Made by a program: the position numbers and the translations under genes. Source: Sphingobium xanthum (lineage in GTDB: Bacteria; Pseudomonadota; Alphaproteobacteria; Sphingomonadales; Sphingomonadaceae). Taken from it: a stretch of 64,000 nucleotides of DNA. Positions within the stretch are counted from its first letter, which is position 1, and each line of letters opens with the position of its first letter. Location: NCBI RefSeq assembly GCF_019737615.1, contig NZ_JAHKKS010000011.1:1-64000 (forward strand). Direction: 5' to 3'. The notes under the pieces were generated by a model that was given only the letters and a program-made list of their open reading frames with translations, was not told the DNA's origin and made no database searches. This document shows, piece by piece, positions 1 to 64,000 of this stretch.

Positions 1-332
1 TTGCGTGATCAAGTCAGTTGAGCTTGTCGGGTGGAATAGAGAGGGTTTCTGATTCTGGCGTTAGCGATAGTGATGATTTTGCGCATGACGGCGGCGAGGG
101 CGAGGCGTTTGGGTTTTCCGGCGTTGAGGAGGTTTTGGTAGAAGCGTCCGAGGGGTTGTCGCGGCGGGCGACGAGGGCTGCGATGCGGGCCTGGCAGGTC
201 TCGGGAGTGAGCTGGCAGCGTGATCGAGACCATATTGGGCAAGCCAGCGAGCGTCGATGGGGTCGGTCTTGGCGCGTTTCCCGCAGGAGCGGATATAGGC
301 TTTCACCTTGGCGGCATCGGCGCGGTGGGCCG
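1..332 (-). mobile_element. IS110-type element fragment, copy 1 (truncated)
   Basis: These 332 bases are identical, base for base, to 15887-16218. On the minus strand they encode the end of an IS110-family transposase: the stretch KAYIRSCGKRAKTDPIDARW of the N-terminal DEDD domain, followed after a frame change by the C-terminal FYQNLLNAGKPKRLAL / AVMRKIITIANARIRN segment. The middle of the protein is missing and the frames do not connect, so it is non-functional. Identity with copy 2 ends at 332/333, where a REP-like motif (GCTTTCGCGGGAATGAC) begins. The left end is cut by the window edge. Confidence 0.85.
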
Positions 333-581
333 CTTTCGCGGGAATGACGAAAAAAGGGCTAGCAAGCGCGGGTAGCCCTGAATCGCTTGGCCCTCCCCGG
401 TGGGAGCGGGGAGGGCCTGAAGCGGGGATCAAAGGGGGATACTGAACCTTCAGCGTGGGAGATCGCTGTCTTCGTATTTCAACGCCGTGGGAGGAGCGTT
501 GAAAATGGGTATAGGCCGCACTTGTCACGAGAGTTTGTCGCCGCGAGCGAAATTTGTCGCAAAGTGTCGCAGGCAGACAAA
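333..581. other. Intergenic region with no gene recognised
   Basis: No convincing coding sequence is visible. The region starts with a REP-like half palindrome at the edge of the IS fragment. It contains a GC-rich hairpin at 390-416 (GCCCTCCCC pairing with GGGGAGGGC). The rest is unremarkable. Confidence 0.5.
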
Positions 582-606
582 ACCCCTCCCCGTTGCCGGG
601 AAGGGG
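582..606 (-). terminator. Hairpin downstream of the ligE-like gene
   Basis: ACCCCTCCCCG can pair with CGGGAAGGGGT with one mismatch. It lies 30 bases past the stop codon of the minus-strand etherase gene, so it is a plausible transcription terminator, although no clear U-tract follows. Confidence 0.45.
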
Positions 607-635
607 TGAATGTCGGATGAGGATCGGCCGCTCGA

Positions 636-1481
636 TCAGCCCGCCTTGGCGGTTTCGCCCTTGAGTCGTGCGGTTTCGGCCGAGGTGGACTTGGGTCCGG
701 TGTTGCGCGTGGCGAGGCCGCCGACGGCGCCGCCCTTCACGAACGGCTCGGGATCGCCTTCCTTGAGCTGAAGCCCGAAGATCGGCGAGAGGCCGGGGTG
801 ACGGCCGAGCCCGCCATAGAGATCGAAGCCGCGATCGATCCAGTCACGCAGCGGATCGTCATCGGTCAGCACCGGCAGGTCGGCGACCGAGGCGGTGAAC
901 AGGAACACCGCGAGCAGGCGGAAGTCGGCATAATTGGGCGTGTCGCCGCCGAACCATTTGTTCTCCGCCAGCACGTTGCGCATCAGCTGGAGCGTCGGCG
1001 GCACCTTGGGGATGCGGTCCTCGCGGCCGACGATGATGTCCTCGATCTTGCGGCCGAACATGCGCTCGCGCGACGTGGTGACATACTCGTGATCGACTTC
1101 CAGCGAACGGTCGCGATACTGCTTGATGAAGCAGGTCATCCACGGGCTGATCGCCGCCCCCCACAGCCAGGCTTCCATGCCCTGGGTCAGCGCCTTGACG
1201 CTGGGATGCGGAATGAGAGTCGGGCGATCGGGATAGGTCTCGTCGAGATATTCGGCAATCAGCCAGCTATCGAGTACCCATTTGCCGTCGTCCACGATGG
1301 CGGGCAGGCGCTCGGTCACGCCGCCGGTGCGCTCGGGAATGCCGGAGAAGCCTCCGGGGACGATGTCCAGCTCGAAGCCCTTGTGCGCGATCGCATATTT
1401 GGTCGCCCAGACGAACGGGCTGATCGTCGCGCCGCTGGCCAGCGCCAGGTCGTAGATCGTGATCTTGTTGTCTTTCGCCAT
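636..1481 (-). CDS. ligE: LigE-like glutathione S-transferase (beta-etherase family)
   Basis: This 281-residue protein has the length and, from memory, the end-to-end motif pattern of Sphingobium SYK-6 LigE. That enzyme is a glutathione-dependent beta-aryl etherase that cleaves the beta-O-4 ether of lignin dimers. Shared blocks include ISPFVWATKYAIAHKGFELD, IVPGGFSGIPERTGG, VDDGKWVLDSWLIAEYLDE and DDPLRDWIDRGFDLYGGLGR. The thioredoxin-like GST domain covers about residues 8-90 and an alpha-helical domain follows. No other lig genes (ligD, ligF, ligG) lie nearby, so the substrate is not certain. A non-lignin GST of the same subfamily is the alternative. Confidence 0.8.
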   Translation of the reverse strand: MAKDNKITIYDLALASGATISPFVWATKYAIAHKGFELDIVPGGFSGIPERTGGVTERLPAIVDDGKWVLDSWLIAEYLDETYPDRPTLIPHPSVKALTQGMEAWLWGAAISPWMTCFIKQYRDRSLEVDHEYVTTSRERMFGRKIEDIIVGREDRIPKVPPTLQLMRNVLAENKWFGGDTPNYADFRLLAVFLFTASVADLPVLTDDDPLRDWIDRGFDLYGGLGRHPGLSPIFGLQLKEGDPEPFVKGGAVGGLATRNTGPKSTSAETARLKGETAKAG

Positions 1482-1614
1482 TTTTCGGGACTCTCTCTCC
1501 GCCTGAACCGTGCCAGGGGCATAGATGCAGGCGCTGCGCCGCGCCAGTCATTCCGGCGGCACGGCGTGAAAATCGTTGACTTTGTCTAAAGCGCTTATGG
1601 CGGGCCCTGTCCCC

Positions 1615-1992
1615 TCACGCGGACGGGGCGTCGCCTTCGAAGAGCCAGGCCATGGCCGACTCCATATCCTGGAACACCTGAACATTGGGCTGGGGAAGGG
1701 CACGCTTGGCCTGCAGCTTGCTGAGCGTCTTTGCAGCAACGATGGCGTATCGGCCCTTATGGTCGGCCATCAGCTTGTCGAACAGGACGGTGAAGGCCGC
1801 ACCGACCTCCGTCGACTGAATGTCATAGTCGCGGCAGTCGGCAAGGACTCGGTATGTCTTATGGATCGCCCGGATCTCGCGGTGCCGCTTGAGATATTCG
1901 GCTTCATAGGCGCGGAACTCGTCTATCGACCAATAACCTTGCTGGACGACGCTCAGCAGCCTGCGTTCGGAGTCAAAGGAGAAGCTGAACAT
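1615..1992 (-). CDS. STAS/SpoIIAA-like hypothetical protein (paralogue 1)
   Basis: This 125-residue protein resembles the small STAS-like (SpoIIAA-like) family. It starts with a beta hairpin (FSFDSERRLLSVVQQGYWS), has a YRVLADCRDYDIQS core and a final helix ending AMAWL. It has no signal peptide or membrane segment, so it should be cytoplasmic. The gene at 2128-2499 encodes a clear paralogue with the same motif order (WS..DLRAF, ADCRAYSVQS, F.D..EAMQWL), which implies a tandem duplication. Proteins of this type are common in sphingomonads, but I know of no assigned function. Confidence 0.7.
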   Translation of the reverse strand: MFSFSFDSERRLLSVVQQGYWSIDEFRAYEAEYLKRHREIRAIHKTYRVLADCRDYDIQSTEVGAAFTVLFDKLMADHKGRYAIVAAKTLSKLQAKRALPQPNVQVFQDMESAMAWLFEGDAPSA

Positions 1993-2127
1993 CGTTGCGT
2001 CCGTTCGTTTGCGGATCGCTGCGTTCTAGCATCGATCCCGTTTCGTTGCGCTTCAAAAGGCCGTTCCCTCAGCGATGGGCTAATGGGATCGGGGGCCGGC
2101 AGCTATCGAGTATCGCGCCGCTTTCGA

Positions 2128-2499
2128 TCATGCCGCTGCCGGCTCATCCAGCCATTGCATGGCCTCGTCCGGATCGGTGAACACGTTCACGATGGCATGC
2201 GGCATGGCGCGCTGCGCCTGCATGCGGGCGAGCGCGGACGGAACAACGATGGCGAAGCGGCCCTGATGATAGGTCGAGATGTCGTCGAATATCTCGGTAT
2301 AGGCCTGACTCACTTCCGCCGACTGGACCGAATAGGCGCGGCAATCGGCGAAGATACGATAGCGCGGATGCTGGCGGCGCAGATCCCGGTCGAGCGTGAG
2401 GAAGGCCCCGGTGAAGGCGCGCAGATCGGCCATCGACCAGAAGCCGGTCTTGGTCACGCTCAGCAGCGCGCGCTCGGCGTCGAAGGTCATTTCGTACAT
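2128..2499 (-). CDS. STAS/SpoIIAA-like hypothetical protein (paralogue 2)
   Basis: This 123-residue cytoplasmic protein starts MYEMTFDAERALLSV and is a diverged tandem paralogue of the product of 1615-1992. Matching blocks are FWSMADLRAF, FADCRAYSVQSAEV, GRFAIVVPS and AMQWL. The start at 2499 is chosen because homology with the paralogue begins there; a longer reading frame upstream would run into manA. It lies 19 bases downstream of manA on the same strand and may be co-transcribed with it. The function is unknown. Confidence 0.7.
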   Translation of the reverse strand: MYEMTFDAERALLSVTKTGFWSMADLRAFTGAFLTLDRDLRRQHPRYRIFADCRAYSVQSAEVSQAYTEIFDDISTYHQGRFAIVVPSALARMQAQRAMPHAIVNVFTDPDEAMQWLDEPAAA

Positions 2500-2518
2500 G
2501 GCGAGCCGATCTCGATCG

Positions 2519-3325
2519 TTACAGGCTGGCCAGCAGCATGCGCGTCGGCGCCGCGCAATCGAGCGTCGCGCCATTCTCGATCAGCCAGCATTGCCCGGCT
2601 TCCCAGCTCTGGCCATCGATCATGCCGTGCCCGGTCAACGGCACGAACCAGCTCTGGCCGGCGCCCCCGATCTGCGTCGCGCCGGTGTCGAGCGTTTCGA
2701 GGCCGAGATTGAACGGCGCCTCGCTTGTGTCGAGCAGCGCCGCATCGTCGAGCGCGGCGATGTTGGTTGCCGGGCGCGCATAAGGCTCGGGGATGCTCAC
2801 CGCGACGCCGTCCTCGAGATGCAGTTCGCGCGGGCGGCCATAATCGTAGAGCCGATAGGTCACATCGACATTCTGCTGGACCTCGACCAGCGTGACCCCC
2901 GCGCCGATCGCATGCACCGTGCCCGCCGGAATGTAGAAGAAGTCGCCGGGCGCGACCGGCTTCCAGTCCATCAGCTGCTCGATGCGCCCGTCGAGCGAGG
3001 TGTCGCGCAGCTCCTCGCCCGAGAGCGGCCGCAGCGTCCCCATGCCCAGCGTCGCACCCCGCTCGGCATCGAGGATCAGCCAGCACTCGCTCTTGCCGCC
3101 TTCGAGGCCCCGGTCGCGGCCTTGCGCGTCATTGGGGTGGACCTGGATGGAGAGGCGCTCGCTCGTGAAGATATATTTGACCAGCAGCGGCGGATGACGC
3201 CCGTCCGGCCCGTCGAACCAGACTTCGCCGATCTGGCGGCCCGCGCCGTCCGGGAAGGCGCCGGGCAGGTCATGGCGACCCCAGGGCTTCTCGACATATT
3301 TGGTGGCAAGCCGGATGGCTGACAT
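2519..3325 (-). CDS. manA: Class I mannose-6-phosphate isomerase
   Basis: This 268-residue cupin-fold enzyme should interconvert mannose-6-phosphate and fructose-6-phosphate, feeding GDP-mannose and exopolysaccharide synthesis. Visible motifs are KPWGRHDLP near the N terminus, the metal-binding IQVHPND, and GDFFYIPAGTVHAIGAG with the second metal-ligand histidine, followed by QNVDVTYRLYDYGR. The length matches the short bacterial class. The ATG at 3325 overlaps the stop of the upstream amidohydrolase (TGATG), so the two are translationally coupled. Confidence 0.9.
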   Translation of the reverse strand: MSAIRLATKYVEKPWGRHDLPGAFPDGAGRQIGEVWFDGPDGRHPPLLVKYIFTSERLSIQVHPNDAQGRDRGLEGGKSECWLILDAERGATLGMGTLRPLSGEELRDTSLDGRIEQLMDWKPVAPGDFFYIPAGTVHAIGAGVTLVEVQQNVDVTYRLYDYGRPRELHLEDGVAVSIPEPYARPATNIAALDDAALLDTSEAPFNLGLETLDTGATQIGGAGQSWFVPLTGHGMIDGQSWEAGQCWLIENGATLDCAAPTRMLLASL

Positions 3326-4989
3326 CAATCGCCTTCCTTCAAGATCACGCGCTGCCCGCCGATCCAGACCTCGCGGACTTGCGTCTGCGGGAGATCGGCC
3401 GGGCGGGCAAGCTCTATATCCTTGTCGAGAATGAGGAAATCGGCGCGCTGGCCCGGCGCGAGATTGCCGAAGCGCTGCTCGGCGAAGCCCGCATAAGCCG
3501 CGCCCCATGTATAGGCGCGCATTGCATCGGCGAGCGTCACGCGCTGCTCGGGCAGCCAGCCGCCGAACGGCTCGTCATGGCTGTCCGTGCGGGTGAGCGC
3601 CGACTTGAGGCCGATGAACGGGTCGGCCGGCTCGACCGGCACGTCCGATCCGAAGGTGAGTGGCACCTTGTTGTCGAGCATCGACTTCCACGCATAAGCG
3701 CCGCCGAGCCGTGCGGGACCGAGCCGGGCGATCGCCATCTTCCAGTCCGAGCTTTCATGCTGCGGCTGCATCGAGGCGATCGTGCCATTGAGCGCGAAGC
3801 GCGGCAGATCGGCGGGGTCGACGATCTGGGCATGCTCGATGCGCCAGCGCCGGTCGCCCTTGTAGGTTGCGGCCAGCTCGTCGATCGCGTCGAGCACTTC
3901 GGCATTGCCCTGGTCGCCGATGGCGTGGACGGCGAGCTGGAAGCCGTCCATGGCGGCGCGGCTCATCTGATTGCGCAGCTGTGCGGGCGTCAGGATCGGG
4001 ATGCCCGCCTGGGTCGGCGCATCGGCATAGGGCGCCTTGAGCCAGGCGCCGCGCGAGCCGAGCGCGCCATCGACCAGCAGCTTGACGCCGCCGAGCCGCA
4101 GCTTGTCGTCATAGAGCCAGGGCGTCGGTGCGGACCCGGCGATGAGCGAGGCCTGCTCGGTCCCGGCGGCATAGGCCATGATCCGAATGCGCAGCGCCCC
4201 GCGATCTCCCGCGCGGCGGAAGGCCTGCCAGTCCCTGATGTCCATGCCCATGTCGGCAATCGCCGTGACGCCGCGCGCGAGCAGCGCATCCTGCGCCTTG
4301 GCGAGCGCGGCGTCATAATCCTTGGGTTGGCGTGCGGGCACGGCCTTTTCGACCAGCGCCATGGCATTGTCGACGAGGATCCCGGTCGGCTTGCCGCCCG
4401 CCATCTCGATGCGCCCGCCGGCCGGCGACCTGGTCGTGGCGGTGACCCCGCCCGCCGCGAGCGCGGCATCATTCACCCAGACGGCATGGCCATCGACGCG
4501 CGACAGCAGGATCGGCCGGCCGCCGCCGATGCCGGCCAGGTCCGCCGCGGTCGGGAAGCGGCCGAGGCCCCAGACTTCCTGGTTCCAGCCGCTGCCGATG
4601 ATCCACGGGCGCCCGGGATTTTCGGCGGCGAAGGCGGCAATCTTCGCTTTGGCCTCATCCAGCGATCTAGTCTGGCTCAGATCCAGATTGAGCAGCGAGA
4701 AGCCGAGCGAGGTGACATGGCCATGCCCGTCGATCAAGCCGGGAACGAGCGTGCGGCCCTTGCCGTCATAGCGGAAGTCGGGCCGCTCGGGGCGCGGATC
4801 GCCGCGGCCGAGACGCTTCTCGATCCTGCCGTCCTTGCCGATGACAAGACCGGTGAAATGGACCAGATCGCCGGTCGCATCGACCGTGAGGCCGTTCACA
4901 TTGTCGATGAGGCCGCTGGCCGACAGGCTCGCAGGGAGCAGGGCGAGCAAAGGCGCGAGAAGAAACGCCCCCGCCTTGCGAACCATCAT
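3325..4989 (-). CDS. Secreted amidohydrolase (YtcJ-like)
   Basis: This 554-residue protein has a signal peptide (MMVRKAGAFLLAPLLALLPA, cleavage near SASG) and is likely exported. The amidohydrolase 3 (YtcJ-like) fold follows, with LVPGLIDGHGHV carrying the first metal ligands, VDGALGSRGAWL, AVHAIGDQGNAEVLDAI and the late TFGSDVPVEPADPF. Family members hydrolyse amide or cyclic amide bonds with a metal centre; the substrate cannot be read from sequence. The start at 4989 is chosen because it opens the signal peptide and overlaps the upstream stop by 4 bases (ATGA), indicating an operon with the dehydrogenase. Confidence 0.85.
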   Translation of the reverse strand: MMVRKAGAFLLAPLLALLPASLSASGLIDNVNGLTVDATGDLVHFTGLVIGKDGRIEKRLGRGDPRPERPDFRYDGKGRTLVPGLIDGHGHVTSLGFSLLNLDLSQTRSLDEAKAKIAAFAAENPGRPWIIGSGWNQEVWGLGRFPTAADLAGIGGGRPILLSRVDGHAVWVNDAALAAGGVTATTRSPAGGRIEMAGGKPTGILVDNAMALVEKAVPARQPKDYDAALAKAQDALLARGVTAIADMGMDIRDWQAFRRAGDRGALRIRIMAYAAGTEQASLIAGSAPTPWLYDDKLRLGGVKLLVDGALGSRGAWLKAPYADAPTQAGIPILTPAQLRNQMSRAAMDGFQLAVHAIGDQGNAEVLDAIDELAATYKGDRRWRIEHAQIVDPADLPRFALNGTIASMQPQHESSDWKMAIARLGPARLGGAYAWKSMLDNKVPLTFGSDVPVEPADPFIGLKSALTRTDSHDEPFGGWLPEQRVTLADAMRAYTWGAAYAGFAEQRFGNLAPGQRADFLILDKDIELARPADLPQTQVREVWIGGQRVILKEGD

Positions 4990-5855
4990 GGCTTGCGCAG
5001 GCGGCGCACCAGCGCGCTGGTGTCCTGCCGGCCGCCGCCCATCTGGACGACCTCGGCATAATATTGGTCGACCAGCGCGGTCACGGGCAGGGTCGCGCCG
5101 AGCGACTTGGCCTCGTCCAGCGCGAGGCCGAGATCCTTGCGCATCCACTCGATGGCGAAGCCGAAATCGAAGCGGTCCTCGCTCATGCTCTTCCAGCGAT
5201 TGTCCATCTGCCAGCTTTGCGCGGCGCCGCCCGAGATCGCCTCATAGACGCTGTCGAGATCGAGACCCGACGCCTGCGCGAAACGGAGCGCCTCGGATAC
5301 GCCTTCCAGCACGCCGGCGATGCAGATCTGGTTGCACATCTTGGTCGTCTGGCCGGCGCCGGCCGGGCCGCAATGGACGATGCGCGCGGAATAGGCCTGC
5401 ATGACGAGTCTGGCGGCCGCCACGGCCGGCTCGGCGCCGCCGCACATGACGGAGAGCTTGCCGTTCTCGGCACCCGCCTGACCGCCGGAAACCGGGGCGT
5501 CGACAAAGTGCAGGCCGCGACTGTCCGCCTCCAGCGCGAGCTGGCGTGCGATGCGGGCGGAGACGGTCGTATGGTCGATGAACAGGCCGCCCGAGCGCAG
5601 CGTGCGGAAGGCGCCGTCGCGGCCGATGGTGACGGCGGCGACATCGTCGTCCGTGCCGACGCAGCTGATCACGATGTCGGCTTCCTCGGCGGCCTGGGCG
5701 GGGCTGACCGCCGCCGCGCCACCATAGCGTTCCACCCAGGCCTGGGTCTTGCCCATGGATCGGTTGAACACGGAGAGCTCGTGACCTGCCCTGGCAAGAT
5801 GACCTGCCATTGGCGCGCCCATGACCCCCAGCCCCAGAAACGCTATTTTTGCCAT
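4986..5855 (-). CDS. NAD(P)-dependent 3-hydroxyisobutyrate dehydrogenase family protein
   Basis: This 289-residue enzyme belongs to the beta-hydroxyacid dehydrogenase family (HIBADH, tartronate semialdehyde reductase). It has an N-terminal Rossmann motif FLGLGVMGAPMAGHLA, the substrate-binding DAPVSGGQAGAENG, and GPAGAGQTTKMCNQI with the conserved catalytic lysine. Which hydroxyacid it oxidises is uncertain. It is the first gene of a tightly packed minus-strand run (dehydrogenase, amidohydrolase, manA, STAS-like). It is divergent from the threonine ammonia-lyase, with 56 bases between the start codons, which must hold both promoters. Confidence 0.85.
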   Translation of the reverse strand: MAKIAFLGLGVMGAPMAGHLARAGHELSVFNRSMGKTQAWVERYGGAAAVSPAQAAEEADIVISCVGTDDDVAAVTIGRDGAFRTLRSGGLFIDHTTVSARIARQLALEADSRGLHFVDAPVSGGQAGAENGKLSVMCGGAEPAVAAARLVMQAYSARIVHCGPAGAGQTTKMCNQICIAGVLEGVSEALRFAQASGLDLDSVYEAISGGAAQSWQMDNRWKSMSEDRFDFGFAIEWMRKDLGLALDEAKSLGATLPVTALVDQYYAEVVQMGGGRQDTSALVRRLRKP

Positions 5856-5911
5856 ATATCGGCCATAGAGCCTGTTTTCAGGAAGCGCTAGATGGGATAG
5901 GTGCCCGCGCC

Positions 5912-7171
5912 ATGAACAAGATCGACCAGCTTGAACCGCACACGGCCGGCGCCTCCGCGCTGCCCGTTTCCATTGCCGATGTCCGCGCGGCACGGGAGCG
6001 GATTAGCGGCTCGGTGCTGCGCACGCCGACGGTGATCAGCCAGACCTTGTCCCGCCTGACCGGCGCGACCGTCTATCTCAAGTTCGAGAACCACCAGTTC
6101 ACCGCTGCCTACAAGGAGCGCGGCGCTCTCAACAAGCTGCTGCTGCTGGACGATGCGGCGCGCGCCAAGGGTGTCATCGCCGCCTCGGCCGGCAATCATG
6201 CGCAGGGCCTTGCCTATCATGGCGCGAAGCTGGGCGTGCCCGTCACCATCGTCATGCCCAAGACCACGCCGCTGGTGAAGGTGATGCAGACCGAAGGCCA
6301 TGGCGCCGAGGTCGTGCTGTATGGCGAGACGTTCGACGAGGCGGCCGCCCATGCTCGCGAGCTGGAAGTGGTGCGCGGTCTGACCTTCGTGCATCCGTTC
6401 GACGAGCCGGACATCATCGCCGGCCAGGGCACGGTCGCGCTCGAAATGCTTGAGGATGCGCCGGATATCGATACTCTGGTGATTCCGATCGGCGGCGGTG
6501 GCTTGTTCTCCGGCATGGGCGTCGCGGCACGCGCGATGAAGCCGGATATCCAGCTCATCGGCGTGCAGGCCGAGCTTTACCCCTCCATGTACGATGTCGT
6601 GAAGCAGGCGAGCCTGCCCGTCGGCGGCGATACGCTGGCCGAGGGCATTGCGGTCAAGGAGCCGGGGCTGCTGACCCGCCAGTTCGTCGCGGAGCTGGCC
6701 AACGACATCGTGCTCGTCGAGGAGCGCGAGCTGGAAAATGCGGTCAGCCTGCTCCTCCAGATCGAGAAGACGGTCGTCGAGGGGGCCGGCGCAGCGGGTC
6801 TCGCCGCGTTGCTGGCGCACAAGCCGATGTTCGCCGGCAAGACGGTCGGCCTCGTGCTCTGCGGCGGCAATATCGACACGCGCCTGCTCGCCAATGTGCT
6901 GCTGCGCGATCTTGCCCGCTCGGGCCGGCTGGCGCGTCTCAGCGTCCGCCTGCAGGACCGGCCGGGCGCGCTCTATCATGTCGCGCGCATCTTCGACGAG
7001 CAGCAGGTCAACATTCTTGAGCTGCAGCATCAGCGCATCTTCACCAACCTGCCGGCCAAGGGCCTCAGCCTCGAAGTGGAATGCGAGACGCGCGACGAGG
7101 AGCATCTGCGCCGTCTCATCGCGGCGCTGCGGCAGGCGGACTATGACGTGACGCCCATCGAGGTTGCGTAA
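5912..7171 (+). CDS. Threonine ammonia-lyase with ACT domain
   Basis: This 419-residue PLP enzyme should deaminate threonine (or serine) to 2-oxobutyrate and ammonia. The PLP-binding lysine lies in FTAAYKERGALNKL, and the glycine-rich phosphate loop is PIGGGGLFSGMG. A C-terminal ACT regulatory domain (about residues 340-419, RLSVRLQDRPGALYHVARIF) suggests allosteric control by an amino acid. The length fits the single-ACT class rather than the long two-ACT IlvA. The start ATGAACAAG was chosen because upstream codons fall in the divergent promoter region. Confidence 0.88.
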   Translation: MNKIDQLEPHTAGASALPVSIADVRAARERISGSVLRTPTVISQTLSRLTGATVYLKFENHQFTAAYKERGALNKLLLLDDAARAKGVIAASAGNHAQGLAYHGAKLGVPVTIVMPKTTPLVKVMQTEGHGAEVVLYGETFDEAAAHARELEVVRGLTFVHPFDEPDIIAGQGTVALEMLEDAPDIDTLVIPIGGGGLFSGMGVAARAMKPDIQLIGVQAELYPSMYDVVKQASLPVGGDTLAEGIAVKEPGLLTRQFVAELANDIVLVEERELENAVSLLLQIEKTVVEGAGAAGLAALLAHKPMFAGKTVGLVLCGGNIDTRLLANVLLRDLARSGRLARLSVRLQDRPGALYHVARIFDEQQVNILELQHQRIFTNLPAKGLSLEVECETRDEEHLRRLIAALRQADYDVTPIEVA

Positions 7172-7179
7172 GCGGTCGC

Positions 7180-7572
7180 ATGACCGACACGCCCGCCGCC
7201 CCCGCCAATATCAAGCTGAAGATCCAGCTCATGTGCGGCGAGGAAATCGCCATGGGGCCGGGCAAGGCGGACCTGCTCGACGCGATCCACGCGCATGGCT
7301 CCATCTCGGGCGCAGGGCGGGCCATGGACATGAGCTATCGGCGCGCCTGGCTGCTGGTCGATGTTATGAACCGCTGCTGGCGGGAGCCGCTGGTAGAGAC
7401 CTCGCCGGGTAGCTCGCATGGCGGCGGCGCCAGGGTAACGGCGCTCGGCGCGCAGGTGCTGGCGCATTATCGTGCGCTTCAGGCCCGGCTCTCGGGCGCG
7501 TCGGATTGCCCGGACGAGACGGCGCTGGCGGCTGCGATGCTGGCGGAACCGCGCAAGAGCCAGAAGGGCTGA
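7180..7572 (+). CDS. ModE-type winged-helix regulator (DNA-binding domain only)
   Basis: This 130-residue protein matches the N-terminal LysR-like winged helix of the molybdate regulator ModE: DLLDAIHAHGSISGAGRAMDMSYRRAWLLV followed by GGGARVT.LG. It lacks the C-terminal Mop/TOBE domains that bind molybdate in full-length ModE. It must therefore sense molybdate by another route or act as a constitutive repressor. It sits 9 bases after the threonine lyase and directly upstream of modABC, with a candidate ModE-box between. Short ModE-like proteins beside mod operons are common in Alphaproteobacteria. Confidence 0.85.
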   Translation: MTDTPAAPANIKLKIQLMCGEEIAMGPGKADLLDAIHAHGSISGAGRAMDMSYRRAWLLVDVMNRCWREPLVETSPGSSHGGGARVTALGAQVLAHYRALQARLSGASDCPDETALAAAMLAEPRKSQKG

Positions 7573-7598
7573 GTGCCGCATTGCCCTTGTCGGGCATT

Positions 7599-7620
7599 GC
7601 TATATATTTCTCGCTATAGC
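7599..7620. promoter_or_regulatory. Candidate ModE operator upstream of modA
   Basis: A perfect inverted repeat GCTATA-N10-TATAGC lies 16 bases before the modA start and just after the modE-like gene. ModE boxes are AT-rich palindromes built around TATA half-sites, so sequence and position both fit autorepression of modABC by the neighbouring ModE-like protein. Confidence 0.55.
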
Positions 7621-7635
7621 ATAGGCGGCGACGTC

Positions 7636-8406
7636 ATGCGTAGGATGCTCTGCCAGCTTATCGCTCTCCTGATCGTCAGCCTGCTGGCTACCGTGCCTGC
7701 GCAGGCGCAGCAGCGCGGGCCACTCGTGCTGGCTGCAGCCAGCCTGCAGGAAGCGCTGACCGATGCTGCGAAAGTCTGGACGGCGAAGCGCCGGGCCGAA
7801 CCGGTGCTGTCCTTCGCGGCCTCCTCGGCGCTCGCGCGGCAGATCGAGGCTGGCGCGCCCGCCGATCTCTTCATCTCCGCCGATGAGGGGTGGATGGACT
7901 ATGTCGCGACCAAGGGCCAGATCCGGCCGGGCACGCGCGCGACCTTCCTCACCAATCGGCTGGTCCTGATCGCGCCGGCCGGCAGCGGGACGAAGCTCGT
8001 CATCGGCCGCAATTTTCCGCTGGCCCGCGCGCTCGGGCAGGGTCGTCTGGCGATGGCCGAGCCGGACGCGGTGCCTGCCGGCAAATATGGCAAGGCGTCG
8101 CTGAGCGCGCTCGGTGTCTGGCGCGGGGTCGAGGGACGTGTTGCGCGAGCCGAGAATGTGCGCGCGGCGCTGGCGCTGGTCGAGCGGGGCGAGGCGCCGT
8201 TCGGCATCGTCTATGCGACGGACGCGCGCGCCTCGGCCAAGGTGCGTATTGTCGGCACGTTCCCGGCCACGAGCCATCCGGCGATCACGTATCCGATCGC
8301 GACGCTCAAGGCGTCGGCCAATACGGAAGTCGAAGCTTTCCGCCGCTTCCTTCTGTCACGCGAAGGCAAGGCGCTCTTCGCGCGGCGCGGCTTTGCGGTT
8401 CGGTGA
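7636..8406 (+). CDS. modA: Molybdate ABC transporter substrate-binding protein ModA
   Basis: This 256-residue periplasmic binding protein captures molybdate (or tungstate) for the ModBC importer. It has a cleavable signal peptide (MLCQLIALLIVSLLATVPAQAQ). The mature part opens with LVLAAASLQEAL, followed by FAASSALARQIEAGAPADLFISADEGWMD, the classic ModA pattern whose serine and backbone amides hold the oxyanion. The start at 7636 places the candidate ModE operator just upstream. Gene order modA-modB-modC supports the call. Confidence 0.93.
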   Translation: MRRMLCQLIALLIVSLLATVPAQAQQRGPLVLAAASLQEALTDAAKVWTAKRRAEPVLSFAASSALARQIEAGAPADLFISADEGWMDYVATKGQIRPGTRATFLTNRLVLIAPAGSGTKLVIGRNFPLARALGQGRLAMAEPDAVPAGKYGKASLSALGVWRGVEGRVARAENVRAALALVERGEAPFGIVYATDARASAKVRIVGTFPATSHPAITYPIATLKASANTEVEAFRRFLLSREGKALFARRGFAVR

Positions 8407-8425
8407 GGGGTGTGGAACTGCATAA

Positions 8426-8541
8426 GCCGCTCCTCTTCAGAGGAGGAGTTGGGGTGGTGCTTGGAACCTCGGCGCTATCACAACACCAGCGATGCTTCGC
8501 ATCGGCACCACCCCCAACCCCTCCTCTGAAGAGGAGCGGCT
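8426..8541. repeat. Long imperfect inverted repeat between modA and modB
   Basis: Two ~35-base arms (about 8426-8460 and 8505-8541) are near-perfect reverse complements, separated by ~45 bases. Each arm carries the palindromic core CCTCTTCAGAGG or its equivalent. The related core CCTCCTCTGAAGAGG recurs at 17402-17419, so this looks like a member of a dispersed REP/MITE-like family. In the mod transcript it would form a strong hairpin and could lower modBC expression relative to modA. Confidence 0.7.
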
Positions 8542-8551
8542 AAGAACAGAC

Positions 8552-9244
8552 ATGACCCCCGAGCTCTGGTCCATCATCCTTCTGTCGCTTAAAGTGAGCG
8601 GCGTCGCCGTACTGCTCACCATGCCGGTGGCGTTCGGCCTTGCCTGGCTGCTCGCGCGTGGGCGTTTTCCGGGGAAAGTGCTGCTCGACGCGCTGGTGCA
8701 TCTGCCGCTGGTGCTGCCGCCCGTGGTCACCGGCTGGCTGCTGCTGATCGCGTTCGGCAACAATGGCCCGGTCGGCCGCTGGCTGACGGACTGGTTCGGC
8801 GTGACGCTGATGTTCCGCTGGACCGGCGCTGCGCTTGCCGCCGCGGTGATGGCGCTGCCGCTCATGGTGCGCGCGATGCGGCTCTCGATCGAGGCCGTCG
8901 ACCCGAAGCTGGAAGGCGCGGCGCGCACGCTTGGGGCGAGTCCGCTGCGCACCTTCTTCTCGATCACGCTCCCATTGGCCACACCGGGTCTGCTGGCCGG
9001 GGCTGTGCTGGGTTTCGCCCGATCGATCGGCGAGTTCGGCGCGACCATCACCTTCGTCTCGAACATTCCGGGCGAGACGCGCACCATCCCCATCGCCATC
9101 TACGGCGCGCTGCAGATCCCTGGCAATGACGCCGAAGTGACCAAGCTCGCAATCATCGCGGTCCTGCTTTCGCTCGGCGCCTTGCTCATCTCGGAAATCC
9201 TCGCGCGGCGCTCGGGTCTCGGGAGGGGCAGCCATGTCCTTTGA
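8552..9244 (+). CDS. modB: Molybdate ABC transporter permease ModB
   Basis: This 230-residue inner-membrane permease has about five transmembrane segments and the binding-protein-dependent transport signature EGAARTLGASPLRTFFSITLPLATPGLLAGAVLGFARSIGEFGAT, which contacts ModC. It forms the channel for molybdate import. The start is set at the ATG after the palindromic repeat (MTPELWSIILLSLKVSG); an upstream in-frame ATG at 8492 lies inside the repeat and would add a non-hydrophobic leader. It overlaps modC by 11 bases. Confidence 0.93.
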   Translation: MTPELWSIILLSLKVSGVAVLLTMPVAFGLAWLLARGRFPGKVLLDALVHLPLVLPPVVTGWLLLIAFGNNGPVGRWLTDWFGVTLMFRWTGAALAAAVMALPLMVRAMRLSIEAVDPKLEGAARTLGASPLRTFFSITLPLATPGLLAGAVLGFARSIGEFGATITFVSNIPGETRTIPIAIYGALQIPGNDAEVTKLAIIAVLLSLGALLISEILARRSGLGRGSHVL

Positions 9245-9860
9245 TATCCGTGTCGAACGACGGCTGGGCGAAGCGCGGATCGCGCTCGATCTGGCCAGCG
9301 ACGGCCGCCTCACTGCCCTGTTCGGTCCCTCGGGCGCGGGCAAGAGCTCGGTGCTCAACATGGTCGCGGGATTGCTGCGGCCCGATGCCGGGCGGATCGT
9401 CGTCGACGGCGTGACTTTGTTCGACAGCGACACAGGCATCGATCTCCCGCCCGAGCGCCGGCGCCTCGGCTATGTCTTCCAGGATGGCCGCCTCTTCCCG
9501 CACAAGCGCGTGCGCGACAATCTGCTCTACGGTTGGCACCTCGCCCGACCCGAAACCCGCTGGATGAGCCTCGACGAAGCGGTCGCGTTCCTCGGCATCG
9601 GTCCGCTCCTCGATCGCTGGCCGCGGACGCTGTCGGGCGGCGAGGCGCAGCGCGTCGCGATCGGCCGGGCCTTGCTCGCCGGGCCGCGCTTCCTCCTGAT
9701 GGACGAGCCTTTGTCCTCGCTCGATGCCGCGCGACGCGAGGACATCATGCAGGTAATCGAGCGCATCCGCGACGAGCTCAGGCTGCCGATCCTTTATGTG
9801 AGCCATGATCGCGGAGAGGTCGAACGGCTGGCGACGACCATCGCTAGGCTGGGCACGTAG
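9234..9860 (+). CDS. modC: Molybdate ABC transporter ATP-binding protein ModC (short form)
   Basis: This 208-residue ATPase has Walker A GPSGAGKSS, Q-loop FQDGRLFPH, ABC signature LSGGEAQRVAIGRALL, Walker B FLLMDEPLSSLD and switch histidine VSHD, so it should power molybdate uptake with ModB. It stops right after the nucleotide-binding domain. The C-terminal TOBE/Mop regulatory domain of E. coli ModC (about 350 residues) is absent, as is the molybdate-binding half of the adjacent ModE-like protein. Overlap with modB indicates coupled translation. Confidence 0.92.
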   Translation: MSFDIRVERRLGEARIALDLASDGRLTALFGPSGAGKSSVLNMVAGLLRPDAGRIVVDGVTLFDSDTGIDLPPERRRLGYVFQDGRLFPHKRVRDNLLYGWHLARPETRWMSLDEAVAFLGIGPLLDRWPRTLSGGEAQRVAIGRALLAGPRFLLMDEPLSSLDAARREDIMQVIERIRDELRLPILYVSHDRGEVERLATTIARLGT

Positions 9861-9872
9861 CAGCCAGCCGTT

Positions 9873-10463
9873 TTATCGCATCCGATCGAGCTTGTTGAGG
9901 ATCGCATCCAGCACGTCGATGCAAAGTTCCTGCTGTTCGCGAGGGATCTCGGCCAGCAGCTCGTTGCGCAGCACGTTCGTGATGCCCATGATATCCGTAA
10001 TGGCGGCGAGGCCGGCAGGCGTGATCTCGTTGACCGTGACGCGCTGATCGGTCTCGCTCTGGTAGCGGCTGATCAGTCCTTCCTGCGCGAGCTGATTGAG
10101 CATGGCGACCATCGTCGGGCCCTGGACGCCGATCAGGCGCGCCAGCTCGGTCTGGGGCAATCCCTTGCCGGAAAAGGCGACGAGGAACAAAGTCTCCCAG
10201 CGGGCCATGCTCTGGCCGGCCTGCCGCAGATGGTCGTTGGCGATCTTGCGCCATCGCCGCGCCGTGACGATGATCGACCGTGTGAGGCGAAGCGCCCTGA
10301 AATCGTCTTCCGCGTCGCCGAACGCCGTCTTGTAGTTCATCAGATGGCGGTCGGCTTCCTCCGAACTATAGCCGCCAAATGGTTCGCGCGCCCGCTTGGG
10401 CGACGGCTGGGGACTCCGCACATGTCGCGTCCGTGGTCGTCGTCGGTTCGGGCTGTCGGGCAT
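9873..10463 (-). CDS. MarR-family transcriptional regulator
   Basis: This protein of up to 196 residues has a MarR winged-helix domain: LPQTELARLIGVQGPTMVAMLNQLAQEGLISR (recognition helix) and a wing with DQRVTVNEIT. The N-terminal 40 residues are basic and low-complexity. A shorter start at 10340 (MNYKTAF) would give 155 residues, closer to the usual MarR length, so the true start is uncertain. It is convergent with modC (12 bases apart) and lies downstream of the TonB receptor gene on the same strand. Its target and ligand are not evident. Confidence 0.8.
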   Translation of the reverse strand: MPDSPNRRRPRTRHVRSPQPSPKRAREPFGGYSSEEADRHLMNYKTAFGDAEDDFRALRLTRSIIVTARRWRKIANDHLRQAGQSMARWETLFLVAFSGKGLPQTELARLIGVQGPTMVAMLNQLAQEGLISRYQSETDQRVTVNEITPAGLAAITDIMGITNVLRNELLAEIPREQQELCIDVLDAILNKLDRMR

Positions 10464-10521
10464 GAGCGCGTTCCTGGCCTCTGGCAGAGAGGCGGCGCAG
10501 ACGCGCTCCTCCGGAGAATAT

Positions 10522-10550
10522 GGAAGGTCCCCCGAGATGGGGGACCTTCC
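10522..10550. terminator. Perfect 12-bp hairpin after the TonB receptor gene
   Basis: GGAAGGTCCCCC and GGGGGACCTTCC are perfect reverse complements around a 5-base loop. It lies 11 bases past the stop of the minus-strand TonB-dependent receptor gene and should separate it from the MarR gene. Confidence 0.7.
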
Positions 10551-10560
10551 CGTTCTAGTT

Positions 10561-13047
10561 TCAGAAATTGCGCTTCACGGTCAATCCCCATTGGGTCGGC
10601 GCGGCGGGATTGCCCTGGGCAAAGCCGATGACGTTGCGCAGGTCCAGCATGCCGTGGAAATAATATTTGTTGGTGAGATTGGTGCCGTAGACCGCGACGG
10701 ACCAGCTCTTGTCGGACGATTGCCAGCCGAGCCGCGCGTCAAGGACGCCGTAGGCCTTCTGGATGAAGTCGCCGACATAGTGGACGCTCGATTGTCCGCG
10801 GAAGTCGAGGCGCGGGGTGAGCGTGCCCGCGCTTCCCAGATCGATCATATATTGCGCCCCGATCGAATAATTGAACTTGGGCACATAAGGGGGATAGACC
10901 GGGTTGCCATTGGCATCGCGCGTGGCGAGGAAGCCGGTGGCCGATCCTAGGTCGGTGATGAGATAGTCGGTATAGCCGATACTGCCCTGAATCTGCAGCT
11001 CGGGCGTCGGCCGCGCCTGCACCTCCGCTTCGAAGCCCCAGATCCGCGATCCGCCGATGTTCACGAAGGTGAACCAGGGCGATCCGGCTCCGGGCGTTCC
11101 GGCCGGCTGGATCGTATTGTAGCCCTGCTGCTGCCCGGTATAGTCGCTGTAGAAGAAGGAGCCGTTCAGCGTCAGCCGGCGATTGAACCACTGGGTCTTG
11201 GCGCCCAGCTCGTAGCTCTTGAGATCCTCCGGGCCGAACGACCGCACCTGCCAGGCATTGGACGGGCGCGGGGCATAGCCGCCGCCGCGGAAACCGGTCG
11301 AGAACTGCGCATAGACCAGAGCGTCCGGATTGATCTGGTAGGAGAGCGAGAGCTTGGGTGACCAGCGCGCCGTGCGTACGGGCTGCGGCGACGCATTGTC
11401 GATCAGCACGAGGCCGTCGAGCGGCGGGGCGTTGCAGCAGGCGACCTGGTGCAGGACCGCGTCGCGCGCGTCGTGGGTGTAGCGCAAACCGGCGATCAGG
11501 CTGAGCTTCTCGCTGAGCTTGTAGATGCCGTGGACGAAGAAGGCATAGTCCTCCGTCTGCACGCGCTGACGGAAGGTCGAGGCGATCGGCGCGGGGAAAA
11601 AGGGCAGGAGAACGGTCGTCTGATGGTCGCGATCGACCGCCTTGTAATAATAGCCGCCGGCCGCCCATTCCAGTGCGCCGTCGAGCAGCGCGCCGGTGAA
11701 ATTCAACTCCTGGCTGAACTGGTCGTGCGTGGTGATGTTGTAGGTGCGGTTGAAGGCCAGCGGCGTGCCGTCGGAGTTTCGTCCGAACTCGTTGATGAAC
11801 CGGCGATAGGCGGTGACGGACTTGATGTGGACCCCGGGCAGATCATAATTGATGGTGCCCGATACGCCCCAATGCTCGACATTGTTGACGTTGGGGTAGC
11901 TCAGCCCGGTCAGACTGTCGCTATAAGTGTTGTAGTTGGAAAATTTGCCGCTGGTGAGGAAGGCGTCGCTTATGCCGACGCCATAGACCGGAATGCCGAC
12001 GAGAAAATTCCAGGCATCGACCAGGCCGTTGGTCCCGGTCGTGCTGCTCGGATCGGAATTGATGGAGAGGAACTTGCTGACAGGTGCTTCGTCCTCGTTG
12101 CGCGTATAGTCGCCGATCAGATCGACGACGAAATTCGGCGCCGCCGCCCAGCGCAGCGCGAGACGGGCGGCTTTCGAGTCCGTGCCGCCTTCATGACCCA
12201 CGACACAGCTGCGCCCGCCGCCAGCCGCCACCTGGGACGGGATCGCGATGGAAGGCAGGGTGGCCACGGTGTTGCCCGGTACGATCCCGGTGCCGCCTGG
12301 GATCGTCGTTCCGGTCGCGCAGCCATAATCGAGAATGTCGCCATAGCCTCTCTGGTTCTTGGTGACGAAGGAGGCGCGCAGCATCAATGTGTCCGGTACG
12401 ATAGCGAGATCGAAGCCGCCGCGTGCCCTGAACAGGCCGTAGCTGCCTGTCCCGAGTTCGAGATAGCCCGTCCCGTCGCCGGTGGGCTGCTTGCCGACGA
12501 TCTTGACCGCGCCGCCAATGGCATTCTTGCCGAACAGCGCACCCTGGGGGCCGCGCAGGATCTCGACATGATCGACATCAATCAGGTCCAGGATCGCGCC
12601 TTGCGGGCGGCCATTATAGACGTCGTCGATGTAGATCGGCACGCCCGGTTCGAACGACAGCGAATTGTCGTTGAGGCCCACGCCGCGGATGAAGATGGCG
12701 AGCGACGAGCCCCATCCGGCGCCGAGGGGCTGGATGTTGACATTGGGTACGCCCGCGCTGAGCTGCGAGACGCTGTTGATGCTGCGCTGCTCCAAACTCG
12801 TGCTTGAAATGGCGGTGATCGACAAAGGCGTGTCCTGCAGCTTTTCGCGGCGGAACTGCGCGGTGACGACGATCTCCTCGGTCTCTGCCGGCGCATTGGC
12901 CGCTTCGGCTGCCTGATCCTCTTCCTCTGCCGCCCGTGCGCCGGAGCCGGCGGCCAGCGCCAGCGTTGACGCCAAGGCCAGCACGAGTGCGCGCCGCGTC
13001 CCTTTGCCCAGCAGCGCGGGAAGTGTCTCGATGATGTCGGTTTGCAT
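10561..13047 (-). CDS. TonB-dependent receptor
   Basis: This 828-residue outer-membrane receptor has a signal peptide (about residues 1-39, ALVLALASTLALAAGSGARA) and a TonB-box-like EEIVVTAQ near residue 57. The plug domain (about 65-180) contains QDTPLSITAIS and VEILRGPQGALFGKNAIGGA. The 22-strand barrel ends in the aromatic VKRNF, typical for BAM insertion. It should import a large ligand using TonB energy. Neighbours do not reveal the substrate; sphingomonads use such receptors for siderophores, carbohydrates and aromatics. A long promoter region with an inverted repeat (13116-13159) lies upstream. Confidence 0.93.
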   Translation of the reverse strand: MQTDIIETLPALLGKGTRRALVLALASTLALAAGSGARAAEEEDQAAEAANAPAETEEIVVTAQFRREKLQDTPLSITAISSTSLEQRSINSVSQLSAGVPNVNIQPLGAGWGSSLAIFIRGVGLNDNSLSFEPGVPIYIDDVYNGRPQGAILDLIDVDHVEILRGPQGALFGKNAIGGAVKIVGKQPTGDGTGYLELGTGSYGLFRARGGFDLAIVPDTLMLRASFVTKNQRGYGDILDYGCATGTTIPGGTGIVPGNTVATLPSIAIPSQVAAGGGRSCVVGHEGGTDSKAARLALRWAAAPNFVVDLIGDYTRNEDEAPVSKFLSINSDPSSTTGTNGLVDAWNFLVGIPVYGVGISDAFLTSGKFSNYNTYSDSLTGLSYPNVNNVEHWGVSGTINYDLPGVHIKSVTAYRRFINEFGRNSDGTPLAFNRTYNITTHDQFSQELNFTGALLDGALEWAAGGYYYKAVDRDHQTTVLLPFFPAPIASTFRQRVQTEDYAFFVHGIYKLSEKLSLIAGLRYTHDARDAVLHQVACCNAPPLDGLVLIDNASPQPVRTARWSPKLSLSYQINPDALVYAQFSTGFRGGGYAPRPSNAWQVRSFGPEDLKSYELGAKTQWFNRRLTLNGSFFYSDYTGQQQGYNTIQPAGTPGAGSPWFTFVNIGGSRIWGFEAEVQARPTPELQIQGSIGYTDYLITDLGSATGFLATRDANGNPVYPPYVPKFNYSIGAQYMIDLGSAGTLTPRLDFRGQSSVHYVGDFIQKAYGVLDARLGWQSSDKSWSVAVYGTNLTNKYYFHGMLDLRNVIGFAQGNPAAPTQWGLTVKRNF

Positions 13048-13115
13048 GTGTCCCCTCTCTCTTTTTGGTTCGACGATCGCTCGGGCCTTTCTCTTGGTCC
13101 GTGTGCGATTCGTCG

Positions 13116-13159
13116 ATTTATGTAGATTACTACTTAAAAAGATAGGAACCTACATAAAT
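13116..13159. promoter_or_regulatory. AT-rich inverted repeat between TonB receptor and cydA
   Basis: ATTTATGTAG at 13116-13125 and CTACATAAAT at 13150-13159 form a perfect 10-bp inverted repeat with a 24-base spacer that contains ACTACTTAAAAAG. It lies in the divergent promoter region, 69 bases from the receptor start and ~180 bases from cydA. It could be an operator for either gene; the regulator is unknown. Confidence 0.45.
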
Positions 13160-13339
13160 TATTCCGCGAGGAGGCTTGGATTGCGTTTCGTGCAATCGTC
13201 CCGGACCAGATTGAGCTAGGCCGGCTCTTCCCACCGCAAGCCATTTGTGCCACTGCGCGCGTCAAGAACGGACCATCCGGCAACGGACCATCTGGCCGCA
13301 GACGACCACCTGGCCCGCTTCCGGCAGGAGGCAGGCTGC

Positions 13340-14752
13340 ATGTCGTCCATGGACAATGAACTCGCGCTCATTCTCGCGCGTGTGCAATTCGCGTTTACGG
13401 TCAGCTTCCACTTCCTCTTCCCGGCCTTCACCATCGGTCTGGCGAGCTTCCTCGCCGTGCTGGAGGGGCTGTGGCTGGCGACGGGCAAGAGCGTCTATGC
13501 CAATGTCTTCCGCTACTGGCTGAAGATCTTCGCGATCGTCTTCGCCATGGGCGTCGTCTCGGGCATCGTCATGTCCTATCAGTTCGGCACCAACTGGTCG
13601 GTCTTCTCGGACAAGGCGGGGCCGGTGATCGGGCCGCTCATGGCCTATGAAGTGCTCACCGCCTTCTTCCTCGAGGCCGGCTTTCTCGGCGTCATGCTGT
13701 TTGGCATGAACAAGGTGGGGAAGGGGCTGCACTTCACGGCGACCTGCGCGGTGGCGGTCGGCACTTTCATCTCGGCCTTCTGGATCCTCTCGGTGAACAG
13801 CTGGATGCAGACGCCTACCGGCTACGAGATCAACGCCGCCGGCCAGTTCGTGCCGGGGCCGAGCTGGGCCGCGATCATCTTCAACCCCAGCTTCCCCTAT
13901 CGGCTCGTCCACACCACCATCGCCGCCTATCTGACCACGGCCTTCGCGGTGGGCGCGGTCGGCGCCTGGCATCTGCTGAAGGATCGCGACAATCCCGGCG
14001 CGCGGGTCATGTTCTCGATGGCGATGTGGATGGCGGCGATCGTCGCGCCGATCCAGATTTTCGTCGGCGACCTGCATGGCCTCAACACGCTGGAACATCA
14101 GCCGGTCAAGATCATGGCGATGGAAGGCCATTATGAGAGCCATCCGGATGGTGCGCCGCTCATCCTGTTCGGTATTCCCAACAGCGCGGAGAAGCGCGTC
14201 GATTTCGCCGTGGAAATCCCCAAGCTCAGCTCGCTGATCCTGAAGCATGATCTGAATGCGCCGCTGGCCGGGCTGGATAGCGTGCCGGACGAAGACGAGC
14301 CGCCGGTCGGCATCGTCTTCTGGTCGTTCCGCATCATGGTCGGGCTGGGCATGGCGATGGCGGGGCTGGGTCTCTGGAGCCTGATCGCACGCGCCTCGAA
14401 GAAGCTCTACGACTGGACCTGGATGCACCGCGCCGCCGTGTTGCTCGGCCCGTCCGGCTTCATCGCGGTGATCGCCGGCTGGGTGACGACGGAGGTCGGG
14501 CGGCAACCCTTCACCGTCTATGGCCTGCTGCGCACGGCGGACAGCGCCTCGCCGCTGGATGCGCCGGCCGTCGCGGTCTCGCTGGCGGCTTTCGTCATCA
14601 CCTATTTCGCGGTGTTCGGCGCCGGCGTCTGGTATATTTTCCACCTCGCCAAGAAACCGCCGGAAGCGCACGAGGCGGGCCTCGACGGCAAGCCGATTCG
14701 CTCGGCCGGCATCACGCCCGCGCCCGCGGTGATCGAAGGAGAGCCGTCATGA
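13340..14752 (+). CDS. cydA: Cytochrome bd ubiquinol oxidase subunit I (CioA-type)
   Basis: This 470-residue integral membrane subunit binds haems b558, b595 and d and oxidises ubiquinol. Visible are the N-terminal SFHFLFPAFTIGLA with the haem-ligand histidine, LMAYEVLTAFFLEAGFLGVMLFG, and GRQPFTVYGLLRT, which carries the conserved quinol-oxidase signature. The periplasmic Q-loop is short, placing it with cyanide-insensitive (CIO) oxidases. The start is set at 13340 because AGGAGG precedes it by 8 bases; a longer frame from 13247 lacks such a site. It overlaps cydB by 4 bases. Confidence 0.95.
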   Translation: MSSMDNELALILARVQFAFTVSFHFLFPAFTIGLASFLAVLEGLWLATGKSVYANVFRYWLKIFAIVFAMGVVSGIVMSYQFGTNWSVFSDKAGPVIGPLMAYEVLTAFFLEAGFLGVMLFGMNKVGKGLHFTATCAVAVGTFISAFWILSVNSWMQTPTGYEINAAGQFVPGPSWAAIIFNPSFPYRLVHTTIAAYLTTAFAVGAVGAWHLLKDRDNPGARVMFSMAMWMAAIVAPIQIFVGDLHGLNTLEHQPVKIMAMEGHYESHPDGAPLILFGIPNSAEKRVDFAVEIPKLSSLILKHDLNAPLAGLDSVPDEDEPPVGIVFWSFRIMVGLGMAMAGLGLWSLIARASKKLYDWTWMHRAAVLLGPSGFIAVIAGWVTTEVGRQPFTVYGLLRTADSASPLDAPAVAVSLAAFVITYFAVFGAGVWYIFHLAKKPPEAHEAGLDGKPIRSAGITPAPAVIEGEPS

Positions 14753-15747
14753 TCGACCTCACCGTCATCTGGGCCGGCATCATCGGTTTCGCGGTCGTCG
14801 CCTATGTCATCATGGACGGGTTCGATCTCGGCATCGGCATCCTCTTCCCGCGCTTCAAGGTCGGGCCGGAGCGTGACACGGCGATGAACAGCATCGCGCC
14901 GGTCTGGGACGGCAACGAGACCTGGCTGGTGCTGGGCGGCGGCGGGCTGATGGCGGCTTTCCCGATGGCCTATGCGATCGTGTTGCCTGCGCTCTATGCG
15001 CCGCTCATCGCCATGCTGCTGGGGCTGGTCCTGCGCGGCGTCGCCTTCGAATTCCGCTGGCGAGATCCGGCGCACCGGCCGATCTGGGATATGGCGTTCA
15101 CCGTCGGTTCCACCGTCGCGACCTTCGCGCAGGGCGTGACATTGGGCGCGCTGCTCCAGGGCATCACCGTCGAGGGCCGGGCCTACGCCGGCGGCTGGTG
15201 GGAGTGGCTGACGCCCTTCTCCTGCCTCACCGGCTTCGGCCTCGTCATCGGTTATGCGCTGCTCGGCGCCGGCTGGCTCATCTGGAAGACGGAAGGGCCG
15301 TTGCAGGATCAGGCCTATCGCTTCGCCTCGCGGCTCGGCATCGCCCTGTTGATCGTCATCGCTCTGGTGAGCCTCGCGACCCTGCGGCTCGAAGCGCAAT
15401 ATTATCAGCGCTGGCTGAGCTGGCCCGGCATCCTCGCGACCTCGCAAGTGCCGCTGGCGAGCCTCATCGTCACCGTGCTCTTCTTTCGCAGCGTGAAGCG
15501 CCGTCAGGAAGCCGCGCCCTTCTTCTACGTGCTGGGGTTGTTCGGCCTCTGCATCGTCGGCCTCGGCGTCTCGATCTGGCCCGACGTGATCCCGGCCCGC
15601 GTCACCATCTGGGCCGCGGCAGCGCCCGAGCGCAGCCAGGTCTTCATGCTGATCGGCGCGGGCATCCTCGTGCCCGTGATCCTCGCTTACACCGGCTGGG
15701 CCTATTGGGTCTTTCGCGGCAAGGTCGGCACGGACGGTTATCACTGA
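14749..15747 (+). CDS. cydB: Cytochrome bd ubiquinol oxidase subunit II
   Basis: This 332-residue membrane protein has about eight transmembrane helices. It starts with the family hallmark IIGFAVVAYVIMDGFDLGIGIL and continues with WDGNETWLVLGGGGLMAAFP. It stabilises CydA and completes the terminal oxidase, which reduces O2 without pumping protons. The start overlaps the cydA stop (ATGA), and its own stop overlaps the next small gene (TGATG), so all three are translated as one unit. Confidence 0.95.
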   Translation: MIDLTVIWAGIIGFAVVAYVIMDGFDLGIGILFPRFKVGPERDTAMNSIAPVWDGNETWLVLGGGGLMAAFPMAYAIVLPALYAPLIAMLLGLVLRGVAFEFRWRDPAHRPIWDMAFTVGSTVATFAQGVTLGALLQGITVEGRAYAGGWWEWLTPFSCLTGFGLVIGYALLGAGWLIWKTEGPLQDQAYRFASRLGIALLIVIALVSLATLRLEAQYYQRWLSWPGILATSQVPLASLIVTVLFFRSVKRRQEAAPFFYVLGLFGLCIVGLGVSIWPDVIPARVTIWAAAAPERSQVFMLIGAGILVPVILAYTGWAYWVFRGKVGTDGYH

Positions 15748-15866
15748 TGACCGCGAGAACCGGCGAGCGCCTGCGCAAGATCGGCTGGTTCGTCGCGATC
15801 TACGCCGGGAGCATCCTCGCGCTCGGCAGCGTCTCGCTGCTCATCCGCTGGTGGCTGAAGGGGTAG
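15747..15866 (+). CDS. CydX-like small cytochrome bd subunit (DUF2474 type)
   Basis: This 39-residue protein starts on the ATG that overlaps the cydB stop. It has a charged N terminus (MTARTGERLRKIGWF), one hydrophobic helix (VAIYAGSILALGSVSLLI) and ends RWWLKG. Size, topology and position match the DUF2474/CydX class of single-helix subunits that stabilise cytochrome bd oxidases in the inner membrane. It is the last gene of the cyd operon; the IS110 fragment begins 20 bases after its stop. Confidence 0.82.
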   Translation: MTARTGERLRKIGWFVAIYAGSILALGSVSLLIRWWLKG

Positions 15867-15886
15867 GCGCGGTTGCAACCTGTATA

Positions 15887-16447
15887 TTGCGTGATCAAGT
15901 CAGTTGAGCTTGTCGGGTGGAATAGAGAGGGTTTCTGATTCTGGCGTTAGCGATAGTGATGATTTTGCGCATGACGGCGGCGAGGGCGAGGCGTTTGGGT
16001 TTTCCGGCGTTGAGGAGGTTTTGGTAGAAGCGTCCGAGGGGTTGTCGCGGCGGGCGACGAGGGCTGCGATGCGGGCCTGGCAGGTCTCGGGAGTGAGCTG
16101 GCAGCGTGATCGAGACCATATTGGGCAAGCCAGCGAGCGTCGATGGGGTCGGTCTTGGCGCGTTTCCCGCAGGAGCGGATATAGGCTTTCACCTTGGCGG
16201 CATCGGCGCGGTGGGCCGGGATGGCCAATGCATGGAGGATGGCAAGGAGCCCATCCTCGTGGCCACCGGTGGCTTCGCAAAGGGCGAGATCGCGGTCGGC
16301 GAACGGGGCGAGCGCCTCGATCAGCGTGTCGCGTTGATTGGTGATGGTGAGGGTTTGGCGGGTCAGGCTGTCGTACAGGGTGACGCTGTCCTGGGAGACA
16401 TCGAGACCGAGCGTGGTGTGGATTTTGGCGGAGGGTTTTGTCATCAT
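15887..16447 (-). mobile_element. IS110-type element fragment, copy 2 (internally deleted)
   Basis: This is the more complete of two remnants. It runs from a few bases past the transposase stop to the transposase start codon; 15887-16218 is identical to 1-332. IS110 elements lack terminal inverted repeats, so exact ends cannot be set from this window. It sits between the cyd operon and a REP-like cluster at 16611-16710, a setting favoured by some IS110 members. Both copies share the same internal deletion, so one probably arose from the other by duplication or gene conversion after decay. Confidence 0.8.
15895..16447 (-). pseudogene. IS110-family transposase, internal deletion and frameshifts
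   Basis: The N terminus is intact: MMTKPSAK..LGLDVSQDSVTLYD (RuvC-like first Asp), then CEATGGHEDGLL and KTDPIDARWLAQYG, covering most of the DEDD domain (about 110 residues). Directly after WLAQYG the sequence jumps to the C-terminal transposase_20 domain (RIAALVARRDNP, then FYQNLLNAGKPKRLALAAVMRKIITIANARIRN), with two frame changes. About 180 central residues are missing, including the last DEDD acid and the catalytic serine region, so no active recombinase can be made. Confidence 0.85.
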
Positions 16448-16752
16448 GGGGTCCCATGCTTCGAATTGTCTGCGGGGCGTACCGAGAGGCGGCCCATTCA
16501 AGTCAGCAAGCGATGCGAAGCTGGGGCGACAAGGTCCCTGGATGGCGTCGCTCGCGCGACCTGTTCCCCCACGGGCGCCTTGCCGCCCCGAGCATGATAA
16601 ACCACAGTCCCCAGCGACAATTCCCGCAAACGCGGGAATCCAGCAACAACGGCGCGAGCAAGTGGAACGCTCCGAACTGGTTTCCCCCGTGCGCGGGAAT
16701 GATGAGCTGAGGGCCTCTTGCCTTCCCTCGTTCCGAGGCGGAAAGATGCGCC
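16448..16752. other. IS110 upstream region and REP-like palindromes
   Basis: No gene is apparent. The part next to the transposase start (16448 to about 16610) is where IS110-group elements carry the long left end that encodes their bridge RNA; whether it is preserved cannot be judged by eye. A perfect palindrome ATTCCCGC-AAAC-GCGGGAAT lies at 16619-16638 and a related GCGCGGGAATGATGA at about 16690, both of the REP type common in sphingomonads. Confidence 0.4.
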
Positions 16753-17385
16753 ATGGCGACGTCCTCCAGCAGTAGCATCCTGCCCTGGCGCTACGGGCTG
16801 TTCCTGCTCGTCTTCGCCAGTGCCGTGCCATTTTCCTTCGCCTTCGATCCGGTCGTCGGTATCATGGCGGGGTTCGATCTCGGCGTGCTGGCGCTGCTGG
16901 CGAGCCTGCCGCCTCTGCTCTCGCACGGCGCGGACCAGATGCGCGAGCATGCCCGTCAGAACGACGCCAATCGCACGCTGATCCTCGCGCTCACCGGCAT
17001 CGTGATGCTGGTCATCCTCGTCGTCATCGCCGGCGAGCTGAGCTATGGGCGCGGCCCGACGCGGTGGGCACTCGCGCTCATCATCGCGACATTGATGCTC
17101 GCCTGGCTGTTCTCGAACATCGTCTATATGTTCCACTACGCCTTCCTGTTCTACCGCGGCGGCGCACACGGAGGGGATCGTGGCGGCCTCGGCTTTCCCG
17201 CGCGGAAGGAGCCGGACTACTGGGATTTCGCCTATCTCGCGTTCACGCTCGGCATGACCTTCCAGACCAGCGACGTGGAAATCACCGATCCGCAGATCCG
17301 CAAGGTGGCGCTGTTCCACAGCCTGGCCGCGTTCGTCTTCAACCTCGGCATCGTGGCCTTCACGATCAACATATTGGGTGGTTGA
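16753..17385 (+). CDS. DUF1345 integral membrane protein
   Basis: This 210-residue inner-membrane protein has about five transmembrane helices (around residues 15-30, 35-52, 75-92, 100-122 and 185-205). The family signature LAFTLGMTFQTSDVEITDPQIRKVAL is near the C terminus. DUF1345 proteins have no established function. The start MATSSSSS is chosen because it precedes the first helix with a short polar leader. The gene stands alone between a REP-like region and a palindromic repeat. Confidence 0.85.
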   Translation: MATSSSSSILPWRYGLFLLVFASAVPFSFAFDPVVGIMAGFDLGVLALLASLPPLLSHGADQMREHARQNDANRTLILALTGIVMLVILVVIAGELSYGRGPTRWALALIIATLMLAWLFSNIVYMFHYAFLFYRGGAHGGDRGGLGFPARKEPDYWDFAYLAFTLGMTFQTSDVEITDPQIRKVALFHSLAAFVFNLGIVAFTINILGG

Positions 17386-17401
17386 GCTACCTTGGTAAGC
17401 G

Positions 17402-17419
17402 CCTCCTCTGAAGAGGAGG
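17402..17419. repeat. Palindromic repeat core
   Basis: CCTCCTCT-GA-AGAGGAGG is a perfect 8-bp stem. The same core occurs in both arms of the inverted repeat at 8426-8541, indicating a dispersed repeat family. Confidence 0.65.
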
Positions 17420-17479
17420 GGCTAAGGAAGAGGGCGGCTTTCACCGCTTCCTTACCATTCCTCTTTACGACGCGCCTGC

Positions 17480-18799
17480 ATGAGCAACGAGACGAACGCG
17501 CCCGACGTCTGCCCCCGCTCGGCGGTGAGCCATGGCGTCGGCCTGGTGGGTCTGGCCGGCCTCGCGATCTGGATCGCGCTTGCGCGGCACTATCAGATGG
17601 ACGGGCCGCATGCCGGACTCGCCGCGGTGTTCGCCTGCGGCATTCCGATGGTCCTCTGGTCGATCTTCGTCGACAAGGTGCATCGCGGCGCCGAGACCGG
17701 CCTCGACTGGTCGAACCCGCGCCCGCTCGCCGAGATCCGTGACACCAGCATCGTCAAGCTCACTGGCCTCTGGATCACCTGGGGCATCATCGCCCTCTTC
17801 TACATGACCGGCGCGTGGTACATGCAGGGCGACTATCGCTACGCCGTCTCGGTGATGGCGCATGCCGCTCCGTTGCTCGTGCTGCTCTCCATTCCTTATG
17901 TGCTCTGGATCGACCGTCACCTGATCGAGCCGCGCGACGGTGCCTTTGCCTTCGGCCAGTGGCTGATCGGCGGAGCGGTTGGCCGTCCGGCGCCCGGCAT
18001 GGTCGCGGCTCATCTGCGCGCCTGGGCGGTGAAGGCCTTCTTCCTCGCTTTCATGCTCTCCATCGTCCCAGGCAATTTCCGCGGCACGATCGACTGGTAT
18101 GCAGATGACCTGTGGACCAATCCGGTCAGCCTCGCGGGATTCCTCATCTCGCTGATGTTCACCGTCGATGTGGCCTTCGCGACGGTCGGCTATGTGCTGA
18201 CGATGCGCCCGCTCGGCGCGCAGATCCGCAGCGCCAATCCCTTCCTCGCCGGCTGGCTGGCCGCGCTCATCTGCTATCCGCCCTTCGTCCTGATGGGCCC
18301 GGGCGGACCGCTCTTCTACGAGGCGGACACGCGCAGCTGGGACTATTGGCTCGCGGGCCATCCCGCCGCGCTCTGGGTCTGGGGCGCGATGCTGGTGCTG
18401 CTCACCGGCATCTATGCCTGGGCGACCGTCGCCTTCGGCCTGCGCTTCTCGAACCTCACCCATCGCGGCGTCCTGACGCACGGCCCATACCGCCTTTGCA
18501 AGCACCCCGCCTATCTGGCCAAGAATGCCTTTTGGTGGCTCTCGACCCTGCCGTTCCTGGTGACGAGCGGCAGCATCGAGGCGGGCCTGCGCAACGGCCT
18601 GCTGCTGGCGATCGTCAGCGGCGTCTATTATTGGCGCGCGCTGACCGAGGAAGCGCATCTGGGCGAAGATCCGGTCTATCGCGACTATGCCGCCTGGATG
18701 GAGCGCAATGCCCGGATCACGCGGACCCTAGCCCTGCTCACCGGCCGCCGCGCGCCGTCTGTCGGGGGAGGCACGCCGCCGATGGAACCGGCGGAGTAA
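17480..18799 (+). CDS. Isoprenylcysteine carboxyl methyltransferase (ICMT)-like membrane protein
   Basis: This 439-residue polytopic membrane protein has about ten hydrophobic helices. The C-terminal third carries the ICMT/PEMT-type methyltransferase signature: LTHGPYRLCKHPAYLAKN for SAM binding, then RALTEEAHLGEDPVYRDYAAWM with the conserved Glu/His pattern. Bacterial members methylate membrane-associated substrates that are mostly unidentified. The N-terminal ~250 residues are an extra membrane region. The gene lies alone; a strong inverted repeat (18809-18885) follows 10 bases later. Confidence 0.8.
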   Translation: MSNETNAPDVCPRSAVSHGVGLVGLAGLAIWIALARHYQMDGPHAGLAAVFACGIPMVLWSIFVDKVHRGAETGLDWSNPRPLAEIRDTSIVKLTGLWITWGIIALFYMTGAWYMQGDYRYAVSVMAHAAPLLVLLSIPYVLWIDRHLIEPRDGAFAFGQWLIGGAVGRPAPGMVAAHLRAWAVKAFFLAFMLSIVPGNFRGTIDWYADDLWTNPVSLAGFLISLMFTVDVAFATVGYVLTMRPLGAQIRSANPFLAGWLAALICYPPFVLMGPGGPLFYEADTRSWDYWLAGHPAALWVWGAMLVLLTGIYAWATVAFGLRFSNLTHRGVLTHGPYRLCKHPAYLAKNAFWWLSTLPFLVTSGSIEAGLRNGLLLAIVSGVYYWRALTEEAHLGEDPVYRDYAAWMERNARITRTLALLTGRRAPSVGGGTPPMEPAE

Positions 18800-18808
18800 T
18801 GCTTGTCT

Positions 18809-18885
18809 GTGCTCCTGCGAAAGCAGGAGCCTAGGGCGCAGCCGACGACCGTAGCCGCCCTGGGCTCCTGCTTCCGCAGGAGCAC
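18809..18885. repeat. Inverted repeat between convergent genes, terminator-like
   Basis: Arms 18809-18831 and 18863-18885 (GTGCTCCTGC..GCAGGAGCC and its complement) are nearly perfect reverse complements, and each arm is itself a short hairpin (CTCCTGC-GAAA-GCAGGAG). It lies between the ICMT-like gene and gshA, which converge, so it may terminate both; its form also matches dispersed REP elements. Confidence 0.65.
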
Positions 18886-18894
18886 GGCTAGGGC

Positions 18895-20268
18895 CTAGAA
18901 ACTCTCTTCCGCGTAGATCCGGCTGATATCGCCGCCCCACTCGCCGTTATAGCGGGCAAGCAACCGCTCGGAATGCGTCCATCCGCTGGAGACCACTTCG
19001 TCGAGCGTGCCGAGATAGCCCGTCTCATTATCGCCGATGCTGTTGAGCCGTGCCCGCGCGACAAGACCGGAGCGCGAAATGTCGAGCACGCGCCCGGCGA
19101 TATCGCGCAGCGTCCCGCCGCCGCCGATCGGCGTGTCGAGCGCAAGCCGTGGCACTTCCGAGCGCAAGGTCTCGCGCTCTTCCATCGTCCAGTCCTTGAC
19201 CACGTCCCAGGCCGCATCGAGCGCGCCGTCATCGTACAGCAGGCCGACCCAGAAGGCAGGCAGCGCGCAGATGCGGTTCCACGGCCCCCCATCGGCGCCG
19301 CGCATTTCGAGGAAGCTCTTCATCCGCACTTCGGGGAAAGCGGTCGAGAGATGGTCCGCCCAGTCGCTCATCGTCGGCTTCTCGCCAGGCAGGATCGACA
19401 GCTTGCCGGCCAGGAAGTCGCGGAAATTAAGGCCCGAGGCATCGAGATACTTGCCGTCGCGGAACACGAAATACATCGGCACGTCGAGCGCATAATCGGC
19501 ATAGCGCTCATAGCCGAAGCCGTCCTCGAAGACGAAGGGCAGCATGCCGGTGCGGTGCGGATCGGTGTCCGACCAGATATGGCTGCGATAGGAGAGATAG
19601 CCGTTGGGCTTGCTCTCGGTGAACGGCGAGTTGGCGAACAGGGCCGTCGCCAGCGGCTGCAACGCCAGCGAAACGCGGAACATCTTCGCCATGCGCGCTT
19701 CGCTCGAATAATCGAGATTCACCTGGATGGTGCAGGTGCGCAGCATCATGTCGAGGCCCATGGTCCCGACCCGCGGCATGTGGCGCAGCATGATCGCGTA
19801 GCGCCCCTTGGGCATGATCGGCAGCTCGGCGCGGGTCTTGTCCGGCCACATGCCGAGGCCGAGGAAACCGAGGCCGAGTTGGTCGCCGACCGCCTTCACT
19901 TGGCTTAGATGGCGGCCGGTCTCGGCGCAGGTCTCGTGTAGATTGTCGAGCGGCGCACCGCTCAGCTCCAGCTGGCCGGCGGGCTCGAGGCTGACCGTGC
20001 CGTCCGCGCCGGCTAGCGCAATAATCTTGCCGCCCTCCTCGACCGGCTTCCAGCCATAGGCTTGCAAGCCCTTCAGCAGATCGAGAATGCCGCCCGGCTC
20101 CTCATAGGAGGGCGCGCGATGATCGGCGAGGCGATAGACGAACTTCTCGTGCTCAGTGCCGATCTTCCAGCGATCGGCGGGCTTCTCGCCCTCTTCGAAC
20201 AGGCTGATCAGCTGCTCGCGAGTCTCGATGATCGGGTCCTCGCCAGCTGATTCCGTGCGTGTGCTCAT
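18895..20268 (-). CDS. gshA: Glutamate-cysteine ligase
   Basis: This 457-residue cytoplasmic enzyme catalyses ATP-dependent formation of gamma-glutamylcysteine, the first step of glutathione synthesis. It has the plant/alphaproteobacterial GCL signature: WKIGTEHEKFVY near residue 35, SLEPAGQLELSGAPL, MLRTCTIQVNLDYSSEARM and MKSFLEMRGADGGPW. It supplies glutathione for the several GST-type proteins encoded in this window. The start is 61 bases downstream of rsmE on the same strand, so an operon is likely. Confidence 0.94.
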   Translation of the reverse strand: MSTRTESAGEDPIIETREQLISLFEEGEKPADRWKIGTEHEKFVYRLADHRAPSYEEPGGILDLLKGLQAYGWKPVEEGGKIIALAGADGTVSLEPAGQLELSGAPLDNLHETCAETGRHLSQVKAVGDQLGLGFLGLGMWPDKTRAELPIMPKGRYAIMLRHMPRVGTMGLDMMLRTCTIQVNLDYSSEARMAKMFRVSLALQPLATALFANSPFTESKPNGYLSYRSHIWSDTDPHRTGMLPFVFEDGFGYERYADYALDVPMYFVFRDGKYLDASGLNFRDFLAGKLSILPGEKPTMSDWADHLSTAFPEVRMKSFLEMRGADGGPWNRICALPAFWVGLLYDDGALDAAWDVVKDWTMEERETLRSEVPRLALDTPIGGGGTLRDIAGRVLDISRSGLVARARLNSIGDNETGYLGTLDEVVSSGWTHSERLLARYNGEWGGDISRIYAEESF

Positions 20269-20329
20269 ACCCGTTCTTTTCCCTCACCACTCGCGGCGCC
20301 CATAAGGGGTTTGCCGGGGGCGCGCAAAT

Positions 20330-21091
20330 TCATTTCGTTTCGCAACTTGTCCAGTCGCCATTCTGGGACATCCACGCCGCGGTCGCTGCGATGGCGGCGG
20401 TTTCGGCGCGCAGGATGCGCGGACCGAGCGAGATCGGCCGGGCCTGCGGCACCGCGCGGATCGCCTCGCGCTCGCCCGTCGTGAAGCCGCCTTCCGGCCC
20501 GATCAGCAACGCAGCCGGGCCGGGATTCGCTGCGAAGGCATCCTTGAGCGGAACACCGCCCAGCTCATCGGCGAAGAAAAGCACGCGCTCCTCCGGCCAG
20601 CTCTTCAGCAGCGCGGGCAGGCCGACCATCTCGGCCAAAGCGGGCAGCGCGGTGCGCCCGCATTGCTCGGCGGCTTCCACCAGATGCGCCTGCAACCGGT
20701 CGGCATTCAGCTTGTCGACCACGCAGCGCTCGGTCAGCACCGGCACCAGCCGCGCGACGCCGAGCTCGCAGGCTTTCTCGGCGACGAGGTCGATCCGGCC
20801 TTTCTTGATCGGCGCGGCGCACAGCCAGAAGTCGGGCACCGTCTCAGGCGGCCTGGTCTGCGCCGTGCAGCGCAGGACGAGATCGCGCTTGCGGATCTGC
20901 TCCGCCTGCGCCGCCCATTCGCCGGACGCCCCGTCGAACAACAGCACGACATCGCCCTCGCGCACGCGCATCACCGAGATGAGATAATGCGCGCCATTGC
21001 CATCGATCGGCACGGCGACGCCTTCGCCGAGCGCCGTCTCGACGAACAGGCGCGGCGCGGATCGGGGCGGCCAAGCGGGGGTGGCGGGCAT
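20330..21091 (-). CDS. rsmE: 16S rRNA (uracil-1498-N3)-methyltransferase RsmE
   Basis: This 253-residue SPOUT methyltransferase modifies U1498 of 16S rRNA. It has an N-terminal PUA-like domain (HYLISVMRVREGD) and the C-terminal knotted SAM-binding motifs LLIGPEGGFTTGEREAI and SLGPRILRAETAAIAA. CELGVARLVPVLTERCV is the family linker. In many Alphaproteobacteria rsmE and gshA are adjacent, as here. The length is normal. Confidence 0.93.
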   Translation of the reverse strand: MPATPAWPPRSAPRLFVETALGEGVAVPIDGNGAHYLISVMRVREGDVVLLFDGASGEWAAQAEQIRKRDLVLRCTAQTRPPETVPDFWLCAAPIKKGRIDLVAEKACELGVARLVPVLTERCVVDKLNADRLQAHLVEAAEQCGRTALPALAEMVGLPALLKSWPEERVLFFADELGGVPLKDAFAANPGPAALLIGPEGGFTTGEREAIRAVPQARPISLGPRILRAETAAIAATAAWMSQNGDWTSCETK

Positions 21092-21418
21092 GGGAGCGGA
21101 CTAGCCGGGCGGGCAGGGCGGGGCAAGCCGGTGCATGGCGGCATTGCACGAGCACACTCTTACCGTTCGCTCCCATTCCAACCAGCTCGTCATGGTGAAC
21201 TTGTTTCAGCATCCATTTCGCCGGCTCGACCTGAGCTTGAAGGCACGATGGATGCTGAAACAAGTTCAGCATGACGGCGTATAGCAGATCGGGCCTGGTG
21301 AGAGTTGAAGTGGACCCGTCCTAAATCAGCCCATTTTAGTAAACTGTCACCGTAACCCCAAGCGACATGCGTAAGTTTGGTGAGTTTAGTAAAATGTCAC
21401 TGTAGTCCCACTGTAATC
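21092..21418. other. Intergenic region with palindrome and direct repeats
   Basis: No gene is recognised. A perfect 21-bp inverted repeat (21196-21216 and 21248-21268, core TTGTTTCAGCATCCAT) belongs to the REP-like class. Further on, TTTAGTAAA.TGTCAC.GTA.CCCA occurs twice, at about 21335-21360 and 21385-21410, as a diverged direct repeat just past the end of the AT-richer DUF4265 gene. It may be a decayed mobile-element end. Confidence 0.45.
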
Positions 21419-21862
21419 CTAGACTGAATGTTCAAAATTCGATTCTTCAAAGTCCCAAATCTCGTCGGATTCTCCCGCTTCGAGTTCCGAGTATACCTTT
21501 TCGATGTCAGAATCCGATGGAATACTTACCGAGACCAGTAGAACCTCACCGATCTTCCCAACCTCATACAAACAACCAAGATCGGCAATCTGCTTCAATC
21601 GATCTTCCGGCAACGTCTCTCCATGAACGATAATGCGGTAAGTGGAGTGTCCTCCTGGCAGCGAAACAGATACAAAGTCTTCGATGCCATCCGTGCTCAA
21701 TTCGGTTTTTATGATATCGTTAAAGCTCACTCCAAAGGCTAGAAAAGGAAGATTGTCGAGTCGACGCAATCCACTATCAAGTGGGTCGGCCCAGAGGGTT
21801 TCAGTAGCTGAGCCGTGCCATTGATCGGCATCCAGCACGAAGCGTATTTTCACTTTTTCCAT
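21419..21862 (-). CDS. DUF4265 domain-containing protein
   Basis: This 147-residue acidic cytoplasmic protein matches the DUF4265 pattern: TETLWADPLDSGLRRLDNLPFLAFGVSFNDII near the N terminus, then SLPGGHSTYRIIVHG. The function is unknown. Base composition is visibly more AT-rich than neighbours, and codon use includes many A/T-ending codons. Together with flanking repeats this suggests horizontal acquisition. Such proteins often occur as isolated accessory genes, sometimes near toxin loci, but no partner is visible here. Confidence 0.75.
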   Translation of the reverse strand: MEKVKIRFVLDADQWHGSATETLWADPLDSGLRRLDNLPFLAFGVSFNDIIKTELSTDGIEDFVSVSLPGGHSTYRIIVHGETLPEDRLKQIADLGCLYEVGKIGEVLLVSVSIPSDSDIEKVYSELEAGESDEIWDFEESNFEHSV

Positions 21863-21887
21863 CAGTTGTGCTGTTCCTCGTCTCGTC

Positions 21888-21899
21888 GTAAACGTTTAC
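21888..21899. promoter_or_regulatory. Palindromic operator-like site
   Basis: GTAAACGTTTAC is a perfect 12-bp palindrome 26 bases upstream of the DUF4265 start codon and ~130 bases upstream of ubiA. The centre AACGTT resembles operators of LacI-family and related regulators. The bound protein is unknown. Confidence 0.4.
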
Positions 21900-22029
21900 C
21901 CCTCGCCAAATCGCCTCCCCGACGCTCTCATTCAAGCAACCGATCGCGAAAGCCGCAAGCGACTTGAGAGGGCGTATCGAGCCCAAGAACGGCCTGCCCT
22001 TGCCGCGCCTTCTGTGGCAAAGGCGCACC

Positions 22030-22938
22030 ATGGAACCGACGCAGATCGTCCCCGATACCGAAACGCGCGGCCTTCTGCGCCTGCTTCCGCGCGCCGCCCG
22101 GCCCTACGCGCTGCTCGCGCGGTTCGACCGGCCGATCGGCTGGTGGCTGCTCTTCTGGCCCGGCGCCTGGGCGATCGCGCTGGCGGGCGGCCTGCCGGAG
22201 CGCTGGCCGATGCTGTTCTGGTTCCTGCTCGGCAGCATCGCGATGCGTGGCGCGGGCTGCGTCTATAACGACATCGTCGATCGCGATCTCGACCGCCAGG
22301 TCGCCCGCACCGCCAGCCGGCCGATCGCGAGCGGCGCCGTGTCGCTCAGGGCGGCGTGGGTCTGGCTGGTCTCGCTCTGCCTCGTCGGGCTGATCGTGCT
22401 GCTACAATTGCGCTGGCAGGCGCAGATCGTGGCGCTGGCGAGCCTCGCTCTGGTCGCCGCCTATCCGTTCATGAAGCGCATCACCGGCTTTCCGCAGGCC
22501 TGGCTCGGCCTCGTCTTCACCTGGGCTGCACCGGTCGGCTGGGTAGAGATCACAGGCGGGATGAACGCCGCCGGGCTGCTGCTCTATGCCGGCGCCTTCT
22601 TCTGGTGCATCGGCTACGACACGATCTACGCCCTGCAGGACAAGGAGGACGACGCGCTGGTCGGCATCGGCTCCAGCGCGCTCACCATGGGGCGGCATGT
22701 GAAGGCCGGCGTCGGCCTCTGCTATGCGCTGGCGATCCTGCTCTGGGGCGGCGCGCTCTGGCTCGTCCAGCCCCTCTGGCTTTCCTTGCTCGCCCTTGCG
22801 CCGATCGCGCTGCATGTCCTGTGGCAAGTCGCGGCACTCAAGGAAGACGGCGAAGACCCGCTGGTCAAGTTCCGCGCGAACCGGTTCGCGGGGCTGCTGA
22901 TGTTTCTGGCGTGTCTGGTGGTGGGGATGGTCCAGTAA
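22030..22938 (+). CDS. ubiA: 4-hydroxybenzoate polyprenyltransferase
   Basis: This 302-residue membrane enzyme attaches the polyprenyl tail to 4-hydroxybenzoate in ubiquinone synthesis. It has the two aspartate-rich motifs of the UbiA family, NDIVDRDLDRQVARTASRP (about residue 80) and YALQDKEDD (about 202), among about eight to nine helices. Ubiquinol made through this pathway feeds oxidases such as the bd oxidase upstream. The ATG at 22030 is preferred over an in-frame TTG at 21964 because homology starts near it. Confidence 0.92.
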   Translation: MEPTQIVPDTETRGLLRLLPRAARPYALLARFDRPIGWWLLFWPGAWAIALAGGLPERWPMLFWFLLGSIAMRGAGCVYNDIVDRDLDRQVARTASRPIASGAVSLRAAWVWLVSLCLVGLIVLLQLRWQAQIVALASLALVAAYPFMKRITGFPQAWLGLVFTWAAPVGWVEITGGMNAAGLLLYAGAFFWCIGYDTIYALQDKEDDALVGIGSSALTMGRHVKAGVGLCYALAILLWGGALWLVQPLWLSLLALAPIALHVLWQVAALKEDGEDPLVKFRANRFAGLLMFLACLVVGMVQ

Positions 22939-22940
22939 CT

Positions 22941-22962
22941 CTCTCCCGCTTTCGCGGGAGAG
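22941..22962 (+). terminator. Short hairpin after ubiA overlapping the next ribosome binding site
   Basis: CTCTCCCGC and GCGGGAGAG form a perfect 9-bp stem with a 4-base loop directly after the ubiA stop. The right arm contains the GGGAGAGG that would serve as ribosome binding site for the ATG at 22967, so it may limit translation of the next gene or act as a terminator. Confidence 0.5.
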
Positions 22963-22966
22963 GCTT

Positions 22967-23671
22967 ATGACATCCAACCATCCCGCTAGCGCCCTCCGCT
23001 CAATCCCGCTATTGCGCCGCACAATGCTGCATCGCCTCTACGAATGGACGCTGGCCAAGGCCGCGCACCGCCACGCCGAATGGTGGCTCATCGTCGTCTC
23101 CTTCCTTGAGTCCAGCTTCTTCCCGATCCCGCCGCATCCGCTGCTCGGCCTCATGTGCCTCGCGCGGCCGAACAAGGCGCTGCGCTATGGGATCATCTGC
23201 ACGCTGGCGTCGGTCGCGGGTGGCCTGCTCGGCTATGCGATCGGCCATTTCCTGTTCGAGGCGGTCGGCATCAGCCTGCTCGGCGCGCTCGGCCTGACCG
23301 AGAGCTTCCCGAAAGCCGCCTGCTATCTGCGCGATTATGGCGCGGAGATCATCCTGGTGAAGGGCGCGACTCCGATCCCGTTCAAGCTCATCACGATCAC
23401 GGCGGGCTTCATCGGCCTCTCGCTGTTCACCTTCCTGTGGGCGAGCATCATTTCGCGCGCCATGCAGTTCGTGCTGGTAGGCGCCCTGTTCTGGAAGTTC
23501 GGTGCGCCGATCAAGGTCTATCTGGAGCGCTATCTCGGCTGGATTACGGCCGCGTTCGCAGTGCTCGTGGTCGGTGGCATCCTCGCGGTGAGCCTGCTCG
23601 GCGGCGGCACCGGCAAGGCCGGCGACAAGTGCAGCGGCGCCACGATGGAGCAGATCGTCGGCGCTAAATAA
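22967..23671 (+). CDS. DedA/VTT-family membrane protein (YqaA-like)
   Basis: This protein of up to 234 residues belongs to the VTT/SNARE-associated (DedA, YqaA) family of membrane proteins thought to move lipids across the inner membrane. Features are LESSFFPIPPHPLLGLM near the N terminus and KGATPIPFKLITITAGFIGLSLFTFLWASIISRAMQF, the conserved re-entrant-loop region. Two starts are possible: 22967 has a close GGGAGAGG, while 23024 (MLHRLYEW) fits the usual family N terminus. It follows ubiA by 28 bases. Confidence 0.85.
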   Translation: MTSNHPASALRSIPLLRRTMLHRLYEWTLAKAAHRHAEWWLIVVSFLESSFFPIPPHPLLGLMCLARPNKALRYGIICTLASVAGGLLGYAIGHFLFEAVGISLLGALGLTESFPKAACYLRDYGAEIILVKGATPIPFKLITITAGFIGLSLFTFLWASIISRAMQFVLVGALFWKFGAPIKVYLERYLGWITAAFAVLVVGGILAVSLLGGGTGKAGDKCSGATMEQIVGAK

Positions 23672-23815
23672 GCGCTGTCCTACAGCCCGCCGCCCATGCC
23701 ATCTCACCATGCGCGATATGCGGGAAGTTAGAGAAGTTCCGAAAAATCGCTTCGCTGATCGGCGGGCAGTGGGCCGCAATTGCAACTGTCACGAAACCGG
23801 GCGATAGGAGCGGCC

Positions 23816-25381
23816 GTGGCGAGCATCCGGATGATCCAGACGATGATGACGCGGCGCCCGGGGCTGGTCGCGCTGCTGGCTGGCGCCCTGTCCGCGACCG
23901 GCTTCGCGCCCCTGCATCTCTGGCCGCTGACCCTCGCGCTGCTGGCGCTGTTCCTGCATCTGCTCTGGCTGGCACCAGACCGGAAAGGCGCGTTCAAGAT
24001 CGGCTATGCCTTCGGTCTCGGGCAATTCAGCATCGGGCTCAACTGGATCGCGCATGCGTTCACCTTCCAGGACACGATGCCGCATGCGCTCGGCTATCCG
24101 GCCGTCGTCCTGCTCTCCTTCTACCTCGCCGTCTATCCGGGCATCGGCGCGATTATCGGCTGGCAATTGGGGCGCGGCCGGCCGCAGCTGTTCGCCCTGT
24201 TCGTCGCCTGTGCCTGGTTGCTGACCGAATATCTGCGCGCCACGCTCTTCACTGGCTTTGCCTGGAATCCGCTCGGCGTCATCTGGCTGGGCACGGGCGT
24301 CGATCAGCTCAGCATCGTGATCGGCACTTATGGCCTCGGCCTGATCGTGATGCTGGCCGGTGGCGCGCTCTGGTGGGCGTCGCATCGGCAATGGCGGCCG
24401 GCGGGGCTGATGGCCGTGGGCTTGGCGATCGTCGCGGCGCTGGGCCTGCTGCGCGCCGGACAGGTCGAGGCGGATCGAGCATCCGGTGCCGTCGCATCGA
24501 TCCGGGTCGTCCAGCCGAACATCAATCAGAACGAGAAATATGACCCGCAGCTCGAGGAGCTGAATTTCCGGCGGCTGGCCTCGCTCACTGGCGGCCCGGT
24601 CGTGCAGCCGCGCCTTGTCTTCTGGCCCGAGGCGGCCGTGCCCGCGATTCTCGACATGGAGCCGCGCTGGCGCGCGCGCATCGCCATGCTGCTCGGGCCG
24701 GACGAGCTGCTGATGCTCGGCGGCGACAAGTTCCACTATGCGGAGCAGAACGGCATCATCGATGCCAACACGCTCGCCGGTGCCAACAACAGCCTGTGGG
24801 TGCTGGATGCGCGAGGATCGCTGCTCGGGCGCTACGACAAGGCGCATCTCGTGCCTTATGGCGAATATCTGCCGATGCGGCCGCTGCTGAGCGCGATCGG
24901 CTTGTCGCGGCTGGTGCCGGGCGATGTCGATTTCTGGCCGGGACCGGGACCGCGCACACTGGCCTTGCCTGCGGCGGAGAAGCGCGGCCCGCTCGAAATG
25001 GGGGTGCAGCTTTGCTACGAGATCATCTTCTCGGGGCAGGTGATCGACCCCGCCAATCGGCCGGACTTCATCTTCAATCCCTCCAACGATGCCTGGTTTG
25101 GCTCCTGGGGTCCGCCGCAGCATCTGGCGCAGGCGCGGCTGCGCGCGATCGAGGAGGGCTTGAGCGTGATCCGATCAACGCCGACCGGCATTTCCGCGCT
25201 GGTCGATCCGGCCGGGCGGATCGTCGATGATATCCCGCATGGCGAGGCCGGCGCGTTCGATGCCTTGCTGCCGCCCGCGCAGGCGCCGACGCTCTTCTCG
25301 CGCTTCGGCAACATCATCCCGCTCGGCCTTGCCGTGATTCTGTTGGTTAGCGGCGTTGCCATTGCGCGCCGCAACCGTTAG
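23816..25381 (+). CDS. lnt: Apolipoprotein N-acyltransferase
   Basis: This 521-residue inner-membrane enzyme adds the third acyl chain to lipoproteins. It has about seven transmembrane segments in the N-terminal half, then a nitrilase-like domain with the catalytic triad Glu272 (FWPEAAVP), Lys342 (RYDKAHLVPYGEYLP) and Cys400 (QLCYEIIFS). A final helix (IPLGLAVILLVSGVAIA) anchors the C terminus. A GTG start at 23816 is chosen because AGGAG lies 5 bases upstream; an upstream in-frame TTG lacks a ribosome site. Confidence 0.94.
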   Translation: MASIRMIQTMMTRRPGLVALLAGALSATGFAPLHLWPLTLALLALFLHLLWLAPDRKGAFKIGYAFGLGQFSIGLNWIAHAFTFQDTMPHALGYPAVVLLSFYLAVYPGIGAIIGWQLGRGRPQLFALFVACAWLLTEYLRATLFTGFAWNPLGVIWLGTGVDQLSIVIGTYGLGLIVMLAGGALWWASHRQWRPAGLMAVGLAIVAALGLLRAGQVEADRASGAVASIRVVQPNINQNEKYDPQLEELNFRRLASLTGGPVVQPRLVFWPEAAVPAILDMEPRWRARIAMLLGPDELLMLGGDKFHYAEQNGIIDANTLAGANNSLWVLDARGSLLGRYDKAHLVPYGEYLPMRPLLSAIGLSRLVPGDVDFWPGPGPRTLALPAAEKRGPLEMGVQLCYEIIFSGQVIDPANRPDFIFNPSNDAWFGSWGPPQHLAQARLRAIEEGLSVIRSTPTGISALVDPAGRIVDDIPHGEAGAFDALLPPAQAPTLFSRFGNIIPLGLAVILLVSGVAIARRNR

Positions 25382-25416
25382 AGGCGCACGCACATAAACA
25401 TTTCTTTATATCAAGC

Positions 25417-25435
25417 GCGGTCACGTCCGAACCGC
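25417..25435 (+). promoter_or_regulatory. Small hairpin in the metK leader
   Basis: GCGGT and ACCGC pair around a 9-base loop 22 bases before the metK start codon. It could be part of a regulatory leader. I could not fit it to the SAM-II or SAM/SAH riboswitch consensus, so no riboswitch is claimed. Confidence 0.25.
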
Positions 25436-25456
25436 TAGAAGAAAGGCCCCGGCTCC

Positions 25457-26665
25457 ATGCGCAGTTCTTATCTCTTCACGTCCGAATCCGTGTCTGAAGG
25501 CCATCCCGACAAGGTGTCGGACCAGATTTCCGATTCGATCGTGGATCTGTTTCTGAGCAAGGATCCCGAGGCGCGCATCGCCTGCGAGACGCTGACCACG
25601 ACCCAGCTCGTCGTGCTGGCCGGCGAAATCCGCTGCAAGGGCGTCTATGAGAATGGCGAGTGGGCGCCGGGCGCGCTCGAGGAGATCGAGAAGACCGTCC
25701 GCAACACGGTCAAGGAGATCGGGTACGAGCAGGACGGCTTCCACTGGGAGACGCTGCGCTTCGAGAATAATCTGCACGGCCAGAGCGCGCATATCGCGCA
25801 GGGCGTAGACGCCAAGGACAACAAGGACGAAGGCGCCGGCGACCAGGGCATCATGTTCGGTTTCGCGACCGACGAGACGCCGGATCTTATGCCCGCGACG
25901 CTCTATTACAGCCACAAGATCCTCGAGAAGATGGCGGCCGATCGTCACAGCGGCGCGGCGCCGTTCCTGGAGCCCGACGCGAAGAGCCAGGTGACGCTCC
26001 GGTTCGACAACGGCAAGCCGGTCGCCGCGACCGCGATCGTCGTCTCAACCCAGCACGCCAAGGGCTATGACGAAGGCGCCAAGGAAGCCGAGCTGCACGC
26101 TTATGTGAAGAATGTCGTTGCCGAGGTCATCCCGGCCGCGCTGCTCTCCGACGAGACGGTCTATCACATCAACCCGACCGGCAGCTTCGAGATCGGTGGC
26201 CCGGACGGCGACGCCGGCCTCACAGGCCGCAAGATCATCGTTGATACTTATGGCGGCGCCTCGCCCCATGGCGGCGGTGCGTTCTCGGGCAAGGATCCGA
26301 CCAAGGTCGACCGCTCGGCGGCGTATATCACGCGCTATCTCGCCAAGAACATCGTCGCGGCGGGCCTCGCCAAGCGAGTCACCATCCAGCTTGCTTATGC
26401 CATCGGCGTCGCCAAGCCGCTGTCGCTCTATGTCGATACTCATGGCACCGGCACGGTCGGCGACGACAAGATCGAGGAAGCGATCGGCAGGATCGAGAAG
26501 CTGGGCGGCATGACCCCGCGCGGCATCCGCACGCATCTCGGCCTCAATAAGCCGATCTACAAGAAGACGGCGGCTTATGGTCACTTCGGCCGCACCCCGG
26601 AAGGCGACTTCTTCCCCTGGGAGCGCACCGACCTCGTCGAGGACCTCAAGGCCGCGCTCGGCTGA
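25457..26665 (+). CDS. metK: S-adenosylmethionine synthetase
   Basis: This 402-residue enzyme makes SAM from methionine and ATP. It has the start [20 protein letters not shown] with the ATP-binding histidine, [17 protein letters not shown] (signature 1) and [19 protein letters not shown] (signature 2). The length is typical for the alphaproteobacterial enzyme. SAM is used by the methyltransferases RsmE and TrmB in this window. It appears monocistronic, with a possible AAAGG ribosome site ~11 bases upstream. Confidence 0.95.
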
Positions 26666-26793
26666 GCCTCGGCCTGAACTGAACTTAGGAAAGGGCGTGC
26701 CGGTGACGGCGCGCTCTTTTCGCGTCAGGCGCTGTTCATCGTTCGTTGGACATGCTGGCTGCCTTCGCTATTTTCATCGCAAGTGGGGTGCGT

Positions 26794-27756
26794 ATGACCA
26801 GATGGCTTTATGGTATTGTTGGCCTTTCCGCCGCAATCCTCGCAGCGCCCTCCGCTGCGCAGGCGCCGAACATGACCAGGGAGCAGGCGCGCGCGCTCTA
26901 TGTCGCGGGCGGCTTTCCGATCGGCGTTGACGGCCGCTCGCCGACCAATCGCTGCGGTCGCCCGGCCAGTCCCAAGATCACGTTCGTCGACATCAATGGC
27001 GACCGGCGCCGCGAAGCGCTCTTCATCGACATCAGCAACTGCTACAAGCCGGACGGGCGCTGGTACGCCGTCGTCACGCAGGATGCGGACGGCCGCTGGC
27101 GGCGGGTCATCGACGGCCTCGGTTCGATTCAGGCCAATGGCAAGATCGTGAACGGCTGGTTCGCGTTCAACGTGACCAGTGCCGGCAAGACCCGGACGAT
27201 GACCTATAACGGCCGGGCCTATGTACCGGCAGGCACTGCGCCGCTGCCGCCGGCCGGGAATGCGGCAAAGCTGCCGCCGCCGACGGTTTCCAACCAGCCC
27301 CAGACAATGGCCGCACCGGTCGCCCCGAACTCTGCCCAGCGCGACGCCGCCATCTTCCAGGCGGCGGGCCTCAAGCGGATTCGCGGCCAATGGGAAAGCG
27401 GGTGCAACGATCCCAGCAGCGGTTCGATCTATGAGCCCGGCCGCATCGATCAGGTGAAGGACCTGAATGGCGACGGGCGGCCGGAAGCCATCGTCATCGA
27501 GGGTGGCAGCCTTTGTTACGGCAATACCGGCGAGGCATTCTGGCTGGTGAGCCAGCAGGCGAACGGCAGCTGGAAGCTCCTCTACAACTCGGTCGGCATC
27601 GCCGAATTCCTGACGACCAAGGGTGTCGGCGGCTGGCCGGACATTTCCATCGGCGGCCCGGGTTTCTGCTTTCCGGTCGTGCGCTGGAACGGCAGCGCCT
27701 ATGTGCAGAACCGCTTCGCCTATGAAGGGAAGCCGTGCCGCCGGCCGGCTCCCTGA
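26794..27756 (+). CDS. Secreted protein with two FG-GAP/VCBS-like repeats
   Basis: This 320-residue exported protein has a signal peptide (LYGIVGLSAAILAAPSAAQA). It contains two similar units with the pattern DxNGDxRxExxxI..CY...GxWxxVxQ..DGxW: about residues 65-125 (FVDINGDRRREALFID) and 225-285 (VKDLNGDGRPEAIVIE). The Asp/Asn-Gly-Asp loops resemble calcium-binding FG-GAP repeats. A proline/alanine-rich linker separates them. I do not recognise a named family. The start at 26794 opens the signal peptide. Confidence 0.7.
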   Translation: MTRWLYGIVGLSAAILAAPSAAQAPNMTREQARALYVAGGFPIGVDGRSPTNRCGRPASPKITFVDINGDRRREALFIDISNCYKPDGRWYAVVTQDADGRWRRVIDGLGSIQANGKIVNGWFAFNVTSAGKTRTMTYNGRAYVPAGTAPLPPAGNAAKLPPPTVSNQPQTMAAPVAPNSAQRDAAIFQAAGLKRIRGQWESGCNDPSSGSIYEPGRIDQVKDLNGDGRPEAIVIEGGSLCYGNTGEAFWLVSQQANGSWKLLYNSVGIAEFLTTKGVGGWPDISIGGPGFCFPVVRWNGSAYVQNRFAYEGKPCRRPAP

Positions 27757-27945
27757 AGGACAGGCCCGGCATTTTCTGAGGCTTGCCGAAGGCCTTCCCA
27801 TCGCGGTCTTGATGAATTTGCGGTAGTATGCGCGCGCTTGTCTTCGGGACAGCCAAACGATGCACGGAGAGAGGCATCATGCTCAGAGCCACCGCTTTGC
27901 CGCTTCTCATCTTCGCCAGTAGACCGCCACGGAGGGGGAAGGCCT

Positions 27946-28386
27946 ATGGATCAGGAAACAGCGGAGCTCATCAAGCAGGTCGAAACGACCGGAGGCGCAT
28001 GGGTGAACGGCGACGCGAGCGGCTTTGCCACCCATGCGTCACAGAAGGATGATTTTTCCATCATGGGACCGTTCGGCGGGCCACCTGCCATTGGATGGAC
28101 ACTCTACGCCTCCGTGGCGCCGCGCGTCGCGGCACAGTTCAAATCGGGCACCAGCCGGACACAAGTCATCTCCGCACATAAATCGGGGGACCTCCTCGTG
28201 CTGGTCCAGATCGAGCATCAAACCGTGCTTTTCGCCGGGGACGACGCGCCGCAGGACTGGAACCTGCGCGTCACACAAGTATATCGCCGCGAAGACAACG
28301 AATGGCGCATCGTACATCGGCATGCCGATCCGCTGTTGGTCATGCGCAGTATGGACGAGGCGAAGGAACTGGCACGCAAGAAGTGA
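27946..28386 (+). CDS. SnoaL/DUF4440-like NTF2-fold protein
   Basis: This 146-residue protein without signal peptide has the pattern of the NTF2-like superfamily (SnoaL/DUF4440): an N-terminal helix with TGGAWVNGDASGFATHASQKDDF, then DLLVLVQIEHQTVLFA and NLRVTQVYRREDNEWRIVHRHADPL. Members are small binding proteins or isomerases of diverse function. A strong ribosome site (GGAGGGGG) precedes the ATG at 27946. The next gene, another small protein, follows 69 bases later on the same strand. Confidence 0.75.
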   Translation: MDQETAELIKQVETTGGAWVNGDASGFATHASQKDDFSIMGPFGGPPAIGWTLYASVAPRVAAQFKSGTSRTQVISAHKSGDLLVLVQIEHQTVLFAGDDAPQDWNLRVTQVYRREDNEWRIVHRHADPLLVMRSMDEAKELARKK

Positions 28387-28455
28387 TCCAGCTCGGCTCT
28401 TGACGGCCCGCTCCTGGGGCGCAGCATAGCTGCACCCGAAATAGGAGAGGATCAG

Positions 28456-28908
28456 ATGGAAACCAGTCGCCGCGATTTGCTTGCCGCCGGCACGATCTTG
28501 ACCGCGCTCATGACGACGGGTGCAGAAGCCGCGCCTGCCCCGCCGCCGCCAGGATTGATGGAAGTGCTGCATGTCTATTCCGACGCCGAGGGTGTGAGCC
28601 ATGCGCGGCGCGTGCGGGTTTATGGCAACAAACCCATTCCGGTGACGCAGATCGTTGCGGGCTCAATCGGCCCGGGCCTGACGCAATGGGGCACGGCGTC
28701 CAACAAGCGCTTCTCGATCAACGTGACGGGCGATCTCGATGTCGAGCTGGGCGACGGCACGCATCACCGTATCGGCAAGGGCGACCTCGTCTTCATCGAG
28801 GATCAGGGCGGCCGTGGCCATCGCAGCCACATGCTGACCGCGATCGCCAATCTCTTCATCATGGTACCGGACGATTTCGATCTGCGGGCATGGGCAGGGA
28901 AACCCTAG
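28456..28908 (+). CDS. Tat-exported cupin-like protein
   Basis: This 150-residue protein begins with a twin-arginine-type signal (SRRDLLAAGTILTALMTTGAEA), so it is probably exported folded to the periplasm. The mature part resembles a single cupin barrel, with GDLDVELGDGTHHRIGKGDLVFIEDQGGRGHRSH, where the two histidines near the end could bind a metal. The substrate is unknown. The ribosome site AGGAGAGG lies ~8 bases upstream. A partnership with the preceding SnoaL-like gene is possible from orientation only. Confidence 0.7.
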   Translation: METSRRDLLAAGTILTALMTTGAEAAPAPPPPGLMEVLHVYSDAEGVSHARRVRVYGNKPIPVTQIVAGSIGPGLTQWGTASNKRFSINVTGDLDVELGDGTHHRIGKGDLVFIEDQGGRGHRSHMLTAIANLFIMVPDDFDLRAWAGKP

Positions 28909-29451
28909 CCTGAATCGATATGCCCGGTGGCGGCCTTCGGGTCCGGCCTGCGTCGGGCGGCGAATGGCGTTCCGGACATGTCGTGTTTCCAGAGTCGCGT
29001 AAAAACAGTGTTTTGTATGTCCGACTGTCTTTGAATCTGCCTCAGACCGGACCGACTGTCGATACAGACCGGGACGAAAGGTCACACTAAGGTCACACGA
29101 TCGAGCATGTATTTACCTTTCGGCACCGATGGCGCTGTCAGTGATTTTCGGACCTGAGAAAGAGCTCCGTCCGGGGTGCCATGGGCAGGGGGCGTAGGGC
29201 AGCGATTTTTGCCGGGCGCTCGACCTCTCCCTCTCTCGCCAATGGAATGTCGCTCCGACCTGGCCGGGCGCGGTCAATGTGACGGCATGCGTCTCTGCCG
29301 AACGTCGTTTGACAAATATAGGAAGCTGGCCCAAGCAGCCCAAAATGGCGGAGTGCCGTATGACGCCCGCATTCGCGAAGGATCGCCGCTGCCGCCGGGC
29401 ACGCCGGCCGGCGCATGACGGCGCAGAGCTGAACGATATCAGGAGGGCGAG
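28909..29451. other. 543-bp intergenic region, no gene recognised
   Basis: No reading frame here looks coding. Two items stand out: a direct repeat GGTCACAC-TAA-GGTCACAC at 29081-29099 (11-bp period, one helical turn, as for a protein-binding site), and a TTGACA at about 29309 that could be a -35 element for the downstream oxidoreductase. Confidence 0.4.
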
Positions 29452-30579
29452 ATGCAGGAAATGTTGGAAGGGCAGGCGCTGCGATCGCTGATCACGGCCG
29501 ATGGGCAATTGCGACTGAGCCTGGAGCCGATCACGATCGACGAGCCCGGGCCGGGCGAGGTGGTTGTGCGCGTCGAAGCCGCGCCGATCAACCCGTCGGA
29601 TCTGGGTTTGCTGATGGGGCCTGCGGACGGTGCGACCCTGCGGAACGAAGGCTCAGGCGACACGCTGACCCTGGTGGCGGATATTCCGCCGGATCGGCTG
29701 GCGTCGGTCAGCGGCCGAATCGGTCAGCCACTGGCACTCGGCAATGAAGGCGCCGGGACGGTCGTTCAGACCGGTGCCGATGCGCAGCATCTGTTGGGGC
29801 GGACGGTCGGCGGAGCCGGCGGAGGCATGTATGCGACCTTCCGCAAGCTCCCGGCCGCGAGCGTCATTCCCTTGCCCGATGGGGCCAGGGCCGACGACGG
29901 AGCATCGCTGTTCGTCAATCCGCGCACCGCGCTCGGGTTTGTCGAAACAATGCGGGCGGAGGGACATGGCGCGCTCGTTCATTCGGCGGCGGCGTCCAAT
30001 CTCGGCCAGATGTTGCTGCGCATCTGCCTTGCGGACGGCATTCCGATCGTCAACATCGTGCGGAGCGAGGCGCAGGTGACGCTGCTGCGTGGCATGGGCG
30101 CGACACATGCCATCGACAGCAGCAAGGCCGACTATCGCGAGCGCCTGATCGACGCGATTGCCGATACCGGCGCCATGATCGGCTTCGATGCCGTGGGCGG
30201 CGGCAGGACGGCCAGCCAGATGCTGGAGGCCATGGAGGCAGCGGCGAGCCGGAAGCTCGACAATGCCTATAATCGCTACGGATCGGGCGTCATGAAGCAG
30301 GTCTACATCTATGGCACGCTGGATGCCGGGCCGACGATCATCGATCGCATCGGCTACAGCTGGAAGGTGGACGGCTGGCTGCTGACCAACTTCATGCAGA
30401 AGGCGGGGGCGGGGACGCTCGCGCGGATGGGGCAGCGCGTACTCGATGAGCTGACGACCACCTTCGCGAGCCGTTACACGGCGAGGATCAGCCTTGTCGA
30501 TGCGCTGAAAGCAGATGTCGCCAAGGCCTATGAGCGAAAGGGAACGGGCGCGAAATATCTGATCGATCCGAGCCTCTAG
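29452..30579 (+). CDS. Zinc-independent MDR/quinone-oxidoreductase-like dehydrogenase
   Basis: This 375-residue protein belongs to the medium-chain dehydrogenase/reductase superfamily. The N-terminal GroES-like domain has VRVEAAPINPSDLGLLMG and LALGNEGAGTVVQTG, and the Rossmann domain has LVHSAAASNLGQMLLRIC. The catalytic and structural zinc cysteines of alcohol dehydrogenases are absent, which fits quinone oxidoreductase or enoyl-reductase members. It probably uses NADPH in the cytoplasm; the substrate is unknown. AGGAGG precedes the start by 6 bases. trmB follows 68 bases later. Confidence 0.82.
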   Translation: MQEMLEGQALRSLITADGQLRLSLEPITIDEPGPGEVVVRVEAAPINPSDLGLLMGPADGATLRNEGSGDTLTLVADIPPDRLASVSGRIGQPLALGNEGAGTVVQTGADAQHLLGRTVGGAGGGMYATFRKLPAASVIPLPDGARADDGASLFVNPRTALGFVETMRAEGHGALVHSAAASNLGQMLLRICLADGIPIVNIVRSEAQVTLLRGMGATHAIDSSKADYRERLIDAIADTGAMIGFDAVGGGRTASQMLEAMEAAASRKLDNAYNRYGSGVMKQVYIYGTLDAGPTIIDRIGYSWKVDGWLLTNFMQKAGAGTLARMGQRVLDELTTTFASRYTARISLVDALKADVAKAYERKGTGAKYLIDPSL

Positions 30580-30647
30580 AAGTGCGGGCATTGTTAGCGG
30601 AAATGGCTGACTGGCCAACTGCCGCATGATGCGCTAGCGGCCCGGGC

Positions 30648-31343
30648 ATGACAGCCTTCAAGTCCGGCGACCCGACCACGTTGAACCGCCTGTATGGGCG
30701 CCAATCCGGCCACAAGCTGCGCATGGGGCAGCAGGCGCTGGTCGATGAGCTGCTGCCGGCGATCAGCGTGCCCGAGGAAGGCGAGATCACGGCAGGCGGT
30801 CTGTTCGGCTTCGATCGGCCGCTGCACTTCGAGATCGGCTTCGGCTCGGGCGAGCATCTTGCCTATCGCGCGGATATGCTGCCCGACCACGGCTTCATTG
30901 GCTGCGAGCCGTTCCTCAACGGCGTGGTCGGCGCGCTGGGGCACATCAGGGACCAGCATCTCGCCAATGTTCGCCTGCACATGGGGAATGCACTGGACGT
31001 GCTCGCGCGCGTACCGGACGGCGCGCTGAGCTTCGTCTATCTGCTCCATCCCGATCCCTGGCCCAAGGCGCGTCACGCCAAGCGTCGGATGATGAACAAG
31101 GGGCCTATCGACCTGATTGCGGCGAAGCTGAAGCCGAGTGGCGAATTTCGCTTCGGCACCGATCACCCGATCTATCTGCGCTGGGCGCTGATGGTGATGC
31201 GCGAGCGGGAAGACTTCGAATGGCTATGCGAGACGCCCGCCGATTTCCTGAAGCGCCCGGGCGGCTGGCCAGAGACGCGCTACGAGGCGAAGGCGCGCAG
31301 GAAAGGCCATGAAGTCTGGTACTTCCGCTACCGCCGAAAATAA
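30648..31343 (+). CDS. trmB: tRNA (guanine-N7-)-methyltransferase
   Basis: This 231-residue class I methyltransferase makes m7G46 in tRNA. It shows the SAM-binding EIGFGSGEHLAYRA, then GCEPFLNGVVGAL, the hallmark YLLHPDPWPKARHAKRRMM, and the C-terminal GWPETRYEAKARRKGHEVWYF. The length is standard. Its stop codon coincides with the left end of the lux-box-like palindrome upstream of the LuxR-type gene. Confidence 0.94.
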   Translation: MTAFKSGDPTTLNRLYGRQSGHKLRMGQQALVDELLPAISVPEEGEITAGGLFGFDRPLHFEIGFGSGEHLAYRADMLPDHGFIGCEPFLNGVVGALGHIRDQHLANVRLHMGNALDVLARVPDGALSFVYLLHPDPWPKARHAKRRMMNKGPIDLIAAKLKPSGEFRFGTDHPIYLRWALMVMREREDFEWLCETPADFLKRPGGWPETRYEAKARRKGHEVWYFRYRRK

Positions 31344-31391
31344 CCTATTTGGAAAAATAGTCTTGACATCGTGACGCTGTTTGGTTAGAAA
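31343..31391 (+). promoter_or_regulatory. Lux-box-like palindrome abutting a sigma70-type promoter
   Basis: Positions 31343-31362 fit the lux-box form NNCT-N12-AGNN (ACCT at the left, AGTC at the right, with CTATTT/AAATAG arms). The next base begins TTGACA (31363-31368), followed by a 17-base spacer and TAGAAA (31386-31391). A lux box adjoining the -35 element is the arrangement used for LuxR-type activation. The first gene downstream is the LuxR-type regulator at 31634. The short arms could also be a weak terminator for trmB. Confidence 0.55.
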
Positions 31392-31633
31392 TGATCAAGA
31401 TCGGAATTCGAATCGACGGCGACGATGAACGATTGGGCTCGAGGCGCATTGAGCGCGTCAATCGGTGGTCAATTTCAGTCCTCTTTCGCTCATTCGCCGG
31501 GATCTCGGTGACCGGCAGAACACGCTTCGCAACATTCCGCCACTTCGGCAGCCTAAGCGGCTGCGGAATCGCTTGCTTTTGAGTCTGGATAGGCGGACGA
31601 TGAACGTTCAGCGAAGCCTACGGAGCTTCCCGG

Positions 31634-32341
31634 GTGGAAGACATACTGAGGAGAATCGCGAGCGCGACGACACTGCCGCTCTTGTGGCGGCAGATGACGC
31701 GCTATTTCAGTCGGCACGGCTTCGACGGCGTGAGCTATTATTGGGTCCGCACCTCGACGAACCTTCCGGCGACTGTTCCGCTGCAGCACGGCTTTTCCAA
31801 AGAGGAAATCGAGCTTTATCTGTCGTTTGACTTCCAGCGGCTGGATATCGTGCCGCGCGCGGCGCTGGCCGCCGGGATGCCAATTCGCTGGACGGATGTC
31901 TGGCGCAGTTCCGAACTGACGTCGGAGGAGCGGGAATTCCTGGGGTCCATGCGAGCGATCAACTTTTCGGACGGCTTCTCGATGCCCTGTTATGGCCCCA
32001 ATAATCGCAATGCGGTGGTGGGCATCTCGAAGATGACGCCGGACGCCGATACGAGCCCCAGTCATATGTCGCTTCTCCATTTCGCCGCGCAAGCGGCGCA
32101 TCTGCGGATCTGCGCTCTGTTTGCCGACGAAGTGACGCGCGACCGGCAACTCTCGACGCGCGAAAAGGAAATCCTCGACTGGGTGGCGCGGGGCAAGAGC
32201 AATGGCGTGATCGCCGAGATCCTCGCCATCTCGCCCGGCACGGTGGATACCTACATGCGGCGGATTTACGAGAAGCTTGAAGTGTCCGACCGGACCTCGG
32301 CCGCCGTGAAAGGTGTGGGGCTCGGTCTTATCGCCGCTTAA
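31634..32341 (+). CDS. LuxR-family regulator with autoinducer-binding domain
   Basis: This 235-residue regulator has an N-terminal autoinducer-binding-like domain (about 20-160) and a C-terminal LuxR helix-turn-helix (LSTREKEILDWVARGKSNGVIAEILAISPGTVDTYMRRIYEKL), where the conserved Glu, Leu and Gly are kept. In the pocket region Tyr, Asp and Trp positions (ELY, RLDI, PIRW) are present, but the first Trp and the Pro after Asp are replaced by my alignment. No luxI is nearby, so it is a LuxR solo in this window. It uses a GTG start ~240 bases from the candidate promoter and ends 23 bases before the GTA capsid remnant. Confidence 0.85.
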   Translation: MEDILRRIASATTLPLLWRQMTRYFSRHGFDGVSYYWVRTSTNLPATVPLQHGFSKEEIELYLSFDFQRLDIVPRAALAAGMPIRWTDVWRSSELTSEEREFLGSMRAINFSDGFSMPCYGPNNRNAVVGISKMTPDADTSPSHMSLLHFAAQAAHLRICALFADEVTRDRQLSTREKEILDWVARGKSNGVIAEILAISPGTVDTYMRRIYEKLEVSDRTSAAVKGVGLGLIAA

Positions 32342-32364
32342 GAAGGTATAGCGAAAGCCGCTAA

Positions 32365-32589
32365 TTCCAGGCGCCGCTTGAAGGCATGCCCGATGTCGCG
32401 GCGGACAGCTTGTCGATTGCGTTCGGCAATTTCGCGCATGGCTATGTCATCGCCGAGCGCAACGAGACGAGCATCTTGCGTGATCCCTTCACGAACAAAC
32501 CTTTCGTGCATTTCTATGCGGTCAAGCGGATCGGCGGGGCTGTCATGAACAGCGAAGCGATCAAGCTGATGAAGTTCGCAGCCTCCTGA
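32365..32589 (+). pseudogene. Truncated GTA major capsid protein (C-terminal end only)
   Basis: The frame after a stop at 32362-32364 encodes about 75 residues that match the end of the HK97-fold major capsid protein of RcGTA-like elements (g5): MPDVAADSLSIAFGNFAHGY, then ILRDPFTNKPFVHFYAVKRIGG and the terminal SEAIKLMKFAAS. The full protein is about 400 residues. Everything upstream (capsid body, protease, portal, terminase) is absent, and the luxR-type gene ends 23 bases before. An ATG at 32386 exists but has no good ribosome site. Confidence 0.85.
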
Positions 32590-32622
32590 CGCCGTCAACG
32601 GGCTTTCCAAGGACTGGATGCC

Positions 32623-32653
32623 GCCATGTCGCGCTGATCAAGCGCGGCATGGC
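32623..32653 (+). terminator. Hairpin after the capsid remnant
   Basis: GCCATGTCGCGCT pairs with AGCGCGGCATGGC (one mismatch), followed by GCCTTCTTT. It lies between the capsid remnant and the adaptor gene, where GTA clusters may limit read-through after the highly expressed capsid gene. Confidence 0.5.
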
Positions 32654-32688
32654 GCCTTCTTTCCGCGTTCTGGCGAAAGGGCAAATGC

Positions 32689-33228
32689 ATGACCGTGACC
32701 ATAGCAAAAGGCGGCCCGCTCGCGGTGCCGCTCGATGACCTAAAATCCTATCTGAAGATTGGTCTCGACGACCAGGATGAGGCGTTGACCGATCTGATCC
32801 ATAGTGTGCACGACGCGGTCGAACGCTTCCTCGGTCAGCTCGTCGTGGCACGGACGATCGACGAAGTACTCACCGCGCGAACGGCATGGCAGAAGCTCGC
32901 GATACGACCGGTACGGAGCATCACGGCCATTGTAGGCATTCCGGCCGACGATCCCGAGTTTGCGCTGCCGGTCGATGCCTATGCCATCGATATCGATGGC
33001 AGCGGGACCGGCTGGCTGCGGATTTCAACGCCCGGCCTCGCCGGACGGGTTCGCGTGACCTACTCAGCAGGCATGGTGGAGGATGCATCCGATGTTCCGG
33101 ATGCGATCCAGCATGCGATCATCCGGTTTGCTGGCGAATTGCATGCCTCGCGCGAGGGGCTGGAACCCGAGCTGCCGGCGTCAGTCGTTGCTTTGTTACG
33201 GCCATGGCGTCGGCTCGCGCTGGCATGA
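32689..33228 (+). CDS. GTA head-tail adaptor (g6-like)
   Basis: This 179-residue protein has the phage head-tail connector pattern: PLAVPLDDLKSYLKIGLDDQDEALTDLIHSVHDAVERFLGQ at the N terminus, then an AIRPVRSITAI beta region and FAGELHASREG. It would be the adaptor (g6) joining capsid and tail in an RcGTA-like particle. It directly follows the capsid remnant, as g6 follows g5. With no intact head genes in view, its normal partner is missing. The next gene starts 19 bases later. Confidence 0.82.
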   Translation: MTVTIAKGGPLAVPLDDLKSYLKIGLDDQDEALTDLIHSVHDAVERFLGQLVVARTIDEVLTARTAWQKLAIRPVRSITAIVGIPADDPEFALPVDAYAIDIDGSGTGWLRISTPGLAGRVRVTYSAGMVEDASDVPDAIQHAIIRFAGELHASREGLEPELPASVVALLRPWRRLALA

Positions 33229-33247
33229 GCGTTGGAGGAGAAATCCG

Positions 33248-33643
33248 ATGTCCGGCGAACTAGCAGTGCGCGGCGCGATGCTGTCGGCGCTTCGCAGTGA
33301 CGCAACATTGCCAACGCTCGTCAATCAAATGAGTGACGGCGTACCCGAAAAGGCGAGCGCGCCCTGGCTCATGCTTGGTGAAAGCACGGCCAGTGGCTGG
33401 GGCGCGCAGGGAGTCGAGGGGCTGAGCCTGCGCCAGTCTTTGCTGCTGGTTCTGCGCGGCGATGATCTCGCAAGGGTGACGGCCATCATCGAGCGCATCG
33501 ACGCCGCGCTCGCAGCCACTGAGCCGGACCTTGGCGACTGGCGGATCACCAGCCTGCGGTTCGAGCGTTCGCGCATCCTGCGCAGCCGGACGGAATGGCG
33601 CGTGACGGCGGACTATGCCGTGCGGGCGGCCAGGGTGCTCTGA
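33248..33643 (+). CDS. DUF3168 tail terminator (GTA g8-like)
   Basis: This 131-residue protein matches DUF3168: VRGAMLSALRSDATLPTLV at the start, PWLMLGESTASGWGAQG in the middle and a conserved ERSRILRSRTEWRVTADYAVR end. In RcGTA the equivalent g8 caps the tail tube. GGAGGAG lies ~8 bases before the ATG. No g7 (stopper) gene fits between g6 and this gene; only 19 bases separate them. Confidence 0.85.
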   Translation: MSGELAVRGAMLSALRSDATLPTLVNQMSDGVPEKASAPWLMLGESTASGWGAQGVEGLSLRQSLLLVLRGDDLARVTAIIERIDAALAATEPDLGDWRITSLRFERSRILRSRTEWRVTADYAVRAARVL

Positions 33644-33692
33644 GTCCGGCTGTACGCGGCTCTGAAACTTCGTTTTGAAAGGACATCTGGTC

Positions 33693-34100
33693 ATGGCAGT
33701 CGAGAAAGGCAGCGCGTTCCTCCTGAAGATCGGCGATGGTGGGGAGCCTGCAACCTACGCCACGGTCGCCGGTCTGCGGGCCACGCAAGTCTCCGTCAAT
33801 GGCGAGGCGGTCAACATCACAAGCAAGGATTCCGGTGGTTGGCGGCAGCTGTTGCCAGGTGCCGGCGTGCGATCGGTCAGCGTTTCGGGCGGCGGTGTCT
33901 TCACTGGCTCCGCAGCCGAGGTGCGATTGCGCAATCACGCTCTGGCAGGGGCGATCGATGACTATGAACTCAGCTTCGAAAGCGGCGAAAAGCTGCGCGG
34001 CAAATTCCTCGTGACGCGGCTGGATTATGCGGGGGGTTATAATGGCGAGCGCACCTACACGCTCAGCCTCGAAAGCTCGGGCATGGTGAGCGCGCTATGA
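33693..34100 (+). CDS. Major tail tube protein, TP901-1 family (GTA g9-like)
   Basis: This 135-residue protein is the tail tube subunit of siphophage-like GTAs. It has the KGSAFLLKIGDGGEPATYATVAGLRATQVSVNGEAVNITSKDSGGWRQLLPGAG pattern of TP901-1 family tail proteins and ends GYNGERTYTLSLESSGMV. Many copies should stack into the tube. The start at 33693 is chosen because MAVEKG matches the family start. It overlaps the next gene by 4 bases. Confidence 0.88.
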   Translation: MAVEKGSAFLLKIGDGGEPATYATVAGLRATQVSVNGEAVNITSKDSGGWRQLLPGAGVRSVSVSGGGVFTGSAAEVRLRNHALAGAIDDYELSFESGEKLRGKFLVTRLDYAGGYNGERTYTLSLESSGMVSAL

Positions 34101-34414
34101 GTGTCGTGGCCAATACCGCACGCGGCGAGGTGCCATTCCGCATTCACGGGCAGGAATTGGTCGTCCGGCCGAGCTTCGCCGCGCTGGTCGCTGCCGAGAG
34201 CGAGATCGGGCCGTTGCTCGCTCTCGCGGGACGGGCGGGGCAGGGCGATGTCCGATTGGCGGAGATCGAAGCGCTGATCTGGCACTGTCTTGTCGATCGC
34301 CCGGCGGAGCTGGACCGGTCGCACCTGGGTGAGGCGCTACTGGAGCAAGGTTTGGCGAATACCGTGCCGGTTCTGAGGACTGTTCTGAGGCAGATTTTGG
34401 CCGGCGGGGGATAA
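34097..34414 (+). CDS. GTA g10-like tail assembly protein
   Basis: This 105-residue protein matches the gene-transfer-agent gp10 family: NTARGEVPFRIHGQELVVRPSFAALVAAESEIG, then IEALIWHCLVDRP and LGEALLEQGL. It is thought to help tail assembly as a chaperone. It overlaps the tail tube stop (ATGA), so translation is coupled. The next gene starts 5 bases after its stop. Confidence 0.85.
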   Translation: MSVVANTARGEVPFRIHGQELVVRPSFAALVAAESEIGPLLALAGRAGQGDVRLAEIEALIWHCLVDRPAELDRSHLGEALLEQGLANTVPVLRTVLRQILAGGG

Positions 34415-34419
34415 GGGGC

Positions 34420-34698
34420 GTGGAGAGCTTTGCGGTGGCTGCGCGGCGCCTTTGTGGTCAGGCGGGGCTCCTGCTCGGTTGGCGGCCCGAAGAGTTCTTG
34501 CGGAGCACGCCCGATGAAATCGGTGACGCATTGCGCGCGCTGCATGGTCAGTGCGGCGTTCCCGAAACGCCACTCGATCGCGCGATGTTCGCGCGTCTGA
34601 TGGAGATCTATCCTGATGGAACAAGAACTGGATCGACTACTGAGTCCGATGCAAACGGAGTTTTCCAGACTGCAGGCCGACACGGGGGATCTGCGTAG
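34420..34698 (+). CDS. Phage tail assembly chaperone (GTA g10.1-like)
   Basis: This 92-residue protein starts with GTG. Residues 1-65 have the tail assembly chaperone pattern (FAVAARRLCGQAGLLLGWRPEEFLRSTPDEIGDALRAL...FARLMEIYPDG). Family members usually end soon after the YPD-like motif, but here the frame continues 28 more residues over the start of the tape measure gene, an 83-base overlap. The extension may be non-native, for example after a lost stop codon. Confidence 0.78.
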   Translation: MESFAVAARRLCGQAGLLLGWRPEEFLRSTPDEIGDALRALHGQCGVPETPLDRAMFARLMEIYPDGTRTGSTTESDANGVFQTAGRHGGSA

Positions 34699-35197
34699 CG
34701 AGCTCGATGCTCTCGCCGTCGGTGCGGACCGGGCCTGCCGTGTCATCGAGGGCGCACTGCTTCGGGTCGTGCGGACAGGAAAGTTCGGCTTCGAGGATCT
34801 CGGCAAGCTGGCGCTTTCGGTCATGGCGCAGATCGCTCAAGCGGCGGTGCGAAACGGCATCGAAGCTATCTTTCATGGCACAGGCAAAGGCCAGGATGGG
34901 GGAAGTGCCCTGGCCGGGCTGGCCACCTCGCTCCTGTCCGACCTGCTCGGAGCGCCGGGGCGGGCGACGGGCGGCCCTGTGTCCCCCGGCCGAGCCTATC
35001 TGGTCGGCGAGCGCGGACCGGAAATCTTCTTGCCAACGAACAGCGGGCGGATCCTGACGGGGGTGGGAGAGCATGGAGGATCGCGAGACGTTCGGGTTTC
35101 GATACATATCAATGGCAGCGGCCAGGATGCGCCTCGCACGCTCGCTCGCAGCGCTCGGCAGGTTGCGCGTGTTGTTCGGGGTGCTTTGGCGGAATAG
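34616..35197 (+). CDS. Tail tape measure protein (GTA g11-like)
   Basis: This 193-residue protein has the short tape measure organisation of RcGTA-like elements: an N-terminal helical part, a hydrophobic/Gly-rich centre (ALAGLATSLLSDLLGAPGRATGGPVSPGRAYLVGERGPEIFLP) and RDVRVSIHINGSGQDAPRTLARSARQVARVVRGAL. The GGPVSPG.AYLVGERGPE motif is diagnostic. Length sets tail length, so the predicted tail is short, as for GTAs. It is followed not by the usual DUF2460 gene but by a PEPxxWA-CTERM gene. Confidence 0.85.
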   Translation: MEQELDRLLSPMQTEFSRLQADTGDLRSELDALAVGADRACRVIEGALLRVVRTGKFGFEDLGKLALSVMAQIAQAAVRNGIEAIFHGTGKGQDGGSALAGLATSLLSDLLGAPGRATGGPVSPGRAYLVGERGPEIFLPTNSGRILTGVGEHGGSRDVRVSIHINGSGQDAPRTLARSARQVARVVRGALAE

Positions 35198-35337
35198 GAA
35201 TCCCTGAACGGGACGGCCGATGTCAGGAATTACTGGCAAAACGTGGTTAATGGGATAAAAATACCACTGCCGGAGGTCGCACTTCGACGGCGTCGGGGTT
35301 GGCTCCGGAATTGGAAAAAGCCAATTGGAGTGGGACC

Positions 35338-35832
35338 ATGAGAAAAACAGTGTTGATGGGAGCCGCTGCTTTCGTCGCGCTCGGCGTAGCTAGTCAGGCC
35401 GGAGCCGCTACGGGCTTCAGCTTCGAGAATCTCGGCGGCGCGGAATATGATACGATCGGCTTCAACATCGTTGGTGATGCCGTGTTCACGGGCGACACCG
35501 ATGACGGCAGCGGCACGGATGATGTGACGTTCGAAATCTGGGATGACGGTACGCAACTCTTCTCGACATCTTTCGCGGGCGTGATCGGCGTCGAAAACAC
35601 GTTTCATTTCGATGAGTGGTTTCCCGGCTTGATCAAGCAGGGAGCGGCGGGCGTCGGCCTCTATCTCTACGACAATGGCGCGCTCGTGCTGTCGATCGGC
35701 AACTATAACCCGCCGCATCTCCCCGATCCGGGCGCGATCCCGGAGCCGGCGACCTGGGCAATGCTCGTGAGTGGTTTTGCCTTGGCGGGTGCGGCCATGC
35801 GTACGCGCCGTCAGCGGGTGAATTTCGCCTGA
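35338..35832 (+). CDS. PEPxxWA-CTERM sorting-domain protein inside the GTA cluster
   Basis: This 164-residue exported protein has a signal peptide (VLMGAAAFVALGVASQAGA) and a C-terminal PEP-CTERM-type tripartite tail: IPEPATWAMLVSGFALAGAAMRTRR (PEP..WA motif, hydrophobic helix, basic end). It should be processed and sorted to the cell surface by an exosortase-like system. The middle is a small, acidic beta-rich domain without a named family. It has its own terminator and interrupts the tail gene series between tape measure and DUF2460 genes, like a phage moron. Confidence 0.88.
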   Translation: MRKTVLMGAAAFVALGVASQAGAATGFSFENLGGAEYDTIGFNIVGDAVFTGDTDDGSGTDDVTFEIWDDGTQLFSTSFAGVIGVENTFHFDEWFPGLIKQGAAGVGLYLYDNGALVLSIGNYNPPHLPDPGAIPEPATWAMLVSGFALAGAAMRTRRQRVNFA

Positions 35833-35883
35833 TCCGGGGGAAGCTCCGCAAAGGGTAAGCAACGCGCTTTCCTCTCGAGCAAG

Positions 35884-35917
35884 ATTGGGGCGGGCCTGCA
35901 AATGGCTCGCCCCAATT
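35884..35917 (+). terminator. Terminator after the PEPxxWA-CTERM gene
   Basis: ATTGGGGCGGGCC pairs with GGCTCGCCCCAATT (small bulge) around a 7-base loop. It is 52 bases past the PEPxxWA-CTERM stop and should end that transcript before the DUF2460 gene. Confidence 0.6.
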
Positions 35918-36192
35918 AGTTTCAGATTGCCGGGTACTCGACGCGCAAGCCGAACGAACTTGCGGCTAGGGCAACGCCGCCGAAGCGCCGTGCGCGGCGC
36001 GCGCTCGAGTTCACGTCCGTGCCGAGCACCGCCAGCGCGCCATCCGCGAGCGCCGCAAAGTTACTTACCCTCCAGGGTGCAAGGCGCTGTGGAAGCGCTG
36101 CAGCAAGCCCGGCCGCAGCATGTCGGGCGGGTCGTCGTGCGCCTGATGTTGTGCGGCACAGTGCCAGACCATGCAAGAAGCGAGGACATGCC
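35918..36192. other. Gap between PEPxxWA gene and DUF2460 gene
   Basis: I see no credible gene on the plus strand. A 90-codon minus-strand frame (35922-36194) exists but has no recognisable family or ribosome site. The region must hold a promoter for the downstream tail genes if the terminator at 35884 is effective. Confidence 0.35.
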
Positions 36193-38517
36193 ATGCCCTA
36201 CTGGCTCGCGAACGAGCGGCGCAGACAAGAAACCAACGTCATCAAGCGCTTCTCGCCGCCCTATTGGACGGTCAATTTTCCGCGGCCGATGATGGCATCG
36301 GTCGTGACGACCGCTGACGGGCTGCGGGTCGATGTGACCTTCCATACATCGGGCGATCTGGCCGGTCTCATCTGGGAGTCGGAGGACCGCTGGGACCATC
36401 CTCTGCTGCGCTACGAGACACGGCGGGACTATGGTGGATGCCGCCTGCGCTTCCGTTGGCGCAGTGCGAGTGTCACAGCGCTCGATGCGATCAACGGCCC
36501 TGTCCTCACTGTCGAGGGTCGGGACGCGGAAGGCCTCTCGCGCACATGGCATGTGCGGCTTTGGAATTATGCTGTGGGCGAGCCGGACGATGCGCTTATC
36601 GCGCTCGATTTCGATGCTCTGGTCGGTGGCTTCCTTCTGCCCGACGAGGCAGATCCGGTTCACACGAAGGACATTGACCGCTTGTTCATTGCGCTCGTGC
36701 CCGAGGCCTATGACGGTGAAGGCAATGCGCTCCCCGGCGCTGTGGAAGGCTGGGTCGAACTGAGCGACCTGTCCTGTGACGGCTCCGGATCGGTCCTATC
36801 GATCGGCGATATCATGGTCCCCGAGAATGGCCTGTCGATCGCCACGGGTTATGACGATGCCTATAACCAGACGCCTGAGCGTCTGCTGCGCCAGGCTCTG
36901 GCCTTGGGTTATCGAGGGCCGATCAATCATTATGTCGGGATGAGCCACTATATGCGGCTGGAGCCGCTCGGTGGGGCGTTCCATGCAAGCCTGGCGGATG
37001 GTGCGCTGAACGGGCCGTGTGAGCGATGGCACGAGGATTTTGCGGCGCGATGCAAGGAACTCGGATTCGAACCGATCTTCTCGCTCTCCTATGAGCTGTT
37101 CGATGCGTATTGCCGGGACGACTGGAAGCAGCGTGCCTGGGACGGATCGCCGGCTTTGACGGGTTGGGTACCGCCATCGACCCTGCTGTCACCGGCCCAC
37201 ACGGGCGCGATGAACTATCTGCAAGAAGTTGCGCGCGCATTCGTGCGCATCACGCAGGAAGCCGGGCTTGCCGTAAAGTTCCAGATCGGGGAGCCCTGGT
37301 GGTGGATCATGCCGGACGGGCGGCCGTGCTTCTACGATGATGCGGCTCGGGCCGCATTTGGCGGAACGCCGCCGGAAATCGAGAGCGTGCGCGATGATCT
37401 CGATACTTTACAAATCGACTTGCTCGATGAGGCCGGCGCCTTGCTGGCCGCTTCTACCGCCGCGATCGCAGACGCCGTGCGCGACGAGAGTCCCGAGGCG
37501 GAACTGCTCCTGCTCGCCTATTTGCCTACCATCCTGGACTCCGCGGCGCCCGAGTTGCAGCGCGCCAATCTGCCGGTTGATTGGGCGTTGCCTGCTTTCG
37601 ATCGCCTCCAGATCGAAGACTATGACTGGGTCACGGGCGGCCACGTCGCACGATCGAGGGCCGGCCGAGTAGCGATCGATCTGCGGCTCGGTTACCCACC
37701 CGATGAACAGCATTATCTGGCCGGCTTCGTGCCAGTGAGCTCTTCCGCAGGGGGAAGAGCGCTCGCCTGGGGGCGGATTGCGGAAGCGGCAGCAGCCGCG
37801 CGAACGCGGGGCCATGCCGCCGTCTTCATCTGGGCCTTGCCGCAGGTAGCGCGCGACGGCTTCACCTATTTCGACCTTGCGGGAGATGGCGACGTGCAGG
37901 CCTTCGACGATCTTTCCTTTCCGCTCGATATCGGCAGGCGCGCCCAGGTGGCGCCGGTCTTTTCGACCCGCGTGATCGAGAGCGTATCGGGCCACGAACA
38001 ACGCAGCACGCAATGGGCGGACGCGCGGATGCACTACGATGCCGGTCCCGGCGTCCGATCCGAGGCGGACATTGCGGCGTTAGTCGCATTTTTCCGCGCA
38101 CGGCGCGGCGCGGCGCGGGGTGTCCGGTTCCGCGACCCCTTCGACGATGGATCCGGCGCGTTCGGGACGGAACCGACGCCGCTCGATGAGGTGATCGGGA
38201 CGGGCGACGGCGCGAGAACGAGCTTCCGATTGCAAAAGGCCTATGGGGTCGGCGAGGAACAGGTTCGCCTCATTACGAGGCCGGTTGAGGGATCCATCAG
38301 GGTAGCGGTCAATGGCCTCGAAGTAAGTTCCGGCTGGTCGCATTCCGGACGCGGCGCGATCGACTTCGATGCGGCGCCTGATGTGGATGCCGTAATCACC
38401 GCCGGTTTCCTGTTCGATGTGCCGGTGCGCTTTGCGGAAGACCGGCTGGAGATCGATCGTGAGACCTTCGCCGCCGGGATCGTGCCGTCCGTGCCTCTGG
38501 TGGAGATCCGGGAGTGA
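36193..38517 (+). CDS. Large tail protein: TIM-barrel-like region plus C-terminal DUF2460 (g12-like)
   Basis: This 774-residue protein combines two parts. Residues 1 to about 560 start MPYWLANERRRQETNVIKRFSPPYWTVNFPRPMMASVVTT and contain a glycosidase-like TIM-barrel segment (YDDAYNQTPERLLR, NHYVGMSHYMRLE, FSLSYELFDAYC, VKFQIGEPWWW, WDPPS-like GWVPPSTLLSPAH). Residues about 575-774 are DUF2460, the distal tail protein (g12) of RcGTA (FPLDIGRRAQVAPVFSTRVIESVSGHEQR...GFLFDVPVRF). The barrel resembles that described for non-contractile tail sheath proteins. It overlaps the next gene by 4 bases. Confidence 0.82.
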   Translation: MPYWLANERRRQETNVIKRFSPPYWTVNFPRPMMASVVTTADGLRVDVTFHTSGDLAGLIWESEDRWDHPLLRYETRRDYGGCRLRFRWRSASVTALDAINGPVLTVEGRDAEGLSRTWHVRLWNYAVGEPDDALIALDFDALVGGFLLPDEADPVHTKDIDRLFIALVPEAYDGEGNALPGAVEGWVELSDLSCDGSGSVLSIGDIMVPENGLSIATGYDDAYNQTPERLLRQALALGYRGPINHYVGMSHYMRLEPLGGAFHASLADGALNGPCERWHEDFAARCKELGFEPIFSLSYELFDAYCRDDWKQRAWDGSPALTGWVPPSTLLSPAHTGAMNYLQEVARAFVRITQEAGLAVKFQIGEPWWWIMPDGRPCFYDDAARAAFGGTPPEIESVRDDLDTLQIDLLDEAGALLAASTAAIADAVRDESPEAELLLLAYLPTILDSAAPELQRANLPVDWALPAFDRLQIEDYDWVTGGHVARSRAGRVAIDLRLGYPPDEQHYLAGFVPVSSSAGGRALAWGRIAEAAAAARTRGHAAVFIWALPQVARDGFTYFDLAGDGDVQAFDDLSFPLDIGRRAQVAPVFSTRVIESVSGHEQRSTQWADARMHYDAGPGVRSEADIAALVAFFRARRGAARGVRFRDPFDDGSGAFGTEPTPLDEVIGTGDGARTSFRLQKAYGVGEEQVRLITRPVEGSIRVAVNGLEVSSGWSHSGRGAIDFDAAPDVDAVITAGFLFDVPVRFAEDRLEIDRETFAAGIVPSVPLVEIRE

Positions 38518-39335
38518 CCGCCGCGTCCGAGATCTTGTCGCAGTCTCTGACGGCCTTCGCCTTCTGTTGGCGCCTTGAGCGGCGTGACGGCGTCACGATC
38601 GGCATCACGACCCATGACCGTGTCCTCGATATTTCCGGTCTGACCTATCATCCAGCCCCAAGTATCGCGCCGAGCGCGATCCTGCGGGGTGGGGATGGCG
38701 CGGAGGAAATCCTGGACGTGCGCGGAGCGCTGAGCTCCAACGCGATCAACGAGGCGGATCTTGATGCCGGCCGCTGGGACGGCGCGTTGACGCTTCTGCA
38801 CCTGACCGAATGGACTGAGCCAGGCGCTCTTTGGCTGGAGCTGGCGCGCGGGGAACTGGGAAGCGTCAGTCGTGAGGGCGGGACCTATTCGGTGAGCTTG
38901 CGTAGCGGCGCAGGCGCGATTCTGGCTCAGCCAGTCGTTCCGATAACCAGCCCGACCTGCAGGGCGAGACTTGGCGACGCGGCCTGTCGCATTGACCTTC
39001 GCCGGCACCAGCGGATCGCTGCCATCATCGGCCAGGTCGATAGCACGGTTCAGTGCGGCGCGCTGGAGCCGGGTGTCTATCCATTCGGTCAATTGCGATG
39101 GCTTGGCGGCGCGAATGCCGGGCTGGCCCAGGCGATTGTCGATCAGGAGGGTGACAGCCTGTTTCTCGCCCAGGCGCCAGCCTTCGCGGCGATCGAAGGG
39201 ACGCACGTGCTGTTGACCGAGGGGTGCGACAAGCGGCTGGCGAGCTGCGTTTCGCGAATGCCGAGAATTTCAGGGGCGAACCTCATCTGCCCGGCATGGA
39301 CCTTCTCACCCGCTATCCCGGGAGTTGAACAATGA
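38514..39335 (+). CDS. DUF2163 hub protein (g13-like), apparent frameshift near end
   Basis: This 273-residue protein matches the DUF2163 tail hub family: TAFAFCWRLERRDGVTIGITTHDRVL, SSNAINEADLDAGRWDGA and SPTCRARLGDAACRIDL. The expected end NAENFRGEPHLPGMDLLTRYPGS is present but in another frame. After the TGC codon at 39246-39248 one base seems missing (GTTTCGCG for CGTTTCGCG). The restored frame would stop at 39328, 3 bases before the next start. As written, the last ~28 residues are out of frame. It could be a real mutation or an assembly error. Confidence 0.82.
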   Translation: MTAASEILSQSLTAFAFCWRLERRDGVTIGITTHDRVLDISGLTYHPAPSIAPSAILRGGDGAEEILDVRGALSSNAINEADLDAGRWDGALTLLHLTEWTEPGALWLELARGELGSVSREGGTYSVSLRSGAGAILAQPVVPITSPTCRARLGDAACRIDLRRHQRIAAIIGQVDSTVQCGALEPGVYPFGQLRWLGGANAGLAQAIVDQEGDSLFLAQAPAFAAIEGTHVLLTEGCDKRLASCVSRMPRISGANLICPAWTFSPAIPGVEQ

Positions 39336-39748
39336 CTCTAGGCGAACGGATCGCAGCGGAAGCGCTGGGGCTCGTCGGCGTGCCTTTCCGCTTGCATGGT
39401 CAGACTGAGAACAGCGGCCTCGACTGCGTGGGCCTTGCCGCACTCGCAATGCGGCGCGCCGGCGCAAGTCTCGGCGCGCTGCCGGTCTATCGCATTCGCG
39501 GCATGGGCTTGGCGCGCGTCGAAACGCTGTTGCGAGCGGCCGGGCTGAAGCCCGCCGCTGGCAATCATCCCGGCGATATCCTCGTCTGCGAGAGTGGAGC
39601 GATGCAACTCCATCTGATGATCGCCACGAACGAAGGCTGTGTGCATGCCCATGCCGGTCTGGGACGGGTCGTGCTGATGCCGGCACCGGGGCCTTGGCCG
39701 CTGCTTGGGCAATGGCGCGGGGTCGAGCACAGGGGCGAGGCGGGCTGA
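39332..39748 (+). CDS. NlpC/P60 family peptidase (GTA g14-like)
   Basis: This 138-residue cell-wall peptidase of the particle tail has the catalytic Cys in SGLDCVGLAALAMRRAG and the His in MQLHLMIAT, matching NlpC/P60 and RcGTA g14. It should locally degrade peptidoglycan during DNA or particle entry. The start is preceded by GGGAG. It overlaps the next gene by one base (TGATG). Confidence 0.9.
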   Translation: MTLGERIAAEALGLVGVPFRLHGQTENSGLDCVGLAALAMRRAGASLGALPVYRIRGMGLARVETLLRAAGLKPAAGNHPGDILVCESGAMQLHLMIATNEGCVHAHAGLGRVVLMPAPGPWPLLGQWRGVEHRGEAG

Positions 39749-41952
39749 TGGCGACTTTGATTCTGACGACGCTGGGCTCCGCGCTTGGCGGGCCGATCGG
39801 CGGCGCTCTGGGTGCGCTCGCGGGGCAGGCGATCGACAATCTGATCTTTCGCCCGGACGCGCGATCCGGCCCTCGATTGAGTGATTTGCAGGTCCAGACC
39901 TCTCGCTACGGCGCACGGATACCAAGCCTCGATGGCGCGTCGCGCGTCGCGGGTACGGTCATCTGGTCCACTGATCTGCAGGAAAGCAGATCGACGACGG
40001 GTGGCGGCAAAGGCCAGCCAGACGTTACGCGATTCAGCTACTCGGCCAGCTTCGCGGTCGCGCTGTCTTCGCGGCCGATCCAGGCCGTGGGCAGAATCTG
40101 GGCCGACGGCAATTTGCTGCGCGGCTCCGCAGGTGATTTCAAAACACCGGTGACGGCGTTTCGCCTGCACAAGGGGCTCGAAGGGCAGTCAGTCGATCCC
40201 TTGATCGCCGCCGACATGGGAGTGGGGCAAACTCCGGCCTATCGTGGCTGCGGCTACGCCGTTTTCGAGGGTTTGCAACTGGCGGATTTCGGAAACCGGA
40301 TTCCATCGCTTACCTTCGAGATATTCGCTGACGACGGTCCGGCAGGCATCACGGCCATCGTCTCCGATCTGGCGGCGCAAGACATTCCTTTCGATGGTGA
40401 CGAGGAGGAGCCCTCGGTCGTCGGTTTCGCTGCGGAAGGAAATACGCTGCGTGACGCCGTCGAGGACATGCTCGGGACATATCGGCTGCGATGGCGCGAA
40501 CGGGACGGCGCCATTGCACTCGTTGCGGCGAAATCGTCGGATCGTGTTCTGGCGGCATCGGACGAAGTCCGATCTGCGGACGGCGAGGCACTCTCATCGA
40601 AATCGAAGCAGCGGGAAGCGGTGGAGTCTTTGCCACGCCAACTCGCGATCCGACATTATGACCCTGACAGGGATTTTCAGCTCGGCATTCAGACGGCGGA
40701 ACGATCTGGCCCGGGCGAGCGAAGCGAAGAAATCGGCCTCCCGGTCGTCATCGGCGCGGCCGATGCCCGGCGGCTCGCGGATCGTAGCCTGCGAGCGGCA
40801 ATGCGCGGACGCACGACGGTCCGCAGAGCCATGTCCTGGGCAGCGCTGGATCTTTCGATCGGCGATGTCGTGTCTATGGAAGATGAACCCGGGCGCTGGT
40901 TGGTCGAAGCTTGCGATTGGGAAGGACAAGCCGTTCGTCTGCAATTGCGTGCCGTCGAGGTGGGGACGCGGGCGGCGATTCCCGCGGGAACCTCCGGCGC
41001 ACCGGTGTTGCAAGCGGACCTTGTGCAAGGCGCAACTATCCTGTCCATTGTCGAATTGCCGCCGACGGGCATCAGTCTGGTCGATGCACCCACCGTCTTC
41101 GCAGCCGCCACCGGCGACGATGCCGGCTGGCGCCGCGCGGCTCTGTTTCGCTATCGCGCCGATCTTGAGGCGGCAGAGCCGATCGGCAGAACTGCGGCGT
41201 CTGCGGTAACAGGCGTGGCAGCCACGGTCTTGCAGGATGGAAAGCCCTGGAGGATCGACAGGCGAAGCAGCGTCGAAGTGGTATTGCACGATGCGAGCGA
41301 TGTTCTGTCGCAAGCTGACGATGCGGCGCTGCTTGATGGCGCCAATCTTTGCCAGATCGGCGATGAACTGCTGCAATTTGCAAATGTTGAGCTCGTGGGG
41401 CCGCGCCGCTACCGCCTCAGTCACTTCGTTCGCGGTCGGCAGGGTACGGAATGGGCCTGCGCGTCGCATCTTGGCGATGAGCCCTTCGTACTCATCGATC
41501 CTACGCACCTCACAGCTGTCGAGACGGACCGGTCTCAGATCGCCCAACTGCTTGAATTGCGAGCGATTGGAAGCGGCGACCTTGTGCCGGCGGAAGCTTC
41601 ACGACTTATCGACGGCCGCGCAATGATGCCCGTCTCGCCAGTGCATGGGAAAGTCCTTGCGCTGCCAGGTGGAGACCTTTCGATCGGCTGGATCCGGCGA
41701 AGCCGATTGGGCTGGACGTGGGGAAATGGAGGCGATGTGCCGCTCGCGGAGGAGCGAGAGCTCTATCTCCTGAGAGCCGTGGCCGATGGGCTGATCCTTC
41801 GGGAATGGGAAGCGAACGGGCCGCTCGCCACCTACGCGGCGGCGGCCTTTGCCGAAGACCTGGCGGCAGCAGGATCGGCAAGCCTCCAAATAGAGGTCAG
41901 GCAGAAGGGAATGTGGGGTTTGAGCAAGCCGCTCGTCCTCGATCTCGTCTGA
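39748..41952 (+). CDS. Tail-tip host-interaction protein (GTA g15-like, short form)
   Basis: This 734-residue protein starts MATLILTTLGSALGGPIGGALGALAGQAIDN and continues with YGARIPSLDGASRVAGTVIWSTDLQE, the sphingomonad form of RcGTA g15 with the phage-tail_3 domain. RcGTA g15 is about 1300 residues and carries a TIM barrel; that part is missing here, while the g12-like protein carries one. The C-terminal region (FVRGRQGTEWA, VHLTA..) matches the Rcc01698-like domain. It would sit at the tail tip and contact the host surface. Confidence 0.88.
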   Translation: MATLILTTLGSALGGPIGGALGALAGQAIDNLIFRPDARSGPRLSDLQVQTSRYGARIPSLDGASRVAGTVIWSTDLQESRSTTGGGKGQPDVTRFSYSASFAVALSSRPIQAVGRIWADGNLLRGSAGDFKTPVTAFRLHKGLEGQSVDPLIAADMGVGQTPAYRGCGYAVFEGLQLADFGNRIPSLTFEIFADDGPAGITAIVSDLAAQDIPFDGDEEEPSVVGFAAEGNTLRDAVEDMLGTYRLRWRERDGAIALVAAKSSDRVLAASDEVRSADGEALSSKSKQREAVESLPRQLAIRHYDPDRDFQLGIQTAERSGPGERSEEIGLPVVIGAADARRLADRSLRAAMRGRTTVRRAMSWAALDLSIGDVVSMEDEPGRWLVEACDWEGQAVRLQLRAVEVGTRAAIPAGTSGAPVLQADLVQGATILSIVELPPTGISLVDAPTVFAAATGDDAGWRRAALFRYRADLEAAEPIGRTAASAVTGVAATVLQDGKPWRIDRRSSVEVVLHDASDVLSQADDAALLDGANLCQIGDELLQFANVELVGPRRYRLSHFVRGRQGTEWACASHLGDEPFVLIDPTHLTAVETDRSQIAQLLELRAIGSGDLVPAEASRLIDGRAMMPVSPVHGKVLALPGGDLSIGWIRRSRLGWTWGNGGDVPLAEERELYLLRAVADGLILREWEANGPLATYAAAAFAEDLAAAGSASLQIEVRQKGMWGLSKPLVLDLV

Positions 41953-41984
41953 AGCAACCAGACACGAGAAAGTCAGGAGACATC

Positions 41985-42485
41985 ATGATGGCGCAAACGG
42001 ATCGTTTGGGCCTGCCGCTGCTCGCGGCGGGACAGGCCCAGAAGGAACTCACCCACAATGAGGCGCTGGGCCTGATCGACATGACCGTGCAACTCGTTGT
42101 CGAGAGTGCGGATCTCGATACGCCCCCCGATGCGCCGGAAACCGGTCGATGCTGGATCGTCGCGACGGGCCCTGGCGGCGTCTGGTCGGGCAGAGCGGGG
42201 CAGGTTGGCTGCTGGACTGCGAATGGCTGGCTTTTCGCACAGGCGAAACGTGGATGGTCGGCCTGGGTGGTGGATCGGCAACATTCGATGCGATTTGATG
42301 ATCCGGATTGGGTGGATGAGCCCGCGCGCAACGACGGCTATTACGTAGAGGGTGATCGCGTCGTGGGCTTTCGGCAGCCCGCGATATCGGGCCCGTCGGG
42401 CGGGGCCGTGCAGGACGTCGAAGCCAGGACAATCCTCGATGCAATGCTGGCCGCGCTGCGGGCGCATGGACTGATCGATACATGA
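41985..42485 (+). CDS. DUF2793 domain-containing protein (GTA cluster end)
   Basis: This 166-residue protein matches DUF2793: RLGLPLLAAGQAQKELTHNEALGLIDM at the start and PPDAPETGRCWIVATGPGGVWSGRAGQVGCWTANGWLF in the middle. The gene commonly closes sphingomonad GTA clusters and may encode a tail fibre or particle decoration. GTCAGGAGA precedes the start ATGATG. It follows the g15-like gene by 32 bases; a non-coding stretch and an OmpA-like gene come next. Confidence 0.85.
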   Translation: MMAQTDRLGLPLLAAGQAQKELTHNEALGLIDMTVQLVVESADLDTPPDAPETGRCWIVATGPGGVWSGRAGQVGCWTANGWLFAQAKRGWSAWVVDRQHSMRFDDPDWVDEPARNDGYYVEGDRVVGFRQPAISGPSGGAVQDVEARTILDAMLAALRAHGLIDT

Positions 42486-42677
42486 CCAAGTGCGCCGCAG
42501 CGTCAGCAATGGAGCGCCGCAAACTTCGCGAAGTCGATAAAAGTTCCCAACTCTGTGAAAAGTCGTAAAAACTGCGCCATTTCCGCAACAGGCGGAGATT
42601 GCGCGCTTGAATCTGTTTTCGCGGAATACTACAGCGGCAATGCAGCATTGTTCGATTAACTCTGAAAGGGGAAAGAT

Positions 42678-43739
42678 ATGCGGAAGCTTGGCATTGCCAT
42701 AGCGCTCGCGTCGACCGCGATGGCCTCGCCGTCGCTCGCCAAGGATAAGGCTTGGTACATTGGCGCCGACATCGGTGCGCTGATTGCCGAGGATGCCGAT
42801 TCGCAGTATGCGACCGGTGTGACGGCCAACACGCCGCACAAGGTTGGTTACGATGCTGCCGGTACGGTCGGCTACGACTTCGGCGGCTTCCGCCTCGAAG
42901 CCGAGTATTCGCACAAGAAGGCGATGAACAAGACCAGCAGCTATTCGGTTGCTCCGACTTCGCGCGCTGGTGGTCAGGCTCGCGTCGATAGCCTGATGCT
43001 GAACGGCCTGATCGACTTCGGTCCCGACGATGGCCTGCAGGGCTTCATCGGCGGCGGTATCGGTGTCGCTCGTTCGAAGATTTCTCTCGCCGACACGCGC
43101 GATTCGGATAGCGGTCTTGCATGGCAGGCCCTGGCTGGCATCCGCTATCCGGTGACCGAGAATGTCGATCTATCGCTCAAGTATCGCTACTTCACGCATG
43201 ACAATGTGAAGCTGCGTAGCGTCGCAGGCACGGCACTCGAGACCGAGTTCAAGAGCCACAGCCTCTTGGCCGGCATCGCATACAACTTCGGTGGCGCCGA
43301 GCCGCCTCCGCCGCCGCCGCCGCCGCCGCCGCCTCCGCCGCCTCCCCCGCCGCCTCCGCCGCCTCCGCCGCCTCCGCCGGTGGCTCAGTGCGCGCCCGGG
43401 CCGTACATCGTGTTCTTCGAATGGGACAGCGCCGACATTACGCCGGACGCCGCCTCGATCCTGGACAACGCGGTTTCGGCTTATGCGAACTGCGGCAGCG
43501 CGCAGGTCATGCTGGCCGGCCACGCCGACAAGTCGGGTTCGCCCAAGTACAATGTCGGTCTGTCCGAGCGTCGTAACACCTCGGTGCGCGGCTATCTGAC
43601 GTCGAAGGGTATCTCCGACGGTGTGATCTCGTCCGAAGCCTTCGGTGAGGCGCGTCCGCGCGTCGAAACCGCTGACGGCGTCCGCGAGCTTCAGAACCGT
43701 CGCGTGGAAATCACCTACGGTCCGGGTTCGGGTTCGTAA
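42678..43739 (+). CDS. OmpA-family outer membrane protein with 26-proline hinge
   Basis: This 353-residue protein has a signal peptide (LGIAIALASTAMASPSLA) and an N-terminal eight-strand barrel (about 25-205, WYIGADIGALIAED...SLLAGIAYNFGG). A run of 26 consecutive prolines (about 209-234) follows. The C-terminal OmpA domain carries FEWDSADITPDA, LAGHADKSGSPKYNVGLSERR and the peptidoglycan-binding R.EI motif NRRVEITYG. It anchors the outer membrane to peptidoglycan. A rho-independent terminator follows. Confidence 0.93.
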   Translation: MRKLGIAIALASTAMASPSLAKDKAWYIGADIGALIAEDADSQYATGVTANTPHKVGYDAAGTVGYDFGGFRLEAEYSHKKAMNKTSSYSVAPTSRAGGQARVDSLMLNGLIDFGPDDGLQGFIGGGIGVARSKISLADTRDSDSGLAWQALAGIRYPVTENVDLSLKYRYFTHDNVKLRSVAGTALETEFKSHSLLAGIAYNFGGAEPPPPPPPPPPPPPPPPPPPPPPPPPPVAQCAPGPYIVFFEWDSADITPDAASILDNAVSAYANCGSAQVMLAGHADKSGSPKYNVGLSERRNTSVRGYLTSKGISDGVISSEAFGEARPRVETADGVRELQNRRVEITYGPGSGS

Positions 43740-43780
43740 GAAATCTGGAGCGCCATCTGACGATGGCGATCCGATGAAGA

Positions 43781-43807
43781 AGGGGCCGGGTTTCCGGCCC
43801 CTTTTTT
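43781..43807 (+). terminator. Rho-independent terminator of the ompA-like gene
   Basis: AGGGGCCGG and CCGGCCCCT pair around a GTTT loop and are followed by TTTTTT, 40 bases past the stop codon. Confidence 0.9.
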
Positions 43808-43936
43808 GTTGTGTATCGAGATCATGACGATCGATCTTGAGCCGATCGCCCGGTTTTGCTTGAAACAGTTATCGCGAGACACGATATTGTTGCCACAAGG
43901 CCGGCGTCGGTGCCGACCGTCAAGGAGATGACGAAG

Positions 43937-44674
43937 ATGGCGAACTGGCCGGATCCCCGCGCGACCTCAGCGGGATATGACGGCGCCTCGGCGAGCGCAG
44001 CCGATGTCGCGTTCGACGCGGGACTGCGTTCCTACATGCTGTCGATCTACAATTATATGGCGAGCGGCGTGCTGGTGACTGGTATTGTCGCTTTGCTGTT
44101 TGCGCAGAGCGGGTTTGCCGCGCAGATTCTGATGGGTCCCGGCATCCTCAAATATGTGCTGATGTTCGCACCGCTCGTGTTCGTGATGGTGCTGAGCTTC
44201 GGAATCAACCGACTGCAGACCAGCACGGCGCAACTTCTCTATTGGGCCTATTGCGTGGTCATGGGTCTCTCCATGGCTTCGATCTTCCTGGTTTATACCG
44301 GAACCTCGATCGCCCAGACCTTCTTTGCGACGGCTGCTGCCTTCGCGGGCCTCAGCCTCTACGGTTACACGACAAAGCGCGACTTGTCGGGCTTTGGCAC
44401 GTTCCTCATCATGGGGGTGATCGGCCTTCTCGTCGCATCGCTGATCAATCTTTTTCTTCAGTCGAGCGCGCTGTCCTTTGCGATCAGTGCTCTGGGCGTG
44501 CTGATTTTCGCCGGTCTGACCGCCTATGATACGCAGAAGCTGAAAAGCATGTATGCCTATGTCGCGGGGACGGACATGATGGGCAAGACGGTGATTATGG
44601 GAGCCTTGTCGCTCTATCTCGATTTCATCAACATGTTCATGTTCCTGCTGCGCTTCATGGGCAGCCGCGACTGA
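43937..44674 (+). CDS. Bax inhibitor-1/YccA family membrane protein
   Basis: This 245-residue inner-membrane protein has seven hydrophobic helices and the family signature YDTQKLKSMY in LGVLIFAGLTAYDTQKLKSMYAY. Eukaryotic relatives suppress apoptosis; bacterial YbhL/YccA act as pH-sensitive calcium leak channels or FtsH modulators. The start MANWPDPRA at 43937 is chosen because AAGGAG lies 9 bases before it; an ATG 9 bases earlier overlaps that site. It is monocistronic, with a terminator after it. Confidence 0.9.
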   Translation: MANWPDPRATSAGYDGASASAADVAFDAGLRSYMLSIYNYMASGVLVTGIVALLFAQSGFAAQILMGPGILKYVLMFAPLVFVMVLSFGINRLQTSTAQLLYWAYCVVMGLSMASIFLVYTGTSIAQTFFATAAAFAGLSLYGYTTKRDLSGFGTFLIMGVIGLLVASLINLFLQSSALSFAISALGVLIFAGLTAYDTQKLKSMYAYVAGTDMMGKTVIMGALSLYLDFINMFMFLLRFMGSRD

Positions 44675-44696
44675 TCGTCGCATTGAAATCCAAACA

Positions 44697-44731
44697 AAAG
44701 GCCCGGTGGACAATGGTCCTCCGGGCCTTTT
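44697..44731. terminator. Terminator between the Bax-inhibitor gene and a GST gene
   Basis: AAAAGGCCCGG pairs with CCGGGCCTTTT around a 13-base loop. It follows the Bax-inhibitor-1 stop by 22 bases and lies 28 bases past the convergent GST stop, so it can serve both directions. Confidence 0.85.
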
Positions 44732-44758
44732 CGTTTTCGGCTTGCTGAACTTTGCCGA

Positions 44759-45394
44759 TCAGCCGACTGCCTGCATCTCGGCGATCAGGGCGTTGTCGAT
44801 TTCCTTGGCATGCCGATAGGCTGCCCGCTGCCGGAGGCGTTCGGCATAGGCCTTGAACCTAGGCCTGTCCGGCATGGAGCCGAACTGCAATCCCCAGTCG
44901 ATCTGCGCGCCGACATAGACATCGGCGGCCGTAAAGCGGGCGCCGCAGATATAGTCCCGGCCCCTCACCGCACTCTCCAGCACGTCCATGGTGCGCTCAT
45001 ACGTGCCATAGCCGAACATTCGCTCGCTGCCCGGCTTGCCCGCAAAACCGGCCGAGCGATTGGTGACCGCCGCCTCGACCGGACCGGCCGCGAAGAACGT
45101 CCAGCGATAATAATCGGCCCGCTCGTCGGCCCGCGGCGCAAGGCCGGCCTCCGGGAAACTCTCGGCGAGATAGGCGCAGATCGCCGCACATTCGGTCACG
45201 ATCTTGCCGTCATGAACGATCGCCGGCACCTTACCCATCGGATTGATCGCGAGGTAGGAGGATGACTTCATGCCGTCATCGCCCTCATAGCCCACAATGT
45301 GCGCGTCATAGGGCTCTCCGATTTCCTCGAGCATCCAGCGAACGATCTGCCCGCGCGACATAGGATTGGTGTAGAACTGGACTTTTTCCGCCAT
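44759..45394 (-). CDS. Glutathione S-transferase
   Basis: This 211-residue cytoplasmic GST has a thioredoxin-like N domain (VQFYTNPMSRGQIVRWMLEEIGEPYD, then NPMGKVPAIVHDGKIVTECAAICAYLAE, with the cis-Pro and Glu/Ser glutathione contacts). The helical C domain contains FTAADVYVGAQIDWGLQFG. The serine in the PMSRG region is a candidate catalytic residue. The physiological substrate is unknown. A strong AGGAGG is 5 bases before the ATG at 45394; the longer frame upstream lacks homology. Confidence 0.9.
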   Translation of the reverse strand: MAEKVQFYTNPMSRGQIVRWMLEEIGEPYDAHIVGYEGDDGMKSSSYLAINPMGKVPAIVHDGKIVTECAAICAYLAESFPEAGLAPRADERADYYRWTFFAAGPVEAAVTNRSAGFAGKPGSERMFGYGTYERTMDVLESAVRGRDYICGARFTAADVYVGAQIDWGLQFGSMPDRPRFKAYAERLRQRAAYRHAKEIDNALIAEMQAVG

Positions 45395-45447
45395 TTTCAC
45401 CTCCTGCTTATTGTTCGAACATAACAGGAACAAATGGGCGGCGCGAG

Positions 45448-46146
45448 TCAATTCGCACCCGATGTCTCCGGGTGCTCGAAGCGTCCGTGGCTGAGGAAAT
45501 GCACGATCTGGCAATGCGCCGATGCATGATAGGGCAGCATGCTGTGCGACAGCGGCAGGATGATGTGGTCCGCCGCTTCCGGCAGTCTGGTGGATGCGAC
45601 GCTGACTTTCCCATCGCTTGGTTCGGGCACGAGTCGTGCCGCGGCAATCGGCATGATCGGCCGGCTGCCCGCGATGATCCCTACCGGATAATCGATTCTC
45701 CCGAGCATCGCCTCGATCTCGGCCGGCCGCTGCGTCACCAGCGCAGGCGCGGCCCGGCCAAGGATCGGGCGCAGCAGGGCCATACCGTTCAGAAAGTCCG
45801 CGATCTCGCTGCCGCCATTTGGCGTCCCCAGCATGACGACATGGCCAAGATTGCGTGGGCGACGGGAGTTGATCAGCGCACGCGCGACCAGGCCGCCCAT
45901 CGAGTGCGCCACGATGTGGAGCGGTCCTGTACTTGTTTCATCCAGGTCGTTCAGCTGTGTGCCGAGCCGATCGCACACTTCCTCCAAGGTAAGTCCCCAG
46001 CTGTCGTATCCGACCTCGCAAGCGCGATAGCCGCTTCTGGCAAGCATGCGGGCCAGTGGCCGGTTCATCCCACGAAACCCGGCAAAGCCATGAAGAACGA
46101 GGACCGTCGCTCGCTCCTCCTCCGTTTCAGCCGCGGTGACATGCAT
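45448..46146 (-). CDS. Alpha/beta hydrolase (esterase/lipase-like)
   Basis: This 232-residue hydrolase has the oxyanion-side motif LVLHGFAGFRGMNRPLAR, the nucleophile elbow AHSMGGLVARALI with Ser at about residue 81, and VVMLGTPNGGSEIAD downstream. A histidine late in the protein (LPLSHSMLPYH) could complete the triad. It has no signal peptide. It resembles PGAP1/lipase-like esterases; the substrate is unknown. It is separated from clpA by a terminator at 46184-46215. Confidence 0.85.
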   Translation of the reverse strand: MHVTAAETEEERATVLVLHGFAGFRGMNRPLARMLARSGYRACEVGYDSWGLTLEEVCDRLGTQLNDLDETSTGPLHIVAHSMGGLVARALINSRRPRNLGHVVMLGTPNGGSEIADFLNGMALLRPILGRAAPALVTQRPAEIEAMLGRIDYPVGIIAGSRPIMPIAAARLVPEPSDGKVSVASTRLPEAADHIILPLSHSMLPYHASAHCQIVHFLSHGRFEHPETSGAN

Positions 46147-46183
46147 GTCTCGTCTCGGTGCCCCGTTAATTCAAACCGAAACA

Positions 46184-46215
46184 AACGGCCTTCGAAATCG
46201 CTTCCGAAGGCCGTT
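46184..46215 (-). terminator. Rho-independent terminator of clpA
   Basis: AACGGCCTTCG and CGAAGGCCGTT form an 11-bp stem. On the minus strand the stem is followed by TTGTTTCGGTTT. It lies 28 bases beyond the clpA stop codon. Confidence 0.85.
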
Positions 46216-46242
46216 CAATCAGGTGCTTATCGCGGGCGCCGA

Positions 46243-48579
46243 TCAACCCTTCGGCGCGCTCACCTTCGGCTTCTTACCGCCGCCTGCTTTCGGAGCCGGC
46301 CCGCCCTTGCCGCGTTTTGGCGCCGCAGGGGTGATTTCAAAGGTCAGCGCTTCGTCCTTCAGGCGCACATGCACCTCGCCGCCATTGACGAGCTTGCCGA
46401 ACAGCAATTCTTCGGCGAGCGGCTGCTTGATCTTCTCCTGGATCAGCCGGCCCATCGGGCGGGCACCATAGAGCTTGTCGTAGCCGCGGGCAGTCAGCCA
46501 GTCGCGCGCCTCGTTGTCGAGCGTGATGTGGACATCGCGATCGGCAAGCTGCAGTTCGAGCTGGATGACGAACTTGTCGACGACGCGGGCGACGACTTCG
46601 GTCGGTAGATAGCCGAACGGCACGATCGCATCGAGACGGTTACGGAACTCCGGCGTGAACATGCGTTTCACCGCCTCGTCGCTCGCATCTTCCTTGCTGA
46701 TGTCGCCGAAGCCGATGCCTTCCTTCGCCATGTCGGAGGCGCCGGCATTGGTCGTCATGATCAGGATGACGTTGCGGAAGTCGACAGTCTTGCCGTGGTG
46801 ATCGGTCAGGCGGCCATTGTCCATCACCTGCAGTAGGATGTTGAACAGGTCCGGATGGGCCTTCTCGATCTCGTCGAGCAACAGCACGCAATGCGGGTTC
46901 TGGTCGATTGCATCGGTCAGCAGGCCGCCCTGATCATAGCCGACATAGCCCGGAGGCGCGCCGATAAGGCGGCTGACCGAGTGTCGCTCCATATATTCCG
47001 ACATATCGAAACGCTGGAGAGGGATGCCCATGATCGTCGCGAGCTGACGGGCCACCTCGGTCTTGCCGACACCGGTGGGGCCGGAGAACAGATAGTTGCC
47101 GATCGGCTTGTCGGGATCGCGCAGACCGGCCCGCGACAGCTTGATCGCGGAGGACAGCACCTCGATCGCCTTGTTCTGGCCGAAGACCACGCGCTTCAGA
47201 TCCGTTTCCAGCGATTCCAGCACCGACTTGTCGTCGGTGGACACCGTCTTGGGCGGGATGCGCGCCATGGTCGCGATCACCGCCTCGATCTCCTTTGGCG
47301 TGATCATCTTCTTCCGCTTGGAGGGCGCCACCAGCATCTGCATCGCGCCGACCTCGTCGATCACGTCGATCGCCTTGTCCGGCAGCTTGCGGTCGTTGAT
47401 GTAGCGCGCCGACAGATCGACGGCCGCCTTGATCGCGTCCGGCGTGTACTTGACCGAGTGGTGGTCCTCAAAGGCCGAGCGCAGACCCATCAGGATCTTG
47501 ATCGTGTCCTCGATCGTCGGCTCGTTCACGTCGATTTTTTGGAACCGGCGCAGCAGCGCGCGATCCTTTTCGAAGTGATTGCGGAACTCCTTGTAGGTGG
47601 TCGAGCCGATGCACCGGATCGAGCCGCCGGAGAGCGCGGGCTTGAGCAGGTTGGAGGCGTCCATCGCGCCGCCCGAGGTTGCGCCCGCACCGATCACCGT
47701 GTGAATCTCGTCGATGAACAGGATGGCGTGCGGCATCTTTTCCAGTTCGGAGACGACGGCTTTGAGCCGCTCCTCGAAGTCGCCGCGATAGCGCGTGCCG
47801 GCAAGCAGCGAACCCATGTCGAGCGAGTAGATCACCGCTTCGCGCAGCACGTCGGGCACTTCGCCCTGAATGATCTTCCGTGCCAGGCCTTCGGCGATGG
47901 CGGTCTTGCCGACGCCCGGATCACCCACATAGAGCGGATTGTTCTTGGACCGGCGGCACAGAATCTGGATCGTGCGGTCGACCTCGGAGGTGCGGCCAAT
48001 CAGCGGATCGACTTTGCCTTCCTTGGCCTTCTCGTTGAGATTGACGGTGAACTGGTCGAGCGCGCCGTCCTTTTTCTTGCTGGCCTCGGTCTTCTTCTCT
48101 TCCTCGGCAGGCGCAGCCTTGGGCTGCTCGGGCGTACTCGCGCCCTTGCCCACGCCATGGCTCAGATAGCTGACCGCATCGAGCCGGCTCATATCCTGCT
48201 GCTGCAGGAAATAAACCGCGTAGCTCTCGCGCTCGGAGAAGAGGGCCACCAGCACGTTCGCGCCGGTCACTTCCTCCTTGCCGGATGACTGCACATGCAG
48301 GATCGCGCGCTGCACGACCCGCTGGAAGCCACTGGTCGGCGAGGGGTCCACGCTGCCGGAGACCTTCAGGCTCTCCAGTTCCGTGTCGAGATAGTGCGTC
48401 ACGGTGTCGCCCAGCTCGCCGAGCTCCACGCCGCAGGCCTGCATCACCTTGGCTGCATGCTCATCGTCGATAAGCGCGAGCAGCAGATGCTCCAGCGTCG
48501 CATATTCGTGATTTCGCTCGGTGGCGTGCGCCAGCGCGTTATGCAGCGTGGTTTCGAGGGCGGGGGCGAAAGAAGGCAT
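46243..48579 (-). CDS. clpA: ATP-dependent Clp protease ATP-binding subunit ClpA
   Basis: This 778-residue AAA+ unfoldase feeds substrates to ClpP. It has an N-terminal Clp_N domain (1-145, TTLHNALAHATERNHEYATLEHLL), a Lys/Glu-rich linker near 155-175, ATPase domain 1 (GDPGVGKTAIAEGLA, VLFIDEIHT-like ILFIDEIHTVIGAGA) and ATPase domain 2 (FSGPTGVGKTEVARQLA, VLLLDEIEKAHPD). The C-terminal basic Gly/Lys/Pro tail (PKRGKGG to the end) is an extension beyond E. coli ClpA. The ClpS adaptor gene, often adjacent, is not in this window. Confidence 0.95.
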   Translation of the reverse strand: MPSFAPALETTLHNALAHATERNHEYATLEHLLLALIDDEHAAKVMQACGVELGELGDTVTHYLDTELESLKVSGSVDPSPTSGFQRVVQRAILHVQSSGKEEVTGANVLVALFSERESYAVYFLQQQDMSRLDAVSYLSHGVGKGASTPEQPKAAPAEEEKKTEASKKKDGALDQFTVNLNEKAKEGKVDPLIGRTSEVDRTIQILCRRSKNNPLYVGDPGVGKTAIAEGLARKIIQGEVPDVLREAVIYSLDMGSLLAGTRYRGDFEERLKAVVSELEKMPHAILFIDEIHTVIGAGATSGGAMDASNLLKPALSGGSIRCIGSTTYKEFRNHFEKDRALLRRFQKIDVNEPTIEDTIKILMGLRSAFEDHHSVKYTPDAIKAAVDLSARYINDRKLPDKAIDVIDEVGAMQMLVAPSKRKKMITPKEIEAVIATMARIPPKTVSTDDKSVLESLETDLKRVVFGQNKAIEVLSSAIKLSRAGLRDPDKPIGNYLFSGPTGVGKTEVARQLATIMGIPLQRFDMSEYMERHSVSRLIGAPPGYVGYDQGGLLTDAIDQNPHCVLLLDEIEKAHPDLFNILLQVMDNGRLTDHHGKTVDFRNVILIMTTNAGASDMAKEGIGFGDISKEDASDEAVKRMFTPEFRNRLDAIVPFGYLPTEVVARVVDKFVIQLELQLADRDVHITLDNEARDWLTARGYDKLYGARPMGRLIQEKIKQPLAEELLFGKLVNGGEVHVRLKDEALTFEITPAAPKRGKGGPAPKAGGGKKPKVSAPKG

Positions 48580-48724
48580 GTCTATCTTACTCCTGCGGCC
48601 TGAGAGCCAGGCCGAGACCTGACCAATGTCGGAACCCGCCCGGTCGCCTTCAAGAGCATCCCGTAAGCATCCCGACTTTGCGAAGGCCGATATCCGCCCG
48701 GAGGCGATCCTGCCTTCCCTCTCC

Positions 48725-48934
48725 TCATTTCTTGAATAGCGCTTCGGCGCTTGCTTTATGGTTAACGGATTGCGTCATCTTCGCCCGCGTCCGCTCGATC
48801 TCGGCGGCGAGTGCCGCAATGCGATCCTCCAGTTCGGAAACGGACAGCCTGTCCAGATCCTGACGCCCGATCTGCGCGATCAGGTCGTCGGGTCGCGCCC
48901 GGGGTAAGGCGTCATCGAAATCCATCGCGGCCAT
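48725..48934 (-). CDS. DUF1192 family small protein
   Basis: This 69-residue protein matches the DUF1192 pattern: DDLIAQIGRQDLDRLSVSELEDRIAALAAEIERTRA, a coiled-coil-like helix, then a short tail ending ALFKK. It is cytoplasmic with no assigned function. In Alphaproteobacteria DUF1192 genes are often found divergent from an NAD(P)H-quinone oxidoreductase, as here (about 145 bases between starts). Confidence 0.82.
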   Translation of the reverse strand: MAAMDFDDALPRARPDDLIAQIGRQDLDRLSVSELEDRIAALAAEIERTRAKMTQSVNHKASAEALFKK

Positions 48935-49078
48935 GCTCGCGCCAAAGGGACGTCAAGTCAACGACAGACATGCCGGAGCGTTCCAGGCGACTTTAGTATG
49001 CATGTGGGGATGGCCTTTTGCTCTGCGGTGGCTAGACAGGAAGACGGAGAGGCAGGATCGCAGGGAGAACGGCGAACA

Positions 49079-50077
49079 ATGGCATTGCCTGAGCGGATGC
49101 GCGCGGTCGCGATTACGACCCCCGGCGGACCGGAAGTGCTTGTCGAAACGCAGGTCGAGCTTCCCGTGCCGGGGCCAGACGATGTCCTCATCGAAGTGAT
49201 CGCCGCGGGCGTCAATCGGCCGGACGTGTTCCAGCGTAAGGGCAGCTATCCGCCGCCGCCGGGCGCTTCGCCGCTCCCGGGGCTGGAAGTCGCCGGCACG
49301 ATCGTCGCCGTTGGAGTCGATGTCGATCCCGCCGTCATCGGTGAGCGCGTCTGCTCGCTGGTGGCCGGCGGTGGCTATGCCGAATATGCGCTGGCGCCTT
49401 ACGGGCAATGTCTGCGCGTGCCTGACGTCCTGTCGATGGAAGAGGCGGCGGCATTGCCCGAAACGCTGATGACCGTCTGGCACAATCTCTTCGAGCGGGC
49501 TTATGTCGTCACGGGCGATTCCGTGCTCATCCACGGCGGGACGAGCGGTATCGCCACCATGGCCATCTCGCTCTGCCGGATGTTCGGCATCACCACGATC
49601 GTCACCTGCGGTAGCGATGCGAAATGCAATGCTGCACTCGATTGGGGCGCCGGCCATGCGATCAATTATCGCACCGAGGATTTCGTCGAGGCCGTGAAGC
49701 GCATCACCAATGGCGCGGGCGTCACCGCCGTCCTTGACATGGTCGGGGGCGATTATGTGCCGCGCAATCTCGATTGCCTGGCCGAGGACGGCCGCCACGT
49801 CTCGATCGCGGTGCTTGGCGGTGGCAAGGCGGAGATTGCGATCCGGAATCTGATGGTGCGGCGACTCACCATGACGGGATCGACGTTGCGTCCGCGTTCG
49901 CCCGGCTTCAAGGCGCTGTTGATCGACGAGATCAAGCGCAATGTCTGGCCGCATGTCGAGGAGGGCGATCTGCGCCCGGCCATGGACCAGACCTTTCCTC
50001 TTGCGCAGGCATCCGCGGCCCACGCGCGCATGGAGGCTGGCGACCATGTCGGAAAGATCGTCCTGAAAGTACGCTGA
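49079..50077 (+). CDS. NAD(P)H-quinone oxidoreductase (zeta-crystallin-like)
   Basis: This 332-residue MDR enzyme of the quinone oxidoreductase type has MRAVAITTPGGPEVLVETQVELPVPGPDDVLIEVIAAGVNRPDVFQRKG at the start, PGLEVAGTIVAVG, and the Rossmann segment VLIHGGTSGIATMAISLCRMFG. No zinc-binding cysteines are present, so it should use NADPH to reduce quinones or enoyl groups. The start at 49079 follows a GGGAG; upstream in-frame codons lack homology. It is divergent from the DUF1192 gene. Confidence 0.9.
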   Translation: MALPERMRAVAITTPGGPEVLVETQVELPVPGPDDVLIEVIAAGVNRPDVFQRKGSYPPPPGASPLPGLEVAGTIVAVGVDVDPAVIGERVCSLVAGGGYAEYALAPYGQCLRVPDVLSMEEAAALPETLMTVWHNLFERAYVVTGDSVLIHGGTSGIATMAISLCRMFGITTIVTCGSDAKCNAALDWGAGHAINYRTEDFVEAVKRITNGAGVTAVLDMVGGDYVPRNLDCLAEDGRHVSIAVLGGGKAEIAIRNLMVRRLTMTGSTLRPRSPGFKALLIDEIKRNVWPHVEEGDLRPAMDQTFPLAQASAAHARMEAGDHVGKIVLKVR

Positions 50078-50338
50078 CAGCGAGGGCGCTCGGGCGGCGC
50101 GCTCGCAGGCCTGAAAATATCACAGGATGGTGGTATCGTGGGGCATGCTTCACGGCATTTCACAGGAGCATTTACCATGTCGCGATTCAGGTCGCCGCAA
50201 ATGGAGATTTTACAAATATCTGATATGCAATGGAAATATGTGAATTTCGGGCTCCTGTCGATGCGCCTTTTCATGGTTTGGAATTTGTTAATCCCTAAGC
50301 CGTAAGGTTAATGTGCTGAATAGATTGGGGACTGGACT

Positions 50339-51193
50339 ATGACTGTTATCGCATCCAATATTTCTGCGATTCGTGCCCAGAACGCCAGCGCCAAGGCCAA
50401 TAGCGGCCTTGCGGTGGCCATGGAGCGCCTGTCGTCAGGTAAGCGTATCAACTCCGCGAAGGACGATGCCGCCGGCCTCGCCATCGCGACCAAGATGACT
50501 TCCGAAATCCGTGGCCTCGCTGCCGCGGCGCGCAACGCCAATGACGGCCTCTCGGTGACGCAGGTCGCGGAAGGCGCCATGGGCGAAGTCTCGAACCTGC
50601 TGCAGCGTATGCGCGAGCTGGCTGTGCAGGCTTCCTCCGGCACGGTGAGCCAGAGCGATCGTACCTCGATCCAGGCGGAAGTCACCGAGCTGACCTCGCA
50701 GATCACCAACATCGCAGGGCGCACCAGCTTCAACGGCATCACGCTGCTGAACGGTTCGACCACGACGACGACGGCCGTGCAGGTGCGCGTGCAGGTCGGC
50801 AACAACGCCGGCGAAACCGTCGATGTGTCGATCGCGTCCATGAACCTGGATGGCCTCGGCCTTTCGTCCGGCTCGCCGCTCACGGGCTGGGACGACGCCG
50901 ACGGCACCACGGCAGCCTCTGCGCTGACGCTGATCAACGACGCGCTCGACACGATCGCATCTGCCCGAGCCACGATCGGTGGTCAGCAGAGCCGTCTCGA
51001 AGCGACGATCAACAATCTGAACACGACCATCACGAACCTGTCCGACGCGCGCTCGCGCATCGAGGACGCCGACTTCTCGGTGGAATCGACGGCTCTGGCC
51101 AAGAACCAGATCCTGTCACAGGCCTCGACAGCGATGCTCGCCCAGGCGAACCAGAGCCAGCAGGGCGTGCTGAGCCTCCTGCGCGGCGGCTAA
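50339..51193 (+). CDS. Flagellin
   Basis: This 284-residue flagellar filament subunit has the N-terminal D0/D1 region ([52 protein letters not shown]) and the C-terminal D0/D1 ([45 protein letters not shown]). The central variable domain is short. Export is by the flagellar type III system, so no signal peptide is expected. The 260-base upstream region contains GCCGTAAG at 50299-50306, resembling a FliA (sigma28) -10 box, 33 bases before the ATG. No other flagellar genes are in the window. Confidence 0.95.
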
Positions 51194-51442
51194 TCCCGGG
51201 ACAAACGTTGACGGCGGCTCGGATCGACCGCCGTCCAATCCGTCCCCATGAATACCGGAATGGTCTCGTCGCGCGCATGACCGCGCGTGACGAGACCGGA
51301 CCGCCCACATCCTCGCGCGGTCTCGCGGCGGGGCTTTTCGCGTTGACTGCGTATCGTGTCGCAGCCTGACCGGTCCGGCGCACCGTCTTGCAATTGCCTT
51401 TCGCCGAAGAAAACGGCAGGAGGCCTGCAAGGTGAGAGACCG

Positions 51443-52072
51443 ATGCAACAGCTGATCCTTCATGAATATGCCCCCTCGGGCAATTGCTACAAAATCCGAT
51501 TGACGGCCGCTCTGGTTGGTCTGCCGATCGAGCGACGCAATTACGACATCATGAAGGGCGAGACGCGCACGCCGGATTTCCTCGCCAATGTGAATGCCAA
51601 TGGCCGCATTCCCGTGTTGCAGATCGGGGATCGTTTTCTTCCGGAGAGCAATGCCGCCTGCTGCTGGCTGGCGACCGGCTCGGCACTGATTCCGGATGAT
51701 CGGTTCGATCATGCCGACATGCTGCGCTGGCTGTTCTGGGAGCAATATAATCACGAACCCAATGTCGCGACGTTGCGCTTCTGGGTCCGGTGGCTCGGCG
51801 AGGAGGATGGCCTGAGCGATCTCCAGCGCGCCCAATTGCCCGGCAAGCGCGCGGCGGGCGAGGCGGCGCTTGATCTGATGGCGGCCGAACTGGAGCAGCG
51901 CGACTGGCTGGTCGGCGGCGCGCCGAGCCTCGCCGATATCTGCCTGTTCGCCTACACGCATGTCGCGCGGGACGGGCATTTCGATCTCGACCGCTGGCCG
52001 GCGATCGAGCGCTGGATCGAGCGCGTGAAGGCGCTTCCGGGCTTCGTCCCGCTCGGGGACGAAGGTCCCTGA
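51443..52072 (+). CDS. Glutathione S-transferase family protein
   Basis: This 209-residue GST has an N-terminal thioredoxin fold (LILHEYAPSGNCYKIRLTAALVGLPIERRNYDI, NVNANGRIPVLQIGDRFLPESNAACCWLA) and a C-terminal helical domain ending DLDRWPAIERWIERVKALPGF. The Ser-Gly-Asn-Cys-Tyr-Lys segment at the active-site position (residues 10-15) resembles the beta/Nu-like classes that use Ser or Cys. It is the third GST-family gene in this window. The start at 51443 is the first ATG with homology. Confidence 0.88.
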   Translation: MQQLILHEYAPSGNCYKIRLTAALVGLPIERRNYDIMKGETRTPDFLANVNANGRIPVLQIGDRFLPESNAACCWLATGSALIPDDRFDHADMLRWLFWEQYNHEPNVATLRFWVRWLGEEDGLSDLQRAQLPGKRAAGEAALDLMAAELEQRDWLVGGAPSLADICLFAYTHVARDGHFDLDRWPAIERWIERVKALPGFVPLGDEGP

Positions 52073-52165
52073 CATGACCTCAAAGCGTCATATTCCAAGC
52101 AGAACTGTCACATTATTCGGCTAGGGCGCGCCCAGAGATTACATCTCGCTTGGGGTCTTTAGCGC

Positions 52166-53005
52166 ATGAATGCGATCAGCTCTCTTGAACCGGAACGGTC
52201 CGTAAAGGACGGTCGTTCGCGCCTTCACTACCGTACCATCTGGATCAGCGATATCCATCTCGGCACAAAGGGATGCAATGCCGAGATGCTGATCGATTTT
52301 CTCGACAGCGTGGACAGCGACATGCTGTACCTGGTTGGCGATATTGTAGACGGCTGGCAGCTCAAGAAGCGGGTCTACTGGCCGACCGCGCATAACGACG
52401 TGGTCTGGCGTGTCATGAAGCGCGCGCGGCGCGGCACGCGCGTCATCTACATTCCCGGCAATCACGACGAGATGTTCCGCCAGTTCACCGGCATGAGCTT
52501 CGGCGGCGTCGAGATCCGCCGCAAGAAGATCCACACGACGGTAGACGGCCGCAAGCTGCTGGTGCTGCATGGCGACGAGTTCGACGCGATCATGCTCGCG
52601 CATCGCTGGCTCGCCTTCGTGGGCGACGCCGCCTACACCGCGCTGATGACGGTCAACCGGCACGTCAACCGCGTGCGCCGCTGGTTCGGCATGCCTTACT
52701 GGTCGCTGTCCAAGATGGCCAAGCACAAGGTCAAGAATGCCGTGTCCTTCATTTCCCGCTTCGAAGAGATCGTCGCGCACGAGGCCGAGCGCCGCCACGT
52801 CGATGGCGTTGTCTGTGGCCATATCCACACGGCGGAAATCCGCCAGTTCGGTAAGATCACTTATTATAATGACGGTGATTGGGTCGAAGGCTGCACCGCT
52901 CTGGTCGAGCATCATGACGGCACGATGGAAATTCTCCATTGGGCCGATGTGATGGCGCGGCGCCATGCCGAGCGGAAGGCGCCGCGGCTGGAGCTGGCCG
53001 CTTGA
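52166..53005 (+). CDS. UDP-2,3-diacylglucosamine diphosphatase-like metallophosphatase
   Basis: This 279-residue protein has the metal-binding set of the calcineurin-like phosphatases: IWISDIHLGTKGCNAEML, YLVGDIVDGW, YIPGNHDEMFR, LLVLHGDEFD and VVCGHIHTAEIRQF. It matches the LpxH-like class proposed to cleave UDP-2,3-diacylglucosamine in lipid A synthesis. In Alphaproteobacteria it is typically followed by a family 4 glycosyltransferase, as here, so a role in membrane glycolipid synthesis is also possible. The two genes overlap by 4 bases. Confidence 0.82.
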   Translation: MNAISSLEPERSVKDGRSRLHYRTIWISDIHLGTKGCNAEMLIDFLDSVDSDMLYLVGDIVDGWQLKKRVYWPTAHNDVVWRVMKRARRGTRVIYIPGNHDEMFRQFTGMSFGGVEIRRKKIHTTVDGRKLLVLHGDEFDAIMLAHRWLAFVGDAAYTALMTVNRHVNRVRRWFGMPYWSLSKMAKHKVKNAVSFISRFEEIVAHEAERRHVDGVVCGHIHTAEIRQFGKITYYNDGDWVEGCTALVEHHDGTMEILHWADVMARRHAERKAPRLELAA

Positions 53006-54057
53006 GTCACGTCGGGCCGGGAAGCGCGCGACGCATCCTGATCGTGACCGATGCCTGGTCGCCGCAGGTCAACGGCGTGGTTCGCACGCTCCAGTCCGTC
53101 CGCGCGCAGCTCCAGCAGCTGGGGCATGTCGTCGAGGTGATCGGGCCGGATCGTTTCGCGACCCTGCCGTGCCCGACTTATCCAGAAATCCGCCTCGCCA
53201 TGGCCGCGCCACGCACCATCGGGCGGCTGATCGGCGCCTTCGCGCCCGATGCGGTCCATCTCGCGACCGAAGGCCCCTTGTGCCTCGCCGCGCGCCGCTG
53301 GTGTCTGCGCCATTTCTATCCCTTCACCACGGCCTATCACACCAATTTCCCGGACTATGTGCAGAGCCGCACGGGCCTGTCGGCGGACTGGTTCTGGCCC
53401 TATTTCCGTTGGTTCCATGGCCCCGCGAGCGCCGTGCTGACGTCGACCCCGTCGATCCGCGCCGGGCTGCATCGCGCTGGCATCCACCAGACGCATCATT
53501 GGGGCCGCGGGGTCGATCTGGCGCTGTTCAGGCCGGACGGCGCGGCCCATCCCGCTTATGCGGACCTGCCCCGGCCGATCCTGCTGCACGTCGGCCGTGT
53601 CGCGGTCGAGAAGAATATCGAGGCTTTCCTCGCGCTCGACGTGCCCGGCAGCAAGGTCGTGGTGGGCGAGGGGCCGTGGCGCGCCGCGCTGCAGACGAAA
53701 TATCCGGATGCGCATTTTCTCGGCCTGCAGACCGGCGAGCCGCTCGCGGCTGCCTATCGTGGCGCTGATCTGCTCGTCTTCCCGAGCCGCACGGATACGT
53801 TCGGCCTGGTCATGATCGAGGCCCTCGCTAGCGGCACGCCGGTCGCGGCCTATCCCGTCATGGGGCCGGTCGACGTGCTGAACGAACAGGTCGGCGCGAT
53901 GCATGAGCGGCTCGAAGTCGCCGCGACCCGCGCTCTCATGCTCGATCGCGCGGCTTGTGCCGCTTATGGCGCACAGTTCAGCTGGCGCCGCAGTGCTGAG
54001 GAATTTCTGAGCAGTCTGCACTGGCTGGATCGCCAGCACCTGCCGCGCGCCGCCTGA
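53002..54057 (+). CDS. GT4-family glycosyltransferase
   Basis: This 351-residue glycosyltransferase (family 4, GT-B fold) has an N-terminal acceptor domain starting ILIVTDAWSPQVNGVVRTLQ and a C-terminal donor-binding domain with ILLHVGRVAVEKNIEAFL and the EX7E-type region FPSRTDTFGLVMIEALASGTPVAAYP. It resembles mannosyl- or glucosyltransferases acting on membrane lipids. I set the start at a TTG overlapping the previous stop (TTGA); an in-frame ATG 63 bases upstream lies within the preceding gene. Confidence 0.85.
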   Translation: MSHVGPGSARRILIVTDAWSPQVNGVVRTLQSVRAQLQQLGHVVEVIGPDRFATLPCPTYPEIRLAMAAPRTIGRLIGAFAPDAVHLATEGPLCLAARRWCLRHFYPFTTAYHTNFPDYVQSRTGLSADWFWPYFRWFHGPASAVLTSTPSIRAGLHRAGIHQTHHWGRGVDLALFRPDGAAHPAYADLPRPILLHVGRVAVEKNIEAFLALDVPGSKVVVGEGPWRAALQTKYPDAHFLGLQTGEPLAAAYRGADLLVFPSRTDTFGLVMIEALASGTPVAAYPVMGPVDVLNEQVGAMHERLEVAATRALMLDRAACAAYGAQFSWRRSAEEFLSSLHWLDRQHLPRAA

Positions 54058-54183
54058 CGCGCGATCAAATCGCGCAAGGCGCAGCGGACGCTTGCCCAAA
54101 AAGCCGCAATGCCTTATCTGTAAGCAGGATCGAGGCCATCCCGTGAGGGGTGGCCCTGTTTATTTGCAGAGAAGGATTTCGCC

Positions 54184-54849
54184 GTGGCTCAGCCGCTCAT
54201 GCCTCACGCAACCGCCAGCTGGCTCGTCGACAACACCGCGCTTGGCTTCGATCAGATTGCCGAATTCTGCGGTCTGCACATTCTCGAGGTTCAGGCGATC
54301 GCCGACGACACGGCGGGCACGAAATATACCGGCCGCGATCCGGTGCGCGCGCATGAGCTCTCGATGGACGAGATCCACAAGGGCGAGAAGGACCCGAATT
54401 ATTCGCTGGTGATGCTGAAGGGGCCGGACCCGGTCCGCCGCACCAAGGGCCCGCGCTACACGCCGGTCTCCAAGCGTCAGGACAAGCCGGACGGCATCGC
54501 CTGGATTCTGCGCAATCACCCGGAAATCTCGGACGGCGCGATCGGCAAGCTGATCGGCACGACGCGCACGACCATTGCCGCGATCCGCGACCGCACCCAC
54601 TGGAACATCGCCAACATCCAGCCCAAGGACCCGGTGACGCTCGGCCTCTGCTCGCAGCGCGAGCTCGACGCGCTGGTCGCCCGGGCTGCCAAGAAGGCCG
54701 GCATCGAGGCGCCGACCGACAACCGTCTGGCTGGTGACCGCGAGGCGCTGATCGCCGAGCTGCGCCTTGAGCGCGAGGAGGCCAATCGCCGCGCCGAGGA
54801 AGCCCTGAAGGCCGAGGAAGCGCTTTTCTCCAGTCAGAATGAAGGCTGA
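54184..54849 (+). CDS. trcR: Cell cycle transcriptional regulator TrcR (DUF1013)
   Basis: This 221-residue protein matches DUF1013 end to end: PHATASWLVDNTALGFDQIAEFCGLHILEVQAIADDTAGTKYTGRDPVRAHEL, the helix-turn-helix-like ISDGAIGKLIGTTRTTIAAIRDRTHWN, and a Glu/Ala-rich coiled-coil tail. TrcR is an alphaproteobacterial regulator tied to CtrA-dependent cell-cycle transcription. Translation begins at a GTG preceded by GAGAAGGA. A GC-rich terminator follows. Confidence 0.9.
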   Translation: MAQPLMPHATASWLVDNTALGFDQIAEFCGLHILEVQAIADDTAGTKYTGRDPVRAHELSMDEIHKGEKDPNYSLVMLKGPDPVRRTKGPRYTPVSKRQDKPDGIAWILRNHPEISDGAIGKLIGTTRTTIAAIRDRTHWNIANIQPKDPVTLGLCSQRELDALVARAAKKAGIEAPTDNRLAGDREALIAELRLEREEANRRAEEALKAEEALFSSQNEG

Positions 54850-54885
54850 GCTTTTCTCACTTCGAGCTGATTGACGGACATGGAA

Positions 54886-54914
54886 CGGGCGGCGCCGACC
54901 AACGGCGCCGCCCG
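54886..54914 (+). terminator. GC-rich hairpin after trcR
   Basis: CGGGCGGCGCCG and CGGCGCCGCCCG form a perfect 12-bp stem around a 5-base loop, 36 bases past the trcR stop. No U-tract follows. Confidence 0.7.
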
Positions 54915-54975
54915 ATTCGCATCTGCCTCGCCAGACGCCCTCTGCCACGCCGGCGCATCAGCGCTTGCGCATTGC

Positions 54976-54987
54976 GTTTACGTAAAC
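54976..54987. promoter_or_regulatory. Palindromic operator-like site upstream of the acyl-CoA ligase
   Basis: GTTTACGTAAAC is a perfect 12-bp palindrome, 19 bases before the acyl-CoA ligase start. It resembles the ACGTNNACGT-centred sites of LiuR-type and similar regulators of acyl-CoA catabolism in proteobacteria, which fits the gene it precedes. No regulator gene is adjacent. Confidence 0.5.
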
Positions 54988-55006
54988 GTTAGCTTAGATT
55001 TCTCCG

Positions 55007-56701
55007 ATGGAGAGCGACCGCTGGGTCTGGCAGGACCATTATGATCATCCGACGGCTTGGGAGCAGAGCTATGCGCCCCTGTCGCTGCCCGATATGCTCA
55101 AGGCCGGTGCGGAGGCAGATGGCGCGCGCCCGCTGGCCGACTTTTACGGCCGCAAGTACAGCTACGCCGAATGCTACGATGCGGCGCGCCGCTTCGCCTG
55201 CGGGCTGATCGATCTCGGCATCAAGCCGGGCGATCGCGTCGGACTCTATCTGCCCAATGTCCCGCACTATATCGCCGCCTATTACGGGTCGATGATGGCC
55301 GGCGCCATCGCGGTCAATTTCTCGCCGCTCTATACGGTCGAGGAGCTGACGCATCAGGCCGAGGACAGCGGCACGCGCTTGCTGGTCACCATGTCGGCGC
55401 ACCCTTTGTTCGACAATGCCGCGGCGGTGCTCGAGACGTCCTGCATCGAGCGCCTGATCGTCGGCACGGTGGCCGAGGCGCTTCCGGTCGCCAAGGGCCT
55501 GCTCTATCGCCTGTTCAAGCGCTCCAGCGACGCCCGCATCCCGGACGATCCGCGCATCCTGCGTTATGCCCATGTCGTCGCCAATGACGGTGCGCGCACC
55601 TTGCCTGCGATCGATCCCGAGCGCGACCTTGCCTTGCTGCAATATACTGGCGGCACGACCGGGCGCCCCAAGGGCGCGATGCTGACACACCAGAATCTCA
55701 CCGCGAATGCGCGGCAGGTCAACCAGATCGATCCGCACAGCGAACTGCCCGACCGCATCCTGGGCGCGTTGCCGTTTTTCCATGTGTTCGCCAATACCGC
55801 CGTGCTCAATCGCACCGTCGCCAATCGCGGCGAGATCGTAATGTTGCCGCGCTTCGATTCCCGGCAGGTGCTGGCGGCGATCAAGCGCACGCGCGCGACC
55901 TCGCTGCCCGGCGTACCGACCATGTTCCAGGCACTGCTCGATTGCCCGGATTTGCCGCGCGCCGATCTCTCCTCGCTGCGCGTCTGCATTTCCGGCGGCG
56001 CGCCGCTGCCGCTGCCGCTCAAGGCCAAGTTCGAGAGCATCGTGGGCGCTCGGCTGGTCGAGGGCTATGGCCTTACCGAGAGCAGCGGCGTCGTCTCGGT
56101 CAATCCCTATGAAGCGCCCGGCAAGACAGGGTCGATCGGCCAGCCGTTTCCCGCGACCCGCGTGATCCTGCTCGATCGCGAGGATCCCACGCGCCGCGCG
56201 CCGCCCGGCGAGCCGGGCGAGATGGCGATTTCCGGCCCGCAGATCATGCGCGGCTACTGGAACAATCCGCAGGCCGATGCTGAGGTCTTCATCAACGGCT
56301 ATCTGCGCACGGGCGACGTCGGTACGATCGACGATGACGGCTATATGCGCGTGGTCGATCGCATCAAGGACATGATCGCTGTCGGCGGCTTCAAGGTCTT
56401 CCCGAGCCAGGTGGAAGAGGTGCTCTATCGCAATCCCGCCGTGCGCGAGGCATTGGTGATCGGCATTCCCGACGATTATCGCGGCGAATGTCCCAAGGCG
56501 TTCGTGACGCTGTGGCCGGACAAAGCGGAAGACTGGACCGGCCTCACGCTCAAGGACTGGCTCAATCCGCAGCTCGGCAAGCATGAGCGCGTCTGCGCGG
56601 TCGAGGTGAGGGAAAGCCTGCCCAAGACGCTCGTCGGCAAGCTCTCGCGCAAGGAACTCGTCGCCGAGGAACGGGCGAAGGCCGGACTCGCTCAGGGCTG
56701 A
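55007..56701 (+). CDS. fadD: Long-chain fatty acid-CoA ligase
   Basis: This 564-residue adenylate-forming enzyme activates fatty acids to acyl-CoA. It shows the P-loop-like LLQYTGGTTGRPKGAMLTHQNL, the ACS motif VEGYGLTESSGVVSVNPYE, GYLRTGDVGTIDDDGYMRVVDRIKDMI and the terminal catalytic lysine region PKTLVGKLSRKEL. The length fits bacterial FadD. Expression is probably controlled through the palindrome at 54976-54987. An exact substrate chain length cannot be read from sequence. Confidence 0.9.
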   Translation: MESDRWVWQDHYDHPTAWEQSYAPLSLPDMLKAGAEADGARPLADFYGRKYSYAECYDAARRFACGLIDLGIKPGDRVGLYLPNVPHYIAAYYGSMMAGAIAVNFSPLYTVEELTHQAEDSGTRLLVTMSAHPLFDNAAAVLETSCIERLIVGTVAEALPVAKGLLYRLFKRSSDARIPDDPRILRYAHVVANDGARTLPAIDPERDLALLQYTGGTTGRPKGAMLTHQNLTANARQVNQIDPHSELPDRILGALPFFHVFANTAVLNRTVANRGEIVMLPRFDSRQVLAAIKRTRATSLPGVPTMFQALLDCPDLPRADLSSLRVCISGGAPLPLPLKAKFESIVGARLVEGYGLTESSGVVSVNPYEAPGKTGSIGQPFPATRVILLDREDPTRRAPPGEPGEMAISGPQIMRGYWNNPQADAEVFINGYLRTGDVGTIDDDGYMRVVDRIKDMIAVGGFKVFPSQVEEVLYRNPAVREALVIGIPDDYRGECPKAFVTLWPDKAEDWTGLTLKDWLNPQLGKHERVCAVEVRESLPKTLVGKLSRKELVAEERAKAGLAQG

Positions 56702-56710
56702 GGAGCCGCA

Positions 56711-56757
56711 CCCTCCCGGTTTCTTCAGTGGGGACTATATCGAAGAAACCGGGAGGG
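56711..56757. terminator. Perfect 16-bp inverted repeat after fadD
   Basis: CCCTCCCGGTTTCTTC (56711-56726) and GAAGAAACCGGGAGGG (56742-56757) are perfect reverse complements with a 15-base loop. It lies 9 bases past the fadD stop and 39 bases beyond the end of the convergent small gene, so it likely terminates both. Confidence 0.75.
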
Positions 56758-56796
56758 GGGCCGGCGACGCGTCCAACGGGTCGCAACGGCGGAAAT

Positions 56797-57006
56797 TCAG
56801 TGGACGGTGCCCATGGCCTGATCGACGGAGAGCAGGACGAGCATCCGCTCGATCTGGCGCCAGTGGCAGAAATGGATGTGGTTGCCGCGCTCGCGGCTCT
56901 GGTCCGCGCGCATCGCCGCTTCGACTCCGGCATGATCGCCAAAGGCCTCGATCAGCGCTGCGGCATCGTCGTAGCTGCGACGATCGACGAGAATCGGGAG
57001 ATGCAT
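56797..57006 (-). CDS. Small conserved hypothetical protein
   Basis: This 69-residue cytoplasmic protein reads MHLPILVDRRSYDDAAALIEAF, then RERGNHIHFCHWRQIERML and ends SVDQAMGTVH. Its well-formed helices and the conserved-looking HFCHWRQIERM block favour a real gene. I have no function to offer. It is convergent with fadD across a strong terminator. Confidence 0.6.
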   Translation of the reverse strand: MHLPILVDRRSYDDAAALIEAFGDHAGVEAAMRADQSRERGNHIHFCHWRQIERMLVLLSVDQAMGTVH

Positions 57007-57201
57007 GTCTTGCCCTTATATGTTGCCAGGCCACCCGCCGGCTTTCAATCAGATGATCCAAGCGGCGTGCCAGTTTCGGCGATTGGCGGTTTCGCGGCCG
57101 CGAGCTGGTGAAGCGGCTCTTAGCCATTTCCTGTTTCGGGACAGGCCGTGCCGGATCGGTACGGCTGGCATCCCGCAGCGGGACGTGGCAAGGGCAAGGC
57201 C

Positions 57202-57384
57202 ATGACCGATCCCACGCCTCCTGACCGTCGGCCGCGCCTCGGCGGCGGCGCGCCCATAGCCCTTCTGACGATCGCCGGAACCATCATTGGCGGCCTGCTC
57301 GGCCAGCCCAGCATCGGCCTGCTCACCGGCCTTGGAATCGGCGTGCTTGTCGCGATCGCGATCTGGCGGCTGGGACCGCGTTAG
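57202..57384 (+). CDS. Small membrane protein
   Basis: This 60-residue protein has a polar N terminus (MTDPTPPDRRPRLGGG) and two hydrophobic stretches (IALLTIAGTIIGGLLG and IGLLTGLGIGVLVAIAIW), so it is probably an inner-membrane hairpin. The family is unknown. The start was chosen as the first ATG before the polar leader. It is convergent with the response regulator gene. Confidence 0.5.
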   Translation: MTDPTPPDRRPRLGGGAPIALLTIAGTIIGGLLGQPSIGLLTGLGIGVLVAIAIWRLGPR

Positions 57385-57465
57385 AAGTTACTCCAGGAAG
57401 GCGGCGAGGGAGCTTCCAAGACGCTTCGGCCTCGCTCCCGCCGCGCGATCCGCTGGATCCCAAGG

Positions 57466-57840
57466 TCAGAACAGCGATTGCAGCGCTCGGGACAATGTCG
57501 GCAACTGATAAGGCTTGGCGATGACCATATGGTCCGGGTAGCGCTCACTGACGCCTCTTGGACCGTAGCCCGTCGCAAACATGAACGGAACCGCTCTGGC
57601 GGCAAGCGCATCGGCGACCGGATAGACCTTCTCTCCGCCAAGATTGACGTCCAGAACGGCGGCATCGAGATCACGGCCCAGCGCGACAATCCGATCAAGC
57701 GCCTGCGTCACCGTCGCGGCCGATCCGGCAATCCGGCAACCGAGAGTTCCCAGAAGCGTTTCCAGCATCATGGCGATCAGCGTTTCGTCCTCGACGATCA
57801 GGATGCGTAAACCTGCCAGCGATGATCCCGCGGCCGTCAT
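57466..57840 (-). CDS. Single-domain response regulator
   Basis: This 124-residue protein consists only of a receiver domain: the acidic pair in ILIVEDETLIAMML, the phospho-acceptor Asp in DAAVLDVNLGG, the Thr in FMFATGYGP and the Lys in MVIAKPYQ. It has no output domain, so it acts by protein contact, perhaps in a general-stress phosphorelay of the kind HWE kinases serve. It overlaps the kinase gene by 4 bases and is surely co-translated with it. Confidence 0.9.
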   Translation of the reverse strand: MTAAGSSLAGLRILIVEDETLIAMMLETLLGTLGCRIAGSAATVTQALDRIVALGRDLDAAVLDVNLGGEKVYPVADALAARAVPFMFATGYGPRGVSERYPDHMVIAKPYQLPTLSRALQSLF

Positions 57841-59309
57841 GCCGGCATGACCTTGGCCGAGACGGGGAGGGACATCGCGCAGCAGAGCCCCGCTGAGTCA
57901 AACGACAAGTCCAATTTTCCCTCCAACTCGCGTTCCACGCCCTGCTGCACCATCCGCAGCCCGAAACCGCGATGCTCGGTCGGGCTGACCTCGGGTCCGC
58001 CGGTTTCGCGCCAAAACAGTCGGATGACGGGCACGCCGTCCACGTCGGTCTCGTGCCAATGCACGTCAACACGTCCGCCGGTCCTGGACAATGCACCATA
58101 TTTGGCGGCGTTCGTCGCAAGCTCGTGGAACGCCATGTGGAGCGTGAGCGCGGCATTGGGGCTGAGCGTGATTGCGATACCGTCGATCCCACGGGTGCCG
58201 GTCTGTCCCGGATCATCATAGGGGGCCAGTGTGCCTTCCACGATTTCGGCCAGAGATGCACCCTCCCAGGACCCTTGCGTCAGAAGGTCGTGCGCACGGG
58301 CGAGCGCAACGAGACGGCCGTCGAGACTCTCGTAATATTGGTCCAGCGTTGGCGAGGTCACGCGGCTCAGCAGAGCAATCGACTGCACGCTCGCCAAACT
58401 ATTTTTGACCCGATGATTGAGCTCGTCGAGCAGGACACGCTGTCTGAGCTCCACTGCCTTCCGTTCGGTGATGTCACGGACGAATGCGCAGAAGCTGACG
58501 ACGTCGCCCTCGTGGATGGGCGTGATCGACAGTTCGATCGGAAATTCCTGCCCATCGCGGCGCAAGGCCGTCAGTTCGATCCGCTTGTTCAGCACCTTTG
58601 CTTCGCCCGTAGCGAGATAGCGTTCCAGGCCCATTTTGTGCGCGGCGCGATAGCGCTCCGGCATGATCGTTTCATCAACCAGCCGGCCGAGCGCATCGGC
58701 AGGCGGCCAACCGAATATCGCTTCCGCCTGCGGGCTCCATTCGGTGATCCTGCCCGAATGGTCGATCGTGACGATCGCGTCGAGTGCGGTCTCCACAATG
58801 AGTCGGTTACGTCGCTCGCTGGCGTGCAGGGCTTCCTCGGCACGCCGCTGCTCGGTGATATCGGTCGAGATGCCGAACACCGCATAAGACAGGCCGGCCT
58901 CGTCGCGCAGTGGAGTCTTCACCGAGACATAGGTGTGCAGGCCATCATCGAGCGGCGCCGTTTCCTCCTCGGTCAGCGCGGTCTCCGTCACCGCGACTCG
59001 CTCATCCATCGCGCGGAATGCGGCCGCGACATCGTTCGGGAAAAAGTCGAAGTCCGTCTTGCCGATCACCTGCGCCCGCTCGAGCCTGAAAATGTCGATA
59101 TAGCGTTGATTGACCATTAGATATCGGCCGGCCAGGTCCTTGACGTAAATGACGGCGGGACTGTTCTCGACGACTGCCTCGATCAACCGTTGGTGCCGGC
59201 GCTGCCGTCTTTCGCGCCTTGCGAGCCAGCCGGCCATGAACAGCGCCACCACCGCAAGAGCCACGGCGGCCGTCACCGCGAGATATGCGAATCCCGGGGA
59301 TGCGATCAT
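57837..59309 (-). CDS. PAS-domain HWE-type sensor histidine kinase
   Basis: This 490-residue kinase begins with one transmembrane helix (FAYLAVTAAVALAVVALFMAGWLA). Two PAS domains follow (about 40-160 with VIYVKDLAGRYLMVNQRYIDIF, and 175-290 with ALDAIVTIDHSGRITEWSPQAEAIFGW). The phospho-accepting region is LLDELNHRVKNSLASVQSIALLS, of the HWE/HisKA_2 type, and an ATPase domain contains FHELATNAAKYGAL and GFGLRMVQQGV. It senses via PAS and phosphorylates the downstream receiver. The start at 59309 precedes the helix. Confidence 0.9.
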   Translation of the reverse strand: MIASPGFAYLAVTAAVALAVVALFMAGWLARRERRQRRHQRLIEAVVENSPAVIYVKDLAGRYLMVNQRYIDIFRLERAQVIGKTDFDFFPNDVAAAFRAMDERVAVTETALTEEETAPLDDGLHTYVSVKTPLRDEAGLSYAVFGISTDITEQRRAEEALHASERRNRLIVETALDAIVTIDHSGRITEWSPQAEAIFGWPPADALGRLVDETIMPERYRAAHKMGLERYLATGEAKVLNKRIELTALRRDGQEFPIELSITPIHEGDVVSFCAFVRDITERKAVELRQRVLLDELNHRVKNSLASVQSIALLSRVTSPTLDQYYESLDGRLVALARAHDLLTQGSWEGASLAEIVEGTLAPYDDPGQTGTRGIDGIAITLSPNAALTLHMAFHELATNAAKYGALSRTGGRVDVHWHETDVDGVPVIRLFWRETGGPEVSPTEHRGFGLRMVQQGVERELEGKLDLSFDSAGLCCAMSLPVSAKVMPA

Positions 59310-59311
59310 GG

Positions 59312-59473
59312 TCACGTCGTCAACCGACACATCGATGTGCTTGCCGGTCCGGACAGGAGGCTGGTGAGAGCGGCGAGATCGACAGTCCAGCCCGTCATCA
59401 CCGCGTCGCCCAGCAGGGCGACAACCGCGATGCCGGCCCTCGGGATCGTCGGTATTTTGCCCTGCCCGACCAT
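59312..59473 (-). CDS. Putative small membrane protein upstream of the kinase
   Basis: This 53-codon frame starts MVGQGKIPTIPRAG and contains a hydrophobic region (IAVVALLGDAVMTGWTVDLAALTSLL). Its stop lies 2 bases before the kinase ATG, and GGAGAGAGG precedes its own start at a fair distance. Spacing and the ribosome site argue for a real gene in the kinase operon, but there is no recognised family, so it remains tentative. Confidence 0.4.
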   Translation of the reverse strand: MVGQGKIPTIPRAGIAVVALLGDAVMTGWTVDLAALTSLLSGPASTSMCRLTT

Positions 59474-59646
59474 CACATCGCCTCTCTCCGTCAAGCGCGG
59501 TGCCTTTGCGCTTTTTCGGGCTGATAGAGATAGTTGCTCGGCGGACCAATGGCTATAGAGCTTGCGCCGGACAGTGACATACCACGCTTCTGTCGAACCG
59601 GTGGCGCGCGGTTGCGCATCCGACTCCGGAGGCATAGATCAGCGCG

Positions 59647-61011
59647 ATGAAAAAATATCTCCTCATGGCCGTTCTGGCATTCGTCATCGCGGCCGGCGGC
59701 ATCTTCTTCTATTTCTCGCGACCGGACACGGCGCGTCTGGCGGAGAGCGACCTGGAAGGGCGTGAGCCGAAGTTCACGGCGCCGCGCAAGCAACTCATCC
59801 CCACGGTCGGCATTGCCGATCCGGTCGGTTGGGCCGCCAATGCCGCGCCGGTCGCGGCGCGGGGCCTGAAGGTCCAGCGTTTTGCAGCGGGCCTCGATCA
59901 TCCGCGCTCGATGCTCGTCCTGCCCAATGGCGACATTCTGGTTGCCGAGACCAACAGTCCGCCGCGCGAGGCCGAAGGCTTCACCGACTGGGTGATGGGC
60001 AAGCTGATCGGCGCTGCCGGTGCGGGTGGCGCGTCGGCGAATCGCATCACGCTGCTGCGCGACACGGATGGCGATGGCGTCGCCGAGCAGAAGCATGTGC
60101 TGCTCAAGGGCCTCAATTCGCCTTATGGCATGGCGCTGGTCGGCGAGACGCTTTACATCGCCAATACGGACAGCCTGATGGCCTTCCCCTACAAGGAAGG
60201 GATCACGCAGATCACCGATGCGGGCCGCAAGGTGACCAATCTGCCGGCCAATGCGCCGAACAATCACTGGACCCGCAGCCTGGCGGCCAGCCCGACCGGC
60301 AAGCTGTATGTAGGCATCGGATCGAACAGCAACATCGCCGAGCGCGGTCTCGACAGCGAGGACTATCGCGCGCTCGTGCTGGAGATCGATACCAAGGCCG
60401 GTACGTCGAACGCCTATGCCAGTGGCCTGCGCAATCCGACCGACCTTGCGTGGAATCCCTGGACCGGCGGGCTGTGGGCCGTGGTCAACGAGCGGGACAT
60501 GCTCGGCTCCGATCTGGTGCCCGACTATCTGACCGACGTGGAGTTTGCGGCCTTCTATGGCTGGCCCTGGAACTACTGGGGTGGCTATGTCGACAAGCGC
60601 GTCCAGCCGGAGCGGAACGATTTGCGCGAATATACGCGGCGGCCCGCCTTCGCGGTTGGCGCGCATACTGCGCCGCTCGGTCTCGTCTTCACGCCGGGCT
60701 CGGCGCTTGGGGCGCCCCTCGATCACGGCGCATTCGTGGCGCTGCATGGCAGCTGGAACCGCAAGCCGCTCGCCGGCTACAAGGTCGCCTATGTCGCCTT
60801 CAACGCCAAGGGCATGCCGCAGGGCAAGCTCGTCGATGTCCTGACCGGCTTCCTCAACGACAAGGACGAGGCGCAGGGTCGCCCGGTCGATGTGGTCATT
60901 GCCAAAGATGGCGCCCTTCTTGTCAGCGATGATGTCGGCGGTATCGTCTGGCGAGTAACCAATCCGGCAGGCAAGCCGACATCGACCGAGGCGACGCCCC
61001 CGATAGAGTGA
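59647..61011 (+). CDS. Sorbosone dehydrogenase-family PQQ-type beta-propeller protein
   Basis: This 454-residue protein has an N-terminal membrane anchor or signal (YLLMAVLAFVIAAGGIFFYF) and a soluble six-bladed propeller of the glucose/sorbosone dehydrogenase family. Visible are LDHPRSMLVLPNGDILVAETN, the Asp-rich RDTDGDGVAE, LPANAPNNHWTRSLAASPTGKLYVGIGSNSN and HGAFVALHGSWNRKPLAGYKV. Family members oxidise sugars or sugar aldehydes in the periplasm with PQQ. No PQQ synthesis genes are in view; the substrate is unknown. Confidence 0.88.
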   Translation: MKKYLLMAVLAFVIAAGGIFFYFSRPDTARLAESDLEGREPKFTAPRKQLIPTVGIADPVGWAANAAPVAARGLKVQRFAAGLDHPRSMLVLPNGDILVAETNSPPREAEGFTDWVMGKLIGAAGAGGASANRITLLRDTDGDGVAEQKHVLLKGLNSPYGMALVGETLYIANTDSLMAFPYKEGITQITDAGRKVTNLPANAPNNHWTRSLAASPTGKLYVGIGSNSNIAERGLDSEDYRALVLEIDTKAGTSNAYASGLRNPTDLAWNPWTGGLWAVVNERDMLGSDLVPDYLTDVEFAAFYGWPWNYWGGYVDKRVQPERNDLREYTRRPAFAVGAHTAPLGLVFTPGSALGAPLDHGAFVALHGSWNRKPLAGYKVAYVAFNAKGMPQGKLVDVLTGFLNDKDEAQGRPVDVVIAKDGALLVSDDVGGIVWRVTNPAGKPTSTEATPPIE

Positions 61012-61029
61012 ACCTCCTGGGATCGCGGC

Positions 61030-61869
61030 TCAGCTCGCGTTCAGTGTTCGCCCCTCGCGCCCGGCCAGTTCCACCACATATTGCCAGGCAACCCGCCCGG
61101 AGCGGCTGCCGCGCTGCGTCGCCCACTGGATCGCCGCTGCCGGTTCGAACGAGAGTCCGTAGCGCTCGGCATAGCGCGTGACGATCGCGACATAGGCGTC
61201 CTGATCGAGCGCGTGAAAGCCGAGCGACAGGCCGAAGCGATCCGAGAGGGCGAGCCGGTCGTCGACCACGTCGCGCTTGTTGATCGGGTCATCCTGCTCG
61301 GACATGGAGCGCGGCACGATATGGCGTCGATTGGACGTGGCGTAGAGCCGCACATGGCTGCCGCGCGCGCCCGCGCTGCCCTGCAGCAGCGAGCGAAGCG
61401 CCCGCGCATCGGCGCCGAAGTCGCCGTCGAAGCCGAGATCGTCGATATAGAGTATAATCGGCCGGCTGGTCGTGCGCAGCAGCGAGAAAAGCCCGGCCAG
61501 GCTGCGCAGATCATCGGTCGCGACCTCGACCATGGCGAGCGGCAGCCCCTCCTTCTGGACCTGGCCGACACAGGCGGCGACCGTTGCTGATTTGCCGGTG
61601 CCGCGCGCGCCCCAGAGCAGCACGTCGTGCGCCGCATGGCCCCGGGCGAGGCGGCGGCTGTTTTCGAGGCAGGCTTCCTTCTGCGCATCGATCCCGGCCA
61701 GCAGCGCATAGTCGACCGGCTCGAAGGCATCGACCGGCGCGATCGCCTTGCCGTCCCAGCGATAGGCCGGATGCGCCTCGAGATCGGCCGGGGCCGGAGC
61801 AGGCGGCGCGATCCGGTCGAGGGCGGCGGCGATGCGGGCCAGCGCCGTGTCTGTGGTCTCGTTGGTCAT
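61030..61869 (-). CDS. DUF815 AAA-type ATPase
   Basis: This 279-residue cytoplasmic ATPase has Walker A LLWGARGTGKSATVAACV, Walker B-like IILYIDDLGFD, and SNRRHIVPRSMSEQDDP, characteristic of DUF815. The family has no established role. An N-terminal Pro/Ala-rich segment precedes the core. The start at 61869 (MTNETTDTA) matches family length; the longer frame upstream lacks conserved residues. It is convergent with the sorbosone-dehydrogenase-like gene and divergent from the threonylcarbamoyl-AMP synthase gene. Confidence 0.88.
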   Translation of the reverse strand: MTNETTDTALARIAAALDRIAPPAPAPADLEAHPAYRWDGKAIAPVDAFEPVDYALLAGIDAQKEACLENSRRLARGHAAHDVLLWGARGTGKSATVAACVGQVQKEGLPLAMVEVATDDLRSLAGLFSLLRTTSRPIILYIDDLGFDGDFGADARALRSLLQGSAGARGSHVRLYATSNRRHIVPRSMSEQDDPINKRDVVDDRLALSDRFGLSLGFHALDQDAYVAIVTRYAERYGLSFEPAAAIQWATQRGSRSGRVAWQYVVELAGREGRTLNAS

Positions 61870-62017
61870 GGCGCGTCTCTCTAGAGTGATTTCGAGCCAG
61901 ATGGAATCATCTGGCGGCTCGGAAATCGCGAACAACAAACAACGCTGATTCGCTGTCAGCGGCAAAGGGTCTCGTTCAGGGCTTCATCCTGTCACACAGC
62001 GCCGCTATAGGCCCGAC

Positions 62018-62974
62018 ATGCCGCATCGCGCCCGGACGATCGAGACTCAGATCAGAGCCTATGACGGCGCGTCGCTGATCGAGGCCGCGACGCTGATCCG
62101 TGCGGGCGAGCCGGTCGCCGTGCCGACCGAGACCGTCTATGGCCTCGCCGCCGATGCGACGAAGGAGACCGCCGTGGCGCGCATCTATGCCGCGAAAGGG
62201 CGCCCCTCGTTCAATCCGCTGATCGTCCATGTCGCCGATCTGGAAATGGCACGGCGGCTCGTGGCTTTTTCGTCCGCTGCGGAAACGCTGGCGAGGGCCT
62301 TCTGGCCAGGCGCTCTGACGATGGTGCTACCGCGGCTGCCCGATTGCCCGGTGGCGGAGCTGGCAAGTGCCGGCCTGCCGACCCTGGCGGTGCGGTTGCC
62401 GTCGCACCCCGCGATGCGCTCGCTCATTGCCGCCGCCGGCGTGCCGCTTGCCGCGCCTTCCGCCAACGCCTCGGGCGGCATCAGCCCCACCCGCGCTTCC
62501 CATGTGCTGGCGAGCCTCGGCGGACGCATCCCGTTCATCCTCGATGCCGGCCCAACCAGCGACGGCGTTGAATCCACAATCGTTCGGCCTGATGCGGCAG
62601 CGATCACCTTGCTGCGCCCCGGCCCGATCACGCCGGCGATGATCGAAGCGGCGATCGGTCTGCCGGTCGTAGATCCACGCCAGGCTGAAGGCATCACGGC
62701 GCCCGGCCAGCTCGAAAGCCACTATGCCCCGTCCAAGCCGCTGACCCTCAATGCCGACGTGCCGGTCGAGGGGCGCTTTCACATCGGCTTCGGCCCGGGG
62801 CCCTGCCAGCGCAATCTGAGCGCCACCGGTGATCTGGTGGAGGCGGCCGCCAATCTTTTCGCGACCCTGCACGAAGCGGATGCCAGCTCCTTTTCCGGAA
62901 TCACCGTTGCGCCCATTCCCGAGCGCGATATCGGCATCGCGATCAACGACAGGTTGCGCCGCGCCGCAGCATGA
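62018..62974 (+). CDS. tsaC: L-threonylcarbamoyladenylate synthase (Sua5 type)
   Basis: This 318-residue enzyme makes threonylcarbamoyl-AMP for the t6A modification of tRNA at position 37. It has the YrdC domain (about 15-205: VPTETVYGLAADAT, IYAAKGRPSFNPLIVHV, AAPSANASGGISPT) plus the C-terminal Sua5 domain with the linker PGQLESHYAPSKPL. The extra domain distinguishes it from short TsaC. A start at 62018 gives the expected N terminus. Confidence 0.93.
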   Translation: MPHRARTIETQIRAYDGASLIEAATLIRAGEPVAVPTETVYGLAADATKETAVARIYAAKGRPSFNPLIVHVADLEMARRLVAFSSAAETLARAFWPGALTMVLPRLPDCPVAELASAGLPTLAVRLPSHPAMRSLIAAAGVPLAAPSANASGGISPTRASHVLASLGGRIPFILDAGPTSDGVESTIVRPDAAAITLLRPGPITPAMIEAAIGLPVVDPRQAEGITAPGQLESHYAPSKPLTLNADVPVEGRFHIGFGPGPCQRNLSATGDLVEAAANLFATLHEADASSFSGITVAPIPERDIGIAINDRLRRAAA

Positions 62975-63233
62975 GACCGCCTTGCGTGACGCCGGTCGTA
63001 AGCAGCGCACAACTAGCCGGGATAGCGGCATTTTTCACGTTTGATGGTGCAACTCTTCGCGGAACCGCAGGATTTCAGCCCTGAGCCGCGTGCTCGGGAC
63101 GGGGCGGCAGGAGCACGCTTCATCGCTCCCCTGTTGGTGAGCGGGGCCTCGTCGCTAGTGCGCTTTTTCTTCGGGTTGTGCTTCGCAGCAATCGAAACGA
63201 TCGCGTGGAGCCAAAAGAATAAAGGACGTCGCA

Positions 63234-64000
63234 TTGCTGGGCCTTTCGAGAGTCGACCTCGATCCATCCATCGTTTTCATTGCGTTTCTCGCACTGCTGT
63301 CCGCCTTGCTGACATTGCGCGCGCTGGCCGCGCCACACCGCCCTGCGCGGCCGGTGTCGGAGGAAGGGGCGGAGCTGATCGGCGGATGCTCGGGCGCCCT
63401 GCTGCTGGCCTGGCTGACGACGGGTGAGCTTGTGCCTGCGCTCCCGGCCTTTCTGCTGTGTCTCTGTGGTGCGGCGCTGGCGCGCTATGTTGTCCATCGC
63501 CTGAGCATGCCGGGCATTCTCTGGATGACGAGCGCGGTGGCGGGTTTCTTCATCGGGGGCCTCTGGACCTGGCTTTTCCTGCAGGAAGCGGGGCTGCCCC
63601 GTTCACTCGAGATCGCGGCGCTCGCCGGCTTTGCTCTTTCCGTTCCCCTTTTCGCCATCGCCCAGATCGCCGGTTTCGCGCGCGAGGCCGTGGTGACGCA
63701 CGAGCGCTGGCGCCAGCCCTTCGAGCCGGCGACGAACACGGCGCCTGCCCGCCGCTTCAAGGTGTCGCTCCAGCTGCCCTGCTATGCCGAGCCGCCCGAG
63801 ATCGTGATGGGCACGATGAACCGCCTCGCCGCGCTCGATCACGACAATTTCGAAGTGCTGGTCTGCGACAACAACACGCAGGACGAGCGTCTCTGGCGCC
63901 CGCTCGAGGCGCATTGCCGCACGCTCAACGCGCGCATGGGCCGCGAATGCTTCCGCTTCTTCCATGTCGCCCCGCTGGAGGGCGCGAAGGCCGGCGCGCT
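63234..64000 (+). CDS. Family 2 glycosyltransferase with N-terminal membrane region (partial)
   Basis: The window ends inside this gene, leaving 255 codons. After a short leader come about five transmembrane helices (IVFIAFLALLSALLTL, LLLAWLTTG, FLLCLCGAALA, LWMTSAVAGFFIGGLW, IAALAGFALSVPLFAI). The start of a GT2 catalytic domain follows: SLQLPCYAEPPEIVMGTMNRLAALDHDNFEVLVCDNNTQDERLW (nucleotide-sugar motif). It resembles processive glucan synthases of the NdvB/BcsA type. A TTG start at 63234 is preferred because AAAGGA precedes it; it is the first codon of the frame with a ribosome site. Confidence 0.8.
   Translation, partial: MLGLSRVDLDPSIVFIAFLALLSALLTLRALAAPHRPARPVSEEGAELIGGCSGALLLAWLTTGELVPALPAFLLCLCGAALARYVVHRLSMPGILWMTSAVAGFFIGGLWTWLFLQEAGLPRSLEIAALAGFALSVPLFAIAQIAGFAREAVVTHERWRQPFEPATNTAPARRFKVSLQLPCYAEPPEIVMGTMNRLAALDHDNFEVLVCDNNTQDERLWRPLEAHCRTLNARMGRECFRFFHVAPLEGAKAGA

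Follow-up and report, generated by a model that had tools for sequence, protein, structure and literature searches.

The Sphingobium xanthum locus studied here, part of a 64,000-nucleotide stretch of DNA (the window), is very probably a gene transfer agent (GTA) cluster of the RcGTA type, closely related to that of Sphingobium sp. SYK-6, which recently stopped making DNA-filled particles. It is most likely a freshly broken GTA and not a tail-only weapon. The genes from g6 to g15 and a DUF2793 gene are all named by Pfam or NCBIfam, follow one another in order and are free of internal stops (Table 1), bearing out the ten tail and adaptor genes plus DUF2793 reported in an earlier note on this DNA. 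Both the conserved tail order g6-g15 and the conserved chromosomal place behind trmB, traits of RcGTA-type clusters, are thus found here, trmB lying just upstream of the cluster in SYK-6, G031, G047, G073 and G059 as well (in G058, G062, G060 and G085 it falls outside the stretch covered). Pfam recognises domains of a non-contractile tail sheath in g12, the open frame of which starts at 36019, upstream of the predicted start codon. The short g15 matches the megatron model NF048004 at positions 765-1286 of 1299 only, with 425.8 bits against a cut-off of 800. PF11367, the family matched by g8, we take to be the former DUF3168. The PEP-CTERM gene is an insert, at whose position relatives compared gene by gene have no such match. 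A Pfam scan of seven flanking proteins, one of which matches no family at all, returned no lysis domain.

Table 1. Features of the S. xanthum GTA locus, in window coordinates.
Feature	Position	Strand	Family match or remark
trmB, neighbour upstream of cluster	30648..31343	+	PF02390
promoter-like block behind trmB	31351..31400	+	TTGACA at 31363, TTAGAA at 31385 (by eye)
luxR-type regulator, kept between two lost stretches	31634..32341	+	PF03472 (autoinducer-binding), PF00196
junction, 38 nt	32342..32379	.	SYK-6 similarity ends at luxR end, resumes at 32380
capsid C-terminal remnant, residues 311-379 (last 69)	32380..32589	+	PF05065, alignment to relatives
strong hairpin 3' of capsid stop	32622..32654	+	14 pairs
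g6 head-tail connector	32689..33228	+	TIGR02215
g8 tail completion protein	33248..33643	+	PF11367
g9 tail tube	33675..34100	+	PF06199
g10	34097..34414	+	PF11836
g10.1 chaperone	34420..34698	+	PF09550
g11 tape measure	34616..35197	+	PF09718, 20.4 bits (cut-off 23); homologous to relatives' g11
PEP-CTERM gene, insert between g11 and g12	35299..35832	+	PF07589
hairpin 3' of PEP-CTERM gene	35883..35917	+	fold of 35875-35930
g12	36175..38517	+	PF23844, PF23845, PF09343 (DUF2460); tail-sheath N domain, TIM barrel, DUF2460
g13 hub	38514..39335	+	PF09931, TIGR02218
g14 NlpC/P60-like peptidase	39332..39748	+	PF00877, 21.2 bits (cut-off 23)
g15, short megatron	39754..41952	+	PF13550, PF23666
DUF2793 protein	41988..42485	+	PF10983

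The locus shares with that of SYK-6 (NC_015976.1, locus L002) its place behind trmB, the luxR gene and the tail gene order, with protein identities of 74% for g12, 90% for g9 and 90% for the capsid remnant. In SYK-6, however, g1, terL, portal, protease and capsid all stand in the full order trmB-g1-terL-luxR-portal-protease-capsid-g6, whereas none of these five is whole at the S. xanthum locus, which carries the PEP-CTERM insert and has its terminase elsewhere in the genome. Similarity between the two is lost behind luxR and returns at the end of the capsid gene. The description of the locus as a tail module without a head module proved correct. The whole-genome search for head genes proposed with it (4,063,133 bases in 24 contigs, a draft) found no portal with the PF04860 profile or the SYK-6 portal protein as query, no prohead protease with PF04586, and a single match to the capsid family PF05065, at 32380-32577 of the window and profile positions 211-280; a head module elsewhere in the genome was searched for and not found. 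Portal, prohead protease and capsid together are a trait of RcGTA-type clusters, of which the capsid C terminus alone is present, and because portal, protease and whole capsid are absent the locus is filed as a broken cluster and not as a working GTA. It is very improbable that the head genes exist and were dropped from the assembly or fall in a gap between contigs. The genome is indeed a draft, judged from the assembly without reads, and an IMG/VR copy of the locus (L144, 100% over 9,797 bp) may come from the same assembly and, as it begins at g6, does not cover the junction; yet searches with two families and two proteins took in all contigs without meeting a portal, protease or full capsid, completeness is listed as 100 and the deletion is internal to one contig.

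In relatives the head genes usually lie upstream, as the earlier note had stated of sphingomonad clusters. This arrangement is found in 61 of 62 loci whose sequence reaches 8.5 kb or more beyond g12 on the upstream side, drawn from the best 80 of 144 (the remaining 18 have less than 8.5 kb there and were uncounted), and in 44 of the 45 IMG/VR contigs that extend 7 kb or more upstream, drawn from the best 80 of 230 (the remaining 35 being too short to count). The exception among the loci, L014, is a MAG that is also without g6-g11 matches, and the IMG/VR exception, L155, has a portal and no capsid or g6 match. Within the genus, two of the 82 genomes with a g12 match, those of S. xanthum (G000) and G053, lack both a portal match and a full capsid, G053 having kept only the capsid C terminus, with no portal and with a g11 tape measure that looks broken. 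No capsid match was obtained in 10 of 94 genus genomes, some of the ten being fragmented, and in G031 g13 is gone together with the greater part of g12. Decay of this kind is common in the genus and speaks for reading the S. xanthum locus as a broken cluster.

An open terL, accompanied by a match to g1, adjoins rplQ on a different contig of the S. xanthum genome (G000:C5; PF03237, PF17289), so that the large terminase, another RcGTA-type trait, is present, though outside the cluster. The earlier statement that terminase, portal, protease and capsid body are gone therefore stands for the last three, and for the terminase it is valid at the locus alone. Unlinked terminases occur also in G031 and G062 and, as a fragment, in G058, and no in-cluster terminase was found in any of these or in S. 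xanthum. They form one group apart from the in-cluster terminases of the genus (support of the separating branch 100) and lie beside rplQ, between rpoA and rplQ wherever both flanks are visible. The rpoA-rplQ gap of G073 gave no significant match to a terminase remnant; it is filled by another open frame, radical-SAM-like by eye. With its terminase open yet unlinked, this group seems to contain split GTAs. The divergent GTA-type terminase on the rplQ side in these four genomes probably serves packaging in trans in those members that have a head, and the loss of the in-cluster terminase, missing in S. xanthum and three relatives, was probably an event separate from the head loss and older. Two contigs of the nearest relatives carry frame breaks, in the portal of G058 and the protease of G062, so that no single finished genome displays trans-packaging in its intact state. 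By analogy with the open, unlinked terminase, portal and capsid might likewise come from a module that is unlinked or foreign, but this is extremely improbable, the genome holding no second capsid, no portal and no protease detectable with the three Pfam families, and the SYK-6 portal, which finds matches in 84 of the 94 genus genomes, finding none in S. xanthum.

The second loss in the proposed sequence would be a deletion that begins behind luxR, ends at capsid codon 311 and took the portal, the protease and most of the capsid. Judged from one genome for the species, this deletion looks recent, because a capsid remnant that should be functionless still looks constrained. The remnant is 94.0% identical in amino acids to G058 and to G062 (67 columns), and its omega on the S. 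xanthum branch is 0.021 (branch length 3.08). Its neutral-time profile has a best value of zero and a limit of about 0.1 neutral substitutions per codon, which is rough, silent sites being near saturation and only the G000 branch having been re-optimised with other parameters fixed. The remnant might also be maintained because it has a function in itself, in which case the clock would fail. Branch dN/dS, a check proposed in advance, gave no relaxation for nine tail genes and luxR. It was run on a FastTree tree of 9 of 14 taxa, leaving out G031 (broken cluster), G053, G059, G072 and L005 as well as the genes g10.1 and DUF2793, with codon columns containing gaps or stops removed. The capsid remnant shows no relaxation either, so that the time since the loss is too short to show whether selection has kept the tail genes; with so little power soon after the deletion, dN/dS is not taken as support for function, and open tail genes likewise prove little after a deletion that looks so recent.

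The luxR protein is 87% identical to that of SYK-6, where the gene lies between terminase and portal, and has an omega of 0.027 on the S. xanthum branch; a literature search for LuxR with Sphingobium and GTA gave no match. The promoter-like block, which a consensus scan did not report, is conserved in SYK-6, G047, G073 and G059 and not in G031. With this block, the regulator, the adaptor and the tail genes remaining, expression would be possible, and with portal and capsid gone no DNA would be packaged, making the cell a GTA non-producer. The hairpin behind the capsid remnant has a fold of -35.2 kcal/mol (z -4.3, 32605-32670), and the one behind the PEP-CTERM gene, on which the terminator scan made no call, has a fold of -29 kcal/mol (z -4.61).

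The earlier note had raised another possible use for what remains, a tail-only particle resembling an F-type tailocin; in the form weighed here, such a device would assemble non-contractile tails under the in-cluster LuxR. Tail genes, luxR and promoter-like block are intact, which speaks for it, and non-contractile tail genes without head genes, one trait of F-type tailocins, are found here. A precedent exists in rhizoviticin, an alphaproteobacterial F-type tailocin whose headless region, in the available part of its description, has tail proteins named GTA-gp10 and DUF3168 (PMC10811719). In that same part, however, the lysis genes of rhizoviticin are linked, a second regulatory region exists and killing is demonstrated, whereas nothing of the kind was found at the S. 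xanthum locus. A head loss that looks recent by the capsid remnant, a portal adaptor (g6) and an unlinked terminase that are still open and useless to a bare tail, a foreign PEP-CTERM gene and a strong hairpin inside the tail operon, and flanking proteins with no lysis domain among the seven scanned all count against such a device. A headless state kept through speciation, a further tailocin trait, is not seen either: SYK-6 has matches to both portal and capsid, as does G058 (its portal in two frames, in a MAG), and G053, which shares the state, is a separate case with its broken-looking tape measure. Tail-only domestication was set low on this evidence and is improbable; the idea would matter more than a broken cluster, but it found no positive support, and the plain decay that the earlier note gave as its alternative is the better reading.

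As to how the freshly broken cluster lost its head, the capsid break of S. xanthum lies about 6 nt from that of G053, which adjoins a large serine recombinase, and recombinases also stand at the portal breaks of G075 and G093, these three genomes being those whose breaks were examined for them. The coincidence of the right breakpoint with a recombinase-element site in G053 makes a loss together with a serine-recombinase element the likeliest cause, a plausible one that we infer, as no relative of the recombinase remains in the S. xanthum genome at E <= 1e-60. Among 178 phage records, no match to the serine recombinase reached 60% identity, the best among the matches listed being 28%. A broader scheme is offered tentatively and is rather doubtful: GTA head genes of the genus may serve as attachment sites of large-serine-recombinase elements, much as prophage late genes do for helper-embedded satellites, and these elements would switch the GTA off when inserted and by imprecise loss leave headless non-producers, while a packaging motor moved to rpoA-rplQ acts in trans.

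GTA clusters are commonly treated as a single block. This locus shows a GTA apparently caught soon after the loss of production, with a capsid remnant usable as a clock, and it suggests that the packaging motor lies outside the cluster and that head genes break at recurring places beside serine recombinases; together these features outline a concrete, testable way for GTA non-producers to come about. As far as the available portion of its text goes, one GTA survey discarded incomplete clusters (PMC10883770). The pseudogenised clusters and proposed cheater lineages treated there likewise lost particle yield in one lineage, but in S. xanthum one clean head block is lost, the other genes are open and the terminase is unlinked. 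Helper-embedded satellites, in the part of the account available, integrate in prophage late genes that are cognates of lambda late genes (PMC10111431). In both cases integrating elements settle time and again in the late genes of a phage-like host; the GTA cases differ in having large serine recombinases at portal or capsid breaks (G053, G075, G093), the S. xanthum window holding only a possible scar. ComEC is present in the S. xanthum genome and was considered as a sign of a recipient, a weak one, the same family occurring in 10 of 14 control genomes.

The genome that holds the window (G000; 4,063,133 bases in 24 contigs) belongs to the genus of Sphingobium sp. SYK-6, whose GTA cluster has the order trmB, g1, terL, luxR, portal, protease, capsid and g6. 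Similarity between the window and SYK-6 is found at the end of trmB, in the luxR region and at the end of the capsid gene, the remaining hits being short and due to chance. From trmB to position 42485, the locus runs through a promoter-like block, luxR, a 38-nt junction, the capsid remnant, g6, g8, g9, g10, g10.1, g11, a PEP-CTERM gene, g12, g13, g14, g15 and a DUF2793 gene; the tail genes, which the earlier note had listed as present in order, are indeed so and are all open with zero internal stops. The head genes had been described as gone except for the capsid C terminus, and genome-wide searches bear this out for the portal, protease and capsid body: the whole of G000 contains no PF04860 portal, no relative of the SYK-6 portal and no PF04586 protease, and its single PF05065 match is the capsid remnant.

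That the head normally lies upstream in sphingomonad clusters also holds. Among the best 80 of 144 g12 loci, portal and capsid are found at 61 of the 62 whose sequence extends 8.5 kb or more upstream of g12, the sole exception (L014) being also without g6-g11 matches; among the best 80 of 230 IMG/VR contigs, the head is present in 44 of the 45 with at least 7 kb upstream, and the exception (L155) is without capsid and g6. Of the 94 genus genomes, 82 have a g12 match, 87 match the SYK-6 terminase, and the portal and the capsid of SYK-6 each find matches in 84; partial genes, genes at contig ends and matches to prophages are included in these totals. Two of the 82 genomes with g12, G000 and G053, have no portal match and at most approximately the last 70 capsid residues. 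A capsid match is absent in 10 of the 94 (G002, G023, G052, G059, G061, G064, G066, G071, G072 and G084), several of them fragmented assemblies, and in G031, which keeps portal and capsid, g13 and most of g12 have been lost; GTA cluster decay of other kinds is common in the genus. The loss and pseudogenisation of GTA clusters have been described before, with some lineages proposed to be cheaters (PMC10883770). ComEC is found in G000 and is common among control genomes too.

The terminase, likewise reported as gone, is missing from the locus but not from the genome: next to rplQ on contig C5 lies an open terL accompanied by a g1 match, the contig stopping short of the flank opposite rplQ. G031 and G062 have the g1-terL pair in the rpoA-rplQ interval, and in G058 a contig end truncates terL to a fragment, which is accompanied by a partial g1 match; whole-genome searches found no in-cluster terminase in G000, G031, G062 or G058. 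An additional terminase match on contig C13 of G062 shares that contig with prophage-type portal and capsid matches. In G047, G053, G059, G060, G085 and G027, the last with a terminase matching that of SYK-6 at 100%, rpoA and rplQ are adjacent and the pair is absent. In G073 the two genes are separated by a different open frame, which by eye looks radical-SAM-like; the rpoA-rplQ gap may therefore be an insertion hotspot. In a tree of 77 sequences, the rplQ-linked terminases form one group (branch support 100), separate from the in-cluster terminases of the genus. In a tree built from luxR and nine tail genes, G000 pairs with G058 (0.997) and G062 with G073 (1.000); the distribution of the rplQ-linked terminase is therefore patchy, a pattern that fits transfer and differential loss alike. 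In members with a head, such a terminase would probably package in trans.

The capsid remnant starts at codon 311, and the homology in G053 starts approximately 6 nt earlier; for a gene of 1.14 kb with uniform breaks, we estimate that two breakpoints would coincide to within 6 nt by chance in about 1 in 100 cases. The DNA before the capsid homology in G053 encodes a large serine recombinase (PF00239, PF07508, PF13408), relatives of which (E <= 1e-60) occur in 16 of the 94 genomes, G053 among them, with zero in G000. Three genomes, G053 and two others, were inspected on account of their split head genes, and the other two also have recombinases at the breaks: in G075 (L228, L229) one adjoins a portal split at residues 190/196, whose other half lies approximately 53 kb off, and in G093 (L230) a recombinase fragment is next to a portal break at 198/183. 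Prophage late genes are known to be occupied by elements called helper-embedded satellites (PMC10111431). With no such recombinase left in G000, it is plausible, and no more than that, that the breakpoint in the window is the scar of a lost recombinase element. Of greatest interest, apart from the original finding, are the unlinked GTA terminase in the ribosomal-protein region and the serine recombinases next to broken GTA head genes; a search of titles and abstract starts in mostly open-access literature found no report of either.

Coordinates of features in the window and in related genomes
Feature	Location	Remark
luxR	window 31634-32341	
Junction	window 32342-32379	
Capsid remnant	window 32380-32589	residues 311-379
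PEP-CTERM gene	window 35299-35832	
g12	window 36175-38517	tail-sheath domains
g15	window 39754-41952	short
IMG/VR viral contig IMGVR_UViG_2828427071_000001	window 32689-42485	headless stretch; 9,797 bp at 100% identity
g1-terL pair, GTA-type	G000:C5:97515-100679 (L141)	adjoins rplQ
Further rplQ-linked loci	L103, L105, L142	genomes without in-cluster terminase; G058 copy is a fragment
Open frame in rpoA-rplQ gap	L134:5727-7149	G073
Large serine recombinase at capsid break	L107:5632-7203	G053

Once the head is deleted, a functionless capsid remnant is expected to drift freely. Over 67 codons, the remnant has 94.0% protein identity to G058 and to G062, and pairs among G058, G062, SYK-6, G047, G073 and G060 show 88-97% identity in the same region. 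Because silent sites are near saturation, the omegas and neutral-time figures are rough: under a codon model with nine taxa, the remnant has an omega of 0.021 on the G000 branch against 0.032 on the others (2dlnL 0.40), the best fit for a neutral end segment of that branch, 3.08 long, is zero, and a drop of 3.84 is reached at approximately 0.1 substitutions per codon, a value interpolated between 0.08 and 0.12; the corresponding limits are approximately 0.04 for g12 and 0.03 for luxR. These values suggest either that the deletion is young compared with the length of the branch or that the remnant itself is kept, and we prefer the first. If the deletion is young, the open tail genes therefore say little on tail use after head loss. 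The dN/dS check proposed in the earlier note likewise revealed no relaxation, the equally rough tail-gene omegas on the G000 branch being 0.025-0.120, and is a weak test given the apparently recent deletion; g13 is the only tail gene above background (2dlnL 0.25), and luxR (13.4), g9 (7.8) and g11 (5.1) are nominally under it.

It is very improbable that the locus serves as a tail-only, F-type-tailocin-like device, as had been suggested. The tail genes, luxR regulator and promoter-like block are all intact, and rhizoviticin, an F-type tailocin in Alphaproteobacteria, has tails with GTA-gp10 and DUF3168 proteins (PMC10811719); however, the head loss appears recent, the adaptor and terminase are still open though useless to a bare tail, and no lysis domain was found among 7 flanking proteins scanned with Pfam, one of them without a family, so that this interpretation is not supported. 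The tail operon moreover contains a foreign gene and, behind it, a strong hairpin; SYK-6 and G058 have portal and capsid matches, and the G053 tape measure has its halves in different frames and a shortened middle. Against the favoured reading, a recently broken GTA cluster in a non-producing cell, count flaws in the nearest relatives: the G058 portal and G062 protease are each in two frames, breaks that may be MAG errors or decay.

The strong hairpin lies 3' of the PEP-CTERM gene inserted between g11 and g12, and was not scored as a terminator in the terminator scan. At the same site, G047 and G031 also have approximately 1 kb of additional DNA with unrelated open frames. The g12 protein has a non-contractile tail sheath N domain and a TIM barrel N-terminal to DUF2460, an architecture usual for the family, since residues 23-762 of the query, at a minimum, are covered by each of the best 80 of 144 relatives. 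The TIM barrel is absent from g15, whose match to the megatron model (1299 positions) is limited to 765-1286 with a score under the cut-off; in RcGTA, the TIM barrel is located in g15.

The LuxR-type regulator within the GTA cluster has an autoinducer-binding domain, and no report of a LuxR gene in a Sphingobium GTA cluster was found in mostly open-access literature. LuxR matches above 100 bits occur in 5 of the best 80 of 144 g12 loci (L002, L004, L005, L009 and L059). The gene lies 5' of the portal or of the place of the head in SYK-6, G031, G047, G058, G059, G060, G062, G073 and G085, the last of which has luxR in two copies.
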